Assembly (NCBI GenBank): GCA_017643845.1
Contig: JAEPMR010000001.1
Location: forward strand, 62,001 to 126,000
Length of the DNA: 64,000 nt
Origin: Marivivens sp.
GTDB taxonomy: Bacteria > Pseudomonadota > Alphaproteobacteria > Rhodobacterales > Rhodobacteraceae
Direction: 5' to 3'
Part shown: one piece after another, positions 1 through 64,000 of the stretch
Layout of the letters: each line of letters begins with the position of its first letter
Position numbering within the stretch: position 1 is the first letter of the stretch
Position numbers and translations under genes: made by a program
Notes under the pieces: generated by a model
Databases searched by the model: none
What the model was told of the DNA's origin: nothing
Seen by the model: only the letters and a program-made list of their open reading frames with translations

Positions 1-1
1 G

Positions 2-631
2 AAGCTGCCGCCCTTTATCGTCACGCTCGGCACGTGGCAGATCATTCTGGCCGCGAACTATATCTATTCGCGCAATGAAACGGTGCGCAGTCAGGATATC
101 GAACGCGACGCGCCTGCCTTGCAATTCTGGGGCGAGATCATCCGTTTCGGCGATGCGCGTGTGACGTATGGCGTCTTGTTCTTCCTCGCGATTGTGCTCG
201 TCATGGCCTACGTGCTGCGACACACCGCTTGGGGACGGCATGTCTATGCGGTGGGCGACGATGCCGAGGCCGCAGAACTGGCCGGTGTGAACACCAAGCG
301 CACATTGATTCAGGTGTATACGCTGGCAGGCTTCCTCTGCGGCTTGGCGGCTTGGGTCGCGATCGGGCGTTTTGGCGCGATCTCACCCGGTGCTTCGACA
401 GGTATGCAGGGCAACATCCAGTCCATCACGGCGGTCGTTATCGGGGGCATCTCGCTCTTTGGCGGGCGCGGCTCGATCATCGGTATGTTCCTTGGCGCAT
501 TGATCGTGGGTGTATTTGAAATGGGTCTCAGGATGGCGGGGGCGGATGCCCAGTGGACCTTCCTTTTGATTGGCGCCCTGATCATCGGCGCTGTGACTGT
601 GGACCAATGGATCAGAAAGGTATCGTCATGA
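2..631 (+). CDS. frcC: Sugar ABC transporter permease, FrcC/RbsC-type (5' end outside window)
   Basis: Frame 2 is open from the window edge (KLPPFIVTLGTWQII...). Contains GRHVYAVGDDAEAAELAGVNTKR and GGISLFGGRGSIIG, typical of RbsC/FrcC permeases. Overlaps an ATP-binding gene and a FrcK-like gene follows. Confidence 0.85.
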   Translation, partial: KLPPFIVTLGTWQIILAANYIYSRNETVRSQDIERDAPALQFWGEIIRFGDARVTYGVLFFLAIVLVMAYVLRHTAWGRHVYAVGDDAEAAELAGVNTKRTLIQVYTLAGFLCGLAAWVAIGRFGAISPGASTGMQGNIQSITAVVIGGISLFGGRGSIIGMFLGALIVGVFEMGLRMAGADAQWTFLLIGALIIGAVTVDQWIRKVSS

Positions 632-1404
632 GCGAAGATATCATCCTCAAGGCCAACAATCTGGTCAAACGCTATGGCCGCGTAGTGGCCCTCGACCACT
701 GCGACTTCGAACTGCGGCGCGGCGAGATCCTCGCAGTGATTGGCGACAACGGTGCGGGAAAATCAACGCTGATCAAGGCGCTTTCCGGCGCCATTCAGCC
801 GGACGACGGCGAGATCTTTCTGGAAGGAAAAAAGATCCATTTCGACAATCCCATCGCCGCACGTGAAGCCGGAATCGAGACGGTCTATCAGACGCTTGCC
901 GTCAGCCCTGCCCTGTCGATTGCCGATAACATGTTCATGGGGCGCGAAATCCGCGCCAAGGGTTTCATGGGTAAGTATCTGCGCAAGCTCGACCGCAAGG
1001 AAATGGAACGGTTTGCCCGCGAAAAGCTATCTGAACTGGGACTGATGACCATTCAGAACATCAATCAGGCAGTCGAAACCCTTTCGGGGGGTCAGCGGCA
1101 GGGTGTTGCGGTGGCGCGTGCTGCTGCTTTCGGTTCCAAGGTCATCATCCTCGACGAACCGACGGCAGCGCTGGGTGTGAAGGAAAGCCGCCGCGTGCTG
1201 GAATTGATCCAGGATGTCCGCGCGCGGGGCATCCCGATTATCCTGATCAGCCACAACATGCCGCATGTCTTTGAAGTTGCGGACCGCATTCACATTCATC
1301 GCCTCGGGCGGAGGCTTTGCGTCATCGACCCGAAGAGCCACAGCATGTCGGATGCGGTGGCGCTCATGACAGGTGCTAAGGAGCCGGAAGATGCTGCAGC
1401 CTGA
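628..1404 (+). CDS. frcA: Sugar ABC transporter ATP-binding protein, FrcA-type
   Basis: Walker A GDNGAGKST, signature LSGGQRQGVAVARA, Walker B VIILDEPTAAL. The ATGA overlap with frcC supports the start at 628 rather than 553. Confidence 0.88.
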   Translation: MSEDIILKANNLVKRYGRVVALDHCDFELRRGEILAVIGDNGAGKSTLIKALSGAIQPDDGEIFLEGKKIHFDNPIAAREAGIETVYQTLAVSPALSIADNMFMGREIRAKGFMGKYLRKLDRKEMERFAREKLSELGLMTIQNINQAVETLSGGQRQGVAVARAAAFGSKVIILDEPTAALGVKESRRVLELIQDVRARGIPIILISHNMPHVFEVADRIHIHRLGRRLCVIDPKSHSMSDAVALMTGAKEPEDAAA

Positions 1405-2050
1405 ACTTTTCAGATCGGCGGAATTCGCCGATCTGATCAAAAAGATCCTCGCCCTGCCCCGCACGGATGGCCGCCTGATGGTGGCCGTATCCGGTGCGCC
1501 TGCAAGCGGGAAATCCACCCTTGCAGAGTTCATAGCAAATTCGCTTTCAGCGGCGGGGCGGCAAGCGCGCTATGTGCCGATGGATGGCTTTCATTTGGAC
1601 AACCGCATTCTTGATGCTCGTGGGTTGCGCGCCCGCAAAGGCGCGCCCGAAACATTCGACGCAGACGGCTTCGTGGCCCTGATGCGTCGGATGAAACTGG
1701 GAGGCGATGTCGTCTATCCGATGTTCGATCGCAGTCGCGATCTGGCAGTTGCGGGCGCGGGTATCATCGAAGAAAGCACCGATATTGCTGTCGTTGAAGG
1801 CAATTACGTTCTGCAAAGTGAAGCGCCGTGGTCCGAGCTTGCCGATGTTTGGGACCTGTCGGTCTATCTTGACGTACCGGAAGAGACGCTTCGGCAGCGC
1901 TGCATCCAGCGTTGGCTCGACCATGACCACACGCCGGAAGCCGCGCGACTACGGGCCGAAGGCAATGACATGGTAAACGCCAAGCGGGTGATCGAAAACC
2001 GCCTCGCCGCCGATGTAACAATCCGTAGCGACGCTGTGCCTGCGAGCTAG
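1391..2050 (+). CDS. frcK: FrcK-like P-loop kinase / nucleoside-kinase family protein
   Basis: P-loop SGAPASGKSTLAEF; MDGFHLDNRILDARGLRARKGAPETFD is typical of the FrcK/PanK-like family. Follows frcCA as in the Sinorhizobium frcBCAK order. Confidence 0.75.
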   Translation: MLQPELFRSAEFADLIKKILALPRTDGRLMVAVSGAPASGKSTLAEFIANSLSAAGRQARYVPMDGFHLDNRILDARGLRARKGAPETFDADGFVALMRRMKLGGDVVYPMFDRSRDLAVAGAGIIEESTDIAVVEGNYVLQSEAPWSELADVWDLSVYLDVPEETLRQRCIQRWLDHDHTPEAARLRAEGNDMVNAKRVIENRLAADVTIRSDAVPAS

Positions 2051-3498
2051 GTAACCGCCCGGATTGCCGGGAACGCCGAGCGGAATTCCTGATAGGCGAG
2101 GTCGAAAGCTGGCTGGAGGGCCGCATCGGGCTCGATGACTTCGGCAATAGATGGCGGGGTCATAATTTCCTCAATCGGGGTGCCTTGGGTGGCGGCGATC
2201 GCAAGGCGTGCCGCTCCCAGGGCGGCACCGAATTCACCGCCCGCAGGAAGATGCAAGGGAAGACCGAGCACAGTTGCCAAAAGCTTGCGCCAATAGGCGG
2301 AGGCTCCACCTCCACCAATTATGAAAAGCGATTCAAACTGTGCGCCGGTCCCGCGCAAGGCTTCGAGGCTGTCGCGAAGGCCAAAAGAGACGCCCTCGAT
2401 CACGGCTTGGGTCATATCCGCCCGTGTGGTGCCTGCGGATAGCCCCGTGAAGCTGCCTCGTGCACCCGCATCATTATGCGGGGTCCGTTCGCCGGACAGA
2501 TAGGGCAGAAAGCGCACTTCGGAAGGAGGGCGCAGGCTGTCGCCCAAATCATTGGTCAAATCGGCAGGCGACTGCCCTGTAATGCGGGACAGCCAATTCA
2601 GGCTGTCGGTCGCGGACAGCATGACGCCCATCTGATACCAACGCTCGGGCACTGCATGACAGAACGTATGAACCGCGCTGGCGGGATCGGGCTGATAGCC
2701 GTCGCGCGCGGCAAGCAGGACGCCGGAGGTTCCGAGCGAGACAAAGCCCTGCCCTTCGGACATTGCCCCGATGCCGCAGGCGGCTGCCGCGTTATCTCCG
2801 GCCCCTCCTGCGATGGTCACAGCGCCTGAAAAGCCCCAGCGGGCGGCCAGCTCGTCTTTCAACATGCCCGCAGAGGCCGAACCTTCGACGAGCTCGGGCA
2901 TTTGATCGCGCCGCATAGACCCCGCCGCTAACAGGCGTTCAGACCAGTTTCGCGCGCCCAGGTCGAGCCAAGAAGTGCCTGCGCTATCAGACATATCCGC
3001 GACGTACTGCCCTGTGAGGAAAAAGTTCAGATAGGCTGCGGGCAGCAGCACCTTTGCGACCTGATCATAGATTTCAGGCTCGTTCTGGCGCACCCATTCG
3101 AGCTTGGGCGCGGTGAAACCCGGAAAGACGATATTTCCCGACAAGGCGCGGACATCCGGGGCTGCATCAAGGACGCTGGCCTCATGATGCGCGCGGGTAT
3201 CATTCCACAGGATACAGGGACGAAGCACAGTGCCAGATGCATCAAGCAGGGTCGCGCCATGCATGTGACCGGCGACACCTATGCCGCTCACATCGGCAAA
3301 TTCACTATGGCGCTGGCGGAGCTCGTCCATGACTCCTTCGAGAGCTACGATCCAGTCAGCAGGGTTCTGCTCAGACCAACCGCTGTGGGGGTGGGAGACC
3401 TCGTAGTGCCGCTCGGTCGCGCCGATCGGCGTGCCGTCATCGGCAACCAAGAGCGCACGCAGACCCGAGGTGCCCAGATCCAATCCCAAATAGCTCAT
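2047..3498 (-). CDS. xylB: Xylulokinase (FGGY family)
   Basis: N-terminal MSYLGLDLGTSGLRALLV; WSEQNPADW; GVAGHMHGATLLD; C-terminal FGYK domain GGGGASAYWRKLLA. Confidence 0.9.
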   Translation of the reverse strand: MSYLGLDLGTSGLRALLVADDGTPIGATERHYEVSHPHSGWSEQNPADWIVALEGVMDELRQRHSEFADVSGIGVAGHMHGATLLDASGTVLRPCILWNDTRAHHEASVLDAAPDVRALSGNIVFPGFTAPKLEWVRQNEPEIYDQVAKVLLPAAYLNFFLTGQYVADMSDSAGTSWLDLGARNWSERLLAAGSMRRDQMPELVEGSASAGMLKDELAARWGFSGAVTIAGGAGDNAAAACGIGAMSEGQGFVSLGTSGVLLAARDGYQPDPASAVHTFCHAVPERWYQMGVMLSATDSLNWLSRITGQSPADLTNDLGDSLRPPSEVRFLPYLSGERTPHNDAGARGSFTGLSAGTTRADMTQAVIEGVSFGLRDSLEALRGTGAQFESLFIIGGGGASAYWRKLLATVLGLPLHLPAGGEFGAALGAARLAIAATQGTPIEEIMTPPSIAEVIEPDAALQPAFDLAYQEFRSAFPAIRAVT

Positions 3499-3564
3499 GC
3501 CGGCCGCTCCCGCTTGTGGTTTCGGGAACCTTACTAGCGGCTCCGGCGGGAAGGTCCAAGCAGC

Positions 3565-4683
3565 CTAGGCACCCAGCGGGGCCAAACGGTCACTTGCATA
3601 GTCAGAAAAGCCCCAACGGGCGACCAGTGCACGAACGCGCTCTTTCTGGTCTGGCGTCAGTGGTTCAGCAGCAATGGTGTTTTCCCCTGCGCTGCCAGAA
3701 TGGGCATCCTTGTCGAACCCGTGCAGGGCGACCTCCAAATGGCGCGCATCAATGCCGCAGCTTTCCATAAGAAGCGTGGTTTGCGCCCGTCGATTTGCCG
3801 TCAGATCGTCGTAATGAAGCGGCTCGACTCGCATGCCGCCATCGGAGGCTCGCGAATAGGCCTGCATCCGCAGGAGCCAACCGAGCGTCATCAGCTCCAG
3901 CCCGCCAATCGTCTCATCCGCTTCGAAATAGGTTTTCAGGATGGTATCGGGGGAGGCAATTGTCGACATGTTGAAAACCATGCCCCACTCCGGTGACCCG
4001 CGGGGCAGTTCCGTCGTGCCGAGAATGCGCTGGGCAAACCGGTAGAGCGAGTTCACATAGCCAACGCAGTCCCGATAAAGAAAGACCGCCCGCGCTTCGG
4101 GAAGTGCGGCAACATAGGAGGGCGCCTGCACGATCATTTCGCTGCGGGGTTTCAGCACGATGGTATCAGGGGACAAGCCGGCAGGCGGACGGCATGTCAG
4201 GCGGATGCAGGCAGCAATCAGTTCCTGCAGTGGCGCGTCGCCAAGTTCCGCACGAGCGAAGGCAAGATTTGTGAACCAATCTGGCTCGGAGAGGCTCCAC
4301 ACACCCGGAATCTGCGCAAATATCCGAGAGGCGAGCGTCGATCCACAACGGCCGGTAGACATCAGAATCGCAAGGTTTTTCACCGCAGGCACGCACGCTG
4401 CCAAGGCGGGCAACGCATCAAAAGGCACGGTGGCGACCCGCTGTGCATGCTGAAATTGCGCGGCGTAGACAAAGGGCGCCTCTGCAAGATCGAGACCTTC
4501 AGGAAGCTCAACAAAAACCGCCAGCCTTTCCGCAGTATCGAGGCAGTAGAGCGACCAGTTCGGCCCCAATACAATTTCATCCCCTGCCGTTTCAACAGGA
4601 CCGAGCGAAAATTGCGCAAGCGCGCGGGGATCGACAGGGTGATCCTCTTGGCGACCTAAAATCATGGCGATAGATGCTGTCAT
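3565..4683 (-). CDS. Sulfotransferase-like P-loop protein
   Basis: AILMSTGRCGSTLASRIFAQIPGVWSLSEPD resembles the PAPS-binding P-loop of sulfotransferases; later AVFLYRDCVGYVNSLYRF. Start chosen at the internal ATG (MTASIAMILG). Confidence 0.6.
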   Translation of the reverse strand: MTASIAMILGRQEDHPVDPRALAQFSLGPVETAGDEIVLGPNWSLYCLDTAERLAVFVELPEGLDLAEAPFVYAAQFQHAQRVATVPFDALPALAACVPAVKNLAILMSTGRCGSTLASRIFAQIPGVWSLSEPDWFTNLAFARAELGDAPLQELIAACIRLTCRPPAGLSPDTIVLKPRSEMIVQAPSYVAALPEARAVFLYRDCVGYVNSLYRFAQRILGTTELPRGSPEWGMVFNMSTIASPDTILKTYFEADETIGGLELMTLGWLLRMQAYSRASDGGMRVEPLHYDDLTANRRAQTTLLMESCGIDARHLEVALHGFDKDAHSGSAGENTIAAEPLTPDQKERVRALVARWGFSDYASDRLAPLGA

Positions 4684-4754
4684 ATCAAACCTAATGGAAA
4701 TAGCGCCCGAAAACACTACCACAGGTTGTTACCAGCACCTACGGATATGTGACG

Positions 4755-5465
4755 CTAATCAGTGGCCTTTGCCGCCCACAGCGCACCACGGCGGACGATT
4801 TCGGTGACTTGCGGCACTTTCAGATCATCCAGTTCATGCCCGATGGAGCAATAGAACACGCGCCCCTGATCCCAGCGCCGCTTCCACACAACGGGGATCA
4901 CCGTGCCTTCGATCCACCAGAGATGCTCACCGCTGAAGGTGGTGGTGGCGAGCACTTCGTTGGAGGGATCAACCAGCATGTAATATTGTTCGGACCGCAG
5001 GCGGAAGCTTTTGATCCCTTCGACGATCGGATCGGCAGGGCGGGTGATCGTCACGTCATAATCGATATAATCCTCGACCGGCTGAAGGTTGTCCGGCCAG
5101 CCAGGGGGATGGGCGACGAACTGACCGCCGATCAGGAAGTGATAGGTCGGTCGATCGCGGAAGGCGTCGCCCATGTGCCCATGCCAGCCTGCGATGCCGC
5201 AGCCGTTGGAAATGAGCTGCAGAAGGCCGTCCTCCTGCGGCTTGGTCATGTTACCAAACTCGACCTGATGGCCGGATCGGGCGGAGGACCAGATCGGCGT
5301 GATCAGATCGAGATCGGCAAGGCGCTCGGGCTCTTCCAGCGGCTCCAGCGTGTCATAGACATCGACCTCAAAGCCATTGTCGCGCAGAAGTGCCTCATAC
5401 CAGTCGCTGAATGTTGTGGGGGTATGGCCTTCCCAGCCGCCGACGAAAAGTGCTGCCTTCTTCAT
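4755..5465 (-). CDS. ThuA domain-containing protein
   Basis: FVGGWEGHTPTTFSDWY, GIAGWHGHMGDAF, GRVFYCSIGHELDDL are ThuA-family motifs. Confidence 0.82.
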   Translation of the reverse strand: MKKAALFVGGWEGHTPTTFSDWYEALLRDNGFEVDVYDTLEPLEEPERLADLDLITPIWSSARSGHQVEFGNMTKPQEDGLLQLISNGCGIAGWHGHMGDAFRDRPTYHFLIGGQFVAHPPGWPDNLQPVEDYIDYDVTITRPADPIVEGIKSFRLRSEQYYMLVDPSNEVLATTTFSGEHLWWIEGTVIPVVWKRRWDQGRVFYCSIGHELDDLKVPQVTEIVRRGALWAAKATD

Positions 5466-6331
5466 GGCGTGTCCTTCCTCATGAAATTCAGGATCGAAGC
5501 CATATCGCGCGCGGCATAGCCTGCGGCTTCGGCTTCCTTGAGCTTGTCCAACGTCACCATGCCCTGCGGCATCGCGACACCGAAATGCTGCGCGAGCGCT
5601 GCGGTGACTTCCATGTCCTTGCGGGCCAAAGCGACGGTGAAGGTCACGTCATGCGCGGCCTCATCGAGGTAAAGCGGGCGGCGGTATTTCAGCATCGGGG
5701 CGGCGGCGGCGGAGTTTTCGATCACGTCGAAGGCGCGGGCGGCGTCGATGCCTGCGGCCTCTGCCAATGTGAGCGCCTCGGCCAAAGTCTGATTGATGCC
5801 GTGGATCAGAGAATTTACGGCCAGCTTCATTACCGATCCGGCAGCTGGAGACCCGAGGCAGATCGTGCCTTTTCCCATTGCCGCGAACAGCGCTGCGAGG
5901 GGCGCGGCTTCCTCATCAGTGCATCCCGCCATGATCAGGAGTGCGCCATCGGCGGCGGCTTGCGTCGCACCGGAGACGGGCGCGTCGATCACCCGCACGC
6001 CCTTGGGTGCTGCGGCGATGAGCGCATTAATATGATCTGGGCTCATCGTGCCCATTTCGATGCAGATACGCGGGCCACCCGCCGCAAAAAGGCCATCCGG
6101 CCCGATGTGAACGGCCTCCGATGACGGGTCATCGGCCAGCATGGTCACGACGACATCGCTTGCTTCGGCCAAGGCCTTGGGGGTTAGAGCATGAGCGCAG
6201 CCGATCTCGTGGGCCAGCTGCGCCGCTTTATCAGATGAACGGTTCCAAACGGTCAGCTCGAAACCCGCCGCCGCGATATTGGCTGCCATATGCCGCCCCA
6301 TGCGGCCCAGTCCGGCAAAGCCAATCCGCAT
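5462..6331 (-). CDS. NAD(P)-dependent oxidoreductase, 3-hydroxyisobutyrate dehydrogenase family
   Basis: N-terminal MRIGFAGLGRMGRHMAANI; VIDAPVSGATQAAADGALLIMAGC; GSVMKLAVNSLI. Confidence 0.88.
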   Translation of the reverse strand: MRIGFAGLGRMGRHMAANIAAAGFELTVWNRSSDKAAQLAHEIGCAHALTPKALAEASDVVVTMLADDPSSEAVHIGPDGLFAAGGPRICIEMGTMSPDHINALIAAAPKGVRVIDAPVSGATQAAADGALLIMAGCTDEEAAPLAALFAAMGKGTICLGSPAAGSVMKLAVNSLIHGINQTLAEALTLAEAAGIDAARAFDVIENSAAAAPMLKYRRPLYLDEAAHDVTFTVALARKDMEVTAALAQHFGVAMPQGMVTLDKLKEAEAAGYAARDMASILNFMRKDTP

Positions 6332-7843
6332 TTAGGCCACCTTGTCTGAAACGATCCCCGAAATGGCCTGAACAAGCGAATCTTCGGTCACTTCCTCGGC
6401 CGTGAACTCGCGCATGACCTGCCCGTGATACATGGCGACGATCCTGTCGGAGACATGCAGCACTTCAGGCATTTCGGAGCTGATCACGATCACCGCATAG
6501 CCCTGCTTTGCCAGTTCGCGGATCAGGTTGTGAATCTCGGATTTGCTGCCAACGTCAATGCCGCGGGTCGGTTCATCCACGATCAGCACGTTGGGCTTCA
6601 TCGAGAGCCATTTGCCGATGACGATCTTCTGCTGGTTACCCCCCGACAAGTTGCCGACGGTCTGACGCCAACTGGGAGAGCGGATATCGAGCCGGTCGCG
6701 ATACTGGTCATAGATCGCGATCTCTGCGCCGTCAGAAACGAACGGGCCAGCGGTCAGGTCATCGACCTGCAGCAGCGTCATGTTATCGCGGCAGTTCATT
6801 CCAAGCACGAGGCCCTGCCCCTTGCGGTCCTCGGGCACGAGCGAGATGCCATGCCGGATCGCCTCGACAGGCGAATTGATTTTGACTTCCTGCCCTTCGA
6901 GGAAAATGCTGCCCGCATCCGCATCGCGAAGGCCAAAAATCGTTTCTGCGATCTCCGTCCGGCCAGCGCCGACCAGCCCGTAGAAGCCGACAACCTCGCC
7001 ACGGTGAACCTTGAAGCTCACGTCTTTGTAAAGGTTGCCGCAAGTCAGACCGCGCACTTCAAGCGCTACTTCGCCCAATTCGGGCGCTTCGACATTGCGG
7101 GTCAGATCGAGGCTGCGCCCGATCATCAGCTTGGTGACTTCATCCTCGTTGGTGTCCTTGGTCAACAAGGTACCGCGATACTGACCATCTCGCAGAACGC
7201 TGATCCGGTCGGAGATTTTGAAAATCTCCTCCATACGGTGGGAGATATAGATGATGCCGACGCCCTGCTTTTGCAGATCTTCGATCACATCAAAGAGCAC
7301 GACCTTTTCCGCGTCGGTAAGCGATGCGGTCGGCTCGTCAAAAATCACCGCTTTTGCGTCTACAGTCAGGGCGCGGGCGATCTCGACCATTTGCTGGTTA
7401 GCAATCGACAGATCGCCAACACGCGTTTTCGCGTTGAAGCCTACGTTCAGCTTGCCGAGGATCGCATCCGTTTCTTTATAGAGCGCATCCCAATCGACAC
7501 GGCCGAAGGATTTGCGCGGCAATTCACCAAGGAAGATGTTTTCCGCCACGCTCAATTCGTCCGCCAGCGAAAGCTCCTGGTGGATGAAGACCACGCCTTT
7601 GCCTTTCGCCTGAAGCGGTGAGTGCATCACCGTTTCCTGCTCTTCGATGTAGATGGTGCCTTCGTTTGGCTGGTAGATGCCGCCCAAAACCTTCATCAGG
7701 GTCGATTTACCGGCACCATTCTCGCCCATGAGAGCGTGAACTTCGCCTGGGATGACTTCGAAAGACACGCCGTCAAGCGCCCGTACGCCGGGGAAAGCTT
7801 TGACAATGTTTTCGAGGCGGAGAGCTGGTTTCGTATCACTCAT
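6332..7843 (-). CDS. Sugar ABC transporter ATP-binding protein, two-domain RbsA/MglA type
   Basis: GENGAGKSTLMKVLGG, IFDEPTASLT, second domain VGAGRTEIAETIFGL, LSGGNQQKIVIGKWL, VDEPTRGIDVGSK. Confidence 0.93.
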   Translation of the reverse strand: MSDTKPALRLENIVKAFPGVRALDGVSFEVIPGEVHALMGENGAGKSTLMKVLGGIYQPNEGTIYIEEQETVMHSPLQAKGKGVVFIHQELSLADELSVAENIFLGELPRKSFGRVDWDALYKETDAILGKLNVGFNAKTRVGDLSIANQQMVEIARALTVDAKAVIFDEPTASLTDAEKVVLFDVIEDLQKQGVGIIYISHRMEEIFKISDRISVLRDGQYRGTLLTKDTNEDEVTKLMIGRSLDLTRNVEAPELGEVALEVRGLTCGNLYKDVSFKVHRGEVVGFYGLVGAGRTEIAETIFGLRDADAGSIFLEGQEVKINSPVEAIRHGISLVPEDRKGQGLVLGMNCRDNMTLLQVDDLTAGPFVSDGAEIAIYDQYRDRLDIRSPSWRQTVGNLSGGNQQKIVIGKWLSMKPNVLIVDEPTRGIDVGSKSEIHNLIRELAKQGYAVIVISSEMPEVLHVSDRIVAMYHGQVMREFTAEEVTEDSLVQAISGIVSDKVA

Positions 7844-8841
7844 GTCTTCAACTCCTCTTTGCCTTTCGCGTTCAGCTGACGGTCAAGGAACAGAACCGCG
7901 ATCAGGATCAGACCGATGACAAGGTTCACCGTTTCGGTATCGGCCCCGATATGGCCGAGCCCCTTGCGCAATAGCTGGATGGCAATGACCCCGCCCAAGG
8001 TCGAGATGATCGACCCATAGCCGCCGGTCAGTTTGGTGCCGCCCAGAACAACAGCCGTAATCGCCCAGAGTTCGTAGAGCATACCGTCGTTCGGATTTAC
8101 CGAACCAGACTCGGAGTAGAACACCACCGCGCTGAGTGCAGCAAGGAAACCGATCAGCATGAAGTTGATCAGGAAGTGAGGTCCGACGCGGATACCGGCG
8201 TTCACCGCCGCTTCGCGGTTGTTGCCGATGGCGTAGGCGTTGCGACCATGGACGGTCTTGTTCATTACGAACCACAGCACCACCACCACAGCAGCAAGGA
8301 ACCATGTCGCGGTGTGCAATCCGAGGAATTGCGCCTCTGCAAAATCCACAAGCGTCCAGTTCAGATGGGAGGTAGGCTGCTCGCCATTATACATGAAGAC
8401 CAAGCCACGGAAGCCGAGCATGGAGCCGAGTGTCACGATGAAGGCATCGACACCGGTTTTCCAGACGATGAAGCCGTTGACCGCTCCGAGGATCACGCCG
8501 GTCATCAGCGCAAGCGCCCAGCCAACGAAGATGACGCCATCGCCAAGGCCGGCAAAGATAGGCCATGTCATCGAGTCGAGCAGGACAATCGCACTCAGCG
8601 CGAAGGTGGCCCCGACGCTGAGGTCGATATTGCCGTTGACCATGATGATGGTCATGCCAAGCGCGATGATCCCGATGGGCGCGGACTGCTTGAGAAGCAG
8701 CAGCATGTTATCGAAGTCCATGAAGGCCTTTTCCGATAGGGAAAGGAATTCACCCGCGACCGAGAAGAAGATCAGCTCGACCACGATAAAGGCCCAGATG
8801 GCGCCCTGTTTGATCAGGTTTGCCCGTGTTTCGCTATTCAT
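7840..8841 (-). CDS. Sugar ABC transporter permease, RbsC type
   Basis: VNGNIDLSVGATFALSAIV, GRNAYAIGNNREAAVNAGI, VVLGGTKLTGGYGS. Start at MNSETRANL, immediately after the preceding permease gene. Confidence 0.9.
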   Translation of the reverse strand: MNSETRANLIKQGAIWAFIVVELIFFSVAGEFLSLSEKAFMDFDNMLLLLKQSAPIGIIALGMTIIMVNGNIDLSVGATFALSAIVLLDSMTWPIFAGLGDGVIFVGWALALMTGVILGAVNGFIVWKTGVDAFIVTLGSMLGFRGLVFMYNGEQPTSHLNWTLVDFAEAQFLGLHTATWFLAAVVVVLWFVMNKTVHGRNAYAIGNNREAAVNAGIRVGPHFLINFMLIGFLAALSAVVFYSESGSVNPNDGMLYELWAITAVVLGGTKLTGGYGSIISTLGGVIAIQLLRKGLGHIGADTETVNLVIGLILIAVLFLDRQLNAKGKEELKT

Positions 8842-8852
8842 AACCCTCTCCC

Positions 8853-9827
8853 TCAGGCAATCGGTGACAACAGGCGGCCACGCTTCGCAGCGATGTCGAG
8901 CCACACGGCGAGGATAATGATCACCCAAGTCACGACGTACTGGACGTAGAACTCGAGGCCGACCAGCAGCAGTCCGTTCTGGATGAAGCCCAGGATCAGC
9001 ACGCCGATCACGGTTTTGAATACCGTTCCAGAGCCACCCAAGAGCGATGCACCACCGAGGATAACAGCGGCGAGCACTTCAAGCTCCATGCCCTGTCCCA
9101 CGGTGTTCTGACTGCCGAGCGAGCGGCTCGCCTGAATGAGACCAGCAGTCGCAACGCAAAACGCAGAGATCATGTAGGTCATGAACACGACGCGCGCACG
9201 CGGGATGCCGGAGAATGTCGCAGCGGTGCCGTTGCCGCCCACCGCGTATACCTTCCGGCCAAAGGGTGTCCGGGTCAGGATGATCGAAAGGATAATCGCC
9301 AGCACTACGAACATGACGATCGGCACCGGAATGCCCGCGACGGAGCCTTGGCCGAATACGCTGAACCAGGTGCCCTCTTTGTCAGCGATATCCATGTTCT
9401 TGCCGCCCGAATAAGTCAGGGTCAGGCCGTGGATGGCGGAGAGCATGCCCAAGGTCACAATCAATGAATTGAGCTTCAGATACCCTACCAAGAAGCCGAT
9501 AAAGGCACCGAGGCAGAGCGTCATCGCAAACATGGCCGGGATCGCCATCGTCGGGCCGATTTTGTCATGGAGGTCCAAAACGACGATGGTGGAGAATGAC
9601 ATCATCGACCCCACAGAGAGGTCGAGGTTGCCGCCGATCACGACGAAAGTGACGCCCAATGCCATCACACCGAGGATAGCGGACGACCGGATCACGCCAA
9701 AGACGTTATCAACAGCCAAAAATCGCTCGTTCGCGATCGCGAAACCGATCATGAACAGCACGAAAGCCACCAAAATCCCCTGTCGAGCCAATAGCCCGCC
9801 AATAGATTTCTTTGTCAGCTCAGCCAT
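8853..9827 (-). CDS. Sugar ABC transporter permease, RbsC type
   Basis: IGGNLDLSVGSMMSFSTIVV, FGRKVYAVGGNGTAATFSGI, VILGGASLLGGSGTV. Confidence 0.9.
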   Translation of the reverse strand: MAELTKKSIGGLLARQGILVAFVLFMIGFAIANERFLAVDNVFGVIRSSAILGVMALGVTFVVIGGNLDLSVGSMMSFSTIVVLDLHDKIGPTMAIPAMFAMTLCLGAFIGFLVGYLKLNSLIVTLGMLSAIHGLTLTYSGGKNMDIADKEGTWFSVFGQGSVAGIPVPIVMFVVLAIILSIILTRTPFGRKVYAVGGNGTAATFSGIPRARVVFMTYMISAFCVATAGLIQASRSLGSQNTVGQGMELEVLAAVILGGASLLGGSGTVFKTVIGVLILGFIQNGLLLVGLEFYVQYVVTWVIIILAVWLDIAAKRGRLLSPIA

Positions 9828-9860
9828 GAAATCTTCCCTCCTCCCGATTGGCCTGTCAGA

Positions 9861-10658
9861 TCAGACCAATGTCATTCCACCGTCGATCATCACGATCTGT
9901 CCGGTCATGTAGTCACTGTCTTTCGACGCAAGGAACGTCGTCGTTCCCGTTATATCGTCTGGGCGCGCCACGCGGCCTTTCAGGATTTCGGCGGAGAATT
10001 CCTCCATCGCCTGACCTGGGCGTTCGGACGCACCAATCGCCATCAGGTCCCGGTCAACCTCTTCCCACATTTCGGTCGCGACCACGCCGGGTGCGAATCC
10101 GGTGACGGTGATATTGTGCTTTGCCAGATCCCGCGCGCCGGATTGCGTTAAGGAGACCACGGCCCACTTCGAAGCGCAATAGGGCGCCACGTTATCAAAG
10201 CCCTGACGGCTGGCGATCGACGCGGTATTGATGATCTTCCCGCCTGTACCTTGGGCAATCATTTGCTTGGCGGCTTCCTGCATGCCGATCATGCAGCCCA
10301 GCCCGTTGATGCCCATTATGAAATTCCAGTTGTCCTCGGTCGCATCGAGGAAATTCATCGGCTTGTTCACACCGGCGTTGTTGAATTTAACATCCAGCTT
10401 TCCGAAGACCGAAACCGCATGCGCGATCATTTCGCGGACCTGCTCGCGGTTTGTCACATCGACTGCGGCGTGCGTAACCTTGACGCCCGCCTCGGCCGCG
10501 CGGTCTTCATTATCGGCGGCGACCTGTGCAACTTTATCTGCGTTAATATCAGCGAAGCAGACGTCTGCTCCTTCGGCGATCAGGGCCTCACCAATAGCGC
10601 GGCCAATTCCCTGGGCTGCACCCGTTACGATGCACGACCGTCCAGCGACCCGTCCCAT
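9861..10658 (-). CDS. SDR-family NAD(P)-dependent oxidoreductase
   Basis: VTGAAQGIGRAIG, NNAGVNKP, S-x12-YCASK catalytic motif, ASKDSDYMTGQIVMIDGGMTLV. GGAGG ribosome-binding site precedes the ATG at 10658. Confidence 0.88.
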   Translation of the reverse strand: MGRVAGRSCIVTGAAQGIGRAIGEALIAEGADVCFADINADKVAQVAADNEDRAAEAGVKVTHAAVDVTNREQVREMIAHAVSVFGKLDVKFNNAGVNKPMNFLDATEDNWNFIMGINGLGCMIGMQEAAKQMIAQGTGGKIINTASIASRQGFDNVAPYCASKWAVVSLTQSGARDLAKHNITVTGFAPGVVATEMWEEVDRDLMAIGASERPGQAMEEFSAEILKGRVARPDDITGTTTFLASKDSDYMTGQIVMIDGGMTLV

Positions 10659-10680
10659 CGCCACCTCCTCAAATGTCGGG

Positions 10681-10719
10681 AAAAAATCGGTTGCGGGGCG
10701 CCCGTAACAGGCACCCCGC
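10681..10719 (-). terminator. Intergenic GC-rich hairpin plus T-run downstream of the SBP gene (attenuator/terminator)
   Basis: Plus-strand gcggggcgcc...ggcaccccgc (10693-10719), followed on the minus strand by TTTTTT (10681-10686). Confidence 0.6.
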
Positions 10720-10734
10720 TTACTCTGGGAGAGA

Positions 10735-11685
10735 TTAGAACACCGGCTTGGTGAACTCGTCCATGTTGTCCTGAGTGATCTTCGGCGTGTCGAAGTAGTT
10801 CAGGAACGGCAGCTCTTCACCATTGAGGAGGTCAATCGCGGTTTTCAGAGCAGCTTCAGCGTCGTCAACCGGCGACTGGTAGATGGAGCCCCAGTATTCG
10901 CCAGCGGCCATTGCTTCGTAGCCAACTGCGAAGTTGGTTGCGCCGACGAAGATGATGCCTTCGCGACCGGCAGCTTTCGCAGCGTTCAGAGCGCCAACGC
11001 CCATGTTGTCGTCACCAGCATAGACGCCGTCGATGTCGTCATACTTCACGAGGAAGGCTTCCATGACCTGCTGGGACTTTTCACGGTTCCAGTCGCCAGG
11101 CTGCTGGTCGATCTGCTCTACGTTCGGGCAGACTTCCGGCAGGCGATCGTTAAAGCCTTTCGCGCGCTCGATCGCAGTGGTGTAGCCCGGCTGGCCGGTG
11201 ATGTGCACAACTTTGGCTTCGTTCTCGATGCCCATTTCCTTGAACTTGTCACACATGATTTCTGCAGAGCGGATACCCTGAGTGATGTTGTCCGGGCCGG
11301 AGAAGGACGCAACGAAGTCAAAACCGGCTTCAGCGATGTTGGAGTTGGTCACAACAACCGGAATGTCGGCCTGGTGAGCCTTACGAACGGCAGGGATCAC
11401 GGCTTCACCGTTGGTCGGCCAGATGATGATGGCGTCGACTTCCTGTTGGATGAGGTCTTCCATCTGAGCGATCTGACGTGCAACGTCGCCGCCTGCATCG
11501 AGAACAACCACTTCAACGTCTGCGTTGGCTTCTGCCGCTGCGATGAAGGCTTTCTCATAGGTGGTCTGGTAGCTGTCGACGCCCACGTTGTTCTGGGTGA
11601 TGCCGATGGTGTAGGTTTCGGCTGCTGCTGCGGAGCCGATCATAGCCGTGGTGCAGACCAAGGCAGCTTTGGTAACGGATTTCAT
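10735..11685 (-). CDS. Sugar ABC transporter substrate-binding protein, RbsB-like
   Basis: Signal peptide MKSVTKAALVCTTAMIGSAAAAE; periplasmic-binding type I motifs DAIIIWPTNGEAVIPAVRKAHQADIPVVVTNS; GVYAGDDNMGVGAL. Start chosen at the signal peptide rather than the longer ORF. Confidence 0.9.
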   Translation of the reverse strand: MKSVTKAALVCTTAMIGSAAAAETYTIGITQNNVGVDSYQTTYEKAFIAAAEANADVEVVVLDAGGDVARQIAQMEDLIQQEVDAIIIWPTNGEAVIPAVRKAHQADIPVVVTNSNIAEAGFDFVASFSGPDNITQGIRSAEIMCDKFKEMGIENEAKVVHITGQPGYTTAIERAKGFNDRLPEVCPNVEQIDQQPGDWNREKSQQVMEAFLVKYDDIDGVYAGDDNMGVGALNAAKAAGREGIIFVGATNFAVGYEAMAAGEYWGSIYQSPVDDAEAALKTAIDLLNGEELPFLNYFDTPKITQDNMDEFTKPVF

Positions 11686-11768
11686 TTGGGTTCCTCCCGT
11701 AAACTTCAGTTCTCGATTGCGCTCGCCCTCTTCTGCGATGCGGGAATCATGCCCGCTGCAATCTAGTA

Positions 11769-11984
11769 ATATCCATCGCGGATTTAATTGCCTCAATTCT
11801 ACTCGATTTTGTTCAAATTGAATATTTTGACATTCATTTTGGATATCTGCCCCCTGTAGACTGGATATCAACTTGGACAATTTAGGAGCACTGACATGGA
11901 TCGTGCGATTCCATCTCAACCCAAATCATTCAAAGCGGACAAAATGAATACGCAGTCGGGGGCACATACTATCCAATCTGGATA
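11769..11984. promoter_or_regulatory. Cluster of TGGATA half-sites (candidate operators) in the divergent SBP/regulator promoter region
   Basis: TATCCA at 11770-11775; TGGATATC at 11840-11847 and 11862-11869 (22-bp spacing); inverted repeat TATCCA-ATC-TGGATA at 11970-11984. Confidence 0.45.
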
Positions 11985-13704
11985 CAGTTCGGATGCATTC
12001 CGAACTGGTGCTGAGCTTGAGACTGTCGTTTCGTTTCTAGAACAGCTTTGTATGGAAGTGGACAGTTCGCTCGATCCAACGGCTCCAAACCCGTATCTGA
12101 ATATGAGCCTGCACCTGCTGCGGAGCCACTTTGACGGGCGGATCGTAACGGCGTCGTCGCTGGTAGCGAGTTCCGGCGTGCCCTATGCAACGGCAACGCG
12201 ACGGCTGGCGGAGCTTCAGGCGTCGGGATTGATCGAACAGCGCCCGCGCACGCGCTCGGGTAAAAGTTTCTCGCTCCATCCCAGCCAGCAGATGCTGACA
12301 CGCTGGAGCGAACTGGCGGATCGCCTGAACCGGCTCGGGACCGGATATTTCGGGAAGGGGGGCAGCTCCTCGGAAACGACAGACTACTATTTCGGTGGCT
12401 CGTACCAACCCGGACAGGGATTGATCAGCCCGCCGAAGGTCATGGCGTCACCGATCAAGCTTCAGGGTGGCTTGCGGATTTTGGTGCATGGCGATCCGAC
12501 CTTCATGGTGATGGACAATCTCAAGCGCCAGTTCGAGCAGCTGATCGGCACCAAGATCAATCAGCGCGCGTTTTCCATCGACCGTCTCCGCGAAGAGGCG
12601 CTGCGCAATGCCACACGCAGCACCAGCCGCTATGACATCATTGCAGTCGACCTCCCATGGCTCGGTGAATTCGTCTCGAAAGGGATTGTGAAGCCGCTTT
12701 CCGATGTCATGGACGTGGAACGGCTGGACCCAAGCGATTTTCACACCGCCGGATGGCGCGCGGCCCATTGGGGCGGGGTGCCTTACGGTGTGCCGAGCCA
12801 GACGACGCCGGAACTCATGTTCTACCGCCGAGACTGGTTTGCCGAAGCCGGTCTTGCGCCGCCCACGACGACGCAGGCTGTGCTGGACGCTGCCAAGGTA
12901 CTGCATGATCCGCGTCATGGCCGGTATGGGGTTGCATGGAACGCAGCGCGTGGAACGGCTCTGGGCCACACATTTATTATGACCTGCGCGGACTTTGGTC
13001 AGCCAATCGTCAACCTGCCCGAAATCGCTGGAGGCTTTGACGCCGACCATCTGGACCGTGACGACATTCGCCCCACGATTGATACCGAAGGCGGACGGGA
13101 AGCGGCAGAATACCTGCTCTCTCTCTTGGACTACTCGCCACCCGATATCCTGTCGATGTCGTGGTACGAGCGGGTCCGGCCCTATGCCGCTGGCAAGATC
13201 GCTATGGCCTATGGCTACACACTACTGGCCCCTTATTTCGAGCTGGACCCCAGCTCCCCCGCATATGACAATACAGGCTATCTGCCCCACCCGCACGGGC
13301 CGAACGGAGCCCCGATTGCACCAGTGGGCGGCTACATATTCTGTATTCCGAGCAACCTTGCGCAGGAGCGCGTGGCAGAAACGGTCGAGGCTTTGACCGC
13401 TTTCACCTCGCCCGAATCACAAAAACTCTACGTCCAGAATGGCAGCCGTACAGCGCCCCGCTATTCGGTCGGCGCCGATCCGGAAGTGCGCCGCCTGTCG
13501 CCCATTTTCGAAACCGTGGATCAGATGTCGTGGCGCGATGAGCTGCAATTCTGGCCGCGCCCGCCCGTGCCGCAAATCTCTGACATCATCCAGATCTGCG
13601 GCCACGAGATCCACGACATGCTTCGCGGGGTGCATAGCCCCCGTGAAGCGCTCGCCCGCGCACAAGCGCGTGCGGAACAAGCAATGATTAAGACGGTCAC
13701 TTAG
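11896..13704 (+). CDS. Predicted one-component regulator: N-terminal winged helix fused to an extracellular-solute-binding-protein family 1-like domain, no signal peptide
   Basis: wHTH-like RIVTASSLVASSGVPYATATRRLAELQASGLIEQRPRTRSGKSFSLHPS, then SBP_bac_1-like LRILVHGDPTFMVMDNLKRQFEQLIGTKI...RYDIIAVDLPWLGEFVSKGIVKPLSD...PYGVPSQTTPELMFYRRDWFAEAGL. RBS aggag upstream of 11896. Confidence 0.78.
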   Translation: MDRAIPSQPKSFKADKMNTQSGAHTIQSGYSSDAFRTGAELETVVSFLEQLCMEVDSSLDPTAPNPYLNMSLHLLRSHFDGRIVTASSLVASSGVPYATATRRLAELQASGLIEQRPRTRSGKSFSLHPSQQMLTRWSELADRLNRLGTGYFGKGGSSSETTDYYFGGSYQPGQGLISPPKVMASPIKLQGGLRILVHGDPTFMVMDNLKRQFEQLIGTKINQRAFSIDRLREEALRNATRSTSRYDIIAVDLPWLGEFVSKGIVKPLSDVMDVERLDPSDFHTAGWRAAHWGGVPYGVPSQTTPELMFYRRDWFAEAGLAPPTTTQAVLDAAKVLHDPRHGRYGVAWNAARGTALGHTFIMTCADFGQPIVNLPEIAGGFDADHLDRDDIRPTIDTEGGREAAEYLLSLLDYSPPDILSMSWYERVRPYAAGKIAMAYGYTLLAPYFELDPSSPAYDNTGYLPHPHGPNGAPIAPVGGYIFCIPSNLAQERVAETVEALTAFTSPESQKLYVQNGSRTAPRYSVGADPEVRRLSPIFETVDQMSWRDELQFWPRPPVPQISDIIQICGHEIHDMLRGVHSPREALARAQARAEQAMIKTVT

Positions 13705-13714
13705 GGAGGATACC

Positions 13715-14524
13715 ATGGACCCCAATCGCCTCAACGGAAAGAACATCCTGATCACCGGCGCTGCCCGCGGTATGGGCGCAGCCAACGCTGAAGCATTCGC
13801 CGCACAAGGCGCGAATGTCTGCCTTGGTGATCTGGACCTCGACGAAGCCCAGAAAGTTGCTGACGGCATCAACGCCAAAGGCAATGGCAAGGCGATTGCG
13901 GTGAAGATGGATGTCACCAAGCGCGAAGACAACGCCGCAGCCGTCGCTGCTACCGTCGACGCTTTTGGCAGCATCAATGTGGGCCTATTTAACGCCGGTC
14001 TGAACAAGCCCCGGTTCTTCATGGATATCGATGAAGACAACTGGGACATGATCATGAACGTCAACACGAAGGCGATGTGGCTCGGCATGCAGGAAACTGC
14101 CAAGCAGATGATCGCCCAAGGTCCGATGGAAGATCACCCCTACAAGCTGATCAACGTCGGCTCTATCGCCAGCCGCAAGCCTCTGGTCGATGTAACGGTT
14201 TACTGTACGTCCAAGTACGGCTGTCTGGCGCTGACCGAGTGCGGTGCACTGGGCCTTGCCGAGCACAACATCACCGTCAACGGCTACGCGCCGGGCGTTG
14301 TTGTGACCCCGCTCTGGGAGCAGCTGGACAAAGACCTCGTCGAGATCGGCTTCAAAGAACGCGCAGGCCAAGCATATGACGACATCGTTGAGAACAACCT
14401 CGTCATCAAGCGCGTGTCCTACCCCAACGACATCGTGGGCACCGCGTCCTTCCTCGCATCTGACGACAGCGACTACATGACCGGCCAGATGATCTCGATC
14501 GACGGTGGCTGGGTCACGAAGTAA
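13715..14524 (+). CDS. SDR-family NAD(P)-dependent oxidoreductase
   Basis: ITGAARGMGAANAEAF, NAGLNKP, S...YCTSK, DSDYMTGQMISIDGGWVTK. Confidence 0.88.
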   Translation: MDPNRLNGKNILITGAARGMGAANAEAFAAQGANVCLGDLDLDEAQKVADGINAKGNGKAIAVKMDVTKREDNAAAVAATVDAFGSINVGLFNAGLNKPRFFMDIDEDNWDMIMNVNTKAMWLGMQETAKQMIAQGPMEDHPYKLINVGSIASRKPLVDVTVYCTSKYGCLALTECGALGLAEHNITVNGYAPGVVVTPLWEQLDKDLVEIGFKERAGQAYDDIVENNLVIKRVSYPNDIVGTASFLASDDSDYMTGQMISIDGGWVTK

Positions 14525-14546
14525 CCCACCCGCCCTCGCCTCATCC

Positions 14547-14576
14547 GACGGGCCGGTAACGGCCCGTCACCCTTTT
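14547..14576 (+). terminator. Hairpin with short T-run after the SDR gene
   Basis: Perfect 8-bp stem gacgggcc-ggtaac-ggcccgtc (14547-14568), then acccttttag. Confidence 0.55.
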
Positions 14577-14623
14577 AGACTAACACACCCTCAACATGCG
14601 GCCCGCCGCAGAAGGAGAAACTC

Positions 14624-15922
14624 ATGTCACGCGCACTTATGCCGAACCTCCTGACACCTCAGGATCTCGAACCCAACTGGGAATGGCGGGACAAGCTGCC
14701 CGCTTGGGGTCATATGTCTGTCGATTTCGAACGCCGGATCGACCATGACCGCCTGCGTCGCTACCGTTTGGCGCGTACCCGTCAGGCGCTTCAGAACTCG
14801 AATGCCGGTACGCTTCTGTTGTTCGATGTGAACAACATCCGCTACGTCTCCGCCACCAAGATCGGTGAATGGGAGCGTGACAAGATGTGCCGTTTCTGCC
14901 TGCTGACCGGCGATGACAGCCCCTACGTTTGGGATTTCGGCTCCGCTGCGGCGCACCACAAGCTGCACTCCGACTGGCTTGAGCCCGATCACTGCCTTGC
15001 CGGTGTTGTGGGCATGCGCGGCACGATCCCGCCCGAATTCGGCCTGATGAAGAAATACGCCAAGCAGATTGCGGGCCTGATCCGCGACGCAGGCATGGGC
15101 AACATGCCGGTCGGTGTGGACTATGCCGAAACCGCGATGTTCCACGCCCTTCAGGAAGAAGGCCTAAACGTTGTCGACGGCCAGCAGATCATGCTCGCCG
15201 CCCGCGAGATCAAGAACTGGGACGAAATCCAGCTTCTGACGCAGGCTGCCTCGATGGTGGATGGCGTCTATCACATGATCTACGAAGAGCTGAAGCCGGG
15301 CGTGCGCGAGAACGACATCGTCGCCCTGTCCAACAAGATGCTCTACGAGATGGGCTCGGATGACGTGGAAGCGATCAACGCCATTTCCGGCGAGCGCTGC
15401 AACCCGCACCCGCACAACTTCTCGGATCGCATGATCCGTCCGGGTGATCAGGCGTTCTTCGACATTCTGCAATCGTATCAGGGCTATCGCACCTGTTACT
15501 ACCGGACCTTCAACGTCGGCCGTGCAACGCCCGCGCAGAACGATGCTTATGTGAAAGCGCGTGAATGGATCGACGCCTCGATCCAGATGATCAAGCCGGG
15601 TGTCACCACCGATAAGGTCGCCGCAGTCTGGCCGACCGCGCAAGAGCTTGGCTTCGCCAGCGAAGATCAGGCATTTGGCCTGCAATTCGGTCACGGGCTC
15701 GGTCTGGCGCTGCACGAGCGGCCGATCATCTCCCGCGCGGTCAGCATGGACCACCCGATGGAGATCCAGACCGGCATGGTGTTCGCGCTGGAAACCTACT
15801 GCCCCGCCGCCGACGGCTACTCTGCCGCACGGATCGAGGAAGAGGTTGTCGTGACGGAGACCGGCTGCGAGGTGATCAGCCTCTTCCCCGCCGAAGAACT
15901 GCCGATCGCAAACCGCTACTAA
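14624..15922 (+). CDS. M24-fold (Xaa-Pro peptidase/creatinase/DddP-like) protein
   Basis: Creatinase-like N-terminal domain (LLLFDVNNIRYVSATKIG), then pita-bread motifs DQAFFDILQSYQGYRTCYYRTFNVG, LQFGHGLGLALHERP, GMVFALETYC, ARIEEEVVVTETG. Confidence 0.8.
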   Translation: MSRALMPNLLTPQDLEPNWEWRDKLPAWGHMSVDFERRIDHDRLRRYRLARTRQALQNSNAGTLLLFDVNNIRYVSATKIGEWERDKMCRFCLLTGDDSPYVWDFGSAAAHHKLHSDWLEPDHCLAGVVGMRGTIPPEFGLMKKYAKQIAGLIRDAGMGNMPVGVDYAETAMFHALQEEGLNVVDGQQIMLAAREIKNWDEIQLLTQAASMVDGVYHMIYEELKPGVRENDIVALSNKMLYEMGSDDVEAINAISGERCNPHPHNFSDRMIRPGDQAFFDILQSYQGYRTCYYRTFNVGRATPAQNDAYVKAREWIDASIQMIKPGVTTDKVAAVWPTAQELGFASEDQAFGLQFGHGLGLALHERPIISRAVSMDHPMEIQTGMVFALETYCPAADGYSAARIEEEVVVTETGCEVISLFPAEELPIANRY

Positions 15923-15930
15923 ACCCATCA

Positions 15931-15955
15931 GCCGGGCGCGCCAGTCGCGCCCGGC
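15931..15955 (+). other. Intergenic perfect hairpin between the M24 and E1alpha genes
   Basis: gccgggcgcg-ccagt-cgcgcccggc, 10-bp perfect stem; no T-run. Confidence 0.55.
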
Positions 15956-15979
15956 GCTCTCTCTTCCAAGGACAAAGCC

Positions 15980-16966
15980 ATGAGCCCCGCCAAGAAAGCC
16001 AAGACGAACACGGAAGACTATCTGCGGATGTACCGCCAGATGGTGCGCATCCGTTCCTTTGAGGACAACGCAAACCAGCTGTATCTCGCTGCCAAGATGC
16101 CTGGCCTGACGCATATGTATTCGGGCGAGGAAGCCGTTGCCGTGGGTATCTGCGAAGCGCTGACCGATAATGACCGGATCACCTCTACCCACCGGGGCCA
16201 CGGACATTGCGTCGCCAAAGGTGCAGAGTTCAAAGAGATGTTCTGCGAGCTTCTGGGCAAGGAAGAGGGCTATTGCCGCGGCAAGGGCGGCTCCATGCAT
16301 ATCGCGGACCAAAGCCACGGCAACCTCGGTGCCAATGCAATCGTTGGCGGCTCGATGGGCATTGCGACCGGCTCTGCTCTGCGGGCTAAGCTGCAGGGCT
16401 CTGACGATGTGACCGTATGTTTCTTTGGCGACGGCGCGACGGCTCAGGGCCTGATGTACGAAGTGATGAACATGGCCGCGTTGTGGAACCTGCCGGTGAT
16501 CTACGCTTGCGAAAACAACGGCTATTCCGAATACACCCGCACCGACGAAATCGCTGCCGGTTCAATCACCGCGCGCGCAGAGGCATTCGGCATCGAAGCG
16601 TTCCAGATCGACGGGCAGGACGTTCTCGCCGTCAACGATCTGGCGCAGAAGCTGGTTGCCCGCTGCCGCAAGGGCGAAGGCCCGTTTTTCATCGAATTGA
16701 TGACCTACCGCTATCACGGTCACCACGTGGGCGACATCAACCGCGAATACTACCGCTCGAAGGAAGAAGAGAAGGATTGGAAAGACAATCGCGATCCGAT
16801 CATCCGCTTCCGCAGCTATCTCGTCGAGCAGGGCATCGCCTCTGAAGAAGAAATCGAAGCGATGAACGCCGAGATCAAGGCCGATGCGGAAGCCGCCGTC
16901 GAATACGCGCTGAATGCCAAATACCCCGATGCGTCCGAAGTGGACATGCACGTGTTTGCGGACTGA
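15980..16966 (+). CDS. Thiamine-PP-dependent dehydrogenase E1 alpha subunit (acetoin/pyruvate dehydrogenase-like)
   Basis: GKGGSMHIADQSHGNLGANAIVGGSMGIATGSAL, TPP motif FFGDGATAQGLMYEVMNMAALWNLPVIYACENNGYSEYT. Confidence 0.88.
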   Translation: MSPAKKAKTNTEDYLRMYRQMVRIRSFEDNANQLYLAAKMPGLTHMYSGEEAVAVGICEALTDNDRITSTHRGHGHCVAKGAEFKEMFCELLGKEEGYCRGKGGSMHIADQSHGNLGANAIVGGSMGIATGSALRAKLQGSDDVTVCFFGDGATAQGLMYEVMNMAALWNLPVIYACENNGYSEYTRTDEIAAGSITARAEAFGIEAFQIDGQDVLAVNDLAQKLVARCRKGEGPFFIELMTYRYHGHHVGDINREYYRSKEEEKDWKDNRDPIIRFRSYLVEQGIASEEEIEAMNAEIKADAEAAVEYALNAKYPDASEVDMHVFAD

Positions 16967-16977
16967 GGAGAGAAAGA

Positions 16978-17973
16978 ATGAGAAATATTACCCTTTCGCA
17001 GGCCGTGAACGAGGCTCTGGCCGAAGAAATGCGCCGCGACGAAACCGTTTTCATTATCGGTGAGGACGTGGCCGAAGCGGGAACGCCGTTCAAAATCCTC
17101 TCCGGCTTGGTCGAGGAGTTCGGAACCGACCGCGTGATCGACACACCGATCGCCGAGCCTGGCTTTATGGGCATGGCCGTGGGTGCGGCGATGACCGGCT
17201 CGCGCCCTGTCGTTGACCTGATGTTCGGGGACTTCATCTTCCTGATCATGGACCAGCTCTGCAATCAGGCTGCCAAGACGCATTATATGTCGGGCGGCAA
17301 GCTGAACGTGCCGCTGGTGGTGCGTACAAACCTCGGCGCGACACGCCGCTCGGCCGCTCAGCACAGCCAGTCGCTTCAGGCACTGGTTGCGCATATTCCG
17401 GGGCTGAAAGTCGCGCTGCCCTCCTCCGCCTATGAGGCGAAGGGTTTGCTCAAGACCGCCATCCGCGACAACAACCCTGTTGTGATCTTCGAAGACAAGC
17501 TGATGTATCAGGACAAGGCTGAGGTTCCCGAAGAGGAATACCTGATCCCGTTCGGCGAAGCCAACATCAAGCGCGAAGGCTCCGACATCACCCTGATCGC
17601 AACCTCGTCGATGGTGCAGGTTGCCGAAAAAGCTGCCGAGATGCTCGCAGCTGAAGGCATCAGCGCCGAAGTAATTGATCCGCGCACCATCGTGCCGCTG
17701 GATGAGAAAACACTGATCGAAAGCGTCAAAAAGACCTCCCGCGCCATCGTGATTGACGAGGGACACCAGAGCTATGGCGTGACCAGCGAGATCGCGTCGC
17801 GCCTGAACGAAAACGCGTTTTATCACCTTGATGCGCCAGTGCTGCGGATGGGTGCGATGGACGTGCCGGTGCCGTTCAGCCCTGCGCTGGAAGACATCAC
17901 CGTTCCGACGCCGGAAGCCGTAGTCGAGAATGCGCGCAAGCTCTGCTCAGGGGAGATGATCCATGCCGCATGA
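16978..17973 (+). CDS. Thiamine-PP-dependent dehydrogenase E1 beta subunit (acetoin/pyruvate dehydrogenase-like)
   Basis: GEDVAEAGTPFKILSGLVEEFGTDRVIDTPIAEPGFMGMAVGAAMTGSRPVVDLMFGDF, typical transketolase-like E1 beta. Confidence 0.9.
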   Translation: MRNITLSQAVNEALAEEMRRDETVFIIGEDVAEAGTPFKILSGLVEEFGTDRVIDTPIAEPGFMGMAVGAAMTGSRPVVDLMFGDFIFLIMDQLCNQAAKTHYMSGGKLNVPLVVRTNLGATRRSAAQHSQSLQALVAHIPGLKVALPSSAYEAKGLLKTAIRDNNPVVIFEDKLMYQDKAEVPEEEYLIPFGEANIKREGSDITLIATSSMVQVAEKAAEMLAAEGISAEVIDPRTIVPLDEKTLIESVKKTSRAIVIDEGHQSYGVTSEIASRLNENAFYHLDAPVLRMGAMDVPVPFSPALEDITVPTPEAVVENARKLCSGEMIHAA

Positions 17974-19291
17974 CGTCATCATGCCGGCCCTCGGCATGGC
18001 GCAAGACAGCGGCGTGCTCGTGCGCTGGATCAAACAGGCGGGTGAGCCTGTCGCGGAGGGCGATGCGCTCTTCGAGGTGGAAACCGACAAGGCCACAATG
18101 GAAGTCGAGGCACAGGCTGCGGGCTTTCTGACAAATGTCACGGCGTCCGAGGGGCAGGATGTGCCCGTCGGGCAGGTGATCGCACTGATCTCCGATACCG
18201 CCGAAGGCAGCGCGGACGCACCTGCGGCTGCACCCGCCGCCGCCAGCTCTGATGCTCCGGCAAGCGACGTGCCTGAAGGCAACGCCGTCATCATGCCCGC
18301 ACTGGGCATGGCACAGGACACCGGTTTGATCGTCAGCTGGCAGAAAGAGCCGGGCGACAAGATCGCCGCCGACGATGTGCTTTTCGAGGTGGAAACCGAC
18401 AAGAGCACCGTCGAGGTTCCGGCAGGCCAAAACGGCTATCTGGCCGCATTGCTCGCGGAAGCGGGCGATGATGTGCCGGTAGGCGAAACGGTGGCGATCA
18501 TCTCCGATAGCGCCCCAGCCAACCCGATGCGCCGCGCCTATGCTGCCGGTGCCGCTGCACCCGCAGCGCCCGCTCCGGCAGCACCCGCTCCCGCACCTGC
18601 GAAGGCAGAGGCCGCACCCGCTCCGGCTCCGGCACCTGCGAAGGCACCTGCGCCGGTCGTCAGTGGTGGCAAGATCCTCGCCTCACCAAAGGCGCGTCGC
18701 TTGGCCGCCGAGCGCGGACTGGACCTGAACCGCTTGGTTAGCGAAGGCTATCCGCAGCCCTATCATGTTAAGGATATTGACACGCTGGCCGCGCTCCCGC
18801 CAATCCAGGCACAGGCTGTGGGCGCCACCGTCGCGGCAGCAGCACGCCTGACCGCGCGCGCGGATGCGGACGGTTTCACCGGCTTCGCAAGCTGGGCCGC
18901 GTCAGAAGCGGGCGTTTCTGATGCCGACAGCCTTCTGGCCGGTCTTGGCGCTGCAAGTCTGCGCTCGGGCTCGGGTGATCTGGTGGTCGCGGTTGAACGT
19001 TTCGGCCAAAGCCGTCACTATGTGAATGCTGATCTTCCACGCTTGGGCGCGGCGTCTGCCGCCGAGGAAGAGATCCACGCCGATCTGATCATCCGCGACA
19101 TTCGCGGCTCTCGGATCACTTCGGTTGCGACCGGCGCTGAAGCCGCTCCCGTCCTGACCATCGGCAATGATGGCGACGGGCTGTCGATCACACTCGAATA
19201 TGGTGGCGGCCAGCTTGCTCCGGCAGCGGCCATCGCCCTGATTTCCGAATTCGCAGGCCGCATGGAAATGCCCATGCGCCACCTGCTCTGA
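17963..19291 (+). CDS. E2-like protein with two lipoyl domains and a PSBD but a degenerate C-terminal acyltransferase-like domain
   Basis: Two lipoyl motifs FEVETDKATMEV and FEVETDKSTVEV; PSBD ILASPKARRLAAERGLDLNRL. The C-terminus SITLEYGGGQLAPAAAIALISEFAGRMEMPMRHLL lacks the HRxxDG active-site motif. Confidence 0.82.
   Translation: MPHDVIMPALGMAQDSGVLVRWIKQAGEPVAEGDALFEVETDKATMEVEAQAAGFLTNVTASEGQDVPVGQVIALISDTAEGSADAPAAAPAAASSDAPASDVPEGNAVIMPALGMAQDTGLIVSWQKEPGDKIAADDVLFEVETDKSTVEVPAGQNGYLAALLAEAGDDVPVGETVAIISDSAPANPMRRAYAAGAAAPAAPAPAAPAPAPAKAEAAPAPAPAPAKAPAPVVSGGKILASPKARRLAAERGLDLNRLVSEGYPQPYHVKDIDTLAALPPIQAQAVGATVAAAARLTARADADGFTGFASWAASEAGVSDADSLLAGLGAASLRSGSGDLVVAVERFGQSRHYVNADLPRLGAASAAEEEIHADLIIRDIRGSRITSVATGAEAAPVLTIGNDGDGLSITLEYGGGQLAPAAAIALISEFAGRMEMPMRHLL
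18541..18660 (+). repeat. Low-complexity Ala/Pro-rich linker-coding repeat inside the lipoyl protein gene
   Basis: Encodes AAPAAPAPAAPAPAPAKAEAAPAPAPAPAKAPAP. Confidence 0.8.
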
Positions 19292-19308
19292 CCTGAAAGG
19301 CCGATCCC

Positions 19309-20736
19309 ATGGATTATACCGATCTCTACATCAACGGCAGCTGGAGCAAAGGCAACGGCGAGCGGTTTGACGTGATCAACCCTGCCACCGAAGAAGTGCT
19401 CGCCTCAGTCGCTTCCGCCGATATCGCGGACGCTGATGCCGCACTCGACGCCGCCGAGAAAGCAATGGCCGAGTGGGCCGCCCGCACGCCACGCCAGCGC
19501 TCGGAAGTGCTGCGCAAGGCGTGGGAGCTGATGACCGCAAAGCTCGACCATTTCGCGCATCTGATCACGCTTGAAAACGGCAAAGCCCGGGCTGATGCGA
19601 TGGGCGAGGCAACCTATGCTGCCGAGTTCTTCCGCTGGTTTGCCGAAGAAGCCGTGCGTGCCGATGGCCTGATCACCCATGCGCCCGCTTCCGGCGCACG
19701 GATCATGGTGCAGCACAAGCCTGCGGGCCTTGCTGTGCTGGTTACGCCGTGGAACTACCCCGCTGCGATGGGCACTCGCAAGATCGCGCCAGCGTTGGCC
19801 GCTGGTTGTGGTGTGATCATAAAACCGGCCTCGGAAACCCCGCTGACCATGCTGGCGCTAATGCCGCTCTTGGAAGAAGCAGGCGTACCGGCTGGCCTCG
19901 TTAACGTACTGCCCTCAAAGCGGACAGGCGCGTTGGTGGACCATATGCTGCATGACCCACGCGTACGCGTTGTCAGCTTCACCGGCTCCACCGGTGTTGG
20001 ACGCAAGCTTCTGCATTCCGCAGCCGACCAGGTACTGAAACCGGCGATGGAGCTGGGCGGCAACGCGCCTTGTATCGTATTTGACGATGCCGACATGGAT
20101 ACCGCCATCGAAGGCACCATGCTCGCCAAGATGCGCAACCTCGGTGAGGCTTGCACGGCTGCCAACCGTATCTATGTGCATGAGGACGTGGCTGAGGAAT
20201 TCACCCGCCGCCTGACCGAGCGCATGGAAGCGCTGAAAGTGGGCGATGGCACCGACCCGAGCGTCGATGTTGGCCCGCTGGTCAATGCCGACACACGCGA
20301 TAAGGTTGCCGAGTTCGTCGCAGATGCAGTCGCCAAGGGTGCAAAGGTCGAGTGCGGCGGCAACACGCCGAACGGCAAAGGCTTTTTCTACCCGCCGACC
20401 GTTCTATCGAACGTGCCGGAACATGCTGAATGTGTGCGGGACGAGATTTTCGGACCGGTCGCAGCGATCCAGACCTTCACCGATCAGGAAGATGTGATCC
20501 GGCGCGCCAATGACACCGAATACGGCCTCGTCGCCTATGTCTTCTCTGAAGACTTCAAGCGCGCGCTTCAGGTTTGTGAGCGGCTCGATTACGGCATGGT
20601 CGGCCTGAACCGTGGCCTCGTCAGCGATCCGGCAGCGCCCTTCGGCGGCACCAAGCAATCGGGCCTCGGGCGCGAAGGCGGCCATGAGGGCATGCTGGAG
20701 TTCATGGAAACGCAGTACATTTCTGCAAGCTGGTAG
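19309..20736 (+). CDS. Aldehyde dehydrogenase family protein (succinate-semialdehyde dehydrogenase-like)
   Basis: TPWNYPAAMGTRKIAPALAAGCGVIIKPASETP, FTGSTGVGRKLL, MELGGNAPCIVFDDAD, NLGEACTAANRIYVHE. Confidence 0.9.
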   Translation: MDYTDLYINGSWSKGNGERFDVINPATEEVLASVASADIADADAALDAAEKAMAEWAARTPRQRSEVLRKAWELMTAKLDHFAHLITLENGKARADAMGEATYAAEFFRWFAEEAVRADGLITHAPASGARIMVQHKPAGLAVLVTPWNYPAAMGTRKIAPALAAGCGVIIKPASETPLTMLALMPLLEEAGVPAGLVNVLPSKRTGALVDHMLHDPRVRVVSFTGSTGVGRKLLHSAADQVLKPAMELGGNAPCIVFDDADMDTAIEGTMLAKMRNLGEACTAANRIYVHEDVAEEFTRRLTERMEALKVGDGTDPSVDVGPLVNADTRDKVAEFVADAVAKGAKVECGGNTPNGKGFFYPPTVLSNVPEHAECVRDEIFGPVAAIQTFTDQEDVIRRANDTEYGLVAYVFSEDFKRALQVCERLDYGMVGLNRGLVSDPAAPFGGTKQSGLGREGGHEGMLEFMETQYISASW

Positions 20737-20745
20737 GGGCGCATT

Positions 20746-21636
20746 ATGTCCGAGATCATAGCCTCCCCCTCTGTGCGCGTTCTCGCGCAGGAAAAGGGGA
20801 TCGACATTGACGCACTCGCCAAGAAACTGGGCCGCACGACCATCGGTCGCGAGGATTTGGAAGGCACCGCCACCCCTGCGGCAGCAGCGGCGGCGCCTGC
20901 AGCGGGCACGTCATATTGGAACGTCGATCACAGCCATTACGGGCCGGTGACGGAAGAGCCGATGAGCCGTTTTGCCAAGGTCGCCAGCGCGAACCTGTCG
21001 GCGGCGAACCAGCTCATTCCGCAAGTGACGCATCATGACCGTGCAGATGTTTCCGGCATCGAAGCGCTCCGCAAGGCGTGGAAAGGCGAGGCCATCGCGC
21101 GCGGCGTCAAGCTCACCGCGCTGGCCTTTCACGTCAAGGCACTGGCGCGCGCGCTGCGGGAGTTCCCGCGCTTCAACGCGTCGCTCTCGGCCGATGGCGA
21201 AACCCTATACCTCAAGGATTTTGTCCATATCGGCATCGCGGTGGACACGCCGCATGGGCTGATGGTGCCAGTGATCCGCGATGCGGACCGTAAAGGCCTG
21301 TGGCAGATCGCGGCAGAGATCACCGATCTCGCCAGCCGCGCGCAGGCCCGCAAGATCGCACCGGACGAGATGGGCGGCGCGTCGATGTCGATCTCCAACC
21401 TCGGTGGCTTGGGCGGCACGGCCTTCACGCCGATCGTTAATCCGCCGGAGGTTGCGATCCTCGGCATCACCCGCACAGAGACCATCACCGTATGGGACGG
21501 CGAAACGCCACGCCCCGTGCCGATGGTCCCGCTTGATCTGAGCTACGATCACCGCGTGATCAACGGTGCGGATGCCGCCTGCTTCATGTCCTTTCTGGCT
21601 GGTGTGATCGCTGATCCGCGCCGGATGATGATCTGA
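20746..21636 (+). CDS. E2-type acyltransferase with a PSBD and an intact catalytic domain but no lipoyl domain
   Basis: Starts directly with PSBD IIASPSVRVLAQEKGIDIDALAKKLG; catalytic SYDHRVINGADAACFMSFL present; no N-terminal lipoyl motif. Confidence 0.85.
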   Translation: MSEIIASPSVRVLAQEKGIDIDALAKKLGRTTIGREDLEGTATPAAAAAAPAAGTSYWNVDHSHYGPVTEEPMSRFAKVASANLSAANQLIPQVTHHDRADVSGIEALRKAWKGEAIARGVKLTALAFHVKALARALREFPRFNASLSADGETLYLKDFVHIGIAVDTPHGLMVPVIRDADRKGLWQIAAEITDLASRAQARKIAPDEMGGASMSISNLGGLGGTAFTPIVNPPEVAILGITRTETITVWDGETPRPVPMVPLDLSYDHRVINGADAACFMSFLAGVIADPRRMMI

Positions 21637-21650
21637 ACCTGACTAAGCCA

Positions 21651-21674
21651 CTGGCGGGTGCAATCACCCGCCAG
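21651..21674. terminator. Bidirectional hairpin terminator between convergent genes
   Basis: Perfect 10-bp stem ctggcgggtg-caat-cacccgccag. Confidence 0.55.
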
Positions 21675-21679
21675 AGGCG

Positions 21680-22711
21680 CTATCCCTGTCGCCCCACCCG
21701 CCCGACAACGAGCGGCATGACGACAGACAGCACCATCAATCTAAAAACATGATGCCCCGCAACGAATGTCGGGTCGTACCCGAGCGAGAGCGCGATTGCG
21801 GCCATCGCCTCGACCCCACCGGGCGCGAAGGCAACCGTCAGCAAGCCCGGCGGCACCCCCAGAAGCAGTAGAGCAACCCCCGCCCCCACCAAGCAAATAC
21901 TGATTGAAATCACCGTCAGCATCAGGCCGGGCAGGATGTAGCGGCCAAGCTGCCGCGCAGGGACCGAGGCAAAGCGGCTGCCAATAAGAATGCCCATCGT
22001 CAATAGCGCGGCCACGGCCATCGCATCCGGCAAACGACCCGGCGTGAAGCCGCTGCCATGGCCAGTCGCGCTGACGACCATGCCCGCAATAAGCCACGCC
22101 GCAGGCACGCCGATCCGCGCAAACACAAGCGCCGTTGGCACCGAGAGCAGCACCGTGCCCAAAAGCAGCGGCAGACCCATCACATTTTCGGGCAGGACGC
22201 TCACCCCCGTTGCGCCAAAGACCACGCTGATCAGCGGCGGCACGCAGAGCGTCAGGATCAGCACACGGATCGACTGGATCACAGCAATCGCCGGCACATC
22301 CCGCCCCGAGGCCAGCGCGATCCCGAGCACATAGCTCAGATGCCCCGGCGCGGCAGCCAGCATCGCGGTTTTCCGGTCATAACCGAACAGCCGCTGCAAC
22401 AGCGCGGCACTGGCAAACAGGATCGCCAGCACGCACAGGGTCAGGATGGCGAGGCTCACAGGCCAAGCCAACATGCCTTGCAATACTTGGGGCGTCACCG
22501 CCGTGCCGATATTGATGCCAAGGCCCAGAATGCAGGCATTGCGGAGCGGCACAGGCAGATCCGCCTTCAGCCCCGCAAGCGCTGCAAGCGTGATCCCCGC
22601 GGTCGCACCTGTCAGCGGCGCGGCAGGAAAGCCGATCCACAGAAAGACCCTATAACCCGCCCAAGCACAGATTGCCGCAATCGCCAGATCGCGCGCTTTA
22701 GTCACCATCAT
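21680..22711 (-). CDS. AbrB-family (PF05145-like) polytopic membrane protein
   Basis: Duplicated hydrophobic repeats with GFPAAPLTGATAGI, AAPGHLSYVLGIALASG, FAPGGVEAMAAIALSLGYDPTFVAGHHVFR. Confidence 0.75.
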   Translation of the reverse strand: MMVTKARDLAIAAICAWAGYRVFLWIGFPAAPLTGATAGITLAALAGLKADLPVPLRNACILGLGINIGTAVTPQVLQGMLAWPVSLAILTLCVLAILFASAALLQRLFGYDRKTAMLAAAPGHLSYVLGIALASGRDVPAIAVIQSIRVLILTLCVPPLISVVFGATGVSVLPENVMGLPLLLGTVLLSVPTALVFARIGVPAAWLIAGMVVSATGHGSGFTPGRLPDAMAVAALLTMGILIGSRFASVPARQLGRYILPGLMLTVISISICLVGAGVALLLLGVPPGLLTVAFAPGGVEAMAAIALSLGYDPTFVAGHHVFRLMVLSVVMPLVVGRVGRQG

Positions 22712-23465
22712 GTGTCCATCGGTACTGCGGCGGGGTCGGGCCTTTGTTCCGCCCGCCCTGCTCTGTCTGCTCCCATGCATGGGCCAATATCCCCACCGAC
22801 CGTGACAGGCAGAAAAGCCCGCGTGCCAGCGGCGGTGCGAAGCCGAGTTCGGCATAGATCACCGCCGTCGCGCCATCGATATTCATCGGCAAAGGCTGGC
22901 CCTTGCGCTGTGTGATCTCGGCTTCGATCGTCTGGCCAATTTCGAGAAAACGGCCGTCGCAAGCGCCTTCACTGACAGCATCAGCGACCAGCGCCATCAA
23001 ACGCGGCGCGCGCGGATCAACGGGCTTATGGAAACGATGCCCGAAGCCCGGAATGATCTTGCCCCGATCAGCAATCCACTGATCCAGCGCCTCGCTCAGC
23101 GGGTGCTTTGAAGCTGCAATGTAGTGATAGAGTTCAACGGCCTGCTCCCCCGCGCCACCGTGCACGTCGCCCAGCATATTCACCGCGCTCGCCATCGCGT
23201 TGTTCAACGGCAAGCCGCAGGTTACAGCCATCCGCGCCGTCGCGATACTCGGCGCTTGCGGCCCGTGATCGACGGCAGATACCAACGCCGCCTCGAAGAG
23301 CCGCGCTTGTGCTGGTGTCGGGCTGTCGCCGCGCACCATCAGCCAGATCATCTCAGCAAAGGACAGGGTGCCAATCAGATCCTGAATCGGCTGTCCGCGC
23401 AGGTGAATGCGCCCTGGCTCCATGTCGATGATTGAGGTGCGCCACCAGTCCGCCACATCGCTCAT
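22698..23465 (-). CDS. Citryl-CoA lyase-like short citrate synthase-fold protein
   Basis: MLGDVHGGAGEQAVELY, IPGFGHRFHKPVDPRAPRL and MNIDGATAVIYAELGF correspond to the citrate synthase His/His/Asp triad; 255 aa. Confidence 0.78.
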   Translation of the reverse strand: MSDVADWWRTSIIDMEPGRIHLRGQPIQDLIGTLSFAEMIWLMVRGDSPTPAQARLFEAALVSAVDHGPQAPSIATARMAVTCGLPLNNAMASAVNMLGDVHGGAGEQAVELYHYIAASKHPLSEALDQWIADRGKIIPGFGHRFHKPVDPRAPRLMALVADAVSEGACDGRFLEIGQTIEAEITQRKGQPLPMNIDGATAVIYAELGFAPPLARGLFCLSRSVGILAHAWEQTEQGGRNKGPTPPQYRWTHDGD

Positions 23466-24646
23466 ATCACGCCGTCCTTCTGCAATTCCGCGATTTCGTC
23501 CGCGCTGAGGCCGAGAGACTGCCAGATCTCTTGATTATCCACACCCAATGCGGGGGGCGGGCCGGAGGGTTGCGGGCGCATCCCGTCGATCATGGCGGGG
23601 CTTCCCGACAATGCAAGCGTCTCCGATCCGAAAGGAACCTGTGAAATCAGCCCCCTGCCCTGCAATTGCGCATCATTGAGCGCGTCCGGCACAGAGAGCA
23701 CCATCCCCGCCGGAACGCCCAGCTCATTCAGCTCGCGCACCCAGTCAGCCGCCGGCCGCTGGCGCAGCGTGTCCTCCAGCGTTGCCCGCAGCGCATGACG
23801 ATTGCGCTTGCGGTCCTCGCGGGTACGGTAGTCTGCGTGGGCAAGCAAGTCCGCACGGCCCAGATGCCGCGCGAGGTCTTCCCATTGACTGTCGCGATTG
23901 GCGGCAATGTTGATGGGCTTGTCGGCTGTGATGAACGTTCCCGAAGGGGCCGAGGTCGTATTCTCGTTGCCGTGGGCGGCGGGGAGCACGCCGCCGATCA
24001 TGTAATTCGACACCACCCACCCCATTGTGGAGATCACCGCCTCCGTCATGGCGATGTCCAAAAACGTGCCACGCGGGCGAGCATTCAGCGCCGCCGCAAT
24101 GCTGAAAGCAGCCGTCATACCGCCAATCGTATCGGCCAGCGGATAACCCACGCGGTAAGGCGCAGTTTCAGGCCCGCCGGTGATCGACATGACGCCGGAC
24201 ATCCCCTGCACGATCTGGTCATAGGCGGGATCATCCTTGCGCGGCCCATCCTGCCCGAAACCGCTGATCGCGCAGTAGATCAGGCGCGGGTTGACCTCTT
24301 TTAACGCAGCGTAATCAAGGCCCAGCCGCGCCATCACACCGGGGCGGAAGTTTTCCACCAAAACGTCAGCACTCTCGACAAGACGTTCTAGAAGAACTTT
24401 GCCCTTGTGGGATTTCATATCCAGCGTGACAGACTTCTTGCCTGCGTTTTGCGCCAGAAAACTGATGCCCATGCCTTGTTTATTGCGTTCGGGATCAGCG
24501 CCCAGAACCCGCGCGAGATCGCCCGAACCGGGGCGCTCGACCTTGATCACCTCCGCACCCATCAGGGCTAACTGGTAGCAACAATAGGGGCCGGCCAGAA
24601 CATTCGTCAGGTCAAGAACCCGCACCCCCGCCAAGGGATCAGTCAC
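23462..24646 (-). CDS. Class III CoA-transferase (CaiB/BaiF/Frc family)
   Basis: GVRVLDLTNVLAGPYCCYQLALMGAEVIKVERPGSGDLAR; NPRLIYCAISGFGQDGP; GTG start at 24646 before TDPLAGV. Confidence 0.88.
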   Translation of the reverse strand: MTDPLAGVRVLDLTNVLAGPYCCYQLALMGAEVIKVERPGSGDLARVLGADPERNKQGMGISFLAQNAGKKSVTLDMKSHKGKVLLERLVESADVLVENFRPGVMARLGLDYAALKEVNPRLIYCAISGFGQDGPRKDDPAYDQIVQGMSGVMSITGGPETAPYRVGYPLADTIGGMTAAFSIAAALNARPRGTFLDIAMTEAVISTMGWVVSNYMIGGVLPAAHGNENTTSAPSGTFITADKPINIAANRDSQWEDLARHLGRADLLAHADYRTREDRKRNRHALRATLEDTLRQRPAADWVRELNELGVPAGMVLSVPDALNDAQLQGRGLISQVPFGSETLALSGSPAMIDGMRPQPSGPPPALGVDNQEIWQSLGLSADEIAELQKDGVI

Positions 24647-26156
24647 CGTCGGCCACTCCTTTTGCACGGGCACGGGCACGGCGGGCGCGGTAGCTCGGCA
24701 CCACGACCAGAAGTGCCGCAATCACCAATAGGCCAAGGGTCATCGGTCGCTCGAGGATGAAGGAAATTCCGTCATATAGCTGCATGGAGCGGCTGAAATT
24801 GTCCTCCAGCATCCGGCCAAGGATGAACCCGATCAACAGCGGCGCCAGCGGATAATCCGCAAAGCGCAGGATCGTCGCACAGATACCAAAGCCAACGAGG
24901 ATCAGCAGTTCGGTCGCGTTGTTCTGCCCGATATAACTGCCCATCAGCGTGAAGAAGAGGATGAACGGAATCAGATAGTTACGCGGGATTTGCAACACCT
25001 TGGCGATATAAGGGATCAGCGGCAGGTTCAGGATCAACAGGATCAGATTGCCGATATACATCGAGATGATGACCGCCCAGAAAATCTGCGGTTCGTCGAT
25101 CATCAGCCGTGGGCCGGGATCGACATTCAGCGCGATCAGCGCACCCAGCAGAATGGCCGTGGTGCCAGAGCCAGGGATGCCGAGGGTCAGCAGCGGAACG
25201 AAAGAGCCAGTGCAAGCCGCATTATTTGCGGTTTCCGGCGCGGCCAGACCTTTGATCGAGCCTTTGCCAAACTCCTTCCGCTCTTCCTCAGAGGCTAGAT
25301 TGCGCTCCACGGCATAGCCAAGGAAGCTTGCGATTGTCGCGCCCGCCCCCGGCAACACGCCGATGAAAAACCCTTGGATAGACTGCCGCCCGATCACCGG
25401 CGCAATCTTGCGACCTTCTTCGCGGGTGATCCGAAGATTGGAGATTTTCCCGCCATCATCGCCGGTTTCGGAGCGGGAAGGATTGAGCACAAGGAACATC
25501 GCCTCTGGCAGGGCGAACATCGCCATGGCGAGCGTAATGAAGCTGAAGCCCGATTGCAGATCCATCAACCCCATGGTGAAGCGAGGCATGTTGAACAAAG
25601 CGCCCTCGCCCACCGTCGCCATGATCAGGCCCAGCAGGGTCATCAAAACGGCTTTGGCGACATTACCTGTCCCCGCAAAAGCGGCGATTGCCGAAAGGCC
25701 GACCACCATCAATGCGAAATATTCCGCAGAGTGGAAAAGCAGCGCGACCGTTGAGAGTGCAGGCGCGAAAATCATCAACAGCACCGCGCCGATCGACCCG
25801 CCCGCGAAAGACGCGATAGCGGCGATGGTCAGTGCCTTGCCAGCCTTGCCCTGACGCGCCATCGGATAGCCATCGAAGCTGGACGCCACTGTCCCCGCGA
25901 CACCCGGCGCATTGAGCAGGATCGACGAAGTAGAGCCGCCAAAGATCGCGCCATAATACACGCCCGCCAGCAGGATCAGCGCGGCAGAGGGATCGCCCAG
26001 AGTGATGGCGACAGGGATCATGATGGCGATGATCGACATCGGCCCCAGACCCGGCAACATGCCGATGAACGTGCCGATCAAACAGCCGCCAATTACCATC
26101 AGCAGGTTTTGAATGGAAAAGGCCGTTTGAAGACCGATCAAAAGTCCTTCAAGCAT
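24639..26156 (-). CDS. tctA: Tripartite tricarboxylate transporter permease TctA
   Basis: GTFIGMLPGLGPMSIIAIMIPV, YGAIFGGSTSSILLNAPG, GVLPGAGATIASFLGYAVER. Confidence 0.92.
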   Translation of the reverse strand: MLEGLLIGLQTAFSIQNLLMVIGGCLIGTFIGMLPGLGPMSIIAIMIPVAITLGDPSAALILLAGVYYGAIFGGSTSSILLNAPGVAGTVASSFDGYPMARQGKAGKALTIAAIASFAGGSIGAVLLMIFAPALSTVALLFHSAEYFALMVVGLSAIAAFAGTGNVAKAVLMTLLGLIMATVGEGALFNMPRFTMGLMDLQSGFSFITLAMAMFALPEAMFLVLNPSRSETGDDGGKISNLRITREEGRKIAPVIGRQSIQGFFIGVLPGAGATIASFLGYAVERNLASEEERKEFGKGSIKGLAAPETANNAACTGSFVPLLTLGIPGSGTTAILLGALIALNVDPGPRLMIDEPQIFWAVIISMYIGNLILLILNLPLIPYIAKVLQIPRNYLIPFILFFTLMGSYIGQNNATELLILVGFGICATILRFADYPLAPLLIGFILGRMLEDNFSRSMQLYDGISFILERPMTLGLLVIAALLVVVPSYRARRARARAKGVADGD

Positions 26157-26157
26157 G

Positions 26158-26646
26158 TCAGACCCCCAAGAAGAACGGAAGAGGTCGCAGGAATATCCCC
26201 AGCACCTCTTGTACTAGATACCAGACCGCGCCCGTTGCAACCAAAGCGACAGGGATCAGGATGTGGAATTTGCGCTCGCCAAGAATGGCAGCCCCCAAAA
26301 CAAGGAAGAGCGTTGTCGACGCAAGGAAACCGACAGGCCGCAGCGCTAGTGCATAAGCCGCCATCAGCCCCAGCAGAAGGAGGGCTTTGCCGAGGTGGTA
26401 ATCTTGTAGGCGCCGGTAGTCGATATCGGGGGTTTTTGCTTCGCCACCGGGCTTTTCCAGCCCCAGCAGGATGATCAAGCAGGTGCCCACCGCCAGAACC
26501 GACAGCGCCTTAGGAAAGGTGCTCGGCCAGATCGGGTTGCGCTGCATGAACGGCGGCAACAGATGATCCATCGTAAAGAACGCGGCATAGCCATAGGCCA
26601 ATGCAATCGCGAGAATGATAAGCGCGATCCAGCGATCAAGTGCCAT
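26158..26646 (-). CDS. tctB: Tripartite tricarboxylate transporter small subunit TctB
   Basis: Small four-TM-like protein between TctA and TctC; LRPVGFLASTTLFLVLGAAILGERK. Confidence 0.8.
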   Translation of the reverse strand: MALDRWIALIILAIALAYGYAAFFTMDHLLPPFMQRNPIWPSTFPKALSVLAVGTCLIILLGLEKPGGEAKTPDIDYRRLQDYHLGKALLLLGLMAAYALALRPVGFLASTTLFLVLGAAILGERKFHILIPVALVATGAVWYLVQEVLGIFLRPLPFFLGV

Positions 26647-26666
26647 TGGTGTGTCCCCCCTAGTGG

Positions 26667-26695
26667 TGTTCGGGCCCAGCAAAGGGGCCCGAACA
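26667..26695 (-). other. Intergenic hairpin between tctC and tctB
   Basis: tgttcgggccc-agcaaag-gggcccgaaca, 11-bp stem; no T-run. Confidence 0.55.
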
Positions 26696-26715
26696 ATTGG
26701 TCTCGCGGTAGGAGC

Positions 26716-27696
26716 TTACAGGAAGCCCAACTCACGCATCAGATCACCGATGACTTTCTCCTGCTCTTCGAGGAAGGCACGGAAATCATCGCCCGGATTG
26801 TGGATGTTAACCCAGCCGTTGCGCGACCGAACGGCTTCCCATTCAGGGGTGTCGTACATCTTTGCAATCGCTTCCTGATAGGTGGCGATCTCTTCATCAG
26901 AGAGCGTCGGCGCGCCGAAGAAACCACGCCAGTTGATGAAGGTCGTATCAATACCCTGCTCCTGCATGGTGGGTGCTGCATCATAGGCAGGCACACGCTC
27001 GTCAGAAGTGACACCGATGATCTTCACTTCGCCCGCTTCCGCCAGTGCAACCGCTTCGGAGAAGCCGGTGGAGAGTGCCGAGATCTCGCCCGACAGCAAT
27101 GCCGCCATTGCGTCGCCGCCTGCATCATAGGGGATGTACTTAACAGCGGTCGGATCTTCGCCAGCAGCTTGGAAAGCCATTGCTGCGACGAGGTGATCCA
27201 TCCCACCCGGAACCGAGCCGCCACCGATTGCGGTGCCGCTCATATCAGCGCGGTAGGCATCCAGAAGGCCGGCCATATCGTCGATATCGCTGTCCGCCTT
27301 CACAACCATCGCGGCATAGTCGCCGATGGTGCCCGCAATCAGCGAAAGATCACGGAACGACTGCGGGAACACGCCAGTCAGCGACCGGATGACAATCGGG
27401 GTCGAGTTGACCATCAGCGTGCCGTGGTTCGATTCAGCGTTTTCGATCAGGTAGGCAATCGCCACACCGCCGCCACCACCGGACATATTCTCGTAGGACG
27501 CAGAGCCGACGATACCGGCATTGGTGAGTGCCTCACCCGTGCCGCGCGCGGTTCCGTCCCAGCCACCACCAGCACCGCCGGGGATCAGGAAGTGGATGCT
27601 GTCGAGCACTTGGTGACCAGCCGCGAAAGCGGAGCCGGACATGGAAACTGCCGCAACAGCGGCGAGAAGGGCGCGACGGCCCATTTTGAATGTCAT
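26716..27696 (-). CDS. tctC: Tripartite tricarboxylate transporter substrate-binding protein TctC/Bug family
   Basis: Signal peptide RRALLAAVAAVSMSGSAFAAG; IHFLIPGGAGGGWDGTARGTGEAL; TTFINWRGFFGAPTLS. Confidence 0.88.
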   Translation of the reverse strand: MTFKMGRRALLAAVAAVSMSGSAFAAGHQVLDSIHFLIPGGAGGGWDGTARGTGEALTNAGIVGSASYENMSGGGGGVAIAYLIENAESNHGTLMVNSTPIVIRSLTGVFPQSFRDLSLIAGTIGDYAAMVVKADSDIDDMAGLLDAYRADMSGTAIGGGSVPGGMDHLVAAMAFQAAGEDPTAVKYIPYDAGGDAMAALLSGEISALSTGFSEAVALAEAGEVKIIGVTSDERVPAYDAAPTMQEQGIDTTFINWRGFFGAPTLSDEEIATYQEAIAKMYDTPEWEAVRSRNGWVNIHNPGDDFRAFLEEQEKVIGDLMRELGFL

Positions 27697-27802
27697 CAGA
27701 TTTCCTCCCATTTGACATCAGCGACCGAAGCCGCCCATGAATTGGGAACCTGACGACCAAAGCTGACACAAACCTGACACCCCCGAGAGAAAATCAAACG
27801 CG

Positions 27803-28468
27803 ATGCGATTTCTACTGATCGAAGACAATTCCGAACTGGCCGAAGCCGTCGTAGACCGGCTGACGCTTGACGGTCATGTTGTCGATCACGCGCCGACGCT
27901 CGCGGTGGCAGCGGACTTTGCTTCGGTCACGTCTTATGATCTGATATTGCTGGATATTATGCTTCCCGATGGCGACGGAAGATCTTTTCTGAAGCGTCAG
28001 AGAAACCATAAAGATGGGACGCCGGTCATCGTTCTGACGGCGCGATCTGAGGTTTCTGATCGGGTCGGAATGCTCGATTCAGGCGCGGACGATTTTATGG
28101 TGAAACCGATTGATTTTGCCGAGCTTGAGGCACGATGCAGGGCCGTTCTGCGCCGACGCGGTGGTAAATCGACCAATCGGATTACGCTGGGTGATCTCAC
28201 TTTCGATTCTCTTTCCGGCACGTTGCACACCCCGCAAGGCGAGGCACAATTACGACCACGCGAGCTGCGCCTTTTCGAAATTCTGGTCAATGCACCCGGG
28301 CAGATCTTCTCTAAAGGAGCGCTTGTCGACCGGCTCTTTTCCTATGACGAGGAGGTCTCCGAAAACGCCATCGAAGTCTATATCGGCCGCCTCCGGCGAC
28401 ATCTGGTCTCCTCTCGTGCGGAGATCGTCACGGTGCGCGGACTTGGCTACAAGCTGGACGCCCAATGA
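27803..28468 (+). CDS. tctD: OmpR-family response regulator, TctD-like
   Basis: MRFLLIEDNSELAEAVVDRL, LILLDIMLPDGDGRSFL, winged helix LRPRELRLFEILVNAPGQIFSKGALVDRLFSYDEEVSENAIEVYIGRLRRHL. Confidence 0.88.
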   Translation: MRFLLIEDNSELAEAVVDRLTLDGHVVDHAPTLAVAADFASVTSYDLILLDIMLPDGDGRSFLKRQRNHKDGTPVIVLTARSEVSDRVGMLDSGADDFMVKPIDFAELEARCRAVLRRRGGKSTNRITLGDLTFDSLSGTLHTPQGEAQLRPRELRLFEILVNAPGQIFSKGALVDRLFSYDEEVSENAIEVYIGRLRRHLVSSRAEIVTVRGLGYKLDAQ

Positions 28469-29838
28469 GTGAGCCGGTCGCCCAAGGCTCGCTGCGTCGC
28501 AATCTGACTGTGATGCTGCTTTTGGGCGCAGTCGGCTTGGCATTGCTGGTCTATTTCATAGTGCAGTCGGTGGCCCGCGAGATCGCACAGGAAAGTCAGG
28601 ATAATGTGCTGGCGGCCTCGGCGATTTCGATTCTGGATAGCGCGCGTGTGGTCGAGGGCGAAATCACGATTGATTTCCCATACGCTTCACTCTCGATGCT
28701 CGACACGGTGACCAATGAACGGGTGTTCTACGCCATCCGCCGGGATGGACGGTTCCTGACAGGCTATGAGGACTTGCCCCTCCCAACAGAACCCGCGACT
28801 GCGGCGACACAGTTTGCCTCTGACACGTTCCTTGGTGAGCCGATCCGTATCGCAACGGCGCGGCGTGGGCTCTCCAGCGATGCAGGTGCGTCCACGCTGG
28901 AGGTCTCGGTGGCTCAAACTCTGTCCGGCATGACACAAACACTTGCTCGAATTTCACGGATTTCGATGTTTGTCGGTGGCGGGTTCTTCCTGCTGGCCGC
29001 ATTGCTTGCAGTACTGATTTCACGGGCCACGATACGTCCGCTGGACCGGCTCGCCGCCTCCGTCGCCAGAAGGGGACCAAAGGATCTTCGCCCGGTAGCT
29101 GCCCCCATTCCGATGGAAATGGTGCCGCTGGTGCGTTCGCTCAACAATTTCATGTCTCGTCTGCAACGCTCTCTGTCACGGTCGGAGGAGTTCATAGCCG
29201 AGGCAGCGCATCGGGTTCGGACACCGCTGGCGATCGTGCGGACCAAGGCGGAAATCACCCTGCGCCGCGTCGAAAAACAGGAAAACCGTGAAGCTATCCG
29301 CGATATGATCCGAGCCATCGACGAAAGCTCCCGCACGGCCGGGCAACTGCTAGATCATGCGATGGTAACCTTCCGCGCGGATCACCTTCTGGACGAGGAC
29401 GTCGATCTTGCTGCACTGACGCAGGACACCATCGAGAGCCTCAGACCGGTTTCGGAGCTGAAGGAAATGGAGATCACAGCGGAAATCAGAGGCACACCGC
29501 ATCTGCGCGGCGATGCGATCCTGTTGCAAAACGCACTCAGGAACGTTCTGGACAACGCCATCAAATACACACCCGCGGGAAGCACCCTGTCTGTCACATT
29601 GCATGAAACGGACGATCAGGCTGTCGTGACTGTCCAGGACAACGGACCCGGGTTCCCGAAAGACGATATTGACGGTCTGCGGTACCGTTTTGCACGCGGT
29701 GGTAATGCCGCGGGCACAATCGGGTCGGGCCTCGGTCTGACGATCGTTGAAGATGTCGTCACCGCCCACGGGGGGAGATTGACCCTCTCGAACACAGAAG
29801 GAAGCGGCGCATGCGTCACCATTTCATTGCCATCCTGA
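28465..29838 (+). CDS. tctE: Sensor histidine kinase, TctE-like
   Basis: H-box EFIAEAAHRVRTPLAIVRTKAEI, N-box LRNVLDNAIKYTP, GSGLGLTIVEDVVTAHGG; ATGA-type overlap with tctD. Confidence 0.9.
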   Translation: MSEPVAQGSLRRNLTVMLLLGAVGLALLVYFIVQSVAREIAQESQDNVLAASAISILDSARVVEGEITIDFPYASLSMLDTVTNERVFYAIRRDGRFLTGYEDLPLPTEPATAATQFASDTFLGEPIRIATARRGLSSDAGASTLEVSVAQTLSGMTQTLARISRISMFVGGGFFLLAALLAVLISRATIRPLDRLAASVARRGPKDLRPVAAPIPMEMVPLVRSLNNFMSRLQRSLSRSEEFIAEAAHRVRTPLAIVRTKAEITLRRVEKQENREAIRDMIRAIDESSRTAGQLLDHAMVTFRADHLLDEDVDLAALTQDTIESLRPVSELKEMEITAEIRGTPHLRGDAILLQNALRNVLDNAIKYTPAGSTLSVTLHETDDQAVVTVQDNGPGFPKDDIDGLRYRFARGGNAAGTIGSGLGLTIVEDVVTAHGGRLTLSNTEGSGACVTISLPS

Positions 29839-30836
29839 CAATGCTCTTAACAGCCTGCGCCGCGACCTTTTCGAGTGCGTTTGAAATCGAGGACCATGCG
29901 ATATTTGGAGACGACAAGAGCGAACAGCGGCTGCGCATCCTGTCCACCGCCGACATCGAATTTTTCGCGCCGATGATTTCATCATACCTGTCTGCCACTC
30001 CAGAAATTCAAATTGACTATACGGTCGCGAGCTCCACCGAAGTCATGCGCGCGATCTATGATGAGGGTGCGTCGTTCGATTTGGTCATATCCAGTGCAAT
30101 GGACCTGCAAACCAAGCTTGCCAACGACGGCTACGCCCTCACGCATGTGCCGAGTTCCCTGCCCAGTTTGCCGGATTGGGCTGTGTGGAACGATATGGTC
30201 TTTGCCTTCACTCAGGAACCCGCCGCAGTCGTGATTTCCAAAGCCGATTTCGCGGGTCATCCGGTGCCCTCCACCCGACAGGAACTGATCGCCGCACTTC
30301 GCCGCGATCCAGAGAGGTTTTACGGGCGGATCGGCACCTACGACGTGCGCAATTCTGGGCTCGGTTACCTTTTCGCAACTCAAGATGCCCGCACTTCCGA
30401 AACATACTGGCGGCTGACAGAGGTGATGGGCGCACTGGATGCTCAGCTTTATTGCTGTTCGTCTGACATGATCGATGATGTAGAAAGCGGCAAACTCGCC
30501 ATCGCTTACAACGTCCTTGGCAGTTATGCGGCGGGCCGGGGTGAAACAGACCGTCTTGAAACAGTGTTACTGTCTGATTTCACCACCGTCATGCTGCGCA
30601 CGGTTTTGATCCCCCGCACTACGGATCAGCCGGAACTCGCCACGGCTTTCATCGATCACATGCTGGATCGCACCTACGGCAACGGCCCCACGCCGCTGCA
30701 AAACGCCTCGCCGGATATCTCGATCACGGACGCCGCGTTGCATCGCATCCGGCTCGGCCCCGGGCTTTTGGTTTTTCTCGACCAGTTCAAGAGCCGGAGT
30801 TTTCTCTCAGAATGGGAAAGCGCGATCCTACAGTAA
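29811..30836 (+). CDS. Periplasmic substrate-binding lipoprotein coupled to TctDE
   Basis: Signal with lipobox LTAC (MRHHFIAILTMLLTACAATF); SBP-like LRILSTADIEFFAPMISSYLSATPEIQIDYTVASSTEVMRAIYDEGASFDLVISSAMD. Overlaps tctE by 28 nt. Confidence 0.78.
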   Translation: MRHHFIAILTMLLTACAATFSSAFEIEDHAIFGDDKSEQRLRILSTADIEFFAPMISSYLSATPEIQIDYTVASSTEVMRAIYDEGASFDLVISSAMDLQTKLANDGYALTHVPSSLPSLPDWAVWNDMVFAFTQEPAAVVISKADFAGHPVPSTRQELIAALRRDPERFYGRIGTYDVRNSGLGYLFATQDARTSETYWRLTEVMGALDAQLYCCSSDMIDDVESGKLAIAYNVLGSYAAGRGETDRLETVLLSDFTTVMLRTVLIPRTTDQPELATAFIDHMLDRTYGNGPTPLQNASPDISITDAALHRIRLGPGLLVFLDQFKSRSFLSEWESAILQ

Positions 30837-30950
30837 ACGCATCGGTATAGGCGGACTGGTCGACCCGCTGCGCAAGACTACACTTGCTCAAATTCATGCT
30901 GAGGGGCCGATTTCCCCCCTTGCACCAAGGAGAGTATGCCGATGATCCGT

Positions 30951-31382
30951 TTTTTGATGACCTCGATATTTCTATTGATGGCAGCCGCGTCGGCAACCGC
31001 CGCCCCTACTTGCAAGAACTGGGATGGCGTTCCAGCTGGAATGAAAGGTTACATTACGAGCTATATATTCGGCGTCGACCCGCAGGACCGCACCAATTCG
31101 CGCGGGGCGGCACTTGGGTCTGCACTTGCCCTTATCCAGCAGGATCGCGCGAATATGCATCGGTTCAATGCAGGCGGATACCTAGATGAATGGGACGGGT
31201 ATTTCACCGAACTGGACCGCCGGTCACGGATCTCGAACGCCGATTTGCGGACATGGTGTGACGGATCGGTTGGCGATATCGAGCGGATCATGCTCGATGC
31301 GCGCTTCCAAAATCATTACATCGTCGATGTGTTTGCCGAAGGAAGCCGTCTTGTTCTTTTTGTTACAGTCCTCGCCGGATAA
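30951..31382 (+). CDS. Small secreted two-cysteine protein, unknown function
   Basis: Signal peptide MIRFLMTSIFLLMAAASATAA; short helical mature domain with two Cys (TCKNWDG...TWCDGS). Confidence 0.6.
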   Translation, partial: FLMTSIFLLMAAASATAAPTCKNWDGVPAGMKGYITSYIFGVDPQDRTNSRGAALGSALALIQQDRANMHRFNAGGYLDEWDGYFTELDRRSRISNADLRTWCDGSVGDIERIMLDARFQNHYIVDVFAEGSRLVLFVTVLAG

Positions 31383-31389
31383 GCAGAAA

Positions 31390-31410
31390 GCGCGACCCGC
31401 TGGGCCGCGC
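31390..31410. terminator. Imperfect hairpin between convergent genes
   Basis: gcgcgaccc-gct-gggccgcgc, 9-bp stem with one mismatch. Confidence 0.4.
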
Positions 31411-31419
31411 CTTGCTCCC

Positions 31420-33279
31420 TTAGATTCCTTGCCGTTGTTTTGCCCGGAACGCTTCCTGCCCCTTTCGGGCCTCTTTGATGCTCTCGCGCTCGTTTATTTC
31501 CGGCACTCCCACATACCAGTCGGCACCACCGGGTGTCCAAGTATAGGCGTCAGAGTGGATTGAGATCACTGTCGTGCGGTCCGTTGTGAGGGCCCATTCC
31601 ATCGCAGTTTCCAGATCGGCAAGGCTCTCGCAATGACGCGCGAGGGCACCCATCGCCTCCGCATGTTTGGCGAAATCAACGTGCAGAGGATCATCCTTGT
31701 TCACGACGCGGGCATCCTTGAGCAGGTTGTTAAAACCGGGCACGCCCATGCCTGTCTGCAGACGGTTTATCACACCGAATCCGCCATTGTCACAGACCAC
31801 CACGATCATCTTGTGGCCCGAAAGAACCGATGAATAAATGTCGGAATTCATCATCATGTAGGAGCCGTCACCAACCATGACGATCGGCACCCCGTCACCG
31901 CCTTTGGCCATCGCATGGCCCCAAGCGCCCGCAATTTCGTAGCCCATGCAAGAAAAGCCGAATTCACAATCAAATGTATTTGGGGCTTTCACCCGCCAGT
32001 TCTTCACCGTTTCACCGGGCAAGCCACCGGCTGCTGTGACCATTGTATCTTCAGGTCGGGCCACCTTGTTCACCACGCCGATAACCTGTGCATAACTGGG
32101 CACGGCTGCGTTGGTCGGGGCCTGCCCCTCGTCCAGCATGGCGTTCCAATCTGCATAAAGACGCCGCGCGTCCGTCATGCGCGCCTCCTCGCATTTCCAG
32201 TCCCCCATCGCCGCATCCAGTTCGGCAAGGCTCTCCCGCGCATCGCCGACAACGGGCAGTGCACGATGTTTCCGGGCATCAAAACGGGCCGCGTTAACAT
32301 TGATGAAGGCGGCGTCAGGCGCAAAGGTTGTCCAGGACCCGGTCGTGAAATCCTGTAACCGCGTACCCACAGCGATCACCACATCCGCCGTTTCAGCAAG
32401 CTCTTTGGCGGCATCGGTTCCCTCGATCCCAATCGCCCCCACATAGGCAGGATGATCGTGGGTGACGGCCCCTTTTCCGGCAATCGTCTCTGCAATTGGG
32501 ATGCCCCGCGCCAGTGCGAATTCGGCCAGTTCGGCCTCAGCGCCTGAGTAGCGCACCCCACCGCCCGAAATGATCAACGGCTTCTTCGCGGTCTTCAAAA
32601 GCGCTGCTGCCGCTGCAACCTGATCCCGGTCCGGTCTGGGACGGGGGATCGTCCAGAGCGTTGGTTCGAAGAACGTCTCGGGGTAGTCATAGGCGATTTC
32701 CTGAATATCCTGCGGCAATCCGATGAACGCTGGGCCACAGTCCGCCGGATCCAGCATCGTGGCCACAGCCTGTGGCAGGGAGGAAAGGATCTGAGCAGGA
32801 TGCGTGATCCGGTCCCAGTATCGCGACACCGCGCGAAAGCTGTCATTCACGGTGGTGGACGGGTCACCGAAATGTTCGACCTGCTGCAAGACCGGATCGG
32901 GCAGGCGGTTGTTATACGTGTCGCCTGACAGGAGGAGAACAGGCAGCCGGTTGGCATGCGCGACACCCGCTGCCGTCACCATATTGGTAGCGCCCGGTCC
33001 GACGGAGGTCGTTGCAATCATGATCTGGCGCCGCAGCTTGGCCTTTCCATAGCCGATCGCGGCAAGCGCCATCGACTGTTCGTTTTGCCCACGCCACGTG
33101 GGGAGAACGTCCTGCACCTGCTCCAACGCTTCAGAAAGGCAGGTGACATTGCCATGTCCGAATATCCCGAACACGCCGGCAAAGAGCGGCACCCGCTCGC
33201 CGTCAATTTCTGTATGCTGATTGATGAGATAACGCACCAGCGCCTGACCGACGGTCAGCTTCACAGTTTTTCCGGTCAT
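31420..33279 (-). CDS. iolD: 3D-(3,5/4)-trihydroxycyclohexane-1,2-dione acylhydrolase (IolD-like), ThDP-dependent
   Basis: VPLFAGVFGIFGHGNVTCLSEAL, NEQSMALAAIGYGKAKLRRQIMIATTSVGPGATNMVTAAGVAHANRLPVLLLSGDTY, MVGDGSYMMMNSDIYSSV. Confidence 0.88.
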   Translation of the reverse strand: MTGKTVKLTVGQALVRYLINQHTEIDGERVPLFAGVFGIFGHGNVTCLSEALEQVQDVLPTWRGQNEQSMALAAIGYGKAKLRRQIMIATTSVGPGATNMVTAAGVAHANRLPVLLLSGDTYNNRLPDPVLQQVEHFGDPSTTVNDSFRAVSRYWDRITHPAQILSSLPQAVATMLDPADCGPAFIGLPQDIQEIAYDYPETFFEPTLWTIPRPRPDRDQVAAAAALLKTAKKPLIISGGGVRYSGAEAELAEFALARGIPIAETIAGKGAVTHDHPAYVGAIGIEGTDAAKELAETADVVIAVGTRLQDFTTGSWTTFAPDAAFINVNAARFDARKHRALPVVGDARESLAELDAAMGDWKCEEARMTDARRLYADWNAMLDEGQAPTNAAVPSYAQVIGVVNKVARPEDTMVTAAGGLPGETVKNWRVKAPNTFDCEFGFSCMGYEIAGAWGHAMAKGGDGVPIVMVGDGSYMMMNSDIYSSVLSGHKMIVVVCDNGGFGVINRLQTGMGVPGFNNLLKDARVVNKDDPLHVDFAKHAEAMGALARHCESLADLETAMEWALTTDRTTVISIHSDAYTWTPGGADWYVGVPEINERESIKEARKGQEAFRAKQRQGI

Positions 33280-33340
33280 TTTGCCTCCTCCAGACGAATA
33301 CCCAAACAGATTTGGAATGATTGTTGACATTGTATTCATT

Positions 33341-33396
33341 TTGCAATGTTTATTGCAACAGCGATTATTTCCGTTGCAGCGCATTGCACCGTTGCA
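33341..33396. promoter_or_regulatory. Array of five TTGCA motifs in the iolD/ALDH divergent promoter region
   Basis: TTGCA at 33341, 33353, 33374, 33384, 33392. Confidence 0.45.
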
Positions 33397-33431
33397 CGGC
33401 ATGATGTTTCGAAAACAGGAGAGACCGGCAG

Positions 33432-34862
33432 ATGTACGAACGATTTGGCCTTTATATAAACGGGGCTTGGCGGGGCTCCGACCATATGACGGACGTTCTG
33501 TCCCCTGTTACCGAAAAGCCCTTGGGCGCAGTGCCGGTTGCCAGCGCGGAGGATACAATCAAAGCCCTCGATTCGGCTCAGGCAGCGCTTGACCTGCTCA
33601 GGGAGATGGGCGGATTCGCGCGCGCCGACGCGCTCCACCGGATTGCTGACGAAATGACCGCGCGGAGCGACGAGGCCGCGCGCATGATCACACTCGAAAC
33701 CGGCAAGCCGATCGCCCAGTCTGGCCGTGAGTGGGTGCTCTCTGTCGATCAGTTCCGCTGGTATGCCGAAGAAGCCAGAAGGATCTACGGACGTATTGTA
33801 GAAAGCCGCGTTCCGGGCGGTCGGTTTGAGGTCACCAAAGAGCCTGTCGGCATCGTTGGCGCTTTCACCGCATGGAACTTCCCCGCCTCCCTGCCCGCAA
33901 GGAAGCTGGCACCCGCACTGGCTGCAGGCTGTCCCGTCGTGCTGCGCCCCTCCTCGCAGACGCCCGGTGTTGCGATGATCATGGTCGACTGCATTCGCGC
34001 AGGTGGATTGCCGGACGGCTCCGTCAATCTTGTGATCGGGAGCACAACAGACACCTACGGCCCGATCATGGCCGATGCCCGCGTGCGCAAGGTCTCACTC
34101 ACAGGCTCGACCCGCGTCGGCCAGCAAATGATCCGCGACGCTGCGGACACAGTGAAGAAGGTCTCCATGGAATTGGGCGGGAACGCCCCATGCATCCTCT
34201 TTGACGACGCCGACCTGCACGCCGCTCTGGATGTCTGCGTGCCGACAAAATTCGCCAACGCAGGACAAGTGTGCGTGACCCCGGACCGTTTCTTTGTCCA
34301 CGAAAGCCTTTATGAAACCTTCGTTGCCGAATTCACTGCACGGGCCAACGCGCTGCGGCTCGGTGATGGTATTGAGCCCGATACCGAGATGGGCCCACTG
34401 ATCAATGCGGCACGCCTCAGCGAGATCGACGCCATTGTTCAAGACGCGCTGAAGGGCGGCGCGAAACTGAAAACCGGCGGACAGCGTGCGGCAGGGTTCA
34501 ATGAAGGTCATTTCTACGAACCGACCGTTCTGACCGATGTGCGGGACGATATGCGCGTATTCGCCGAGGAAAACTTTGGACCGATCGCGGCAATCACCCG
34601 CTTCAGCGATGAAGATGAGGTGCTGCGCCGTGCCAATGCATCGGACATGGGCTTGTCTGCCTATGCGTTCACCCGCAGCGCGGACCGCGCCCACCGGGTC
34701 GTTGCAGGCCTGAAAGCAGGCATGGTCGGGATCAATTCCTTCGCGCTTGCCGCCTCCGAAGCGCCCTTTGGCGGGACAAACCATTCGGGCCTCGGTCGCG
34801 AGGGCGGGAGCGAGGGTATCGAGGATTATCTCGATACCAAACTCGCTCAAATCGTGATCTAA
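33432..34862 (+). CDS. NAD-dependent aldehyde dehydrogenase (succinate-semialdehyde dehydrogenase-like)
   Basis: FTAWNFPASLPARKLAPALAAGCPVVLRPSSQTP, LTGSTRVGQQM, MELGGNAPCILFDDAD, NAGQVCVTPDRFFVHE. Confidence 0.9.
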   Translation: MYERFGLYINGAWRGSDHMTDVLSPVTEKPLGAVPVASAEDTIKALDSAQAALDLLREMGGFARADALHRIADEMTARSDEAARMITLETGKPIAQSGREWVLSVDQFRWYAEEARRIYGRIVESRVPGGRFEVTKEPVGIVGAFTAWNFPASLPARKLAPALAAGCPVVLRPSSQTPGVAMIMVDCIRAGGLPDGSVNLVIGSTTDTYGPIMADARVRKVSLTGSTRVGQQMIRDAADTVKKVSMELGGNAPCILFDDADLHAALDVCVPTKFANAGQVCVTPDRFFVHESLYETFVAEFTARANALRLGDGIEPDTEMGPLINAARLSEIDAIVQDALKGGAKLKTGGQRAAGFNEGHFYEPTVLTDVRDDMRVFAEENFGPIAAITRFSDEDEVLRRANASDMGLSAYAFTRSADRAHRVVAGLKAGMVGINSFALAASEAPFGGTNHSGLGREGGSEGIEDYLDTKLAQIVI

Positions 34863-34871
34863 GAGGATAAA

Positions 34872-35681
34872 ATGCAGAAAAACAAACTCAAAGAGCTTTG
34901 GTCCAAAGGCAGGCCCGCGCTGAACGGCTGGTGCTCCATCGGCAATCCCTTCACCGCAGAGATCATGGCGGCGCAGGGCTATGACAGTATCACCGTCGAC
35001 GTCCAACATGGTGCGCTTGATTATGGCGACGCACTGCCGATGTTTCAGGCGATGCGTGCCTCTGGCGCGGTGCTGATGGCACGCGTTCCGTGGCGGGATC
35101 CGGCGTATATTATGAAGTGCCTCGATGCGGGCGCGATGGGCATCATCTGCCCGATGGTAAACACGGCAGACGAAGCCGCGGAATTCGTCTCTTACATGCG
35201 CTATCCACCGCACGGTCAGCGCAGTTTTGGTCCGACGCGCGCGGCGGTGGCGATGCCGGGGTATGGGGTCGCGGCCAATCAGGAGACCCTTGCATTTGCG
35301 ATGATCGAGACGGCCGAGGGAATGGAAAATCTAGAGGAAATCGCCCGCACACCGGGGCTGGATGGGCTCTATGTCGGACCGGCCGACCTGACACTGGGAA
35401 CTCAAAACGGCCGCCTGAAACCCGGTTTCGACCGTGAGGAAGAGGAGATGGTCACCCTGATCCGCCGTATCGCGCAGGTCTGTGAGGATCACGGCCTGAA
35501 GGCAGGTTTGCACTGCGGCACGCCCGACTACGCGGCGAAGGCGATCCGGTGGGGGTATCACTTGACCACGGTATCGGGCGACAGTCGGCTTCTGGCGACT
35601 GCGGCACAATCTTCGGTGTCGAAATGGCGCGAATTGACCGGCAACCGAACAAAACCAACCCCAAACGGAGGACCCTATTGA
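34872..35681 (+). CDS. HpcH/HpaI aldolase family protein
   Basis: GWCSIGNPFTAEIMAAQGYDSITVDVQHGALDYGDALPMFQAM; GAMGIICPMVNTADEAAEFV; GLYVGPADLTLGTQN. Confidence 0.9.
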   Translation: MQKNKLKELWSKGRPALNGWCSIGNPFTAEIMAAQGYDSITVDVQHGALDYGDALPMFQAMRASGAVLMARVPWRDPAYIMKCLDAGAMGIICPMVNTADEAAEFVSYMRYPPHGQRSFGPTRAAVAMPGYGVAANQETLAFAMIETAEGMENLEEIARTPGLDGLYVGPADLTLGTQNGRLKPGFDREEEEMVTLIRRIAQVCEDHGLKAGLHCGTPDYAAKAIRWGYHLTTVSGDSRLLATAAQSSVSKWRELTGNRTKPTPNGGPY

Positions 35682-36649
35682 TGACGCATCTTCTCGTCGC
35701 GGGGAAACTCCACCCCTCAGGCGAAGCAAGACTCGACGTGCTTCGTTCGAACGGTCTACGGGTTACCTATATCGAGGAAATTTCCGAAGCTTCTTATGCG
35801 GGCCACATGGCGGATGTAGATGCGCTGGTCATCCGCACCCAGCCGCTGACAGCAGAAATTATTGCCCGCTCCGAACGACTCAAAGTCGTGTCGCGTCACG
35901 GGGTCGGCTACGATGCGGTCGACGTTTCCGCCCTCAATGACCGCAAGATCCCGTTGACCATCGTCGGCGATGTGAACTCCGCCTCGGTTGCTGAACATGC
36001 GATGATGCAGCTACTTGCAGGCGCAAAACAGGCCATTCGCGCGGACCGCGCCGTACGCGCGACCGAGAACTGGAACTGGCGGAACCGGCTCGAGCAGCGC
36101 GAGATTTCGGGGCGCAACCTTCTGATCATTGGCTATGGCCGCGCGGGGCGAAAGCTCGCGAAAATGGCAGGAGGTTTTGATATGAACGTCCGGGCCTATG
36201 ACCCATTCCTGATGGCACATGGCTGGCCTGATGGACCGGTGGCGCCTGTCGCAGATCTCAGCGAGGGTCTGGCGTGGGCGGACTGCCTGTCGCTACACGT
36301 CCCACGCAGTGAGGTGCCGCTTCTCGGCGCTTCCGAGTTCGCCCGGATGAAGCCTGGCATGATCATAGCGAATACGTCACGCGGCGGTGTGATCTGCGAA
36401 AAGGCGCTGCTGTCCGCCCTGTTGAGCGGTCAGGTCCATGCGGCGGGACTGGACGTGTTCGAAACGGAACCACCAGAAGCCGATATGCCGCTGGCCTCGT
36501 GCAGCAATGTCGTTCTCTCGCCCCACATCGCGGGCCTGACCGAAGAAGCCAGTGAAAAGATGGCTCTGTCCTCTATCGACAATGCGCTGGCAGCGCTCAA
36601 TAACACGATTGATCCAGCGCTCATCGTGAACAGGGATGCCCTCCTATGA
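35681..36649 (+). CDS. D-isomer-specific 2-hydroxyacid dehydrogenase
   Basis: VVSRHGVGYDAVDVSALNDRKIPLT; NLLIIGYGRAGRKLAKMAGGFDMNVRAYDPF; IANTSRGGVICEKALLSAL; ATGA overlap with the aldolase gene. Confidence 0.88.
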   Translation: MTHLLVAGKLHPSGEARLDVLRSNGLRVTYIEEISEASYAGHMADVDALVIRTQPLTAEIIARSERLKVVSRHGVGYDAVDVSALNDRKIPLTIVGDVNSASVAEHAMMQLLAGAKQAIRADRAVRATENWNWRNRLEQREISGRNLLIIGYGRAGRKLAKMAGGFDMNVRAYDPFLMAHGWPDGPVAPVADLSEGLAWADCLSLHVPRSEVPLLGASEFARMKPGMIIANTSRGGVICEKALLSALLSGQVHAAGLDVFETEPPEADMPLASCSNVVLSPHIAGLTEEASEKMALSSIDNALAALNNTIDPALIVNRDALL

Positions 36650-37764
36650 CGACCAAACCCACGCTCTCAATCGGCCTGATCGGTTCCGGCTTTATGGGAA
36701 AGGCCCATGTGTTCGGCTTTGCAACTGCACAGAAGGTTTTCGACCTGCCAGTTGATATCCACCTGCACACGCTGGCCGATATTACCGATGACGCGGCCGC
36801 CCGGGCCGCACGCGACTTCGGGTTCTCGCATTCCACATCGGACTGGCGAACCATGCTGAGCAATCCCGAGATCGACATCATCGACATCACCGCGCCGAAT
36901 GCCTTGCACAAAGAAATGGCCATTGAAGCCATTGCCGCGGGCAAGCATGTCTATTGCGAGAAACCTCTGGCCCCGACTGCTGCAGACGCGTCCGAGATGG
37001 CAGCGGCGGCAGAGTCAGCGGGGGCCAAAACACAAGTCGGCTTCAACTATCTCTGCAATCCGATGCTTCGCTTGGCGAAAGAAATGATCGCGGCCGGTGA
37101 GCTCGGCGAAATCCGTGGCTATCGCGGGCTGCACGCCGAAGACTATATGGCAAATGCCAATGATCCCTACACCTTCCGGCACGACCCCGAAGGCGGCGGT
37201 GCATTGGCAGATCTGGGCAGTCACGCCCTTGCGACGGCCGAATTCCTGCTTGGCCCAATCGCCGAAGTCATGGGCGATTGCATTACCGTCATACCCGAAC
37301 GCCCTGACGGGCGCGGCGGCCATAAGCCGGTTCTTGTCGATGACATCGGCCGCGCATTCTTGCGCTTTGCCAATGGCGCAAGCGGTTCCATCGAAGGAAA
37401 CTGGGTGGCGACAGGGCGCAAGATGCAACATGATTTCGAAGTTCACGGCTCGAAAGGTGCGCTCTGCTTCAGCCAGGAACGATTTAACGAGCTCCATTTC
37501 TACAGCGCTGGAGATGCTCCGGGGCGGCGCGGATTTCGCCGGATTGAAGCAGCGCCCGACCATCCGCCCTATGGCAGGTTCTGCGTGGCGCCGGGCCATC
37601 AGATCGGGTTCAATGACCTTAAGGCGATCGAGGTTGCAGAATATATCCGCGCAATCGCAGGGGATCAGCCAGAGCCATTCTCATTCCGCGACGGTGCGCG
37701 GATCCAGACATTGGTCGAAACGATCCAGAAATCCTCCGCGACACGGCGCTGGATGGCGGTATAA
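36646..37764 (+). CDS. Gfo/Idh/MocA family oxidoreductase
   Basis: SIGLIGSGFMGKAHVFGF; DIIDITAPNALHKEMAIEAIAAGKHVYCEKPLAPT. Confidence 0.92.
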   Translation: MTTKPTLSIGLIGSGFMGKAHVFGFATAQKVFDLPVDIHLHTLADITDDAAARAARDFGFSHSTSDWRTMLSNPEIDIIDITAPNALHKEMAIEAIAAGKHVYCEKPLAPTAADASEMAAAAESAGAKTQVGFNYLCNPMLRLAKEMIAAGELGEIRGYRGLHAEDYMANANDPYTFRHDPEGGGALADLGSHALATAEFLLGPIAEVMGDCITVIPERPDGRGGHKPVLVDDIGRAFLRFANGASGSIEGNWVATGRKMQHDFEVHGSKGALCFSQERFNELHFYSAGDAPGRRGFRRIEAAPDHPPYGRFCVAPGHQIGFNDLKAIEVAEYIRAIAGDQPEPFSFRDGARIQTLVETIQKSSATRRWMAV

Positions 37765-37794
37765 GGTGACAACTCTCTGAAATCGCAGGACCAA

Positions 37795-38685
37795 ATGACT
37801 GAACCGCTTCCCCCTTCTGACTACGAAAGCCTGATCCGGCTCATCCACGACCGTCATGACGAGATGAGCCGGACCTATCAGAAGATCGCGGTCTATCTGA
37901 CGCAAAACCCCAATGACGTCGCCGTGCGTTCCGTCAATTCGATTGCGGAAGAATACGGCATTCACGCCTCCAGCTTTGTGCGCTTCGCACAGTCATTGGG
38001 CTATTCCGGCTTCAAAGACCTTCAAGGCCTTTTCCAGAAGCGTCTGGCAACGGCAGCACCAGGTTTTGAATCCCGCGTTCACGCGCTGGAGCAAGAACTC
38101 CAAAGCCGGAGCGACCTTGCCGATGCCGGCTTTTTTCGCGATCTCGTCGTCAATGACGCCGCTGCTGTTCAGGGTCTCCTTGACAGTATCCCGTCCGAGA
38201 GCCTCGCCGCTGCGGCAGACCAGCTGGCGCAAGCGGATACGGTCTATCTGCTCGGTCAGTTGCGTTCCGCGCCAGTTGTCGAATTGATCCGGTATCTGCT
38301 GACGATGGTCGGAAAGCGGTGCCTTCTGCTGGACCCCAGCGGTGGTCTGGCGACCCATATGGCCCGCACCATCGGACCCCGTGATGCGCTCCTGGCCGTG
38401 TCTTTCCGTTTTTACGCGAACGAAGTCGTCACAATCACCGAGGAAGCGGCGGCGAGAGGCACGCCGATCATCGCAATCAGCGATAGTTCGCTTTCGCCGC
38501 TGGCAAAATCCGCATCGGTTTTGCTCGCAGTTCCAGAGCACAAGAGCCTGATCTCGCGCTCACTGACTGCACCGATTTGCCTTGCTCAAGCACTCGCACT
38601 TGCAGTCGCGGCGAAATTGGAAACAGACAGCGTCGAGCCGTCGATCCCGTTCGTCACCGGTTCGGATCAAAATCGACGGAGCTAG
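37795..38685 (+). CDS. MurR/RpiR family transcriptional regulator
   Basis: N-terminal HTH VRSVNSIAEEYGIHASSFVRFAQSLGYSGFKDLQ, then SIS domain DTVYLLGQLRSAPVVELIRYLLTMVGKRCLLLDPSGG. Confidence 0.9.
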   Translation: MTEPLPPSDYESLIRLIHDRHDEMSRTYQKIAVYLTQNPNDVAVRSVNSIAEEYGIHASSFVRFAQSLGYSGFKDLQGLFQKRLATAAPGFESRVHALEQELQSRSDLADAGFFRDLVVNDAAAVQGLLDSIPSESLAAAADQLAQADTVYLLGQLRSAPVVELIRYLLTMVGKRCLLLDPSGGLATHMARTIGPRDALLAVSFRFYANEVVTITEEAAARGTPIIAISDSSLSPLAKSASVLLAVPEHKSLISRSLTAPICLAQALALAVAAKLETDSVEPSIPFVTGSDQNRRS

Positions 38686-39410
38686 GTCTCACCCACCGTG
38701 CCGCCGACGGTGATGCTGCCGCGATCGTCGATCAACGGGGAAGGTTTTGCGAATTCACGCAGGTCGCTGGGGCTCTGAATGTGAATTGCCCGTCCGTCGA
38801 CAACCACACCGTAGGGGATCAAGCTTTTGAATGCGCGACTCAGGTTTTCGGGTGTCATGCCCAGCAATGACGACAGCACACGCTTTTCAAACGGCAGATC
38901 GAACTTGTCCGCACCGCCAGCGCGAACTTGTTGACGCAACAGGTAATTCGCCAATCGTTCAAGCGAGGTCCGCAGCTTCACATCCTTATGTGTTTTAACA
39001 ACTGTGCGGTAACATTGCGCCAGCTCCGTCACGATCGCGCGGGCAAAGTCGTTATCGGCATCGAATGCCGCCCGTACGTCCTGACTGGGGATCAGCGCGA
39101 TCCGGCTTTTCTCGATAGTGCGCGCGGACATCAGATACGGTGCATCCTTGATCGTGGCTGCGAGAATAAAGGTGGAAATCGGCCGCACGATATCCATGCT
39201 GGTCTCGCGCCCGTTCCAGCTCGCGTACAGCTCGACTGCCCCGCTGAGCACGACATGCAGGAAATCGCTGCTTTCCCCTTCATGGATCATATCAATCTGC
39301 GGCGGAAAATTCTGAACATACGAGCCTCGCATCAATTGCTCGTAACTGTCTTCGGTCATCTCCGAAAACAGATGCAACTGACGCACATCACCAAAGTAGG
39401 ATCGTGGCAT
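38682..39410 (-). CDS. narR: Crp/Fnr family regulator, NarR-like (single cysteine, no FNR-type Fe-S cysteine set)
   Basis: cNMP-like domain GAVELYASWNGRE; HTH KRVLSSLLGMTPENLSRAFKSL with the E--SR motif; divergent from narK. Confidence 0.7.
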   Translation of the reverse strand: MPRSYFGDVRQLHLFSEMTEDSYEQLMRGSYVQNFPPQIDMIHEGESSDFLHVVLSGAVELYASWNGRETSMDIVRPISTFILAATIKDAPYLMSARTIEKSRIALIPSQDVRAAFDADNDFARAIVTELAQCYRTVVKTHKDVKLRTSLERLANYLLRQQVRAGGADKFDLPFEKRVLSSLLGMTPENLSRAFKSLIPYGVVVDGRAIHIQSPSDLREFAKPSPLIDDRGSITVGGTVGET

Positions 39411-39451
39411 ATACCCCCCGTTCAAACGCTGGCCCATGCTGCTCACGCGAC

Positions 39452-39465
39452 TTGATATTTGTCAA
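39452..39465. promoter_or_regulatory. FNR/NNR-type box (autoregulatory candidate)
   Basis: TTGATATTTGTCAA, 9/10 match to TTGAT-N4-ATCAA, 42 bp upstream of the Crp/Fnr gene start. Confidence 0.6.
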
Positions 39466-39565
39466 CCGTTCGATTGACGAGGCGCGCACAAAGCCTTGAT
39501 CCCTCGACGCGCCTAATTTGACAATTTTCCCTAAGTAATTTATTTCAATAGATAAAATTAAAAAT

Positions 39566-39579
39566 CTGATCTAGATCAA
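39566..39579. promoter_or_regulatory. FNR-type box upstream of narK
   Basis: CTGATCTAGATCAA, 9/10 match to TTGAT-N4-ATCAA, about 80 bp upstream of the narK ATG. Confidence 0.65.
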
Positions 39580-39659
39580 ACAGTCGGCCCCTTTTTCCCA
39601 CCATCACCGTCCTGACCCAAGAATGACGACCGGATTCGTCTGCAATTGGAGGGACGGAA

Positions 39660-41075
39660 ATGGAACTACAAAACAAATCCACAGCACTGTGGTCAAACTT
39701 CCTCAACGTAAGGATGCCGCAAATCAGAACCTTCCACATGACGTGGTTCGCGTTCTTCTCATGCTTCTTCGCGTGGTTTGGCATCGCACCGCTGATGGCT
39801 GTTGTTCGCGACGAGCTGCAGCTGACAAAGGATCAGATCGGCTGGGCGATCATCGGCTCAGTTTCCATCACAATTTTCGCCCGCCTCTTCATCGGCTGGC
39901 TCTGCGACCGGATCGGGCCGAGAAAGGCATATACCTGGCTGCTCATTCTTGGCGCATTCCCTGTGATGGGGATTGGTTTGAGCTGGAACTTTGAATCCTT
40001 CCTGTTGTTCCGTGTTCTGATCGGCGGCATCGGCGCCGCATTCGTGATCACCCAGTACCACACCACAGTTATGTTTGCCCCAAATGTGGTCGGTCAGGCC
40101 AATGCGACCTCCGCCGGATGGGGCAACCTCGGGGGTGGCGTGACACAATTCGTCATGCCGCTCTTGTTCTCCGTATTTGTGGTCGGCTTCGGCTTTTCCG
40201 AAGCAATCGGCTGGCGCTTGTCCATGGTGGTTGTCGGCGTGATCATCTTTATGATCGGCATCGCCTATTACTTCCTGACCCAAGACGCGCCCGACGGCAA
40301 CTTCGACGACCTGCGCGCGCAGGGCAAAATGCCCGAAAAGAAACAGGTCACAGGCAACTATATGAATGCCCTAAAAGACCCCCGTGTCTGGGTGCTCTTC
40401 GTGATCTACGGTGCCTGCTTTGGTATCGAACTCACGGTCAACAACGTCGCCGCACTCTATTTTGCCGACTATTTCGATCTTAGCCTCGTTGCCGCCGGTT
40501 TCGTTGCCGCCTCGTTCGGCCTGATGAATATTTTCGCCCGCACCTTGGGCGGGATTTTCGGCGACAACTTCGGCTCGCTCTGGGGCTTGCGGGGTCGTGC
40601 ATTCTGGCTGTTCCTCTGCATCTTTTTCGAAGGCTGTGCCCTGATGATCTTTAGTCAGATGCAGGTGCTTTTCCTCGCGCTGCCATCGCTGATCGTCTTC
40701 TCGCTCTTTACACAGATGGCCGAAGGCGCGACCTACTCCGTGGTTCCGTTCGTCAACAAGAAAGCCCTTGGCGCCGTGGCTGGCGTGGTCGGTGCGGGCG
40801 GCAACGCCGGCGCAGTTCTGGCAGGCTTCCTGTTCAAGAACATGATCGACTGGAGCGATGCGTTCCTGATCCTCGGTATCGTTGTGACCTGCGCCTCCTT
40901 CCTCGCCTTCTTTGTCCGCTTCTCCACACGGCAGGAAGACGAAGAACGCGCGGCCTTTGCCGCAGCCAACATCGAAACGCTGCGCAAACGCGCCGAAAAA
41001 GCCAATGCCGCTCTCGAAGAAGGACTCGATGCACTCGCCCGCAACAAGGGCGCGTCACAGGCACCCGCACAATAA
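39660..41075 (+). CDS. narK: Nitrate transporter, MFS, NarK1-like
   Basis: TFHMTWFAFFSCFFAWFGIAPLM; RLFIGWLCDRIGPRKAYTWLL; GWGNLGGGVTQFVMPLLF nitrate signature. Confidence 0.9.
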   Translation: MELQNKSTALWSNFLNVRMPQIRTFHMTWFAFFSCFFAWFGIAPLMAVVRDELQLTKDQIGWAIIGSVSITIFARLFIGWLCDRIGPRKAYTWLLILGAFPVMGIGLSWNFESFLLFRVLIGGIGAAFVITQYHTTVMFAPNVVGQANATSAGWGNLGGGVTQFVMPLLFSVFVVGFGFSEAIGWRLSMVVVGVIIFMIGIAYYFLTQDAPDGNFDDLRAQGKMPEKKQVTGNYMNALKDPRVWVLFVIYGACFGIELTVNNVAALYFADYFDLSLVAAGFVAASFGLMNIFARTLGGIFGDNFGSLWGLRGRAFWLFLCIFFEGCALMIFSQMQVLFLALPSLIVFSLFTQMAEGATYSVVPFVNKKALGAVAGVVGAGGNAGAVLAGFLFKNMIDWSDAFLILGIVVTCASFLAFFVRFSTRQEDEERAAFAAANIETLRKRAEKANAALEEGLDALARNKGASQAPAQ

Positions 41076-41084
41076 CCGACCATT

Positions 41085-41107
41085 GGTGGGCCTCTTGTAG
41101 GCCCACC
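41085..41107 (+). other. Intergenic hairpin between the narK genes
   Basis: ggtgggcct-cttgt-aggcccacc, perfect 9-bp stem. Confidence 0.5.
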
Positions 41108-41131
41108 CCACCTCAACCGGAGGACCTCAAG

Positions 41132-42748
41132 ATGGGGCAAGACCTACGCAACTACACACCGGATGACGAGGCCTTCTGGGCGTCGACCGGAAAAGGGATC
41201 GCAAACCGCAATCTCTGGATTTCCATTCCCAGCCTGCTCTGCGGCTTCGCCGTTTGGCTGTATTGGGGGATCATCACCGTTCAGATGATCAACCTCGGCT
41301 TTGCATTCGAAAACTCGCAGCTCTTCACGCTTGCCGCTATTGCCGGTCTGACCGGGGCAACACTGCGCATCCCATCCACCTTCTTCATCCGCATCGCGGG
41401 CGGTCGGAACACGATCTTTTTCACCACCGCCCTGCTGATGATACCGGCTGTCCTGACCGGCATCGCGCTGCAGAACCCCGACACCCCGCTCTGGTGGTTC
41501 CAGGTTCTGGCATTCCTTTCGGGCATCGGTGGTGGTAACTTCTCCTCCTCGATGTCGAACATCTCGTTCTTCTTCCCCAAGAAGATTCAGGGCTACGCGC
41601 TCGGCATGAACGCAGGTCTCGGAAACTTCGGCGTCACCACGATGCAAATCGTGATTCCGCTGGTGATGACTTTCGGCCTCTTCGGCGGCGAGCCGATGAT
41701 CCTCGAAAACACGTCCGGCACCTTCTTTGCCCGCATCCCCGCAGGTTCGGAAACCTATATCCATAACGCGGGATATGTATGGCTGATCCTGCTGATCCCG
41801 CTGGCTTTTGCGGGCTGGTTCGGCATGAACAACATCCGTGACGAACACGTCTCGCCCGACATCCCCAGCCCGATAGGCGCTTTCAGCATCATCACGTTCA
41901 TGCTGCTTATTGGTCTTGTCACCTCGGCTTTCGGCATCTGGCTGATGCTGCCGGGTGTAGAGGGCGGCCTGCCATCCTCGGGCATCAACCTTTCCAAGTG
42001 GATCGTTCTACCCATCGTCATCGCGCTGACCGTTTTCGGCCTGAAAATGATCCCCGGCGCGGTCGGCCAGAACCTGACGCGTCAGTACAAGATCTTCGGC
42101 AACAAGCATACCTGGGCGATGACCGTGATCTACACCATGACCTTCGGCAGCTTCATCGGTTATTCGGCTGCGTTGGCTCTGACGATCAAGGTGGTCTTTG
42201 GCTTCCAGCACCTGATGATCGATGGCGTCATGACCCACGACACAGCAAACCCTGACGGCCCATCGGCCCTGATGTTTGCCTGGATGGGGCCGTTCATCGG
42301 CGCTCTGATCCGTCCGATTGGTGGGATGATGGCTGACAAACTCGGCGGAGCCCGGGTGACGCAGTGGATTTCGATTGTCATGGTCGGCTCCGCCCTTGGC
42401 GTCGCCTATTTCATCCAGCAGGCCTACGCCTCGGCAACACCACAGGACTTCTTCCTGCCGTTCCTGGTCCTCTTCCTGATCCTCTTTGCCGCGACAGGTA
42501 TCGGCAACGGCTCGACGTTCCGCACCATCGCCGTCGCGTTCAACAAAGAGCAGGCAGGACCGGTTCTGGGTTGGACCGCCGCCGTGGCCGCCTATGGCGC
42601 TTTCATCATCCCCAAAGTTTTCGGGGAACAGATGAGCGCGGGAACACCCGAATACGCACTCTACGGCTTCGCGGTTTTCTACGCGGTCTGCATCGCCATC
42701 AACTGGTGGTTCTACCTGCGCCCCGGCGCCTACATCAAGAACCCCTGA
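41132..42748 (+). CDS. Nitrate/nitrite transporter, MFS, NarK2-like
   Basis: NRNLWISIPSLLCGFAVWLYWGIITVQM; GIGGGNFSSSMSNISFFFPKKIQGYALGMNAGLGNFGVTTMQ. Confidence 0.92.
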   Translation: MGQDLRNYTPDDEAFWASTGKGIANRNLWISIPSLLCGFAVWLYWGIITVQMINLGFAFENSQLFTLAAIAGLTGATLRIPSTFFIRIAGGRNTIFFTTALLMIPAVLTGIALQNPDTPLWWFQVLAFLSGIGGGNFSSSMSNISFFFPKKIQGYALGMNAGLGNFGVTTMQIVIPLVMTFGLFGGEPMILENTSGTFFARIPAGSETYIHNAGYVWLILLIPLAFAGWFGMNNIRDEHVSPDIPSPIGAFSIITFMLLIGLVTSAFGIWLMLPGVEGGLPSSGINLSKWIVLPIVIALTVFGLKMIPGAVGQNLTRQYKIFGNKHTWAMTVIYTMTFGSFIGYSAALALTIKVVFGFQHLMIDGVMTHDTANPDGPSALMFAWMGPFIGALIRPIGGMMADKLGGARVTQWISIVMVGSALGVAYFIQQAYASATPQDFFLPFLVLFLILFAATGIGNGSTFRTIAVAFNKEQAGPVLGWTAAVAAYGAFIIPKVFGEQMSAGTPEYALYGFAVFYAVCIAINWWFYLRPGAYIKNP

Positions 42749-42759
42749 TCCCTGCTCAC

Positions 42760-42794
42760 GGCCTGCCCCTCGCCTGAGCGCGGCGGGGCGGGCC
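42760..42794 (+). other. Intergenic hairpin between narK2 and narG
   Basis: ggcctgcccc...ggggcgggcc, 10-bp stem with one G-U. Confidence 0.45.
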
Positions 42795-42815
42795 TCACCG
42801 GAATGGAGAAATGAG

Positions 42816-45800
42816 ATGAGCCACCTGCTCGATCGCCTGAACTTCCTGCAGTCCAAGGAACTGGACACGTTTTCAAACGGCCACGGCCAAACCACCCGCG
42901 AAAACCGCGACTGGGAAGACACATACCGAAACCGCTGGCGGCACGATAAGGTCGTCCGCTCTACCCACGGCGTGAACTGCACCGGCTCTTGCTCCTGGAA
43001 GATCTATGTCAAGTCGGGGATCGTCACATGGGAAACCCAGCAGACGGACTACCCGCGTACGCGCCCCGACCTGCCCAACCACGAGCCACGCGGCTGCGCC
43101 CGGGGCGCCTCTTACAGCTGGTACCTTTATTCCGCCAACCGCGTCAAAAACCCGCTGATCCGCGGTAAGCTGCTCAAGGTCTGGCGCCGGATGCGCGAAA
43201 CGATGTCGCCCATCGCGGCATGGACGGCGATCCAGAACGATCCCGTGCTGCGGCAGGGATATGTGGAGACCCGTGGCAAGGGTGGCTTTGTTCGCGCAAG
43301 CTGGGACGAAGCGACCGAAATCACCGCGGCTGCGAACGCCTATACCGCCAAAACCTATGGCCCCGACCGCGTCTTTGGATTTTCACCGATTCCTGCGATG
43401 TCGATGATTTCTTATGCCGCTGGCAGCCGCTATCTGTCGCTTCTCGGTGGCGTCTGCATGTCCTTCTACGACTGGTATTGCGATCTGCCACCAGCCTCGC
43501 CAATGACTTGGGGCGAACAAACGGACGTGCCGGAGAGCGCCGACTGGTATAATGCCGGGTATCTCCTCCTTTGGGGATCAAACGTCCCCCAGACGCGCAC
43601 GCCAGACGCACACTTCTACACCGAAGCCCGCTATCGCGGCACCAAATCTGCCGTGATCTGCCCAGACTATTCCGAAGCTGCGAAATTCGGAGATGTCTGG
43701 CTCAATGCCAAGCAAGGCACCGATGCGGCACTGGCCATGGCCTTCGGTCACGTGATCCTGCGTGAGTTCCATCTGGACCGGCAATCGGATTACTTCACCG
43801 ACTATTGCCGCAAATACAGCGATTTCCCGATGCTCGTCCGGCTGGAGGAGAAAGACGGCAAGCTTGTCCCAGGCCGGTTCCTGCGCGCCGACGATCTGAC
43901 AGGAAAGTTGGGCGAGGAGAACAATCCCGAATGGAAGACGGTGGCCTGGGATCGCACGTCCGGCGGTATGGTCAGCCCGAACGGATCAATCGGCTATCGC
44001 TGGGGGGATGCAGGCAAGTGGAACCTCGAAACCCGCGCGGGAGAAGGTGACACGGACCTGTCCATGTCCTTCATCCTCGAAGAGGATCACGACGATGTGG
44101 TCGGAGTGGACTTCCCCTATTTCGGCGCTGATGCGACCGCGAACTTCACCACAGGTGACAAGCGCCCGAACATCCTGACCAAAAATGTGCCCGTCAAGAA
44201 AATCAAGGTCGGCCGCAAGACCGAAATGGTTGCCACGGTTTTTGACCTGTTCTGTGCCAACTACGGGCTCGATCGCGGATTGGGCGGCGACTGGGTTGCC
44301 ACCAATTACGGCGACGACGTTCCCGGAACTCCGGCTTGGGCCGAAAAGATCACCGGCGTTTCAGCCGACAAAATCACCCATGTTGCCCGCGAATTCGCTC
44401 TGAACGCAGAGAAGACCGGCGGCAAGTCGATGATCATCATCGGCGCGGCAATGAACCACTGGTACCACATGGATATGAACTACCGCGGCGTCATCAACAT
44501 GCTGGTGATGTGCGGCTGTGTCGGGCAGTCGGGCGGTGGCTGGGCGCATTATGTTGGGCAGGAAAAGCTCCGCCCGCAGACAGGCTGGCTGCCACTGGCA
44601 TTCGCGCTCGACTGGGGCCGTCCGCCGCGCCACATGAACTCTACCAGCGCGTGGTACGCCCATACGGACCAATGGCGCTACGAGACCCTGACGGCGGGCG
44701 AAATCATCTCGCCCACAGCGCCGGAGGGTGACTGGGATATCAGCCTGATCGACTACAACATCCGCGCCGAGCGTATGGGCTGGCTCCCTTCCGCGCCACA
44801 ACTGAAAACCAATCCGCTCGAAGTGGCAAAAGCGGCAAAAGCGGCGGACAAGGAAATCCCTGCCTATGTCGCCGAGCAGCTGAAATCGGGCGCGCTGGAG
44901 ATGTCCTGTGAAGATCCCGATGCGCCGGAAAACTGGCCGCGCAACCTTTTCGTCTGGCGCTCAAACCTGCTCGGCTCGTCGGGCAAGGGCCACGAATATT
45001 TCCTCAAGCACTTGCTCGGCACCGATCACGGCGTCCTGGGCAAGGACCTGGGAGAGGAAGGCGGTCAGTTGCCGAAAGAGGCAAAATGGCACGGCGATGC
45101 CCCACGCGGCAAACTGGACCTCTTGGTCTGCATCGACTTCCGCATGTCCACCACGGCCGTCTATTCCGATATCGTCCTTCCCACCGCGAGCTGGTACGAA
45201 AAGAACGACCTCAACACCTCGGATATGCACCCGTTCATCCACCCGCTACAGGCGGCGGTCGATCCGGCCTATGAAAGCAAATCCGACTGGGAAATTTTCA
45301 AGGCAATCGCCAAGAAATTCCAAGAGGTCGCGCCGGAAATTCTTGGCAAGGAGACCGACATTGTCGCCCTGCCGATCCTGCACGACACGCCCGGCGAAGT
45401 GGCTCAAGATCAGGTGAAAGACTGGAAAAAGGGTGAATGCGACCTCATCCCCGGCAAGACCGCGCCGAATTACATTCCTGTAGAGCGCGACTATACGGCT
45501 CTCTATGACCGTTTCGTCGCGCTTGGGCCGCTCATGGACAAGCTGGGAAATGGCGGTAAGGGCATCTCGTGGAAAACGGAGCACGAGGTCCAGCACCTGC
45601 GCGATCTAAACGGTGTCTGGGAGGACGGACCAGCAAAAGGCTGCGCCAAGATCTTCACCGATATCGACGCCACCGAAGTTGTTCTGATGCTGGCGCCGGA
45701 AACCAATGGCGAAGTTGCAGTCAAAGCTTGGGAAGCCCTGTCAAAGGCGACGGGTCGCGAGCACGCGCATCTGGCCCGGCCGAAGGAAGACGAAAAAATC

Positions 45801-46538
45801 CGCTTCCGTGACATCGCAGCCCAACCCCGCAAGATTATCTCATCCCCCACTTGGTCAGGGCTGGAGAGCGAGAAGGTCTGCTATAATGCGGGTTATACCA
45901 ACGTCCATGAACTGATCCCATGGCGCACGCTGACAGGCCGTCAGCAGCTCTATCAGGATCACCTCTGGATGCGGGCCTTTGGCGAAGGCTTCATGTCCTA
46001 CCGTCCGCCGGTCGATCTGAAAACGGTCACCGCCGACGTGCAGGATGACGGCGACAGCCTCGTTCTGAACTTCATCACCCCGCACCAGAAATGGGGCATC
46101 CACTCGACCTATTCCGACAACCTTCTGATGCTCACGCTGAACCGCGGCGGCCCCGTCATCTGGATCAGCGAGAACGACGCCCGGAAGGCAGGTATCGTCG
46201 ATAATGACTGGGTCGAACTTTACAATGTGAACGGCGCCCTGACCGCCCGCGCGGTTGTCTCGCAGCGGATGAAGGACGGAACGACCTTCATGTACCACGC
46301 GCAGGAGAAGATCGTGAACACACCCGGCTCTGAAAAGACCGGAAATCGCGGTGGCATCCACAACTCCGTCACCCGCGCGACGCTCAAGCCGACCCACATG
46401 ATCGGCGGCTATGCCCAGCAGTCCTACGGTTTCAACTACTACGGCACCGTTGGCGCGAACCGGGACGAATTCGTGGTCGTCCGCAAGATGAAGAAAGTCG
46501 ACTGGCTCGACGACGAAGCCACCGGAAAGGAGGCATAA
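42816..46538 (+). CDS. narG: Respiratory nitrate reductase alpha subunit
   Basis: 1240 aa; [57 protein letters not shown] and [28 protein letters not shown]. Confidence 0.98.
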   Translation: [1240 protein letters not shown]

Positions 46539-46541
46539 ACC

Positions 46542-48065
46542 ATGAAAGTGCGTGCACAAATCGGCATGGTGCTGAACCTCGATAAATGTATCGGCTGCCA
46601 CACATGCTCCGTCACCTGCAAGAACGTCTGGACCAGTCGCGATGGTGTCGAATACGCGTGGTTCAACAACGTAGAGACAAAGCCCGGCACCGGCTATCCG
46701 ACGGACTGGGAAAATCAGGACCGTTGGAACGGCGGATGGGTGCGGACGAAGTCCGGTAAACTCCAGCCAAAGCAGGGTGCAAAATGGCGGATCCTGGCGA
46801 ACCTCTTTGCCAACCCCGACCTGCCGGAGATCGACGACTACTACGAGCCGTTCGATTTCGACTATGACCACCTGAAGTCTGCACCAGAAATGAAGGCCTT
46901 TCCCACCGCCCGTCCGCGTTCGAAAATTACCGGAGAGCGGATCGAGAAGATCGAGAAAGGTCCGAACTGGGAGGAAATCCTCGGCGGCGAATTTGCGAAG
47001 CGTTCGGAAGATTACAACTTCGAGGGCGTGCAAAAACAGATCTACGGTGAATACGAAAACACCTTCATGATGTATCTCCCGCGTCTGTGTGAGCACTGCC
47101 TCAATCCGGCATGTGCCGCCTCCTGTCCCTCCGGCGCAATCTACAAGCGCGAAGAGGACGGGATCGTGCTGATCGACCAGGAGAAATGCCGCGGCTGGCG
47201 GATGTGTGTCTCGGGCTGCCCCTACAAAAAGGTCTACTACAACTGGTCGACCGGCAAATCCGAGAAATGCACCCTCTGCTATCCTCGGATCGAAAGCGGC
47301 AATCCGACGGTCTGTTCGGAAACCTGCGTGGGTCGTATCCGCTATCTCGGCGTGATGCTCTATGACGCCGACAAAATCAGCGAAGCGGCGTCGGTCGAGG
47401 ACACCACAGACCTCTACGACGCGCAGCTTGGGGTATTCCTTGATCCAAATGACCCCGAAGTGATCCGTGCGGCACGGGCCGAAGGGATCCCCGAGGACTG
47501 GCTTTCCGCCGCCCAGCAAAGCCCGATCTGGAAAATGGCGATGGAATGGAAGGTCGCCTTCCCGCTCCACCCGGAATATCGCACCCTGCCGATGGTCTGG
47601 TATATCCCGCCACTCTCACCGATCCAGAACGCCGCCGAAGCCGGTGCAATCGGTACAGATGGCGAAATGCCGGATGTCCGCAACCTGCGCATTCCGCTGC
47701 GCTACCTCGCGAACATGCTTACAGCAGGCGACGAGGCTCCGGTGGCCACCGCGCTCGAGCGGATGCTGGCGATGCGCGCCTACATGCGGGCCAAGACTGT
47801 CGACGGCATAAATGACGAGGCGATTGCCGCGAAAGTCGGTCTGAATGGCCGCATGATCGAGGACATGTACAAGATCATGGCCCTCGCCGACTACGAAGAT
47901 CGTTTTGTCATTCCGACAACGCACCGCGAACAAGTCGAGGATGCCTACGATTTGCGCGGCGGCTGCGGCTTCACCGACAGCAACGGCTGCTCGACAGGCA
48001 TATCATCCGGCTCCCTCTTCGGTGGCGGCAAGAAACCTTTGAAAATGCCACAGGAGGTGCGCTGA
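46542..48065 (+). CDS. narH: Respiratory nitrate reductase beta subunit
   Basis: KVRAQIGMVLNLDKCIGCHTCSVTCKNVWTSRDGVEYAWFNNVETKPGTGYPTDWENQ; multiple 4Fe-4S motifs. Confidence 0.98.
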   Translation: MKVRAQIGMVLNLDKCIGCHTCSVTCKNVWTSRDGVEYAWFNNVETKPGTGYPTDWENQDRWNGGWVRTKSGKLQPKQGAKWRILANLFANPDLPEIDDYYEPFDFDYDHLKSAPEMKAFPTARPRSKITGERIEKIEKGPNWEEILGGEFAKRSEDYNFEGVQKQIYGEYENTFMMYLPRLCEHCLNPACAASCPSGAIYKREEDGIVLIDQEKCRGWRMCVSGCPYKKVYYNWSTGKSEKCTLCYPRIESGNPTVCSETCVGRIRYLGVMLYDADKISEAASVEDTTDLYDAQLGVFLDPNDPEVIRAARAEGIPEDWLSAAQQSPIWKMAMEWKVAFPLHPEYRTLPMVWYIPPLSPIQNAAEAGAIGTDGEMPDVRNLRIPLRYLANMLTAGDEAPVATALERMLAMRAYMRAKTVDGINDEAIAAKVGLNGRMIEDMYKIMALADYEDRFVIPTTHREQVEDAYDLRGGCGFTDSNGCSTGISSGSLFGGGKKPLKMPQEVR

Positions 48066-48066
48066 T

Positions 48067-48771
48067 ATGGACCGCACATTAAAAGCCCTATCCCTGATCC
48101 TGAGTTACCCGACGCGCGCGCTGCAGCATGCCATGCCGGAGATCGGTGGCGTTCTGTCTTCGGACACGCGATTGACAGCAGCAGCACGTCGGGGGTTGCG
48201 CCCGCTGGTGGAGGAGCTGAGCGGGCGCGACATTTACGATCTCGAAGAGCAATATGTGATGCTCTTCGATCGCTCGCGCACCCTATCGCTCAATCTCTTT
48301 GAGCACGTGCACGGCGAAAGCCGCGACCGCGGCAGCGCAATGGTCTCACTTCTCGAAACATACCGCGACGGTGGTTTCGAGCCGGTCACATCAGAGCTTC
48401 CAGATCACCTGCCGGTGCTTCTGGAATTCCTCGCAACTCGTCCCCACAGCGAGATGCAGGAAACCTTGGCGGATGCGGCGCATATTTTTGAGGCCCTCAA
48501 TGCGCGGCTTGTCCGCCGTGAGAGCCCGTATGCTGCCGTATTCGCCGCTCTTTTACAGCTGTCCGGCGCGACTGCCGATGCAGAAGCCGTGGCCGAACTA
48601 CTCGACCAACCCGAGGTCGACCCCAACGATCTAGAGGCGCTGGATGCGGTCTGGGAAGAGAGCGAAGTGCGCTTCGGCCCCGACCCGAATGCCGGATGCC
48701 CGCAGGTTCGCGACATGCTGGCCCGAATGGATAACCCCGTAACCCCCGCCCCTGGCGTGGCTGCGGAATGA
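48067..48771 (+). CDS. narJ: Nitrate reductase molybdenum cofactor assembly chaperone
   Basis: LEEQYVMLFDRSRTLSLNLFEHVHGESRDRGSAMVSLLETYR; position between narH and narI. Confidence 0.95.
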   Translation: MDRTLKALSLILSYPTRALQHAMPEIGGVLSSDTRLTAAARRGLRPLVEELSGRDIYDLEEQYVMLFDRSRTLSLNLFEHVHGESRDRGSAMVSLLETYRDGGFEPVTSELPDHLPVLLEFLATRPHSEMQETLADAAHIFEALNARLVRRESPYAAVFAALLQLSGATADAEAVAELLDQPEVDPNDLEALDAVWEESEVRFGPDPNAGCPQVRDMLARMDNPVTPAPGVAAE

Positions 48772-48782
48772 AGGAGGCAGAG

Positions 48783-49487
48783 ATGCACAATTTCCTCTTC
48801 GGTATATACCCCTATATCGCGCTCGCGGTTCTGGTGATCGGTTCCATCGCCCGCTACGACCGCGACCCGTTCACTTGGAAGACCTCCTCCAGCCAGCTCC
48901 TGCGACGCAAACAGCTGATCTGGGGCTCGATCCTGTTTCACGTCGGCGTGCTGGTGATCTTCTTCGGGCATCTGATCGGCCTTTTGACCCCCATCGCGGT
49001 GTTTGATGCGCTCGGCATCAGCCACGGGGCCAAGCAATTGCTTGCAGTGGTCGCGGGGGGGATCGCGGGCGTAATGGCGCTGATCGGTGGCCTCTTGCTG
49101 TTCCACCGCCGCTGGACCGACCCGCGTATCCGCTCCACCTCCACCTTTGCGGACAACGCGATACTGCTTTTGCTTCTCGCCCAGCTTGTGCTTGGCCTCA
49201 GCACCATTTTTGTTTCGCTGCAGCATTTGGACGGGCATGAAATGACACTGTTCATGTCATGGGCACAGGGCATCTTCGCCTTTGACCCGAATGCGGCAGG
49301 TTACATCGAAAACAGCGCCCTGATCTTCAAGCTGCATCTATTCCTCGGGCTGACCATCTTCCTCGTTTTCCCGTTCACCAGACTGGTGCATATCCTCTCG
49401 GGCTTTGGGGCGTCGCTACGCTATCTGTTCAACCGCCCTGGGTATCAGATCGTGCGCTCGCGCAAGCGCCGTCATCCGGCGGAGTAA
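48783..49487 (+). CDS. narI: Respiratory nitrate reductase gamma subunit
   Basis: MHNFLFGIYPYIALAVLVIGSIARYDRDPFTWKTSSSQLL; FKLHLFLGLTIFLVFPFTRLVHILSG. Confidence 0.95.
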   Translation: MHNFLFGIYPYIALAVLVIGSIARYDRDPFTWKTSSSQLLRRKQLIWGSILFHVGVLVIFFGHLIGLLTPIAVFDALGISHGAKQLLAVVAGGIAGVMALIGGLLLFHRRWTDPRIRSTSTFADNAILLLLLAQLVLGLSTIFVSLQHLDGHEMTLFMSWAQGIFAFDPNAAGYIENSALIFKLHLFLGLTIFLVFPFTRLVHILSGFGASLRYLFNRPGYQIVRSRKRRHPAE

Positions 49488-49491
49488 GCCC

Positions 49492-50307
49492 ATGGCCGCA
49501 CCGCTCTTCCCAGATCTGATTGTAAATGGCGAAACCATTCCGCAGGCCGTCGTGGCTCAGGAAGCCCAGAACCACGACGCGCCCAAGGGCAAGCCGGGCT
49601 ATGCATGGCGGAAGGCCGCAAATGCCATCGCCACGCGCACGCTGCTTTTGCAAGAAGCCCGCAGACGTCGCATCGCGACCGACGCAGCGGAGGTCGGCCC
49701 GGGTCGGTTCGAAACAGACGAGGAAGCCCTCATAAGGGGGCTTTTGGAAAGTGTCATTGATAGTGCTGCGCCAGATGAAGCGACGGTGCGCTCGGAATGG
49801 GAACGCGACCCGTCCCGTTTCCGCACCCCGCCGCTTTGGGAGGTGTCACATATTCTGATCCCCGCTGAACCATCCGATCCGCAGGCAACAACGACAGCGC
49901 AACAATTGGCCGAACAGCTGGCTCGCACACTGCAATCCAGCCCAAAGGACTTTGCACGGCTCGCCAAAGCTCACAGCGCGTGCCCGTCACGTGAGGCTGG
50001 CGGCAGTCTCGGTCAAATCGGAAGCGGCGACACATTACCAGAATTTGAGGTCGCCCTCCGCGCGATGTGTGAGGGACAAATCAGTGCCTCTCCCATTCAG
50101 ACCCGCCACGGCTGGCACATCATCCGGCTTGATGCCTCCGCCAGTGCTGACGTTCTGCCATTCGAGACGGTTCGCCCTATGATCGCCGACGCGATGGAAA
50201 AGGCCGCATGGGCGCGTAGCGCACGGGCATTCCTTGCTGAATTGGTTCGCAAAGCTGAAATTTCGGGTGCCGACCTGCAAAACCCACCAGAGGACCAAGC
50301 GTCATGA
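49492..50307 (+). CDS. Parvulin-type peptidylprolyl isomerase (PpiC/NifM-like)
   Basis: EVSHILIPAEPSDPQA...FARLAKAHSACPSREAGGSLGQIGSGDTLPEFEVALRAMCEGQISASPIQTRHGWHIIRLD. Confidence 0.9.
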   Translation: MAAPLFPDLIVNGETIPQAVVAQEAQNHDAPKGKPGYAWRKAANAIATRTLLLQEARRRRIATDAAEVGPGRFETDEEALIRGLLESVIDSAAPDEATVRSEWERDPSRFRTPPLWEVSHILIPAEPSDPQATTTAQQLAEQLARTLQSSPKDFARLAKAHSACPSREAGGSLGQIGSGDTLPEFEVALRAMCEGQISASPIQTRHGWHIIRLDASASADVLPFETVRPMIADAMEKAAWARSARAFLAELVRKAEISGADLQNPPEDQAS

Positions 50308-51596
50308 TTCCTGCATCGACGCCTCCCAACCCGCGACTTTGCGGCTGCGACGAAGTCTCGGAGCGCGGGCTGTTATCCATCGAAGCCGCCCTTGGCTGCA
50401 TTGATGCATCGGTCACCCCGCTCCGTCAGGCAGAGATCGTGGGGCTTTATCAGGCAAAGGGGCGCATCCTCGCAGCTGATGTCTTGGCCCGTTCCGATCT
50501 GCCTGCATTTGATACGTCCGCGATGGACGGATACGCGGTCAATACGGACGATCTAGGCGCAACGGCACCGGTCATCGTCCCGCTTGATGGGCGCAGCGCT
50601 GCCGGTGATACACCCAAAACTCTTCGAGCGGGTCATGCCCAGAGAATTTTAACCGGCGCGCCGGTGCCACGGGGCGCGAATGCAGTCCTCATGCAAGAAC
50701 GCACAACGTCGACCGGCGATCAGCGCGTGGCGCTGAATGCCTTGCCCCAATCCGGCGAAAACATCCGCACAAGAGGCGAGGAAATCGCGCGCGGGGACAC
50801 AGTGCTGGCCGCTGGAACGCGCCTCTCCGCGCGCGCGATTGCGGCGGCTTCGGCGGCCGGTTGCGCCTCCCTCCCCGTCCGGCGGCGGATTCGGGTCGCG
50901 ATCCTGATTACTGGCGCCGAGTTGGAAACCGCAGGCGACACCCTGCAAGGCGGGCAAATCTGGGACATCAACGGCCCCGCCCTCCATGCGGCGTTGCAGG
51001 CTAGGGATGTTGACATCTGCTCGCTCGCTCACTGCACGGACAATGCAGACAAAATCGCGTCTCAGCTCGAGATATTGTCCGGAAAGGCAGATTTGGTGAT
51101 CACGACCGGCGGCGTTTCCGTAGGCGACGAAGATCACCTTCAGACTTGTATCAGCGCGGTCGGGGGCGAAGTGATCTTCGCGGGCGTTGCTCTCAAACCC
51201 GGCAAGCCGGTTTCGTTTGGGCGGATCGGCGGCTGTCATTGGTTGGGGTTGCCCGGCAATCCTCTTTCCGCGCTTGTCACTTGGCAACTTTTCGGTATTG
51301 CGGTGCTCGACCGGCTACGGGGCGTTCGAGCGAAACGAAAGCACAGCTATGTCATTTCAGCAGTACCCCTCGACCATAAGCCCGGGCGCTGTGAAATTCG
51401 GCCCGCGACAATTGTCGGCTATGATCCGCAGGGCCGTGCCATTGTTACCTGCGGCAGCGCCACCCATTCGGGCAGGGTAACAAATCTCCCTCTCGCGGAC
51501 GGGCTGATCCTGATCCCCTCTGACATTTCACACCTCCCCGAGGGAGCAATGCTGGATTTTATACCCTTTGACCAAAACGACGGAGAAAACGGATGA
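50304..51596 (+). CDS. moeA: Molybdopterin molybdotransferase
   Basis: SDLPAFDTSAMDGYAVNTDDL; RILTGAPVPRGANAVLMQE; VITTGGVSVGDEDHLQ; GLPGNPLSALVTWQLF. Confidence 0.93.
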   Translation: MIPASTPPNPRLCGCDEVSERGLLSIEAALGCIDASVTPLRQAEIVGLYQAKGRILAADVLARSDLPAFDTSAMDGYAVNTDDLGATAPVIVPLDGRSAAGDTPKTLRAGHAQRILTGAPVPRGANAVLMQERTTSTGDQRVALNALPQSGENIRTRGEEIARGDTVLAAGTRLSARAIAAASAAGCASLPVRRRIRVAILITGAELETAGDTLQGGQIWDINGPALHAALQARDVDICSLAHCTDNADKIASQLEILSGKADLVITTGGVSVGDEDHLQTCISAVGGEVIFAGVALKPGKPVSFGRIGGCHWLGLPGNPLSALVTWQLFGIAVLDRLRGVRAKRKHSYVISAVPLDHKPGRCEIRPATIVGYDPQGRAIVTCGSATHSGRVTNLPLADGLILIPSDISHLPEGAMLDFIPFDQNDGENG

Positions 51597-52114
51597 ATAT
51601 CGCGTTCACCATGTCACCCGGTCGTGGCGACACGGATCTGCTGCTGCATCACTTTGCTCACAGCCTTGTGGCCCGCGGCTTTCGCCTCGCGGGCACCGTG
51701 CAAGTCAACACTGACCGCCCCGATCGCGGCCCCTGCGATATGGACGTCAAGCTCCTACCCGATGGCCCCAGCATCCGCATCTCCCAGTCGCTCGGCAAGG
51801 GCGCACGCGGCTGTCGGCTGGACCCATCGGCGCTGGAGCACGCTGTCTCGGCCGTCGCCGGCAGACTCAACAGCGGCATCGACCTGCTCATCATCAATAA
51901 ATTCGGCAAGCACGAGGCCGACGGGCGCGGCTTTCGGTCGGTTATTGCCGAAGCTCTTTCACAGGATGTTCCAGTGCTGGTCGGGCTGAACAGCCTCAAT
52001 GCAGAGGCCTTCCACGCTTTCACCGCGGGGTTTGCCACCGAAATCCCGCCAAGCAACAACAGCCTCATGCAATGGTTCGAAACCACTGCCTTACGCGAAC
52101 TGGACTGCGCATAG
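51593..52114 (+). CDS. DUF2478-like protein, translationally coupled to moeA
   Basis: RGCRLDPSALEHAVSAV...DLLIINKFGKHEADGRGFRSVIAEAL is characteristic of DUF2478; overlaps the moeA stop. Confidence 0.7.
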   Translation: MNIAFTMSPGRGDTDLLLHHFAHSLVARGFRLAGTVQVNTDRPDRGPCDMDVKLLPDGPSIRISQSLGKGARGCRLDPSALEHAVSAVAGRLNSGIDLLIINKFGKHEADGRGFRSVIAEALSQDVPVLVGLNSLNAEAFHAFTAGFATEIPPSNNSLMQWFETTALRELDCA

Positions 52115-52180
52115 GCGCTTTGATGCAACGACCACCCCACCCAGCGCAGTAGGCCATGCGACATCGCGCTTGGATATTCG

Positions 52181-53212
52181 CTACGCGTCCAAAATCCAAT
52201 GGGAGTCCCGCAGCACCAGCGGGCATTCCATCCGTTCCTGTAGCGCAGTCGGCGCACTGCCGCCCAGCAGTTGCTGCGCGCTCCACTGCCCCATCTCTCG
52301 ATGCGGCAAGAGCACCGTAGACAACGCAGGCGATAGGTGCTGGGCGATTTCCTGGTCATCATAGCCCATTACAGCGATCGTTCGGCCAATCTGTTCGCCC
52401 GACTCCTTAAGCGCCTCATAGCACCCAACCGCCATGAGATCGTTCGCACAGAATATCGCGTCTGGCCGATTGCCCCCGCTCAGGAGCTTTAGCGTCGCCG
52501 CCCGACCGCCACTGGGGAGAAAATTCCCCTCCACGATCAGAGAGGGGTCCACAGGTATCCCTGCCGCCCGCAACGCCCGCTCATACCCTTCCATACGTTG
52601 GTCCGAGGCCTCCATCCACGGTTCCCCCGAGATAAAGGCGATCCGGCGATGGCCCGCTGCGATGAGCGCTTGGGTCGCCACCTCACCGCCTCGCCTTTCA
52701 GCCGGAACAACAGCCGGAAACCGGCTCTCCCCATCATAGCAATTGAGGAGCACGGCTGAATGTTTGGAAAGGGCATCCGGCGGATCGAGCTTTCGGGTCA
52801 GGATCGACCCGTAGATGACACCCTCGACCCTGTCCGCCGCCCATTTCCGAAGCACTGCCGCCTCGTAATCCCGATCACCCCCGGTCATTACGACTTCGAC
52901 GATGACGTCCTGCTTCCAGGCTTCTTCCTGCACGCCTTCGATCGAAATGGCCGCGAAAGGGCTGGTCGCCACCTCATCGAACATCAGCCCGATGACCCTG
53001 TGCGCCGAGGCGCTTGGCGGTCGCCCTGCTGCACGCGGACGGTATCCCAGTTCCGCCACCGCATCGAGCACGCGCTTTCGGGTTTCCGCACTGATCCGCA
53101 TTGTCTCCTGTCCGTTCAGCACAAAGGAGACTGTGGATTGCGACACACCGGCGCGCACGGCGACATCCTTCATCGTCGCGCGGGCGGTATCGCTATTTCC
53201 GGTCTTGCTCAT
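52181..53212 (-). CDS. LacI family transcriptional regulator
   Basis: TMKDVAVRAGVSQSTVSFVLNGQETMRISAETRKRVLDAVAELGYRPRAAGR; ligand-binding domain with FCANDLMAVGCYEAL. Confidence 0.93.
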   Translation of the reverse strand: MSKTGNSDTARATMKDVAVRAGVSQSTVSFVLNGQETMRISAETRKRVLDAVAELGYRPRAAGRPPSASAHRVIGLMFDEVATSPFAAISIEGVQEEAWKQDVIVEVVMTGGDRDYEAAVLRKWAADRVEGVIYGSILTRKLDPPDALSKHSAVLLNCYDGESRFPAVVPAERRGGEVATQALIAAGHRRIAFISGEPWMEASDQRMEGYERALRAAGIPVDPSLIVEGNFLPSGGRAATLKLLSGGNRPDAIFCANDLMAVGCYEALKESGEQIGRTIAVMGYDDQEIAQHLSPALSTVLLPHREMGQWSAQQLLGGSAPTALQERMECPLVLRDSHWILDA

Positions 53213-53238
53213 TCCTCATTCGTAGCACCTTGCGCGCC

Positions 53239-53266
53239 GCTAATAAATATTGCTAATAATATTAGC
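53239..53266. promoter_or_regulatory. Palindromic LacI-type operator candidate(s)
   Basis: Perfect palindrome GCTAATA-A-TATTAGC at 53252-53266, with an adjacent imperfect copy GCTAATAAATATTGC at 53239-53253. Confidence 0.65.
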
Positions 53267-53310
53267 TGAGGAGATTCGGCAGATTAGATTTGCCGAATGG
53301 GAGGATCGAA

Positions 53311-54411
53311 ATGGGCCGAACATCTGGCCAGTTCAGATTGAAGTTAAACGAACGTCAGGCGGCTCTGGTCCTGCTGACGCCGTTTCTGGCCGTTTACGGC
53401 GTCTTTCTGGTCTATCCGTTCTTCAAAGGTTTCTGGATCAGCCTGCATGACTGGAACCTGCTGGCCGTCGCATTCAACCCAGACGCCAAAGAATTCGTGG
53501 GCTTGCGCAACTACCAGCGGGTCATGTGGGGTCGCGACATCGAATGGGGGGCCTTCGCGCAGCCTTTTATCCAGCTATTTGGATTGGCCGTCATCGGCCT
53601 CGCCATCTTCCTTCGCCGGGTTGGCCGGGTGAGCAAGGTTACCGCAATCGCGATTGGTCTCGCGGCGGCCCTGCTCTTTGTCCTACCCGGATTCCACCCC
53701 GGCGAAGGAGGCCGCTGGTATGATCGCCGCTTCTGGCCCACGGTCGGAAATACCCTCGTGTTCGTCGGCCTCACGGTTCCGGGGGTCGCGATAACAGCTT
53801 TGATCCTCGCTGCCGCACTGAACCGCGAGACCCGTGCGATGGGCCTCTTGCGAACGATCTTCTTCGTGAGCCAAGTGCTTTCGGTCACTGTTGTCACACT
53901 GATCTGGCAAATCATGTTTTCCCCGCGTCAGGGACTGATCGCCAACATCACCGATCTATTCGGCGGCTCGCCGATCATCTGGCTCACCGATGAGCGTTTT
54001 GCGATGGCGGCAATCGTCATTACCACCGTTTGGTGGTCGCTCGGCATTGCGATGATCCTGTTTCTCGCAGGCCTACAGGACATCAGCCGCGATCTCTACG
54101 AGGCCGCAGCCCTCGACAACGCATCCGGTGTGAAAGCTTTCTGGTTCATCACGCTACCCAATTTGAAGCGGACGATCACTTTGGTCGTGGTCCTTCAGAT
54201 CATCCTGCACTTTCAGGTCTTCGGGCAATCCCACCTGATGACCAACGGCGGCCCCGACGACACCACCCAAGTGCTCGTGCGCTACATTTACCAGAGCGCG
54301 TTTCGCGACAGCGAACTGGGCCGCGCATCTGCGATGGCGGTCTTCCTCTTCGTGATCATGGGGGCGTTTTCGGTTCTCCAGTTCGTTCTGGGTCGGGAGG
54401 AGGACGCATGA
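53311..54411 (+). CDS. Carbohydrate ABC transporter permease (MalF/UgpA-like) with an internal insertion
   Basis: ALVLLTPFLAVYGVFLVYPFFKGFWISLHDWN; EAA loop DLYEAAALDNASGVKAFWFITLPNLKRT; RBS gagg before 53311. Confidence 0.88.
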   Translation: MGRTSGQFRLKLNERQAALVLLTPFLAVYGVFLVYPFFKGFWISLHDWNLLAVAFNPDAKEFVGLRNYQRVMWGRDIEWGAFAQPFIQLFGLAVIGLAIFLRRVGRVSKVTAIAIGLAAALLFVLPGFHPGEGGRWYDRRFWPTVGNTLVFVGLTVPGVAITALILAAALNRETRAMGLLRTIFFVSQVLSVTVVTLIWQIMFSPRQGLIANITDLFGGSPIIWLTDERFAMAAIVITTVWWSLGIAMILFLAGLQDISRDLYEAAALDNASGVKAFWFITLPNLKRTITLVVVLQIILHFQVFGQSHLMTNGGPDDTTQVLVRYIYQSAFRDSELGRASAMAVFLFVIMGAFSVLQFVLGREEDA

Positions 54412-55241
54412 ACCGCTCCTACGCATGGCTCGTCACCGCTCTCGCGATCCCGGCCTTTCTATGGTTGGTGCCGACGCTCTGGATGGTGTCTCTCTCCTTT
54501 CAGCCGAATGACGTGCTGGCGCGCACGACTTCCTCGACTGCACTCGGGCTGGTGCCCCTGCCCTTCACACTGGAAAACTACGCAGCATTGTTCGCTTTCG
54601 GGCAAACGCCGTGGTGGTTTCTCAATTCGATCATCGTCGCGGGCGGAATGACGCTCGGCGTATTGGTATTATCGACGACCGCCGGATATGCTTTGGCGCG
54701 CCTCGACTTTCCTTTCAAATCTGCAATCACCTTCGCCTGCCTGATCGGCCTGATGGTGCCTGAACAAGCGGTCTTTATCCCGCTTTACACGATGTTTGCC
54801 GATTTTGGCTGGCACAACAGCTATCACGCCCTGATGTTGCCACGCATGGCAGTGCCGATTGGCGTCTTTCTTATGATGCAGTTCTTCAAGGCGATTCCGG
54901 GCGACATAGAAGAAGCAGCGCGGATCGACGGTGTGGGATGGCTGCAGATTTTCTGGTTCGTCATGTTGCCACTGGCGCGCCCCGCGATGATGACATTGGC
55001 AATCCTCACGTTCCTTTATGCGTGGAACGATTACCTCTGGCCGTTGGTGAGCGCCCAGCAAAGGGAATATTTCACCATCACCCTCGGACTGGCGAGCATC
55101 CAGTCGAACTTCGCACAATCGGAAGGTCTGGGCCGCGTCATGGCCTCTGGCGTCATCGCCTCCCTTCCGGTCGTTCTCCTGTTCCTGATCTTCCAGCGCT
55201 ACGTGGTGCAAGCCATGACCGTTGGCGGGACCAAGGGCTAA
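54408..55241 (+). CDS. Carbohydrate ABC transporter permease (MalG-like)
   Basis: WLVPTLWMVSLSFQPND; EAA loop DIEEAARIDGVGWLQIFWFVMLPLARPAMMTLAI; WNDYLWPL. Confidence 0.9.
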   Translation: MNRSYAWLVTALAIPAFLWLVPTLWMVSLSFQPNDVLARTTSSTALGLVPLPFTLENYAALFAFGQTPWWFLNSIIVAGGMTLGVLVLSTTAGYALARLDFPFKSAITFACLIGLMVPEQAVFIPLYTMFADFGWHNSYHALMLPRMAVPIGVFLMMQFFKAIPGDIEEAARIDGVGWLQIFWFVMLPLARPAMMTLAILTFLYAWNDYLWPLVSAQQREYFTITLGLASIQSNFAQSEGLGRVMASGVIASLPVVLLFLIFQRYVVQAMTVGGTKG

Positions 55242-55265
55242 TCCGCACATTCTAGGGAGGAAACC

Positions 55266-56546
55266 ATGAAACATGTGCTTATCACGGCGGCGGCAGCCGC
55301 CACTATCGCCAGCGGCGCCATGGCGCAGGAAGTAACGCTTGGACGTTTCTTCGGTGCCTGCGAGGATGCCGGCACCGACACCAAGGCAAGCGTCGGCGAA
55401 CCGTGCATCATCCAGTCCATCATCAATGCCGCCAGCGCCGAAATCGACGGCGTAACGGTCAACACCCTGCCGACCGACTGGGGCAACTACTACGATCAGA
55501 TCAAAGCAGCCTATGCGGGCGGCACCCCGCCGGATGTGCATGTCATGCACCGCCACCGGATTCCTGAATTCGCAGGCCTCGGTGCTCTGGCAGACCTGTC
55601 TGACGATCTCGCGGCGGCGGGCATCGACACCTCTGATTGGGCACCTGCAGCTCTGGATGCGGTCAGCTTCAATGGTGGAATCTACGGTGTGCCGATGGAT
55701 TTCCACGCGAACCTCTGGCACGTCAACATGGACCTGATGGCCCAGGCCGGACTGGTCGAAAACGGCCAGCCCGTTCTCCCCTCCTCGCCGGAGGAGCTGC
55801 TCGCCCATGCGCAGCAGGTCAAAGAAGCCACGGGTCAGGACTACCTCGCGGCAGACTTCGCGCAGTTCCCCATCGGGGTGCGCCTGACGCTGGCGCTGAT
55901 GTGGCAACAGGACGCCAACATCTTTGACGGCGACACAGCCACCATCGACAATGACGCGGCTCGCAATGCGGTCACCGCGATCACCCAGCTGTTCGACGCA
56001 GGCGTCGCAAACCCGCAGCTGAACTACGCGGATAGCCAGCAGGCCTTCCTCAACGGTGAAGCGGCTATTCTGGTGAACGGCACCTGGGTCGTCGATTTCT
56101 ATGACGCCGAAGCCGCCAAGGAAGAGGTCGCGCTCGACAACTACTACGTCGCCGACTTCCCGACCCTGTTCGACACAGGTGCGACATGGGCCGATAGCCA
56201 TATGTGGGCGATCCCTGCCAGCCTGAAAGCCAATGACGCCGAAGGCTATGCGGCTGCGCTGAAGGTTCTGGCCTTCATCAACGACCACAACATCGACTGG
56301 GCCCGTACCGGCCATATGGCCGTGCGCAATTCGGTTCTGGAAAGCGATGCATATGCCAACCTTCCGCACCGCGACGAGTACACCGGCACCGCCGCCATCG
56401 CCCGCGACACGCCGCCGAGCGAGCGCTACGGCGCCATTCAGGACGTGCTGAACCGCGAGCTTCAGGCGATCTGGCTGACTGGCAAGTCCGTCGACATGGC
56501 ACTCGCTGATGCCGAAGCCGAAGTTCAGGATCTGCTGGACCGCTAA
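55266..56546 (+). CDS. Carbohydrate ABC transporter extracellular solute-binding protein family 1
   Basis: Signal peptide MKHVLITAAAAATIASGAMAQE; AYAGGTPPDVHVMHRHRIPEFAGLGALADLSD; YGVPMDFHANLWHVNMDLMAQAGL. Confidence 0.92.
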   Translation: MKHVLITAAAAATIASGAMAQEVTLGRFFGACEDAGTDTKASVGEPCIIQSIINAASAEIDGVTVNTLPTDWGNYYDQIKAAYAGGTPPDVHVMHRHRIPEFAGLGALADLSDDLAAAGIDTSDWAPAALDAVSFNGGIYGVPMDFHANLWHVNMDLMAQAGLVENGQPVLPSSPEELLAHAQQVKEATGQDYLAADFAQFPIGVRLTLALMWQQDANIFDGDTATIDNDAARNAVTAITQLFDAGVANPQLNYADSQQAFLNGEAAILVNGTWVVDFYDAEAAKEEVALDNYYVADFPTLFDTGATWADSHMWAIPASLKANDAEGYAAALKVLAFINDHNIDWARTGHMAVRNSVLESDAYANLPHRDEYTGTAAIARDTPPSERYGAIQDVLNRELQAIWLTGKSVDMALADAEAEVQDLLDR

Positions 56547-56555
56547 TCGCAAATA

Positions 56556-56580
56556 CCGGCTCCGCTTCCTGCGGGGCCGG
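56556..56580 (+). other. Hairpin downstream of the SBP gene
   Basis: ccggctccgc-ttcct-gcggggccgg, 10-bp stem with one G-U. Confidence 0.5.
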
Positions 56581-56603
56581 CCCTTCACCGAAAAGAGGTA
56601 ATC

Positions 56604-57674
56604 ATGGAACGCTGGTCACAAGAACAGGCCAACGCTTGGTGGAATGCGCAGAAATGGGTCTGCGGCTTCAATTTCCTGCCCTCTACGGCGGTGAATTTTC
56701 TAGAGATGTGGCATCCGGAAACCTTTGATCCGACGACCATCGAGCGCGAGCTCGGGTGGGCCGCGGAGATTGGCTTCAATGCCTTGCGTATCAACCACCA
56801 CTATCTGGTGTGGAAACATGACAGGGACGGCCTCCTCCAGCGCTTCGACTGGGTGATGGGTGTCGCCGACAGGCTCGGGCTCAAAACGGTGCCCTGCCTC
56901 TTTGATGATTGCGGCTTTGGTGGCAACGAACCGGTCTACGGCCCGCAACCAAAGCCTATAGACGGCGTACATAACAGCCGTGCCGTTGCCAGCCCCGGAC
57001 GCGCGTTACTGGCTGCTGAGGCCGAATGGGACGGGCTGGAAGCCTACGTTCGGGATCTGATCTCTGCCTTTGCAGATGATGAACGTATCCTATTCTGGGA
57101 TCTCTATAACGAACCTGGAAACCGCATGGTCTTTGGCTCCGATAGCTCACGCCTCTACCAGCCGGACTTCACGCCCTACAGCCTGCGCCTTTTGCAAGAC
57201 AGCTTTCGATGGGCACGCGCGGAGGCGCCGTCCCAGCCGATTACAGTCGCGGCTTGGGAAACGCCTCTCCCCGGCTCCTCTGCCCCGCCCTATCAATCGC
57301 AAATCGACCAGACCGCCATCTCATTGTCCGACCTCGTGACGTTCCACGCATATTGGGATGCCCCGCACGTAGAAGAATTCATCAACCACCTGCGCAGCGA
57401 AGGTCGCCCTATGCTCTGCACTGAATGGATGGCACGTCCGATCGGAAGCCGCATCGACGATCAGCTGCGCTTGTTCAAAGACGAAAACGTCGGCTGTTTC
57501 CAATGGGGGCTCGTGCAGGGCCGGACCCAGACCCACCTACCTTGGCCGAATGATCTCGTGGAAGCGCACGGTGGCATCGCGGACCGGTCGGTCTGGTTCC
57601 ATGACTTGCTGCACTCAGACGGGCGCCCCTACTCCCCCGAAGAAGTGGCGACCGTCGGGGCACTCATGCGATAG
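56604..57674 (+). CDS. GH5/cellulase-superfamily-like glycoside hydrolase, no signal peptide
   Basis: WVCGFNFLPSTAVNFLEMW; RILFWDLYNEPGN (acid/base NE-P); RPMLCTEWMARP (nucleophile E). Confidence 0.75.
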   Translation: MERWSQEQANAWWNAQKWVCGFNFLPSTAVNFLEMWHPETFDPTTIERELGWAAEIGFNALRINHHYLVWKHDRDGLLQRFDWVMGVADRLGLKTVPCLFDDCGFGGNEPVYGPQPKPIDGVHNSRAVASPGRALLAAEAEWDGLEAYVRDLISAFADDERILFWDLYNEPGNRMVFGSDSSRLYQPDFTPYSLRLLQDSFRWARAEAPSQPITVAAWETPLPGSSAPPYQSQIDQTAISLSDLVTFHAYWDAPHVEEFINHLRSEGRPMLCTEWMARPIGSRIDDQLRLFKDENVGCFQWGLVQGRTQTHLPWPNDLVEAHGGIADRSVWFHDLLHSDGRPYSPEEVATVGALMR

Positions 57675-57680
57675 GATCGC

Positions 57681-58019
57681 CTAGTATGCGGCGGTCACGA
57701 TTATCTCGACCTTGAGTTCGGGCCGCGCCAGCTTTGCCTCGCCGCAGGCCCGTGCAGGCGCATGCCCCTCGGGAACCCACGCATCCCAGACGGCATTCAT
57801 CTCCGCAAAATCCTTCATGTCGGCCAGCCAGACAATTGCCTGAAGCATCTGCTCCCGCGAAGAACCGGCCTTTTCAAGCAGTGCATCCACACGGGCGAGG
57901 CACTCAATGGTTTGCTCAGTGACGCTTTCGCCCGCACCCACTTGGCCGCATAGATACGCAACCCCATTATGCTTGACGATCTTGCTCATACGCGCGCCGG
58001 TTTCGATGCGTTCGATCAT
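57681..58019 (-). CDS. RidA (YjgF/YER057c/UK114) family protein
   Basis: [94 protein letters not shown]. Confidence 0.92.
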
Positions 58020-58029
58020 GCTTTCTTTC

Positions 58030-59424
58030 CTATTCTTTTCCGACCGGCTCCGTCACCGACATCGCCGCCAATTCACCCAATGTGACGGGCTTCAAAGGTG
58101 GTCGAATGCGATAATAGCCAGTTTGATCGGCAGTTTGTCCATTGGCTCCCGCCAATAGTGTTGTCACCGTCAAACCACAATAGCGCCCCTGGCATGGCCC
58201 CATCCCGGCGCGACTGAATGATTTCGCCTGGTTCGGGCCAAGGCATCCCAACTTGGCCGCGCTTCGGATGTCTCCGGCGGTCACCTCCTCGCAGCGACAG
58301 ATGATTGTCTCATCAACCGGCGCGAGCGCACCCGCAAACGGGGGATAGGCCAGATCCAGAAACGGACGCGCTGCCAGTTCCCGCCGGATCATGCGGCGCA
58401 AGGGCGCAGCCCTCTGATCACGTTCCTTTACGCTCAGTCGGCCTGCCGCCTCCGCGATCTTCAGAACTGCCAGACGGCCCGCAATCTCGGCGACCTTCGC
58501 GCCACCGATACCCGCTCCATCTCCGGCAATGAAAACACCGGCGACGGGGCTCTCGCCCCATCCATCCAACTGCGGCACAAAGCACGCCTGATCCGCGCGC
58601 CACTCATGCGGAATATCCAATGACCGCGCGGCCTGCACATTGGGGACAACGCCATGATGCAGAAAAACCGTATCGCATTCGATCCTGTGTTCCCTGCCAG
58701 CGCATGTGAACACTACCGCTTCCGCGCGATCTTGGCCTTCGACGGAAATATCGGTCGCGCCTGTAAATCGGGGAACCCCCGCCCGCTGGATCGCCGCGAG
58801 CATCGTCAGCCCTTTTGCAAGATAGCGCCATCCCCGTAACGCTCCGCCCAAATGGCGGGTGGCCCGAATGAAATCGCTGCGCGTCTGCGTTTCGACGAGC
58901 GCCAATGGCGGCGTTCCCGCGCGCACCATCTGCGCCGCAATAAGGTAGAGCAGCGGCCCCGTCCCGACCAGAACCGCCCGCCTTGCCAGAACACCTGATT
59001 GCTTGAGCAGGATTTGCCCGGCACCGGCAGTCATCACCCCCGGCAGCGTCCAACCCGGCAGCGGCATCGGGCGTTCCAATGCGCCTGTTGCGAGCAAAAT
59101 CCGGTCTGCTTCGATCTGCGCACCGCTCCCGTCACGCGTATAGGACACTCGAAAGCCGTCTTCGATCGCCCAAACGATGGAGCCGGATAAATACTCGATC
59201 TCGCTCTCGCGCATCTCAGCCGCAAGCGACGCGCCATAAACATAATCTTTGCCGAGCATTGCGCCACGAGCTTTGGCGGCGCGTTCCACGTCACGATAGA
59301 TCTGCCCGCCCGCGCGCGGCTGCTCATCTAAAACTGTTACGGTCAGGCCCAGCTTTACCGCCTTGGCAGCCGCCGCCATCCCTGCAGGGCCGGCACCAAT
59401 GACCAACAAATCACGCCGGTTCAT
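58030..59424 (-). CDS. FAD/NAD(P)-binding oxidoreductase with BFD-like [2Fe-2S] domain (HcnB/OoxA/hydroxyproline dehydrogenase-like)
   Basis: [40 protein letters not shown]-terminal [46 protein letters not shown]. Confidence 0.88.
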
Positions 59425-59718
59425 CGAACGCTCCGGTCGTATCTGGGCTCATGATCTCGAGTCCGGCACGCACCTCCAACATGCAAGCTTGCTGAACCAC
59501 GCCGTCAATCTCGACAAGGCAGTCAAAACAGGCTCCCATCATGCAGAACGGTGCTCTTGGCGCGCCGGAAACGGGTGTTTTGCGAAAGGCATCGACCCCA
59601 GACGCCAGCAATGCCGCCGCAAGGTTGCTGCCATCCGGCAAGTGCAGAAGCTCTCCGTTAAAAGAGAGTTCCACCCGTTCAACACTGTCCAGTTCAAGAA
59701 AGGGCGAAGCGGTCTTCA
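59411..59718 (-). CDS. Small (2Fe-2S)-binding subunit (HcnA/OoxB-like)
   Basis: APFCMMGACFDCLVEIDGVVQQACMLEVRAG plant-type ferredoxin cysteines; GTG start inferred at 59718. Confidence 0.8.
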
Positions 59719-60794
59719 CTGAACACCTCCAAATCAGGGGCGTTTTGATGCCCTTCCAGCCAGTCGGGTAACAAACGCGCATGCGCCGCCGCGAGTGTAA
59801 TGCCACTGTGACAGGTCACGAGATACGCGCCCGGCATTTCGGCGCTCTCTTGGTAGATCGGCAATCCATCCGGCGACAAAACGCGCAACGCACCCCATGA
59901 CCGCACCAGCTGGGCTTTCGCCAGCGCCGGATATGCCGCAATTGCCTCCGCTGCGAGGCCGGACAATCCGGGCTGGGTCACCCGATCATCACGGCCCACT
60001 TCTTCGTTCGTCGCTCCGATCTGGATACCTCCCTCGTCCACCTGACGCGCGATCAGCGACGGACGGTTGATCAGTTTCGGCAGCTTTTCGGTAATCAGAA
60101 CCTGCCCGCGCTGCGGACGCACTGGCGCCTTGAATCCCAACTTCGGCCCGAGCTGTGCCGCGCCCAGCCCCGCAGACAGCACAACTTTTGCCGCACTGAC
60201 GGTCGTGGAATCCGAACACGATATCTGGAACCCATCCGTTTTGGTGACTTCCGTCACGGTCTTGCCGGTCAAAACATGCCCCCCAAGCCGCCGGACATCA
60301 TCGGCGAGCGCCTGGAGAAGTTTCAAAGGATTTGCATGACCATCCTGATGGTGAAGGATCGCTCCGACCACCTTCGGCCCGATATGCGGCTCCTCTTTGC
60401 GGAGCGCATTATGCCCCAAGACCTCATATGGATAATCGCCACCCAGAGCTTCTTTCAGGACTTCGTATTTCGATACAGTATCCTGAAGCGTTTCCTCGGA
60501 AAAATGGAGGTCATATCCACCGCGCTGTTCGAGCGGAACGCTCAGCCCGGTATTATGCCCAAGCTCCGCCGCAAACTCCGCCCAGAGCGCGGCGGATTGC
60601 TGCGACCACCGAGCGTAGCGGGGTTGCTTCATCCCTTTGGATTGCACCCACACCAGCCCGAAATTTCCCCGACTGGCGCGGAAGGATCCATCATCACCAT
60701 CCAGAACGGTTACCCTGAGACCGCGCTTCAGCAGCCCCCACGCCACCGAGAGGCCAACAACACCTCCTCCGATAATGGCATAATCGGTTTCCAT
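59694..60794 (-). CDS. FAD-dependent oxidoreductase (DadA/glycine-oxidase/HcnC-like)
   Basis: METDYAIIGGGVVGLSVAWGLLKRGLRVTVLDGDD; PVRPQRGQVLITEKLP; C-terminal GAYLVTCHSGITLAAAHARLLPDWLEG. Confidence 0.9.
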   Translation of the reverse strand: METDYAIIGGGVVGLSVAWGLLKRGLRVTVLDGDDGSFRASRGNFGLVWVQSKGMKQPRYARWSQQSAALWAEFAAELGHNTGLSVPLEQRGGYDLHFSEETLQDTVSKYEVLKEALGGDYPYEVLGHNALRKEEPHIGPKVVGAILHHQDGHANPLKLLQALADDVRRLGGHVLTGKTVTEVTKTDGFQISCSDSTTVSAAKVVLSAGLGAAQLGPKLGFKAPVRPQRGQVLITEKLPKLINRPSLIARQVDEGGIQIGATNEEVGRDDRVTQPGLSGLAAEAIAAYPALAKAQLVRSWGALRVLSPDGLPIYQESAEMPGAYLVTCHSGITLAAAHARLLPDWLEGHQNAPDLEVFSEDRFALS

Positions 60795-60859
60795 ATTTCC
60801 GTCCTTGGGGTGAATGAGTAGCGCGACAGGGCCGATGACCGGCCCTGTCGCAAGGTAGC

Positions 60860-61858
60860 TCAGTTTGCGGCTGCCGCAACTTCGTCGAGGATCGCCTGTC
60901 CCCAGTCAGCGCCGACATCTTCCAGCACCGCCGGCCAGACATCCGCGCGGGCCTTCGCTGCCATTGCCGCCAGCTCTGCGTCGCTCAATGCAACGACCGT
61001 CGCGCCAAGATCGTCTACGAGCCGCTGTTCGTTGCGCCCCTGATCGGCTTCGGCAACCTCCCAACGTGTCGCCTCAAACGCAGCCGCCTGCTCTTTCAAA
61101 GCGGCCTGATCTTCGTCGGATAGGTCAGCAAGGCTTTCGTTCGAAATGATCATGTACCAGACTTCGAAATGGGTATTTGCGGGGATGTATGTCTTCGTCA
61201 CGTCGCGGAACGAAGCATAGTAGCCCTCTGCACCGGAGCCGATAACCCCATCGACAACACCGGTCTGAACAGCCGTAAAGGCTTCAGAGAACGGAATGGG
61301 CGATGGAATGTAGCCCAGCGCTTCGCCTGTAAGCTGGAAGCTCTTGATCCCCGGAACACGGACTTTGATCCCGTTCGGCTCGACAGAACCCGCATTCGGA
61401 TTGTCGACATTCAGAGAAATGCCACCGAAATAGACGGGATATGCCGCCAGCATCGCGATGTCCTGCTCAGCATAGAGGTCGACCATGACCTCACGTACGA
61501 CGCCACCGGGACCATAGACCGCGCGCGCCTGTTCCCAATTGCCCGCCAGATATGGGAAAGAGCTGATCTGCATTCGCCGGTCAGCAGCAGTTGCTGCGGG
61601 TTGGGTCGCCATATCAATCGCACCAACGCTGATGCGCTCTTGTACGGTCGTATAGTCACCAAGCGCGGATGCCGGGAAAATTTCAATTGTCACATCGCCG
61701 CCCGTCGCCTCAGCGACAGCAGCCGAAAATGCGCGCAGTTCCACATCGATGGTCGCATCTTGAGGGCGCACATGACTCATCTTGAGCTCTTGGGCGCTGG
61801 CATAGCTGCCCAGCGCCATAAGGGCCGCCGCAGCAGTGGTCAGGAATGTATGTTTCAT
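60860..61858 (-). CDS. TRAP transporter substrate-binding protein DctP-like
   Basis: Signal peptide; LKMSHVRPQDATIDVELRAFSAAVAEATGGDVTIEIFPASALGDYTTVQERISVGAIDMA. Confidence 0.9.
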   Translation of the reverse strand: MKHTFLTTAAAALMALGSYASAQELKMSHVRPQDATIDVELRAFSAAVAEATGGDVTIEIFPASALGDYTTVQERISVGAIDMATQPAATAADRRMQISSFPYLAGNWEQARAVYGPGGVVREVMVDLYAEQDIAMLAAYPVYFGGISLNVDNPNAGSVEPNGIKVRVPGIKSFQLTGEALGYIPSPIPFSEAFTAVQTGVVDGVIGSGAEGYYASFRDVTKTYIPANTHFEVWYMIISNESLADLSDEDQAALKEQAAAFEATRWEVAEADQGRNEQRLVDDLGATVVALSDAELAAMAAKARADVWPAVLEDVGADWGQAILDEVAAAAN

Positions 61859-61895
61859 TGAGTGTCCTCCTTGTTGAACTTAGATTTCAGGGTGA

Positions 61896-63206
61896 TCAGG
61901 GCGCCACGTCGTAGCCAAAGAAACGCGGCAGAAAGAGCGACAAGTCCGGCCATAGCGATGTCAGGAACACCACCGGCACATAACCGAACAGGATGAGCTT
62001 CATCGCGGGCGGGATGACCTTGGTGACCTTCACCTTGCCGATCCGCGCACCGAGATAGAGAATGGACGCATAGGGGGGTGTGACGCCGCCCATCGCCGTG
62101 TTGACCCCCATGATCGCGGCGAACTGGACCGGGCTCACGCCGATCGCGTTCATAAGCGGAAGAAGCAACGGCGCAATCAGGATAATCGCGGTCACGTCGT
62201 TAACCACCATTCCGACCAGAAACAGCAGGATATTGATGAGGATCAGCAGCAGCACCTTGTTTTCCGTGATCGAGAAGATGCCCGACACAAGCTTCTGCGG
62301 AATACTTTCATAGACGAACATCTGGCTGAGGATCATCGAGAAAAGGATCATCATCATGATCGCGCCCACGGCCGTCGCAGCCTCTTTTCCAGCGAATAGG
62401 AAATTCTCCCAGCGCAATCCCTTGTAGATCAGAAACCCGACTGGCACCGCATAGATCACCGCGACCGCTGCCGCTTCCGTCGGCGTCATGACGCCGCCAT
62501 AAATACCGCCCAGAATGATCACTGGCATCAGAAGCGCAGGGAAAGCATGAAAGCCCCGCCGCGCCACCTCGCCCGAAAGGGTCGAGAATGAGGGTTTATC
62601 ATCCAAAACAAGGTTGAACTTGCGCGACATGACGAGGTTGATCAGAGAAAACGCCACCATGATCAGGAGCCCCGGCCCCAGCGTTGCGAGGAAACAGGCC
62701 AGGATTGAGGTGTCTGTCACCCAGCCATAGACAATCATCGTCACAGAAGGCGGGATCAGCAGGCCAAGGATTGAAGAATTGGCAATCAGAGCCGTCGCAT
62801 ATTCACGCGGATATCCACGCTTCTCCATTTCAGGGATCAACAGAGGCCCGATCGCGGCAATGCCTGTCAAACCAGAACCGGAAATCGCTCCGATCACCGC
62901 GCAGGACACGGCGGCAACAACGCCCAGTCCACCACGAACATGCCCGATGAATGCGTTGACAAACCGTAAGAGCGACGCCGCGATCCCGCTCTCTGACATG
63001 ATCGTCCCCGCAAGGACAAACAGGGGTATCGCGAGCAGAACAGGGTTTCCGAGCTGCTGGAAACCCCAGAGCATCATCCCCTTCATCGTCACATCACCGA
63101 AGAAATACATCACCATCAGCGCGGAACCGAAGCAGTAGGGGAGCGGCACGCCGAGCGTCAGCGTGATGACCAGCACCGCGATTGCAAATAGAGCTATCTC
63201 GATCAT
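61896..63206 (-). CDS. TRAP transporter large permease DctM-like
   Basis: GNPVLLAIPLFVLAGTIMSESGIAASLLRFVNAFIGHVRGGLG; SGSGLTGIAAIGPLLIPEMEKRGYPREYATALIANSSILGLLIPPSVTMIVYG. Confidence 0.93.
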   Translation of the reverse strand: MIEIALFAIAVLVITLTLGVPLPYCFGSALMVMYFFGDVTMKGMMLWGFQQLGNPVLLAIPLFVLAGTIMSESGIAASLLRFVNAFIGHVRGGLGVVAAVSCAVIGAISGSGLTGIAAIGPLLIPEMEKRGYPREYATALIANSSILGLLIPPSVTMIVYGWVTDTSILACFLATLGPGLLIMVAFSLINLVMSRKFNLVLDDKPSFSTLSGEVARRGFHAFPALLMPVIILGGIYGGVMTPTEAAAVAVIYAVPVGFLIYKGLRWENFLFAGKEAATAVGAIMMMILFSMILSQMFVYESIPQKLVSGIFSITENKVLLLILINILLFLVGMVVNDVTAIILIAPLLLPLMNAIGVSPVQFAAIMGVNTAMGGVTPPYASILYLGARIGKVKVTKVIPPAMKLILFGYVPVVFLTSLWPDLSLFLPRFFGYDVAP

Positions 63207-63673
63207 GCCGGTTCTCCTGTGCGCAGGGTGCGGATATGGCGCCACAAATGCCATGCGGTGTAGACCATCATCAGGGTAAGCCCCGTAAGCAGTGCGATGT
63301 CGGAATAGAATGTCGGGATGTAGAGCGTCGGGCTTTCGCGCCAGACACGCCATGCATAGCGTGTGTAGTCCCAAGCCCAACTCAGCAGCCAAAGGCCCAC
63401 AATCAGGCTGATGATCTCACCAATGATTGCCAGCACGGTATGTCCGCGCGGGGTCTTGATAAAGATCTCCAGCACATTCGCGCGAATATGCGTATTCTCT
63501 CGGGAGGCATTGACCGACCCAAGGATATAGAGCCACAGCGTGGGATAAAGCATGGTTTCTTCCAGCCCCATCACCGGCACCTGAAGCACATATCGCGTGA
63601 TCACCTGCACAAACTGTCCCAATGCGACCACGCAGATCAGCGCCGTCAGCAGGTATTTGGAAAAAGTGTCCAT
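63203..63673 (-). CDS. TRAP transporter small permease DctQ-like
   Basis: Four-TM protein; GLEETMLYPTLWLYILGSVNASRENTHIRANVLEIF. Confidence 0.88.
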   Translation of the reverse strand: MDTFSKYLLTALICVVALGQFVQVITRYVLQVPVMGLEETMLYPTLWLYILGSVNASRENTHIRANVLEIFIKTPRGHTVLAIIGEIISLIVGLWLLSWAWDYTRYAWRVWRESPTLYIPTFYSDIALLTGLTLMMVYTAWHLWRHIRTLRTGEPA

Positions 63674-63731
63674 TTGTCCCCCAACCCCGCAATCTGTCGT
63701 GCGGGTGTTGTTATCATTTCACTGTACATAA

Positions 63732-63783
63732 GGTATAAAATCAATTTGATAATTTCTTTAAGTCAATAAGTTGAATTTATACC
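63732..63783. promoter_or_regulatory. Inverted repeat in the TRAP/LysR divergent promoter region
   Basis: GGTATAAA (63732-63739) and TTTATACC (63776-63783); internal palindrome ATCAA-T-TTGAT (63740-63750). Confidence 0.45.
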
Positions 63784-64000
63784 ATGCACCTCTCTTTGCG
63801 ACAGCTCTCGACTTTCCGCGAAGTAATGCGTTCAGGCTCCATCAGCCAAGCCGCCCGCGCACTCGGGCGTACGCAGCCTGCTGTCTCCACCATGATCCAA
63901 ACTCTCGAAGACCAGCTTGGCTTCGCCCTCTTTGTTCGCGCCCAGAGCAAATTGACACCCACGCCAGAGGCGCAATTTTTTCTCGAAGAATGCGAGGACA
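63784..64000 (+). CDS. LysR family transcriptional regulator (3' truncated by window edge)
   Basis: MHLSLRQLSTFREVMRSGSISQAARALGRTQPAVSTMIQTLEDQLGFALFVRAQSKLTPTPEAQFFLEE. Confidence 0.9.
   Translation, partial: MHLSLRQLSTFREVMRSGSISQAARALGRTQPAVSTMIQTLEDQLGFALFVRAQSKLTPTPEAQFFLEECED

Follow-up and report, generated by a model that had tools for sequence, protein, structure and literature searches.

The protein of 602 amino acids encoded on the forward strand at positions 11896-13704 of the window, the 64,000-nucleotide stretch of a Marivivens genome analysed here, combines a MarR-type DNA-binding domain, as predicted by structural modelling, with a family 1 solute-binding (SBP_bac_1) domain and lacks a signal peptide. 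The missing export signal, the MarR domain and the occurrence of the same palindromes at adjacent promoters in many marine bacteria make it very likely that the protein belongs to an unrecognised regulator family which senses sugars or polyols. We regard it as probable that it works as a one-component regulator of importer and catabolic genes, repressing them until a ligand is bound in the cytoplasm. In public annotation, members of the family are called 'extracellular solute-binding protein' only. The features of the locus are collected in Table 1.

Table 1. Features at and around the regulator gene, in positions of the window (SBP, solute-binding protein; SDR, short name of the oxidoreductase type)
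Feature	Coordinates	Strand	Basis
CUT2 importer: two permeases and ATPase	6332..9827	-	78/80 loci
SDR oxidoreductase (acetoin reductase / L-iditol dehydrogenase-like)	9861..10658	-	77/80 loci
Divergent RbsB/YtfQ-type periplasmic SBP of the CUT2 importer	10735..11685	-	80/80 loci
Predicted operator O1, TTCAAATTGAA (consensus TCCANNNTGGA)	11812..11822		ranked second in 64 kb by the matrix (18.6); footprint
Predicted operator O2, TTCATTTTGGA, 21 bp from O1	11833..11843		ranked first in 64 kb by the matrix (19.7); footprint
Probable weaker operator O3, ATCAACTTGGA, just 5' of the ribosome site	11867..11877		conserved footprint +55 from O1; weak by matrix
MarR-SBP_bac_1 fusion regulator, 602 aa, without signal peptide	11896..13704	+	ORF, Pfam, upstream frame, family alignment
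Perfect TCCAATCTGGA site early in the coding sequence of the regulator	11972..11982		ranked third in 64 kb by the matrix (16.5)
MarR-type DNA-binding domain (modelled), residues 32-155	11989..12360	+	AlphaFold2, Foldseek, recognition-helix conservation
Linker, residues 156-189, mostly low confidence, with conserved DYYFGGSY motif (163-170)	12361..12462	+	pLDDT, alignment
SBP_bac_1 domain, putative ligand sensor, residues 190-598	12463..13689	+	PF01547, PDB relatives, core conservation
SDR oxidoreductase directly 3' of the regulator	13715..14524	+	80/80 loci
M24-family hydrolase, DddP-like	14624..15922	+	126 bits vs DddP cut-off 600
Conserved catabolic genes for a TPP-dependent dehydrogenase (E1 alpha/E1 beta/lipoyl E2), an aldehyde dehydrogenase and an E2 catalytic part	15980..21636	+	conservation; same order on Phaeobacter plasmid

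The open reading frame was confirmed to be real, with an AGGAG ribosome site 8 nt 5' of a start that is kept, as GTG, in a sister genome of 93% identity. Upstream of the ATG the frame is open for 12 codons only before a stop is met, so that a mis-start cannot hide a signal peptide. Neither the signal peptide nor the lipobox of periplasmic ABC binding proteins is present, the N-terminus being formed by the DNA-binding domain. An ordinary periplasmic binding protein with a misread start, as the name used in public annotation would imply, is thus ruled out by the upstream stop to the point of being negligible, and the N-terminal region, conserved over more than 100 residues and modelled as MarR, also speaks against it. 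A reading frame for 602 amino acids devoid of a signal peptide had been proposed in an earlier note on this DNA, which had itself considered that a mis-start might merge a signal peptide into the protein; the proposal is upheld and the mis-start excluded.

Besides an N-terminal helix and helix H2, residues 32-155 comprise, in the models, a winged helix-turn-helix (wHTH) with recognition helix 97-109 and wing 113-129 and a long C-terminal helix, and within this recognition helix the residues T99 and R102 are invariant across 49 regulators. Predicted alone by AlphaFold2 (71 related sequences), the N-terminal 157 residues follow the order H-H-H-H-E-E-H with pLDDT >88 across the winged helix; the full-chain prediction (72 related sequences), of moderate confidence only (mean pLDDT 71; below 50 at residues 154-178), places the winged helix at 66-129, a long helix at 131-152 and the SBP domain from residue 193. 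When the N-terminal model was compared with the PDB by Foldseek, the top 50 matches were MarR-type or similar winged-helix regulators with MexR first (E 1.4e-4). Together with the model, these matches narrow the 'MarR/GntR-like' winged helix, which the earlier note had placed at about residues 75-130, to MarR; a model lacking the wHTH, the outcome that would have spoken against that note in its suggested AlphaFold check, did not result for the N-terminal part, and the C-terminal part likewise contained the expected SBP domain. GntR or IclR identity is weaker than MarR in sequence as well as in fold. Among Pfam models only SBP_bac_1/8 exceed the threshold in the 602-residue protein, MarR_2 staying sub-threshold in the N-terminal part with 22.8 bits versus a gathering score of 27. 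The terminal helices of MarR proteins form the dimer, and helices for dimerisation are found at both ends of the modelled domain, which would accordingly be a whole MarR fold, more than a bare wHTH. With a profile of the N-terminal domain, strong matches in 199 genomes occurred in the fusion only and never stand-alone. Residues 1-38, the coding DNA of which includes the predicted operator at 11972-11982, are poorly conserved and modelled with low confidence.

The identity of the C-terminal SBP_bac_1 domain is certain. PF01547 matches residues 213-510 with an E-value of 5.6e-26 (92.7 bits versus a gathering score of 26), PDB relatives of the domain are 5iai (Arad_9887; 3e-24) and 1eu8 (TMBP; 4e-20), and Foldseek with the whole chain retrieves CUT1 sugar-binding proteins, again 5iai (5.5e-22) and 1eu8 (4.9e-20). 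The family 1 extracellular solute-binding domain recognised earlier behind the wHTH therefore stands. Of the 45 core positions that vary little or not at all among 49 regulators, 40 are shared with a genuine transport SBP, which suggests that the domain likely still binds a ligand, in this case in the cytoplasm. The SBP fold by itself is no proof of ligand binding, and the domain might alternatively be a structural or partner-binding module that docks, for example, on the importer. We consider such a module improbable, as the core positions retained by these diverged regulators are largely those of a genuine transport protein, and as the importers beside members of the family differ in type (several CUT2 kinds, and CUT1 in L152, where the regulator gene and the CUT1 importer operon point in opposite directions as a divergent pair), so that no common docking partner is apparent.

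The surroundings of the gene and of its relatives offer hints to the ligand. Relatives of the query in the contig collection numbered 443, some of which may not be fusions, and the best 80 were kept. In these 80 closest loci of 443, the divergent RbsB-type SBP and the downstream SDR gene are present without exception (80/80), 78 loci retain the genes of the importer, and M24, E1, E2 and aldehyde dehydrogenase genes occur in most, contig ends cutting some loci. The binding protein of the divergent importer, described beforehand as RbsB type, is confirmed as RbsB/YtfQ type. In group II (L137, L139, L140, L166) the SDR and, where in view, the M24 and E1/E2 genes are kept, and the importer is replaced by a distant one. 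Both Marivivens paralogues adjoin inositol 2-dehydrogenase genes (above cut-off), and a member from a small genome, L163, adjoins IolG and IolE. These neighbours of other copies point to cyclitols and polyols as our best guess for the ligand class, which is not proven for the copy at 11896-13704.

The catabolic genes themselves deserve description. The M24 hydrolase belongs to a strongly conserved cassette which also contains two acetoin-reductase-like SDRs, TPP-dependent E1/E2 and an aldehyde dehydrogenase; it stands for an uncharacterised catabolic pathway, of which no description was found in the literature search. The score of the M24 protein is far too low for DddP, and the pathway substrate is not named by it. 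On the Phaeobacter inhibens plasmid pP66_g (37733-56068; L162) the same genes, together with lpdA, form a self-contained cassette; its completeness between plasmid genes on a 61-kb plasmid suggests horizontal transfer as a unit. In the 1.4-Mb genomes of about 35% GC (L163, L164, L165), the regulator is accompanied by an HpaI-type aldolase, a CUT2-like importer, SDR2/M24 genes and, as shown for L163, by IolG and IolE, and the predicted operator is present at two or three promoters.

The intergenic region between the divergent genes carries a predicted operator with the core TCCA-N3-TGGA, and the specific operator next to its own gene that is expected of a one-component transcription factor is here a finding of comparative genomics. 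The exact consensus was counted 67 times in 81 promoters versus 1.15 in shuffles, and pairs of sites are present in 75 of the 81 promoters versus 3.6 expected from shuffles, with 21 bp as the dominant spacing. Column conservation outlines a sharp tandem footprint and a third conserved block which adjoins the ribosome site. With a site matrix trained on other species, the window being left out, the three best positions of the 64 kb (11833, 11812 and 11972) are all located at the regulator gene; window sites scoring at least 16 number three versus 0.07 in shuffles, and a search of the 3.19-Mb assembly retrieves the tandem pattern a single time, while the reversed control does not contain it. The site at 11972-11982 is retained in the sister genome with an altered centre base.

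The strongest and independent test of the predicted operator is provided by diverged relatives (32-51% identity) with unrelated importers, which possess the site at their own promoters (L137, L139, L150); in group II it is found at the RbsB/SDR promoter, several genes away from the regulator gene. The site extends further to the members of about 35% GC and 1.4 Mb and to a genome outside the class (L163-L167), L167, the one from outside, having the same 21-bp tandem. It was not found at the diverged members L148, L151, L153 and L168. If the palindrome belonged to another regulator and merely neighboured the gene at 11896-13704, it would not be expected to track this family through several diverged groups with unrelated neighbours and to be absent from three SBP-only loci, as it does and is; no second regulator gene common to the loci was seen either, and such a coincidence is very improbable.

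How the fusion protein might act on these sites can be outlined as follows. A complete MarR-type dimeric domain would have been joined to a CUT1 SBP_bac_1 domain that lost its signal peptide. One dimer would bind one TCCA-N3-TGGA palindrome through its MarR domain, and O1 and O2, spaced by two helical turns, would be occupied by two adjacent dimers. These would be situated between the promoter of the importer operon and the divergent one that drives the regulator and catabolic operon, and without ligand both operons would be repressed. Once a polyol, cyclitol, sugar or early breakdown product builds up in the cytoplasm, the two-lobed SBP domain would close on it and thereby release, or re-set, the MarR dimer.

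Repression is favoured by the MarR fold in combination with sites at the gene's own start: MarR-fold proteins are mostly repressors, and O3 beside the ribosome site as well as the one site within the ORF start fit autorepression. The same regulator and operator could, on the other hand, constitute a ligand-dependent activator or dual regulator, which we judge rather unlikely but the most serious of the alternatives. A consensus scan of 11600-12000 retrieved no sigma-70-like promoter, so that the geometry of the operator fixes neither the order of operator and promoter nor repression versus activation, and the promoter served by the site in group II is separated from the regulator gene by several genes. 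Furthermore, E. coli SgrR is annotated as a dual regulator, and DsvR controls its targets positively (PMC13060122). Ligand-relieved repression is nonetheless the reading we prefer.

One-component regulators with a binding-protein sensor are a known kind; the pairing of MarR with SBP_bac_1 was not found described in the literature searched. Closest in design are SgrR and DsvR of E. coli and Vibrio cholerae, cytoplasmic one-component regulators with an N-terminal wHTH, a C-terminal solute-binding domain and a link to sugar uptake; SgrR is autoregulated in E. coli (PMC13060122). The domains themselves differ, SgrR consisting of SgrR_N (PF12793) and SBP_bac_5 (PF00496) and the present protein of a modelled MarR fold and SBP_bac_1. 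In the 602-residue protein no match was obtained to SgrR_N (E. coli SgrR as positive control 2e-43) or to SBP_bac_5, only SBP_bac_1/8 being retrieved (SgrR control 2e-21), and hhalign of the whole chain to SgrR gave a probability of 0.4% over 13 columns with a single-sequence template. Membership in the SgrR family is rejected on these grounds; judged from sequence, the protein is SgrR-like in design and no SgrR homologue by any test made. The SgrR-like design with another SBP family, as suggested in the earlier note, consequently holds as an analogy, and its view of a wHTH-SBP_bac_1 protein without signal peptide that regulates the divergent importer gains support from the conserved predicted operator, the 80/80 synteny among the best 80 of 443 relatives, three paralogues and the independent comparison with SgrR, with which no Pfam model is shared.

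With MexR and MarR the protein shares, in its N-terminal 125 residues, a complete modelled MarR fold, and a palindromic (predicted) operator. MarR proteins have about 140 amino acids and bind the ligand within that domain, whereas here an SBP domain of 400 residues is added and the match stays below the Pfam gathering score. To CUT1 sugar-binding proteins (5iai, 1eu8 and L015, the latter at 40% identity) the homology extends across the whole C-terminal domain with the core kept, but those proteins are exported and serve a transporter, while this one has a DNA-binding domain and no signal peptide. Reuse of a periplasmic-binding-protein fold as sensor on a DNA-binding domain is familiar from LacI/GalR regulators, in which, however, an RbsB-type type I fold is combined with a lambda-repressor-like HTH in place of a MalE-type fold with a MarR domain; at the present locus the RbsB type belongs to the importer and is absent from the regulator.

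Of 298 sampled Rhodobacteraceae genomes, about 50 contain members of the family (54 matches, a few of them SBP-only or partial), and the Marivivens genome has three copies, with two paralogues at about 40% identity located elsewhere. Members also occur in 1.4-Mb alphaproteobacterial genomes of about 35% GC, reminiscent of SAR11 in size and GC, and one in a genome outside the Alphaproteobacteria. The nearest transport relative, L015, is a genuine CUT1 binding protein with a signal peptide, is encoded beside CUT1-type permease genes and has 40% identity to the sensor domain. The SBP-domain tree, from which two far SBPs were left out, places every regulator on the same side of one branch (94/86); this placement, like the genuine transport nature of L015, is consistent with one fusion event. 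As signal-peptide CUT1 binding protein, L015 / L130 is a candidate for the ancestor of the captured domain, or for its sister, and may give access to the ligand. In L089 the orthologous regulator is present twice (6893-8728 and 12780-14636), the second copy directly before the SDR gene, and a sister genome contains a regulator fragment (L016, G001) with a match over 173 residues, probably the remnant of a fourth copy.

The literature searched, with most subscription journals outside its scope and absence therefore being no proof, describes no wHTH-SBP_bac_1 regulator, which within this partial coverage agrees with the earlier remark that no characterised regulator is known to have this architecture. 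On balance we lean towards an unnamed, widespread family that arose by a single fusion of MarR and CUT1 domains, uses one operator code, TCCA-N3-TGGA, from small-genome alphaproteobacteria of low GC to roseobacters, and reads cyclitols, polyols or their keto forms by a cytoplasmic Venus-flytrap cleft of periplasmic origin. Behind the name 'extracellular solute-binding protein' a regulator family of abundant marine bacteria, linked to their uptake of carbohydrates and cyclitols, would thus have been concealed, the regulons of which can be read directly from sequence by means of the predicted operator. A MalE-type periplasmic cleft would have been converted into a switch for the cytoplasm in an event independent of SgrR and of LacI, and the design may give a route to sensors of new ligands.
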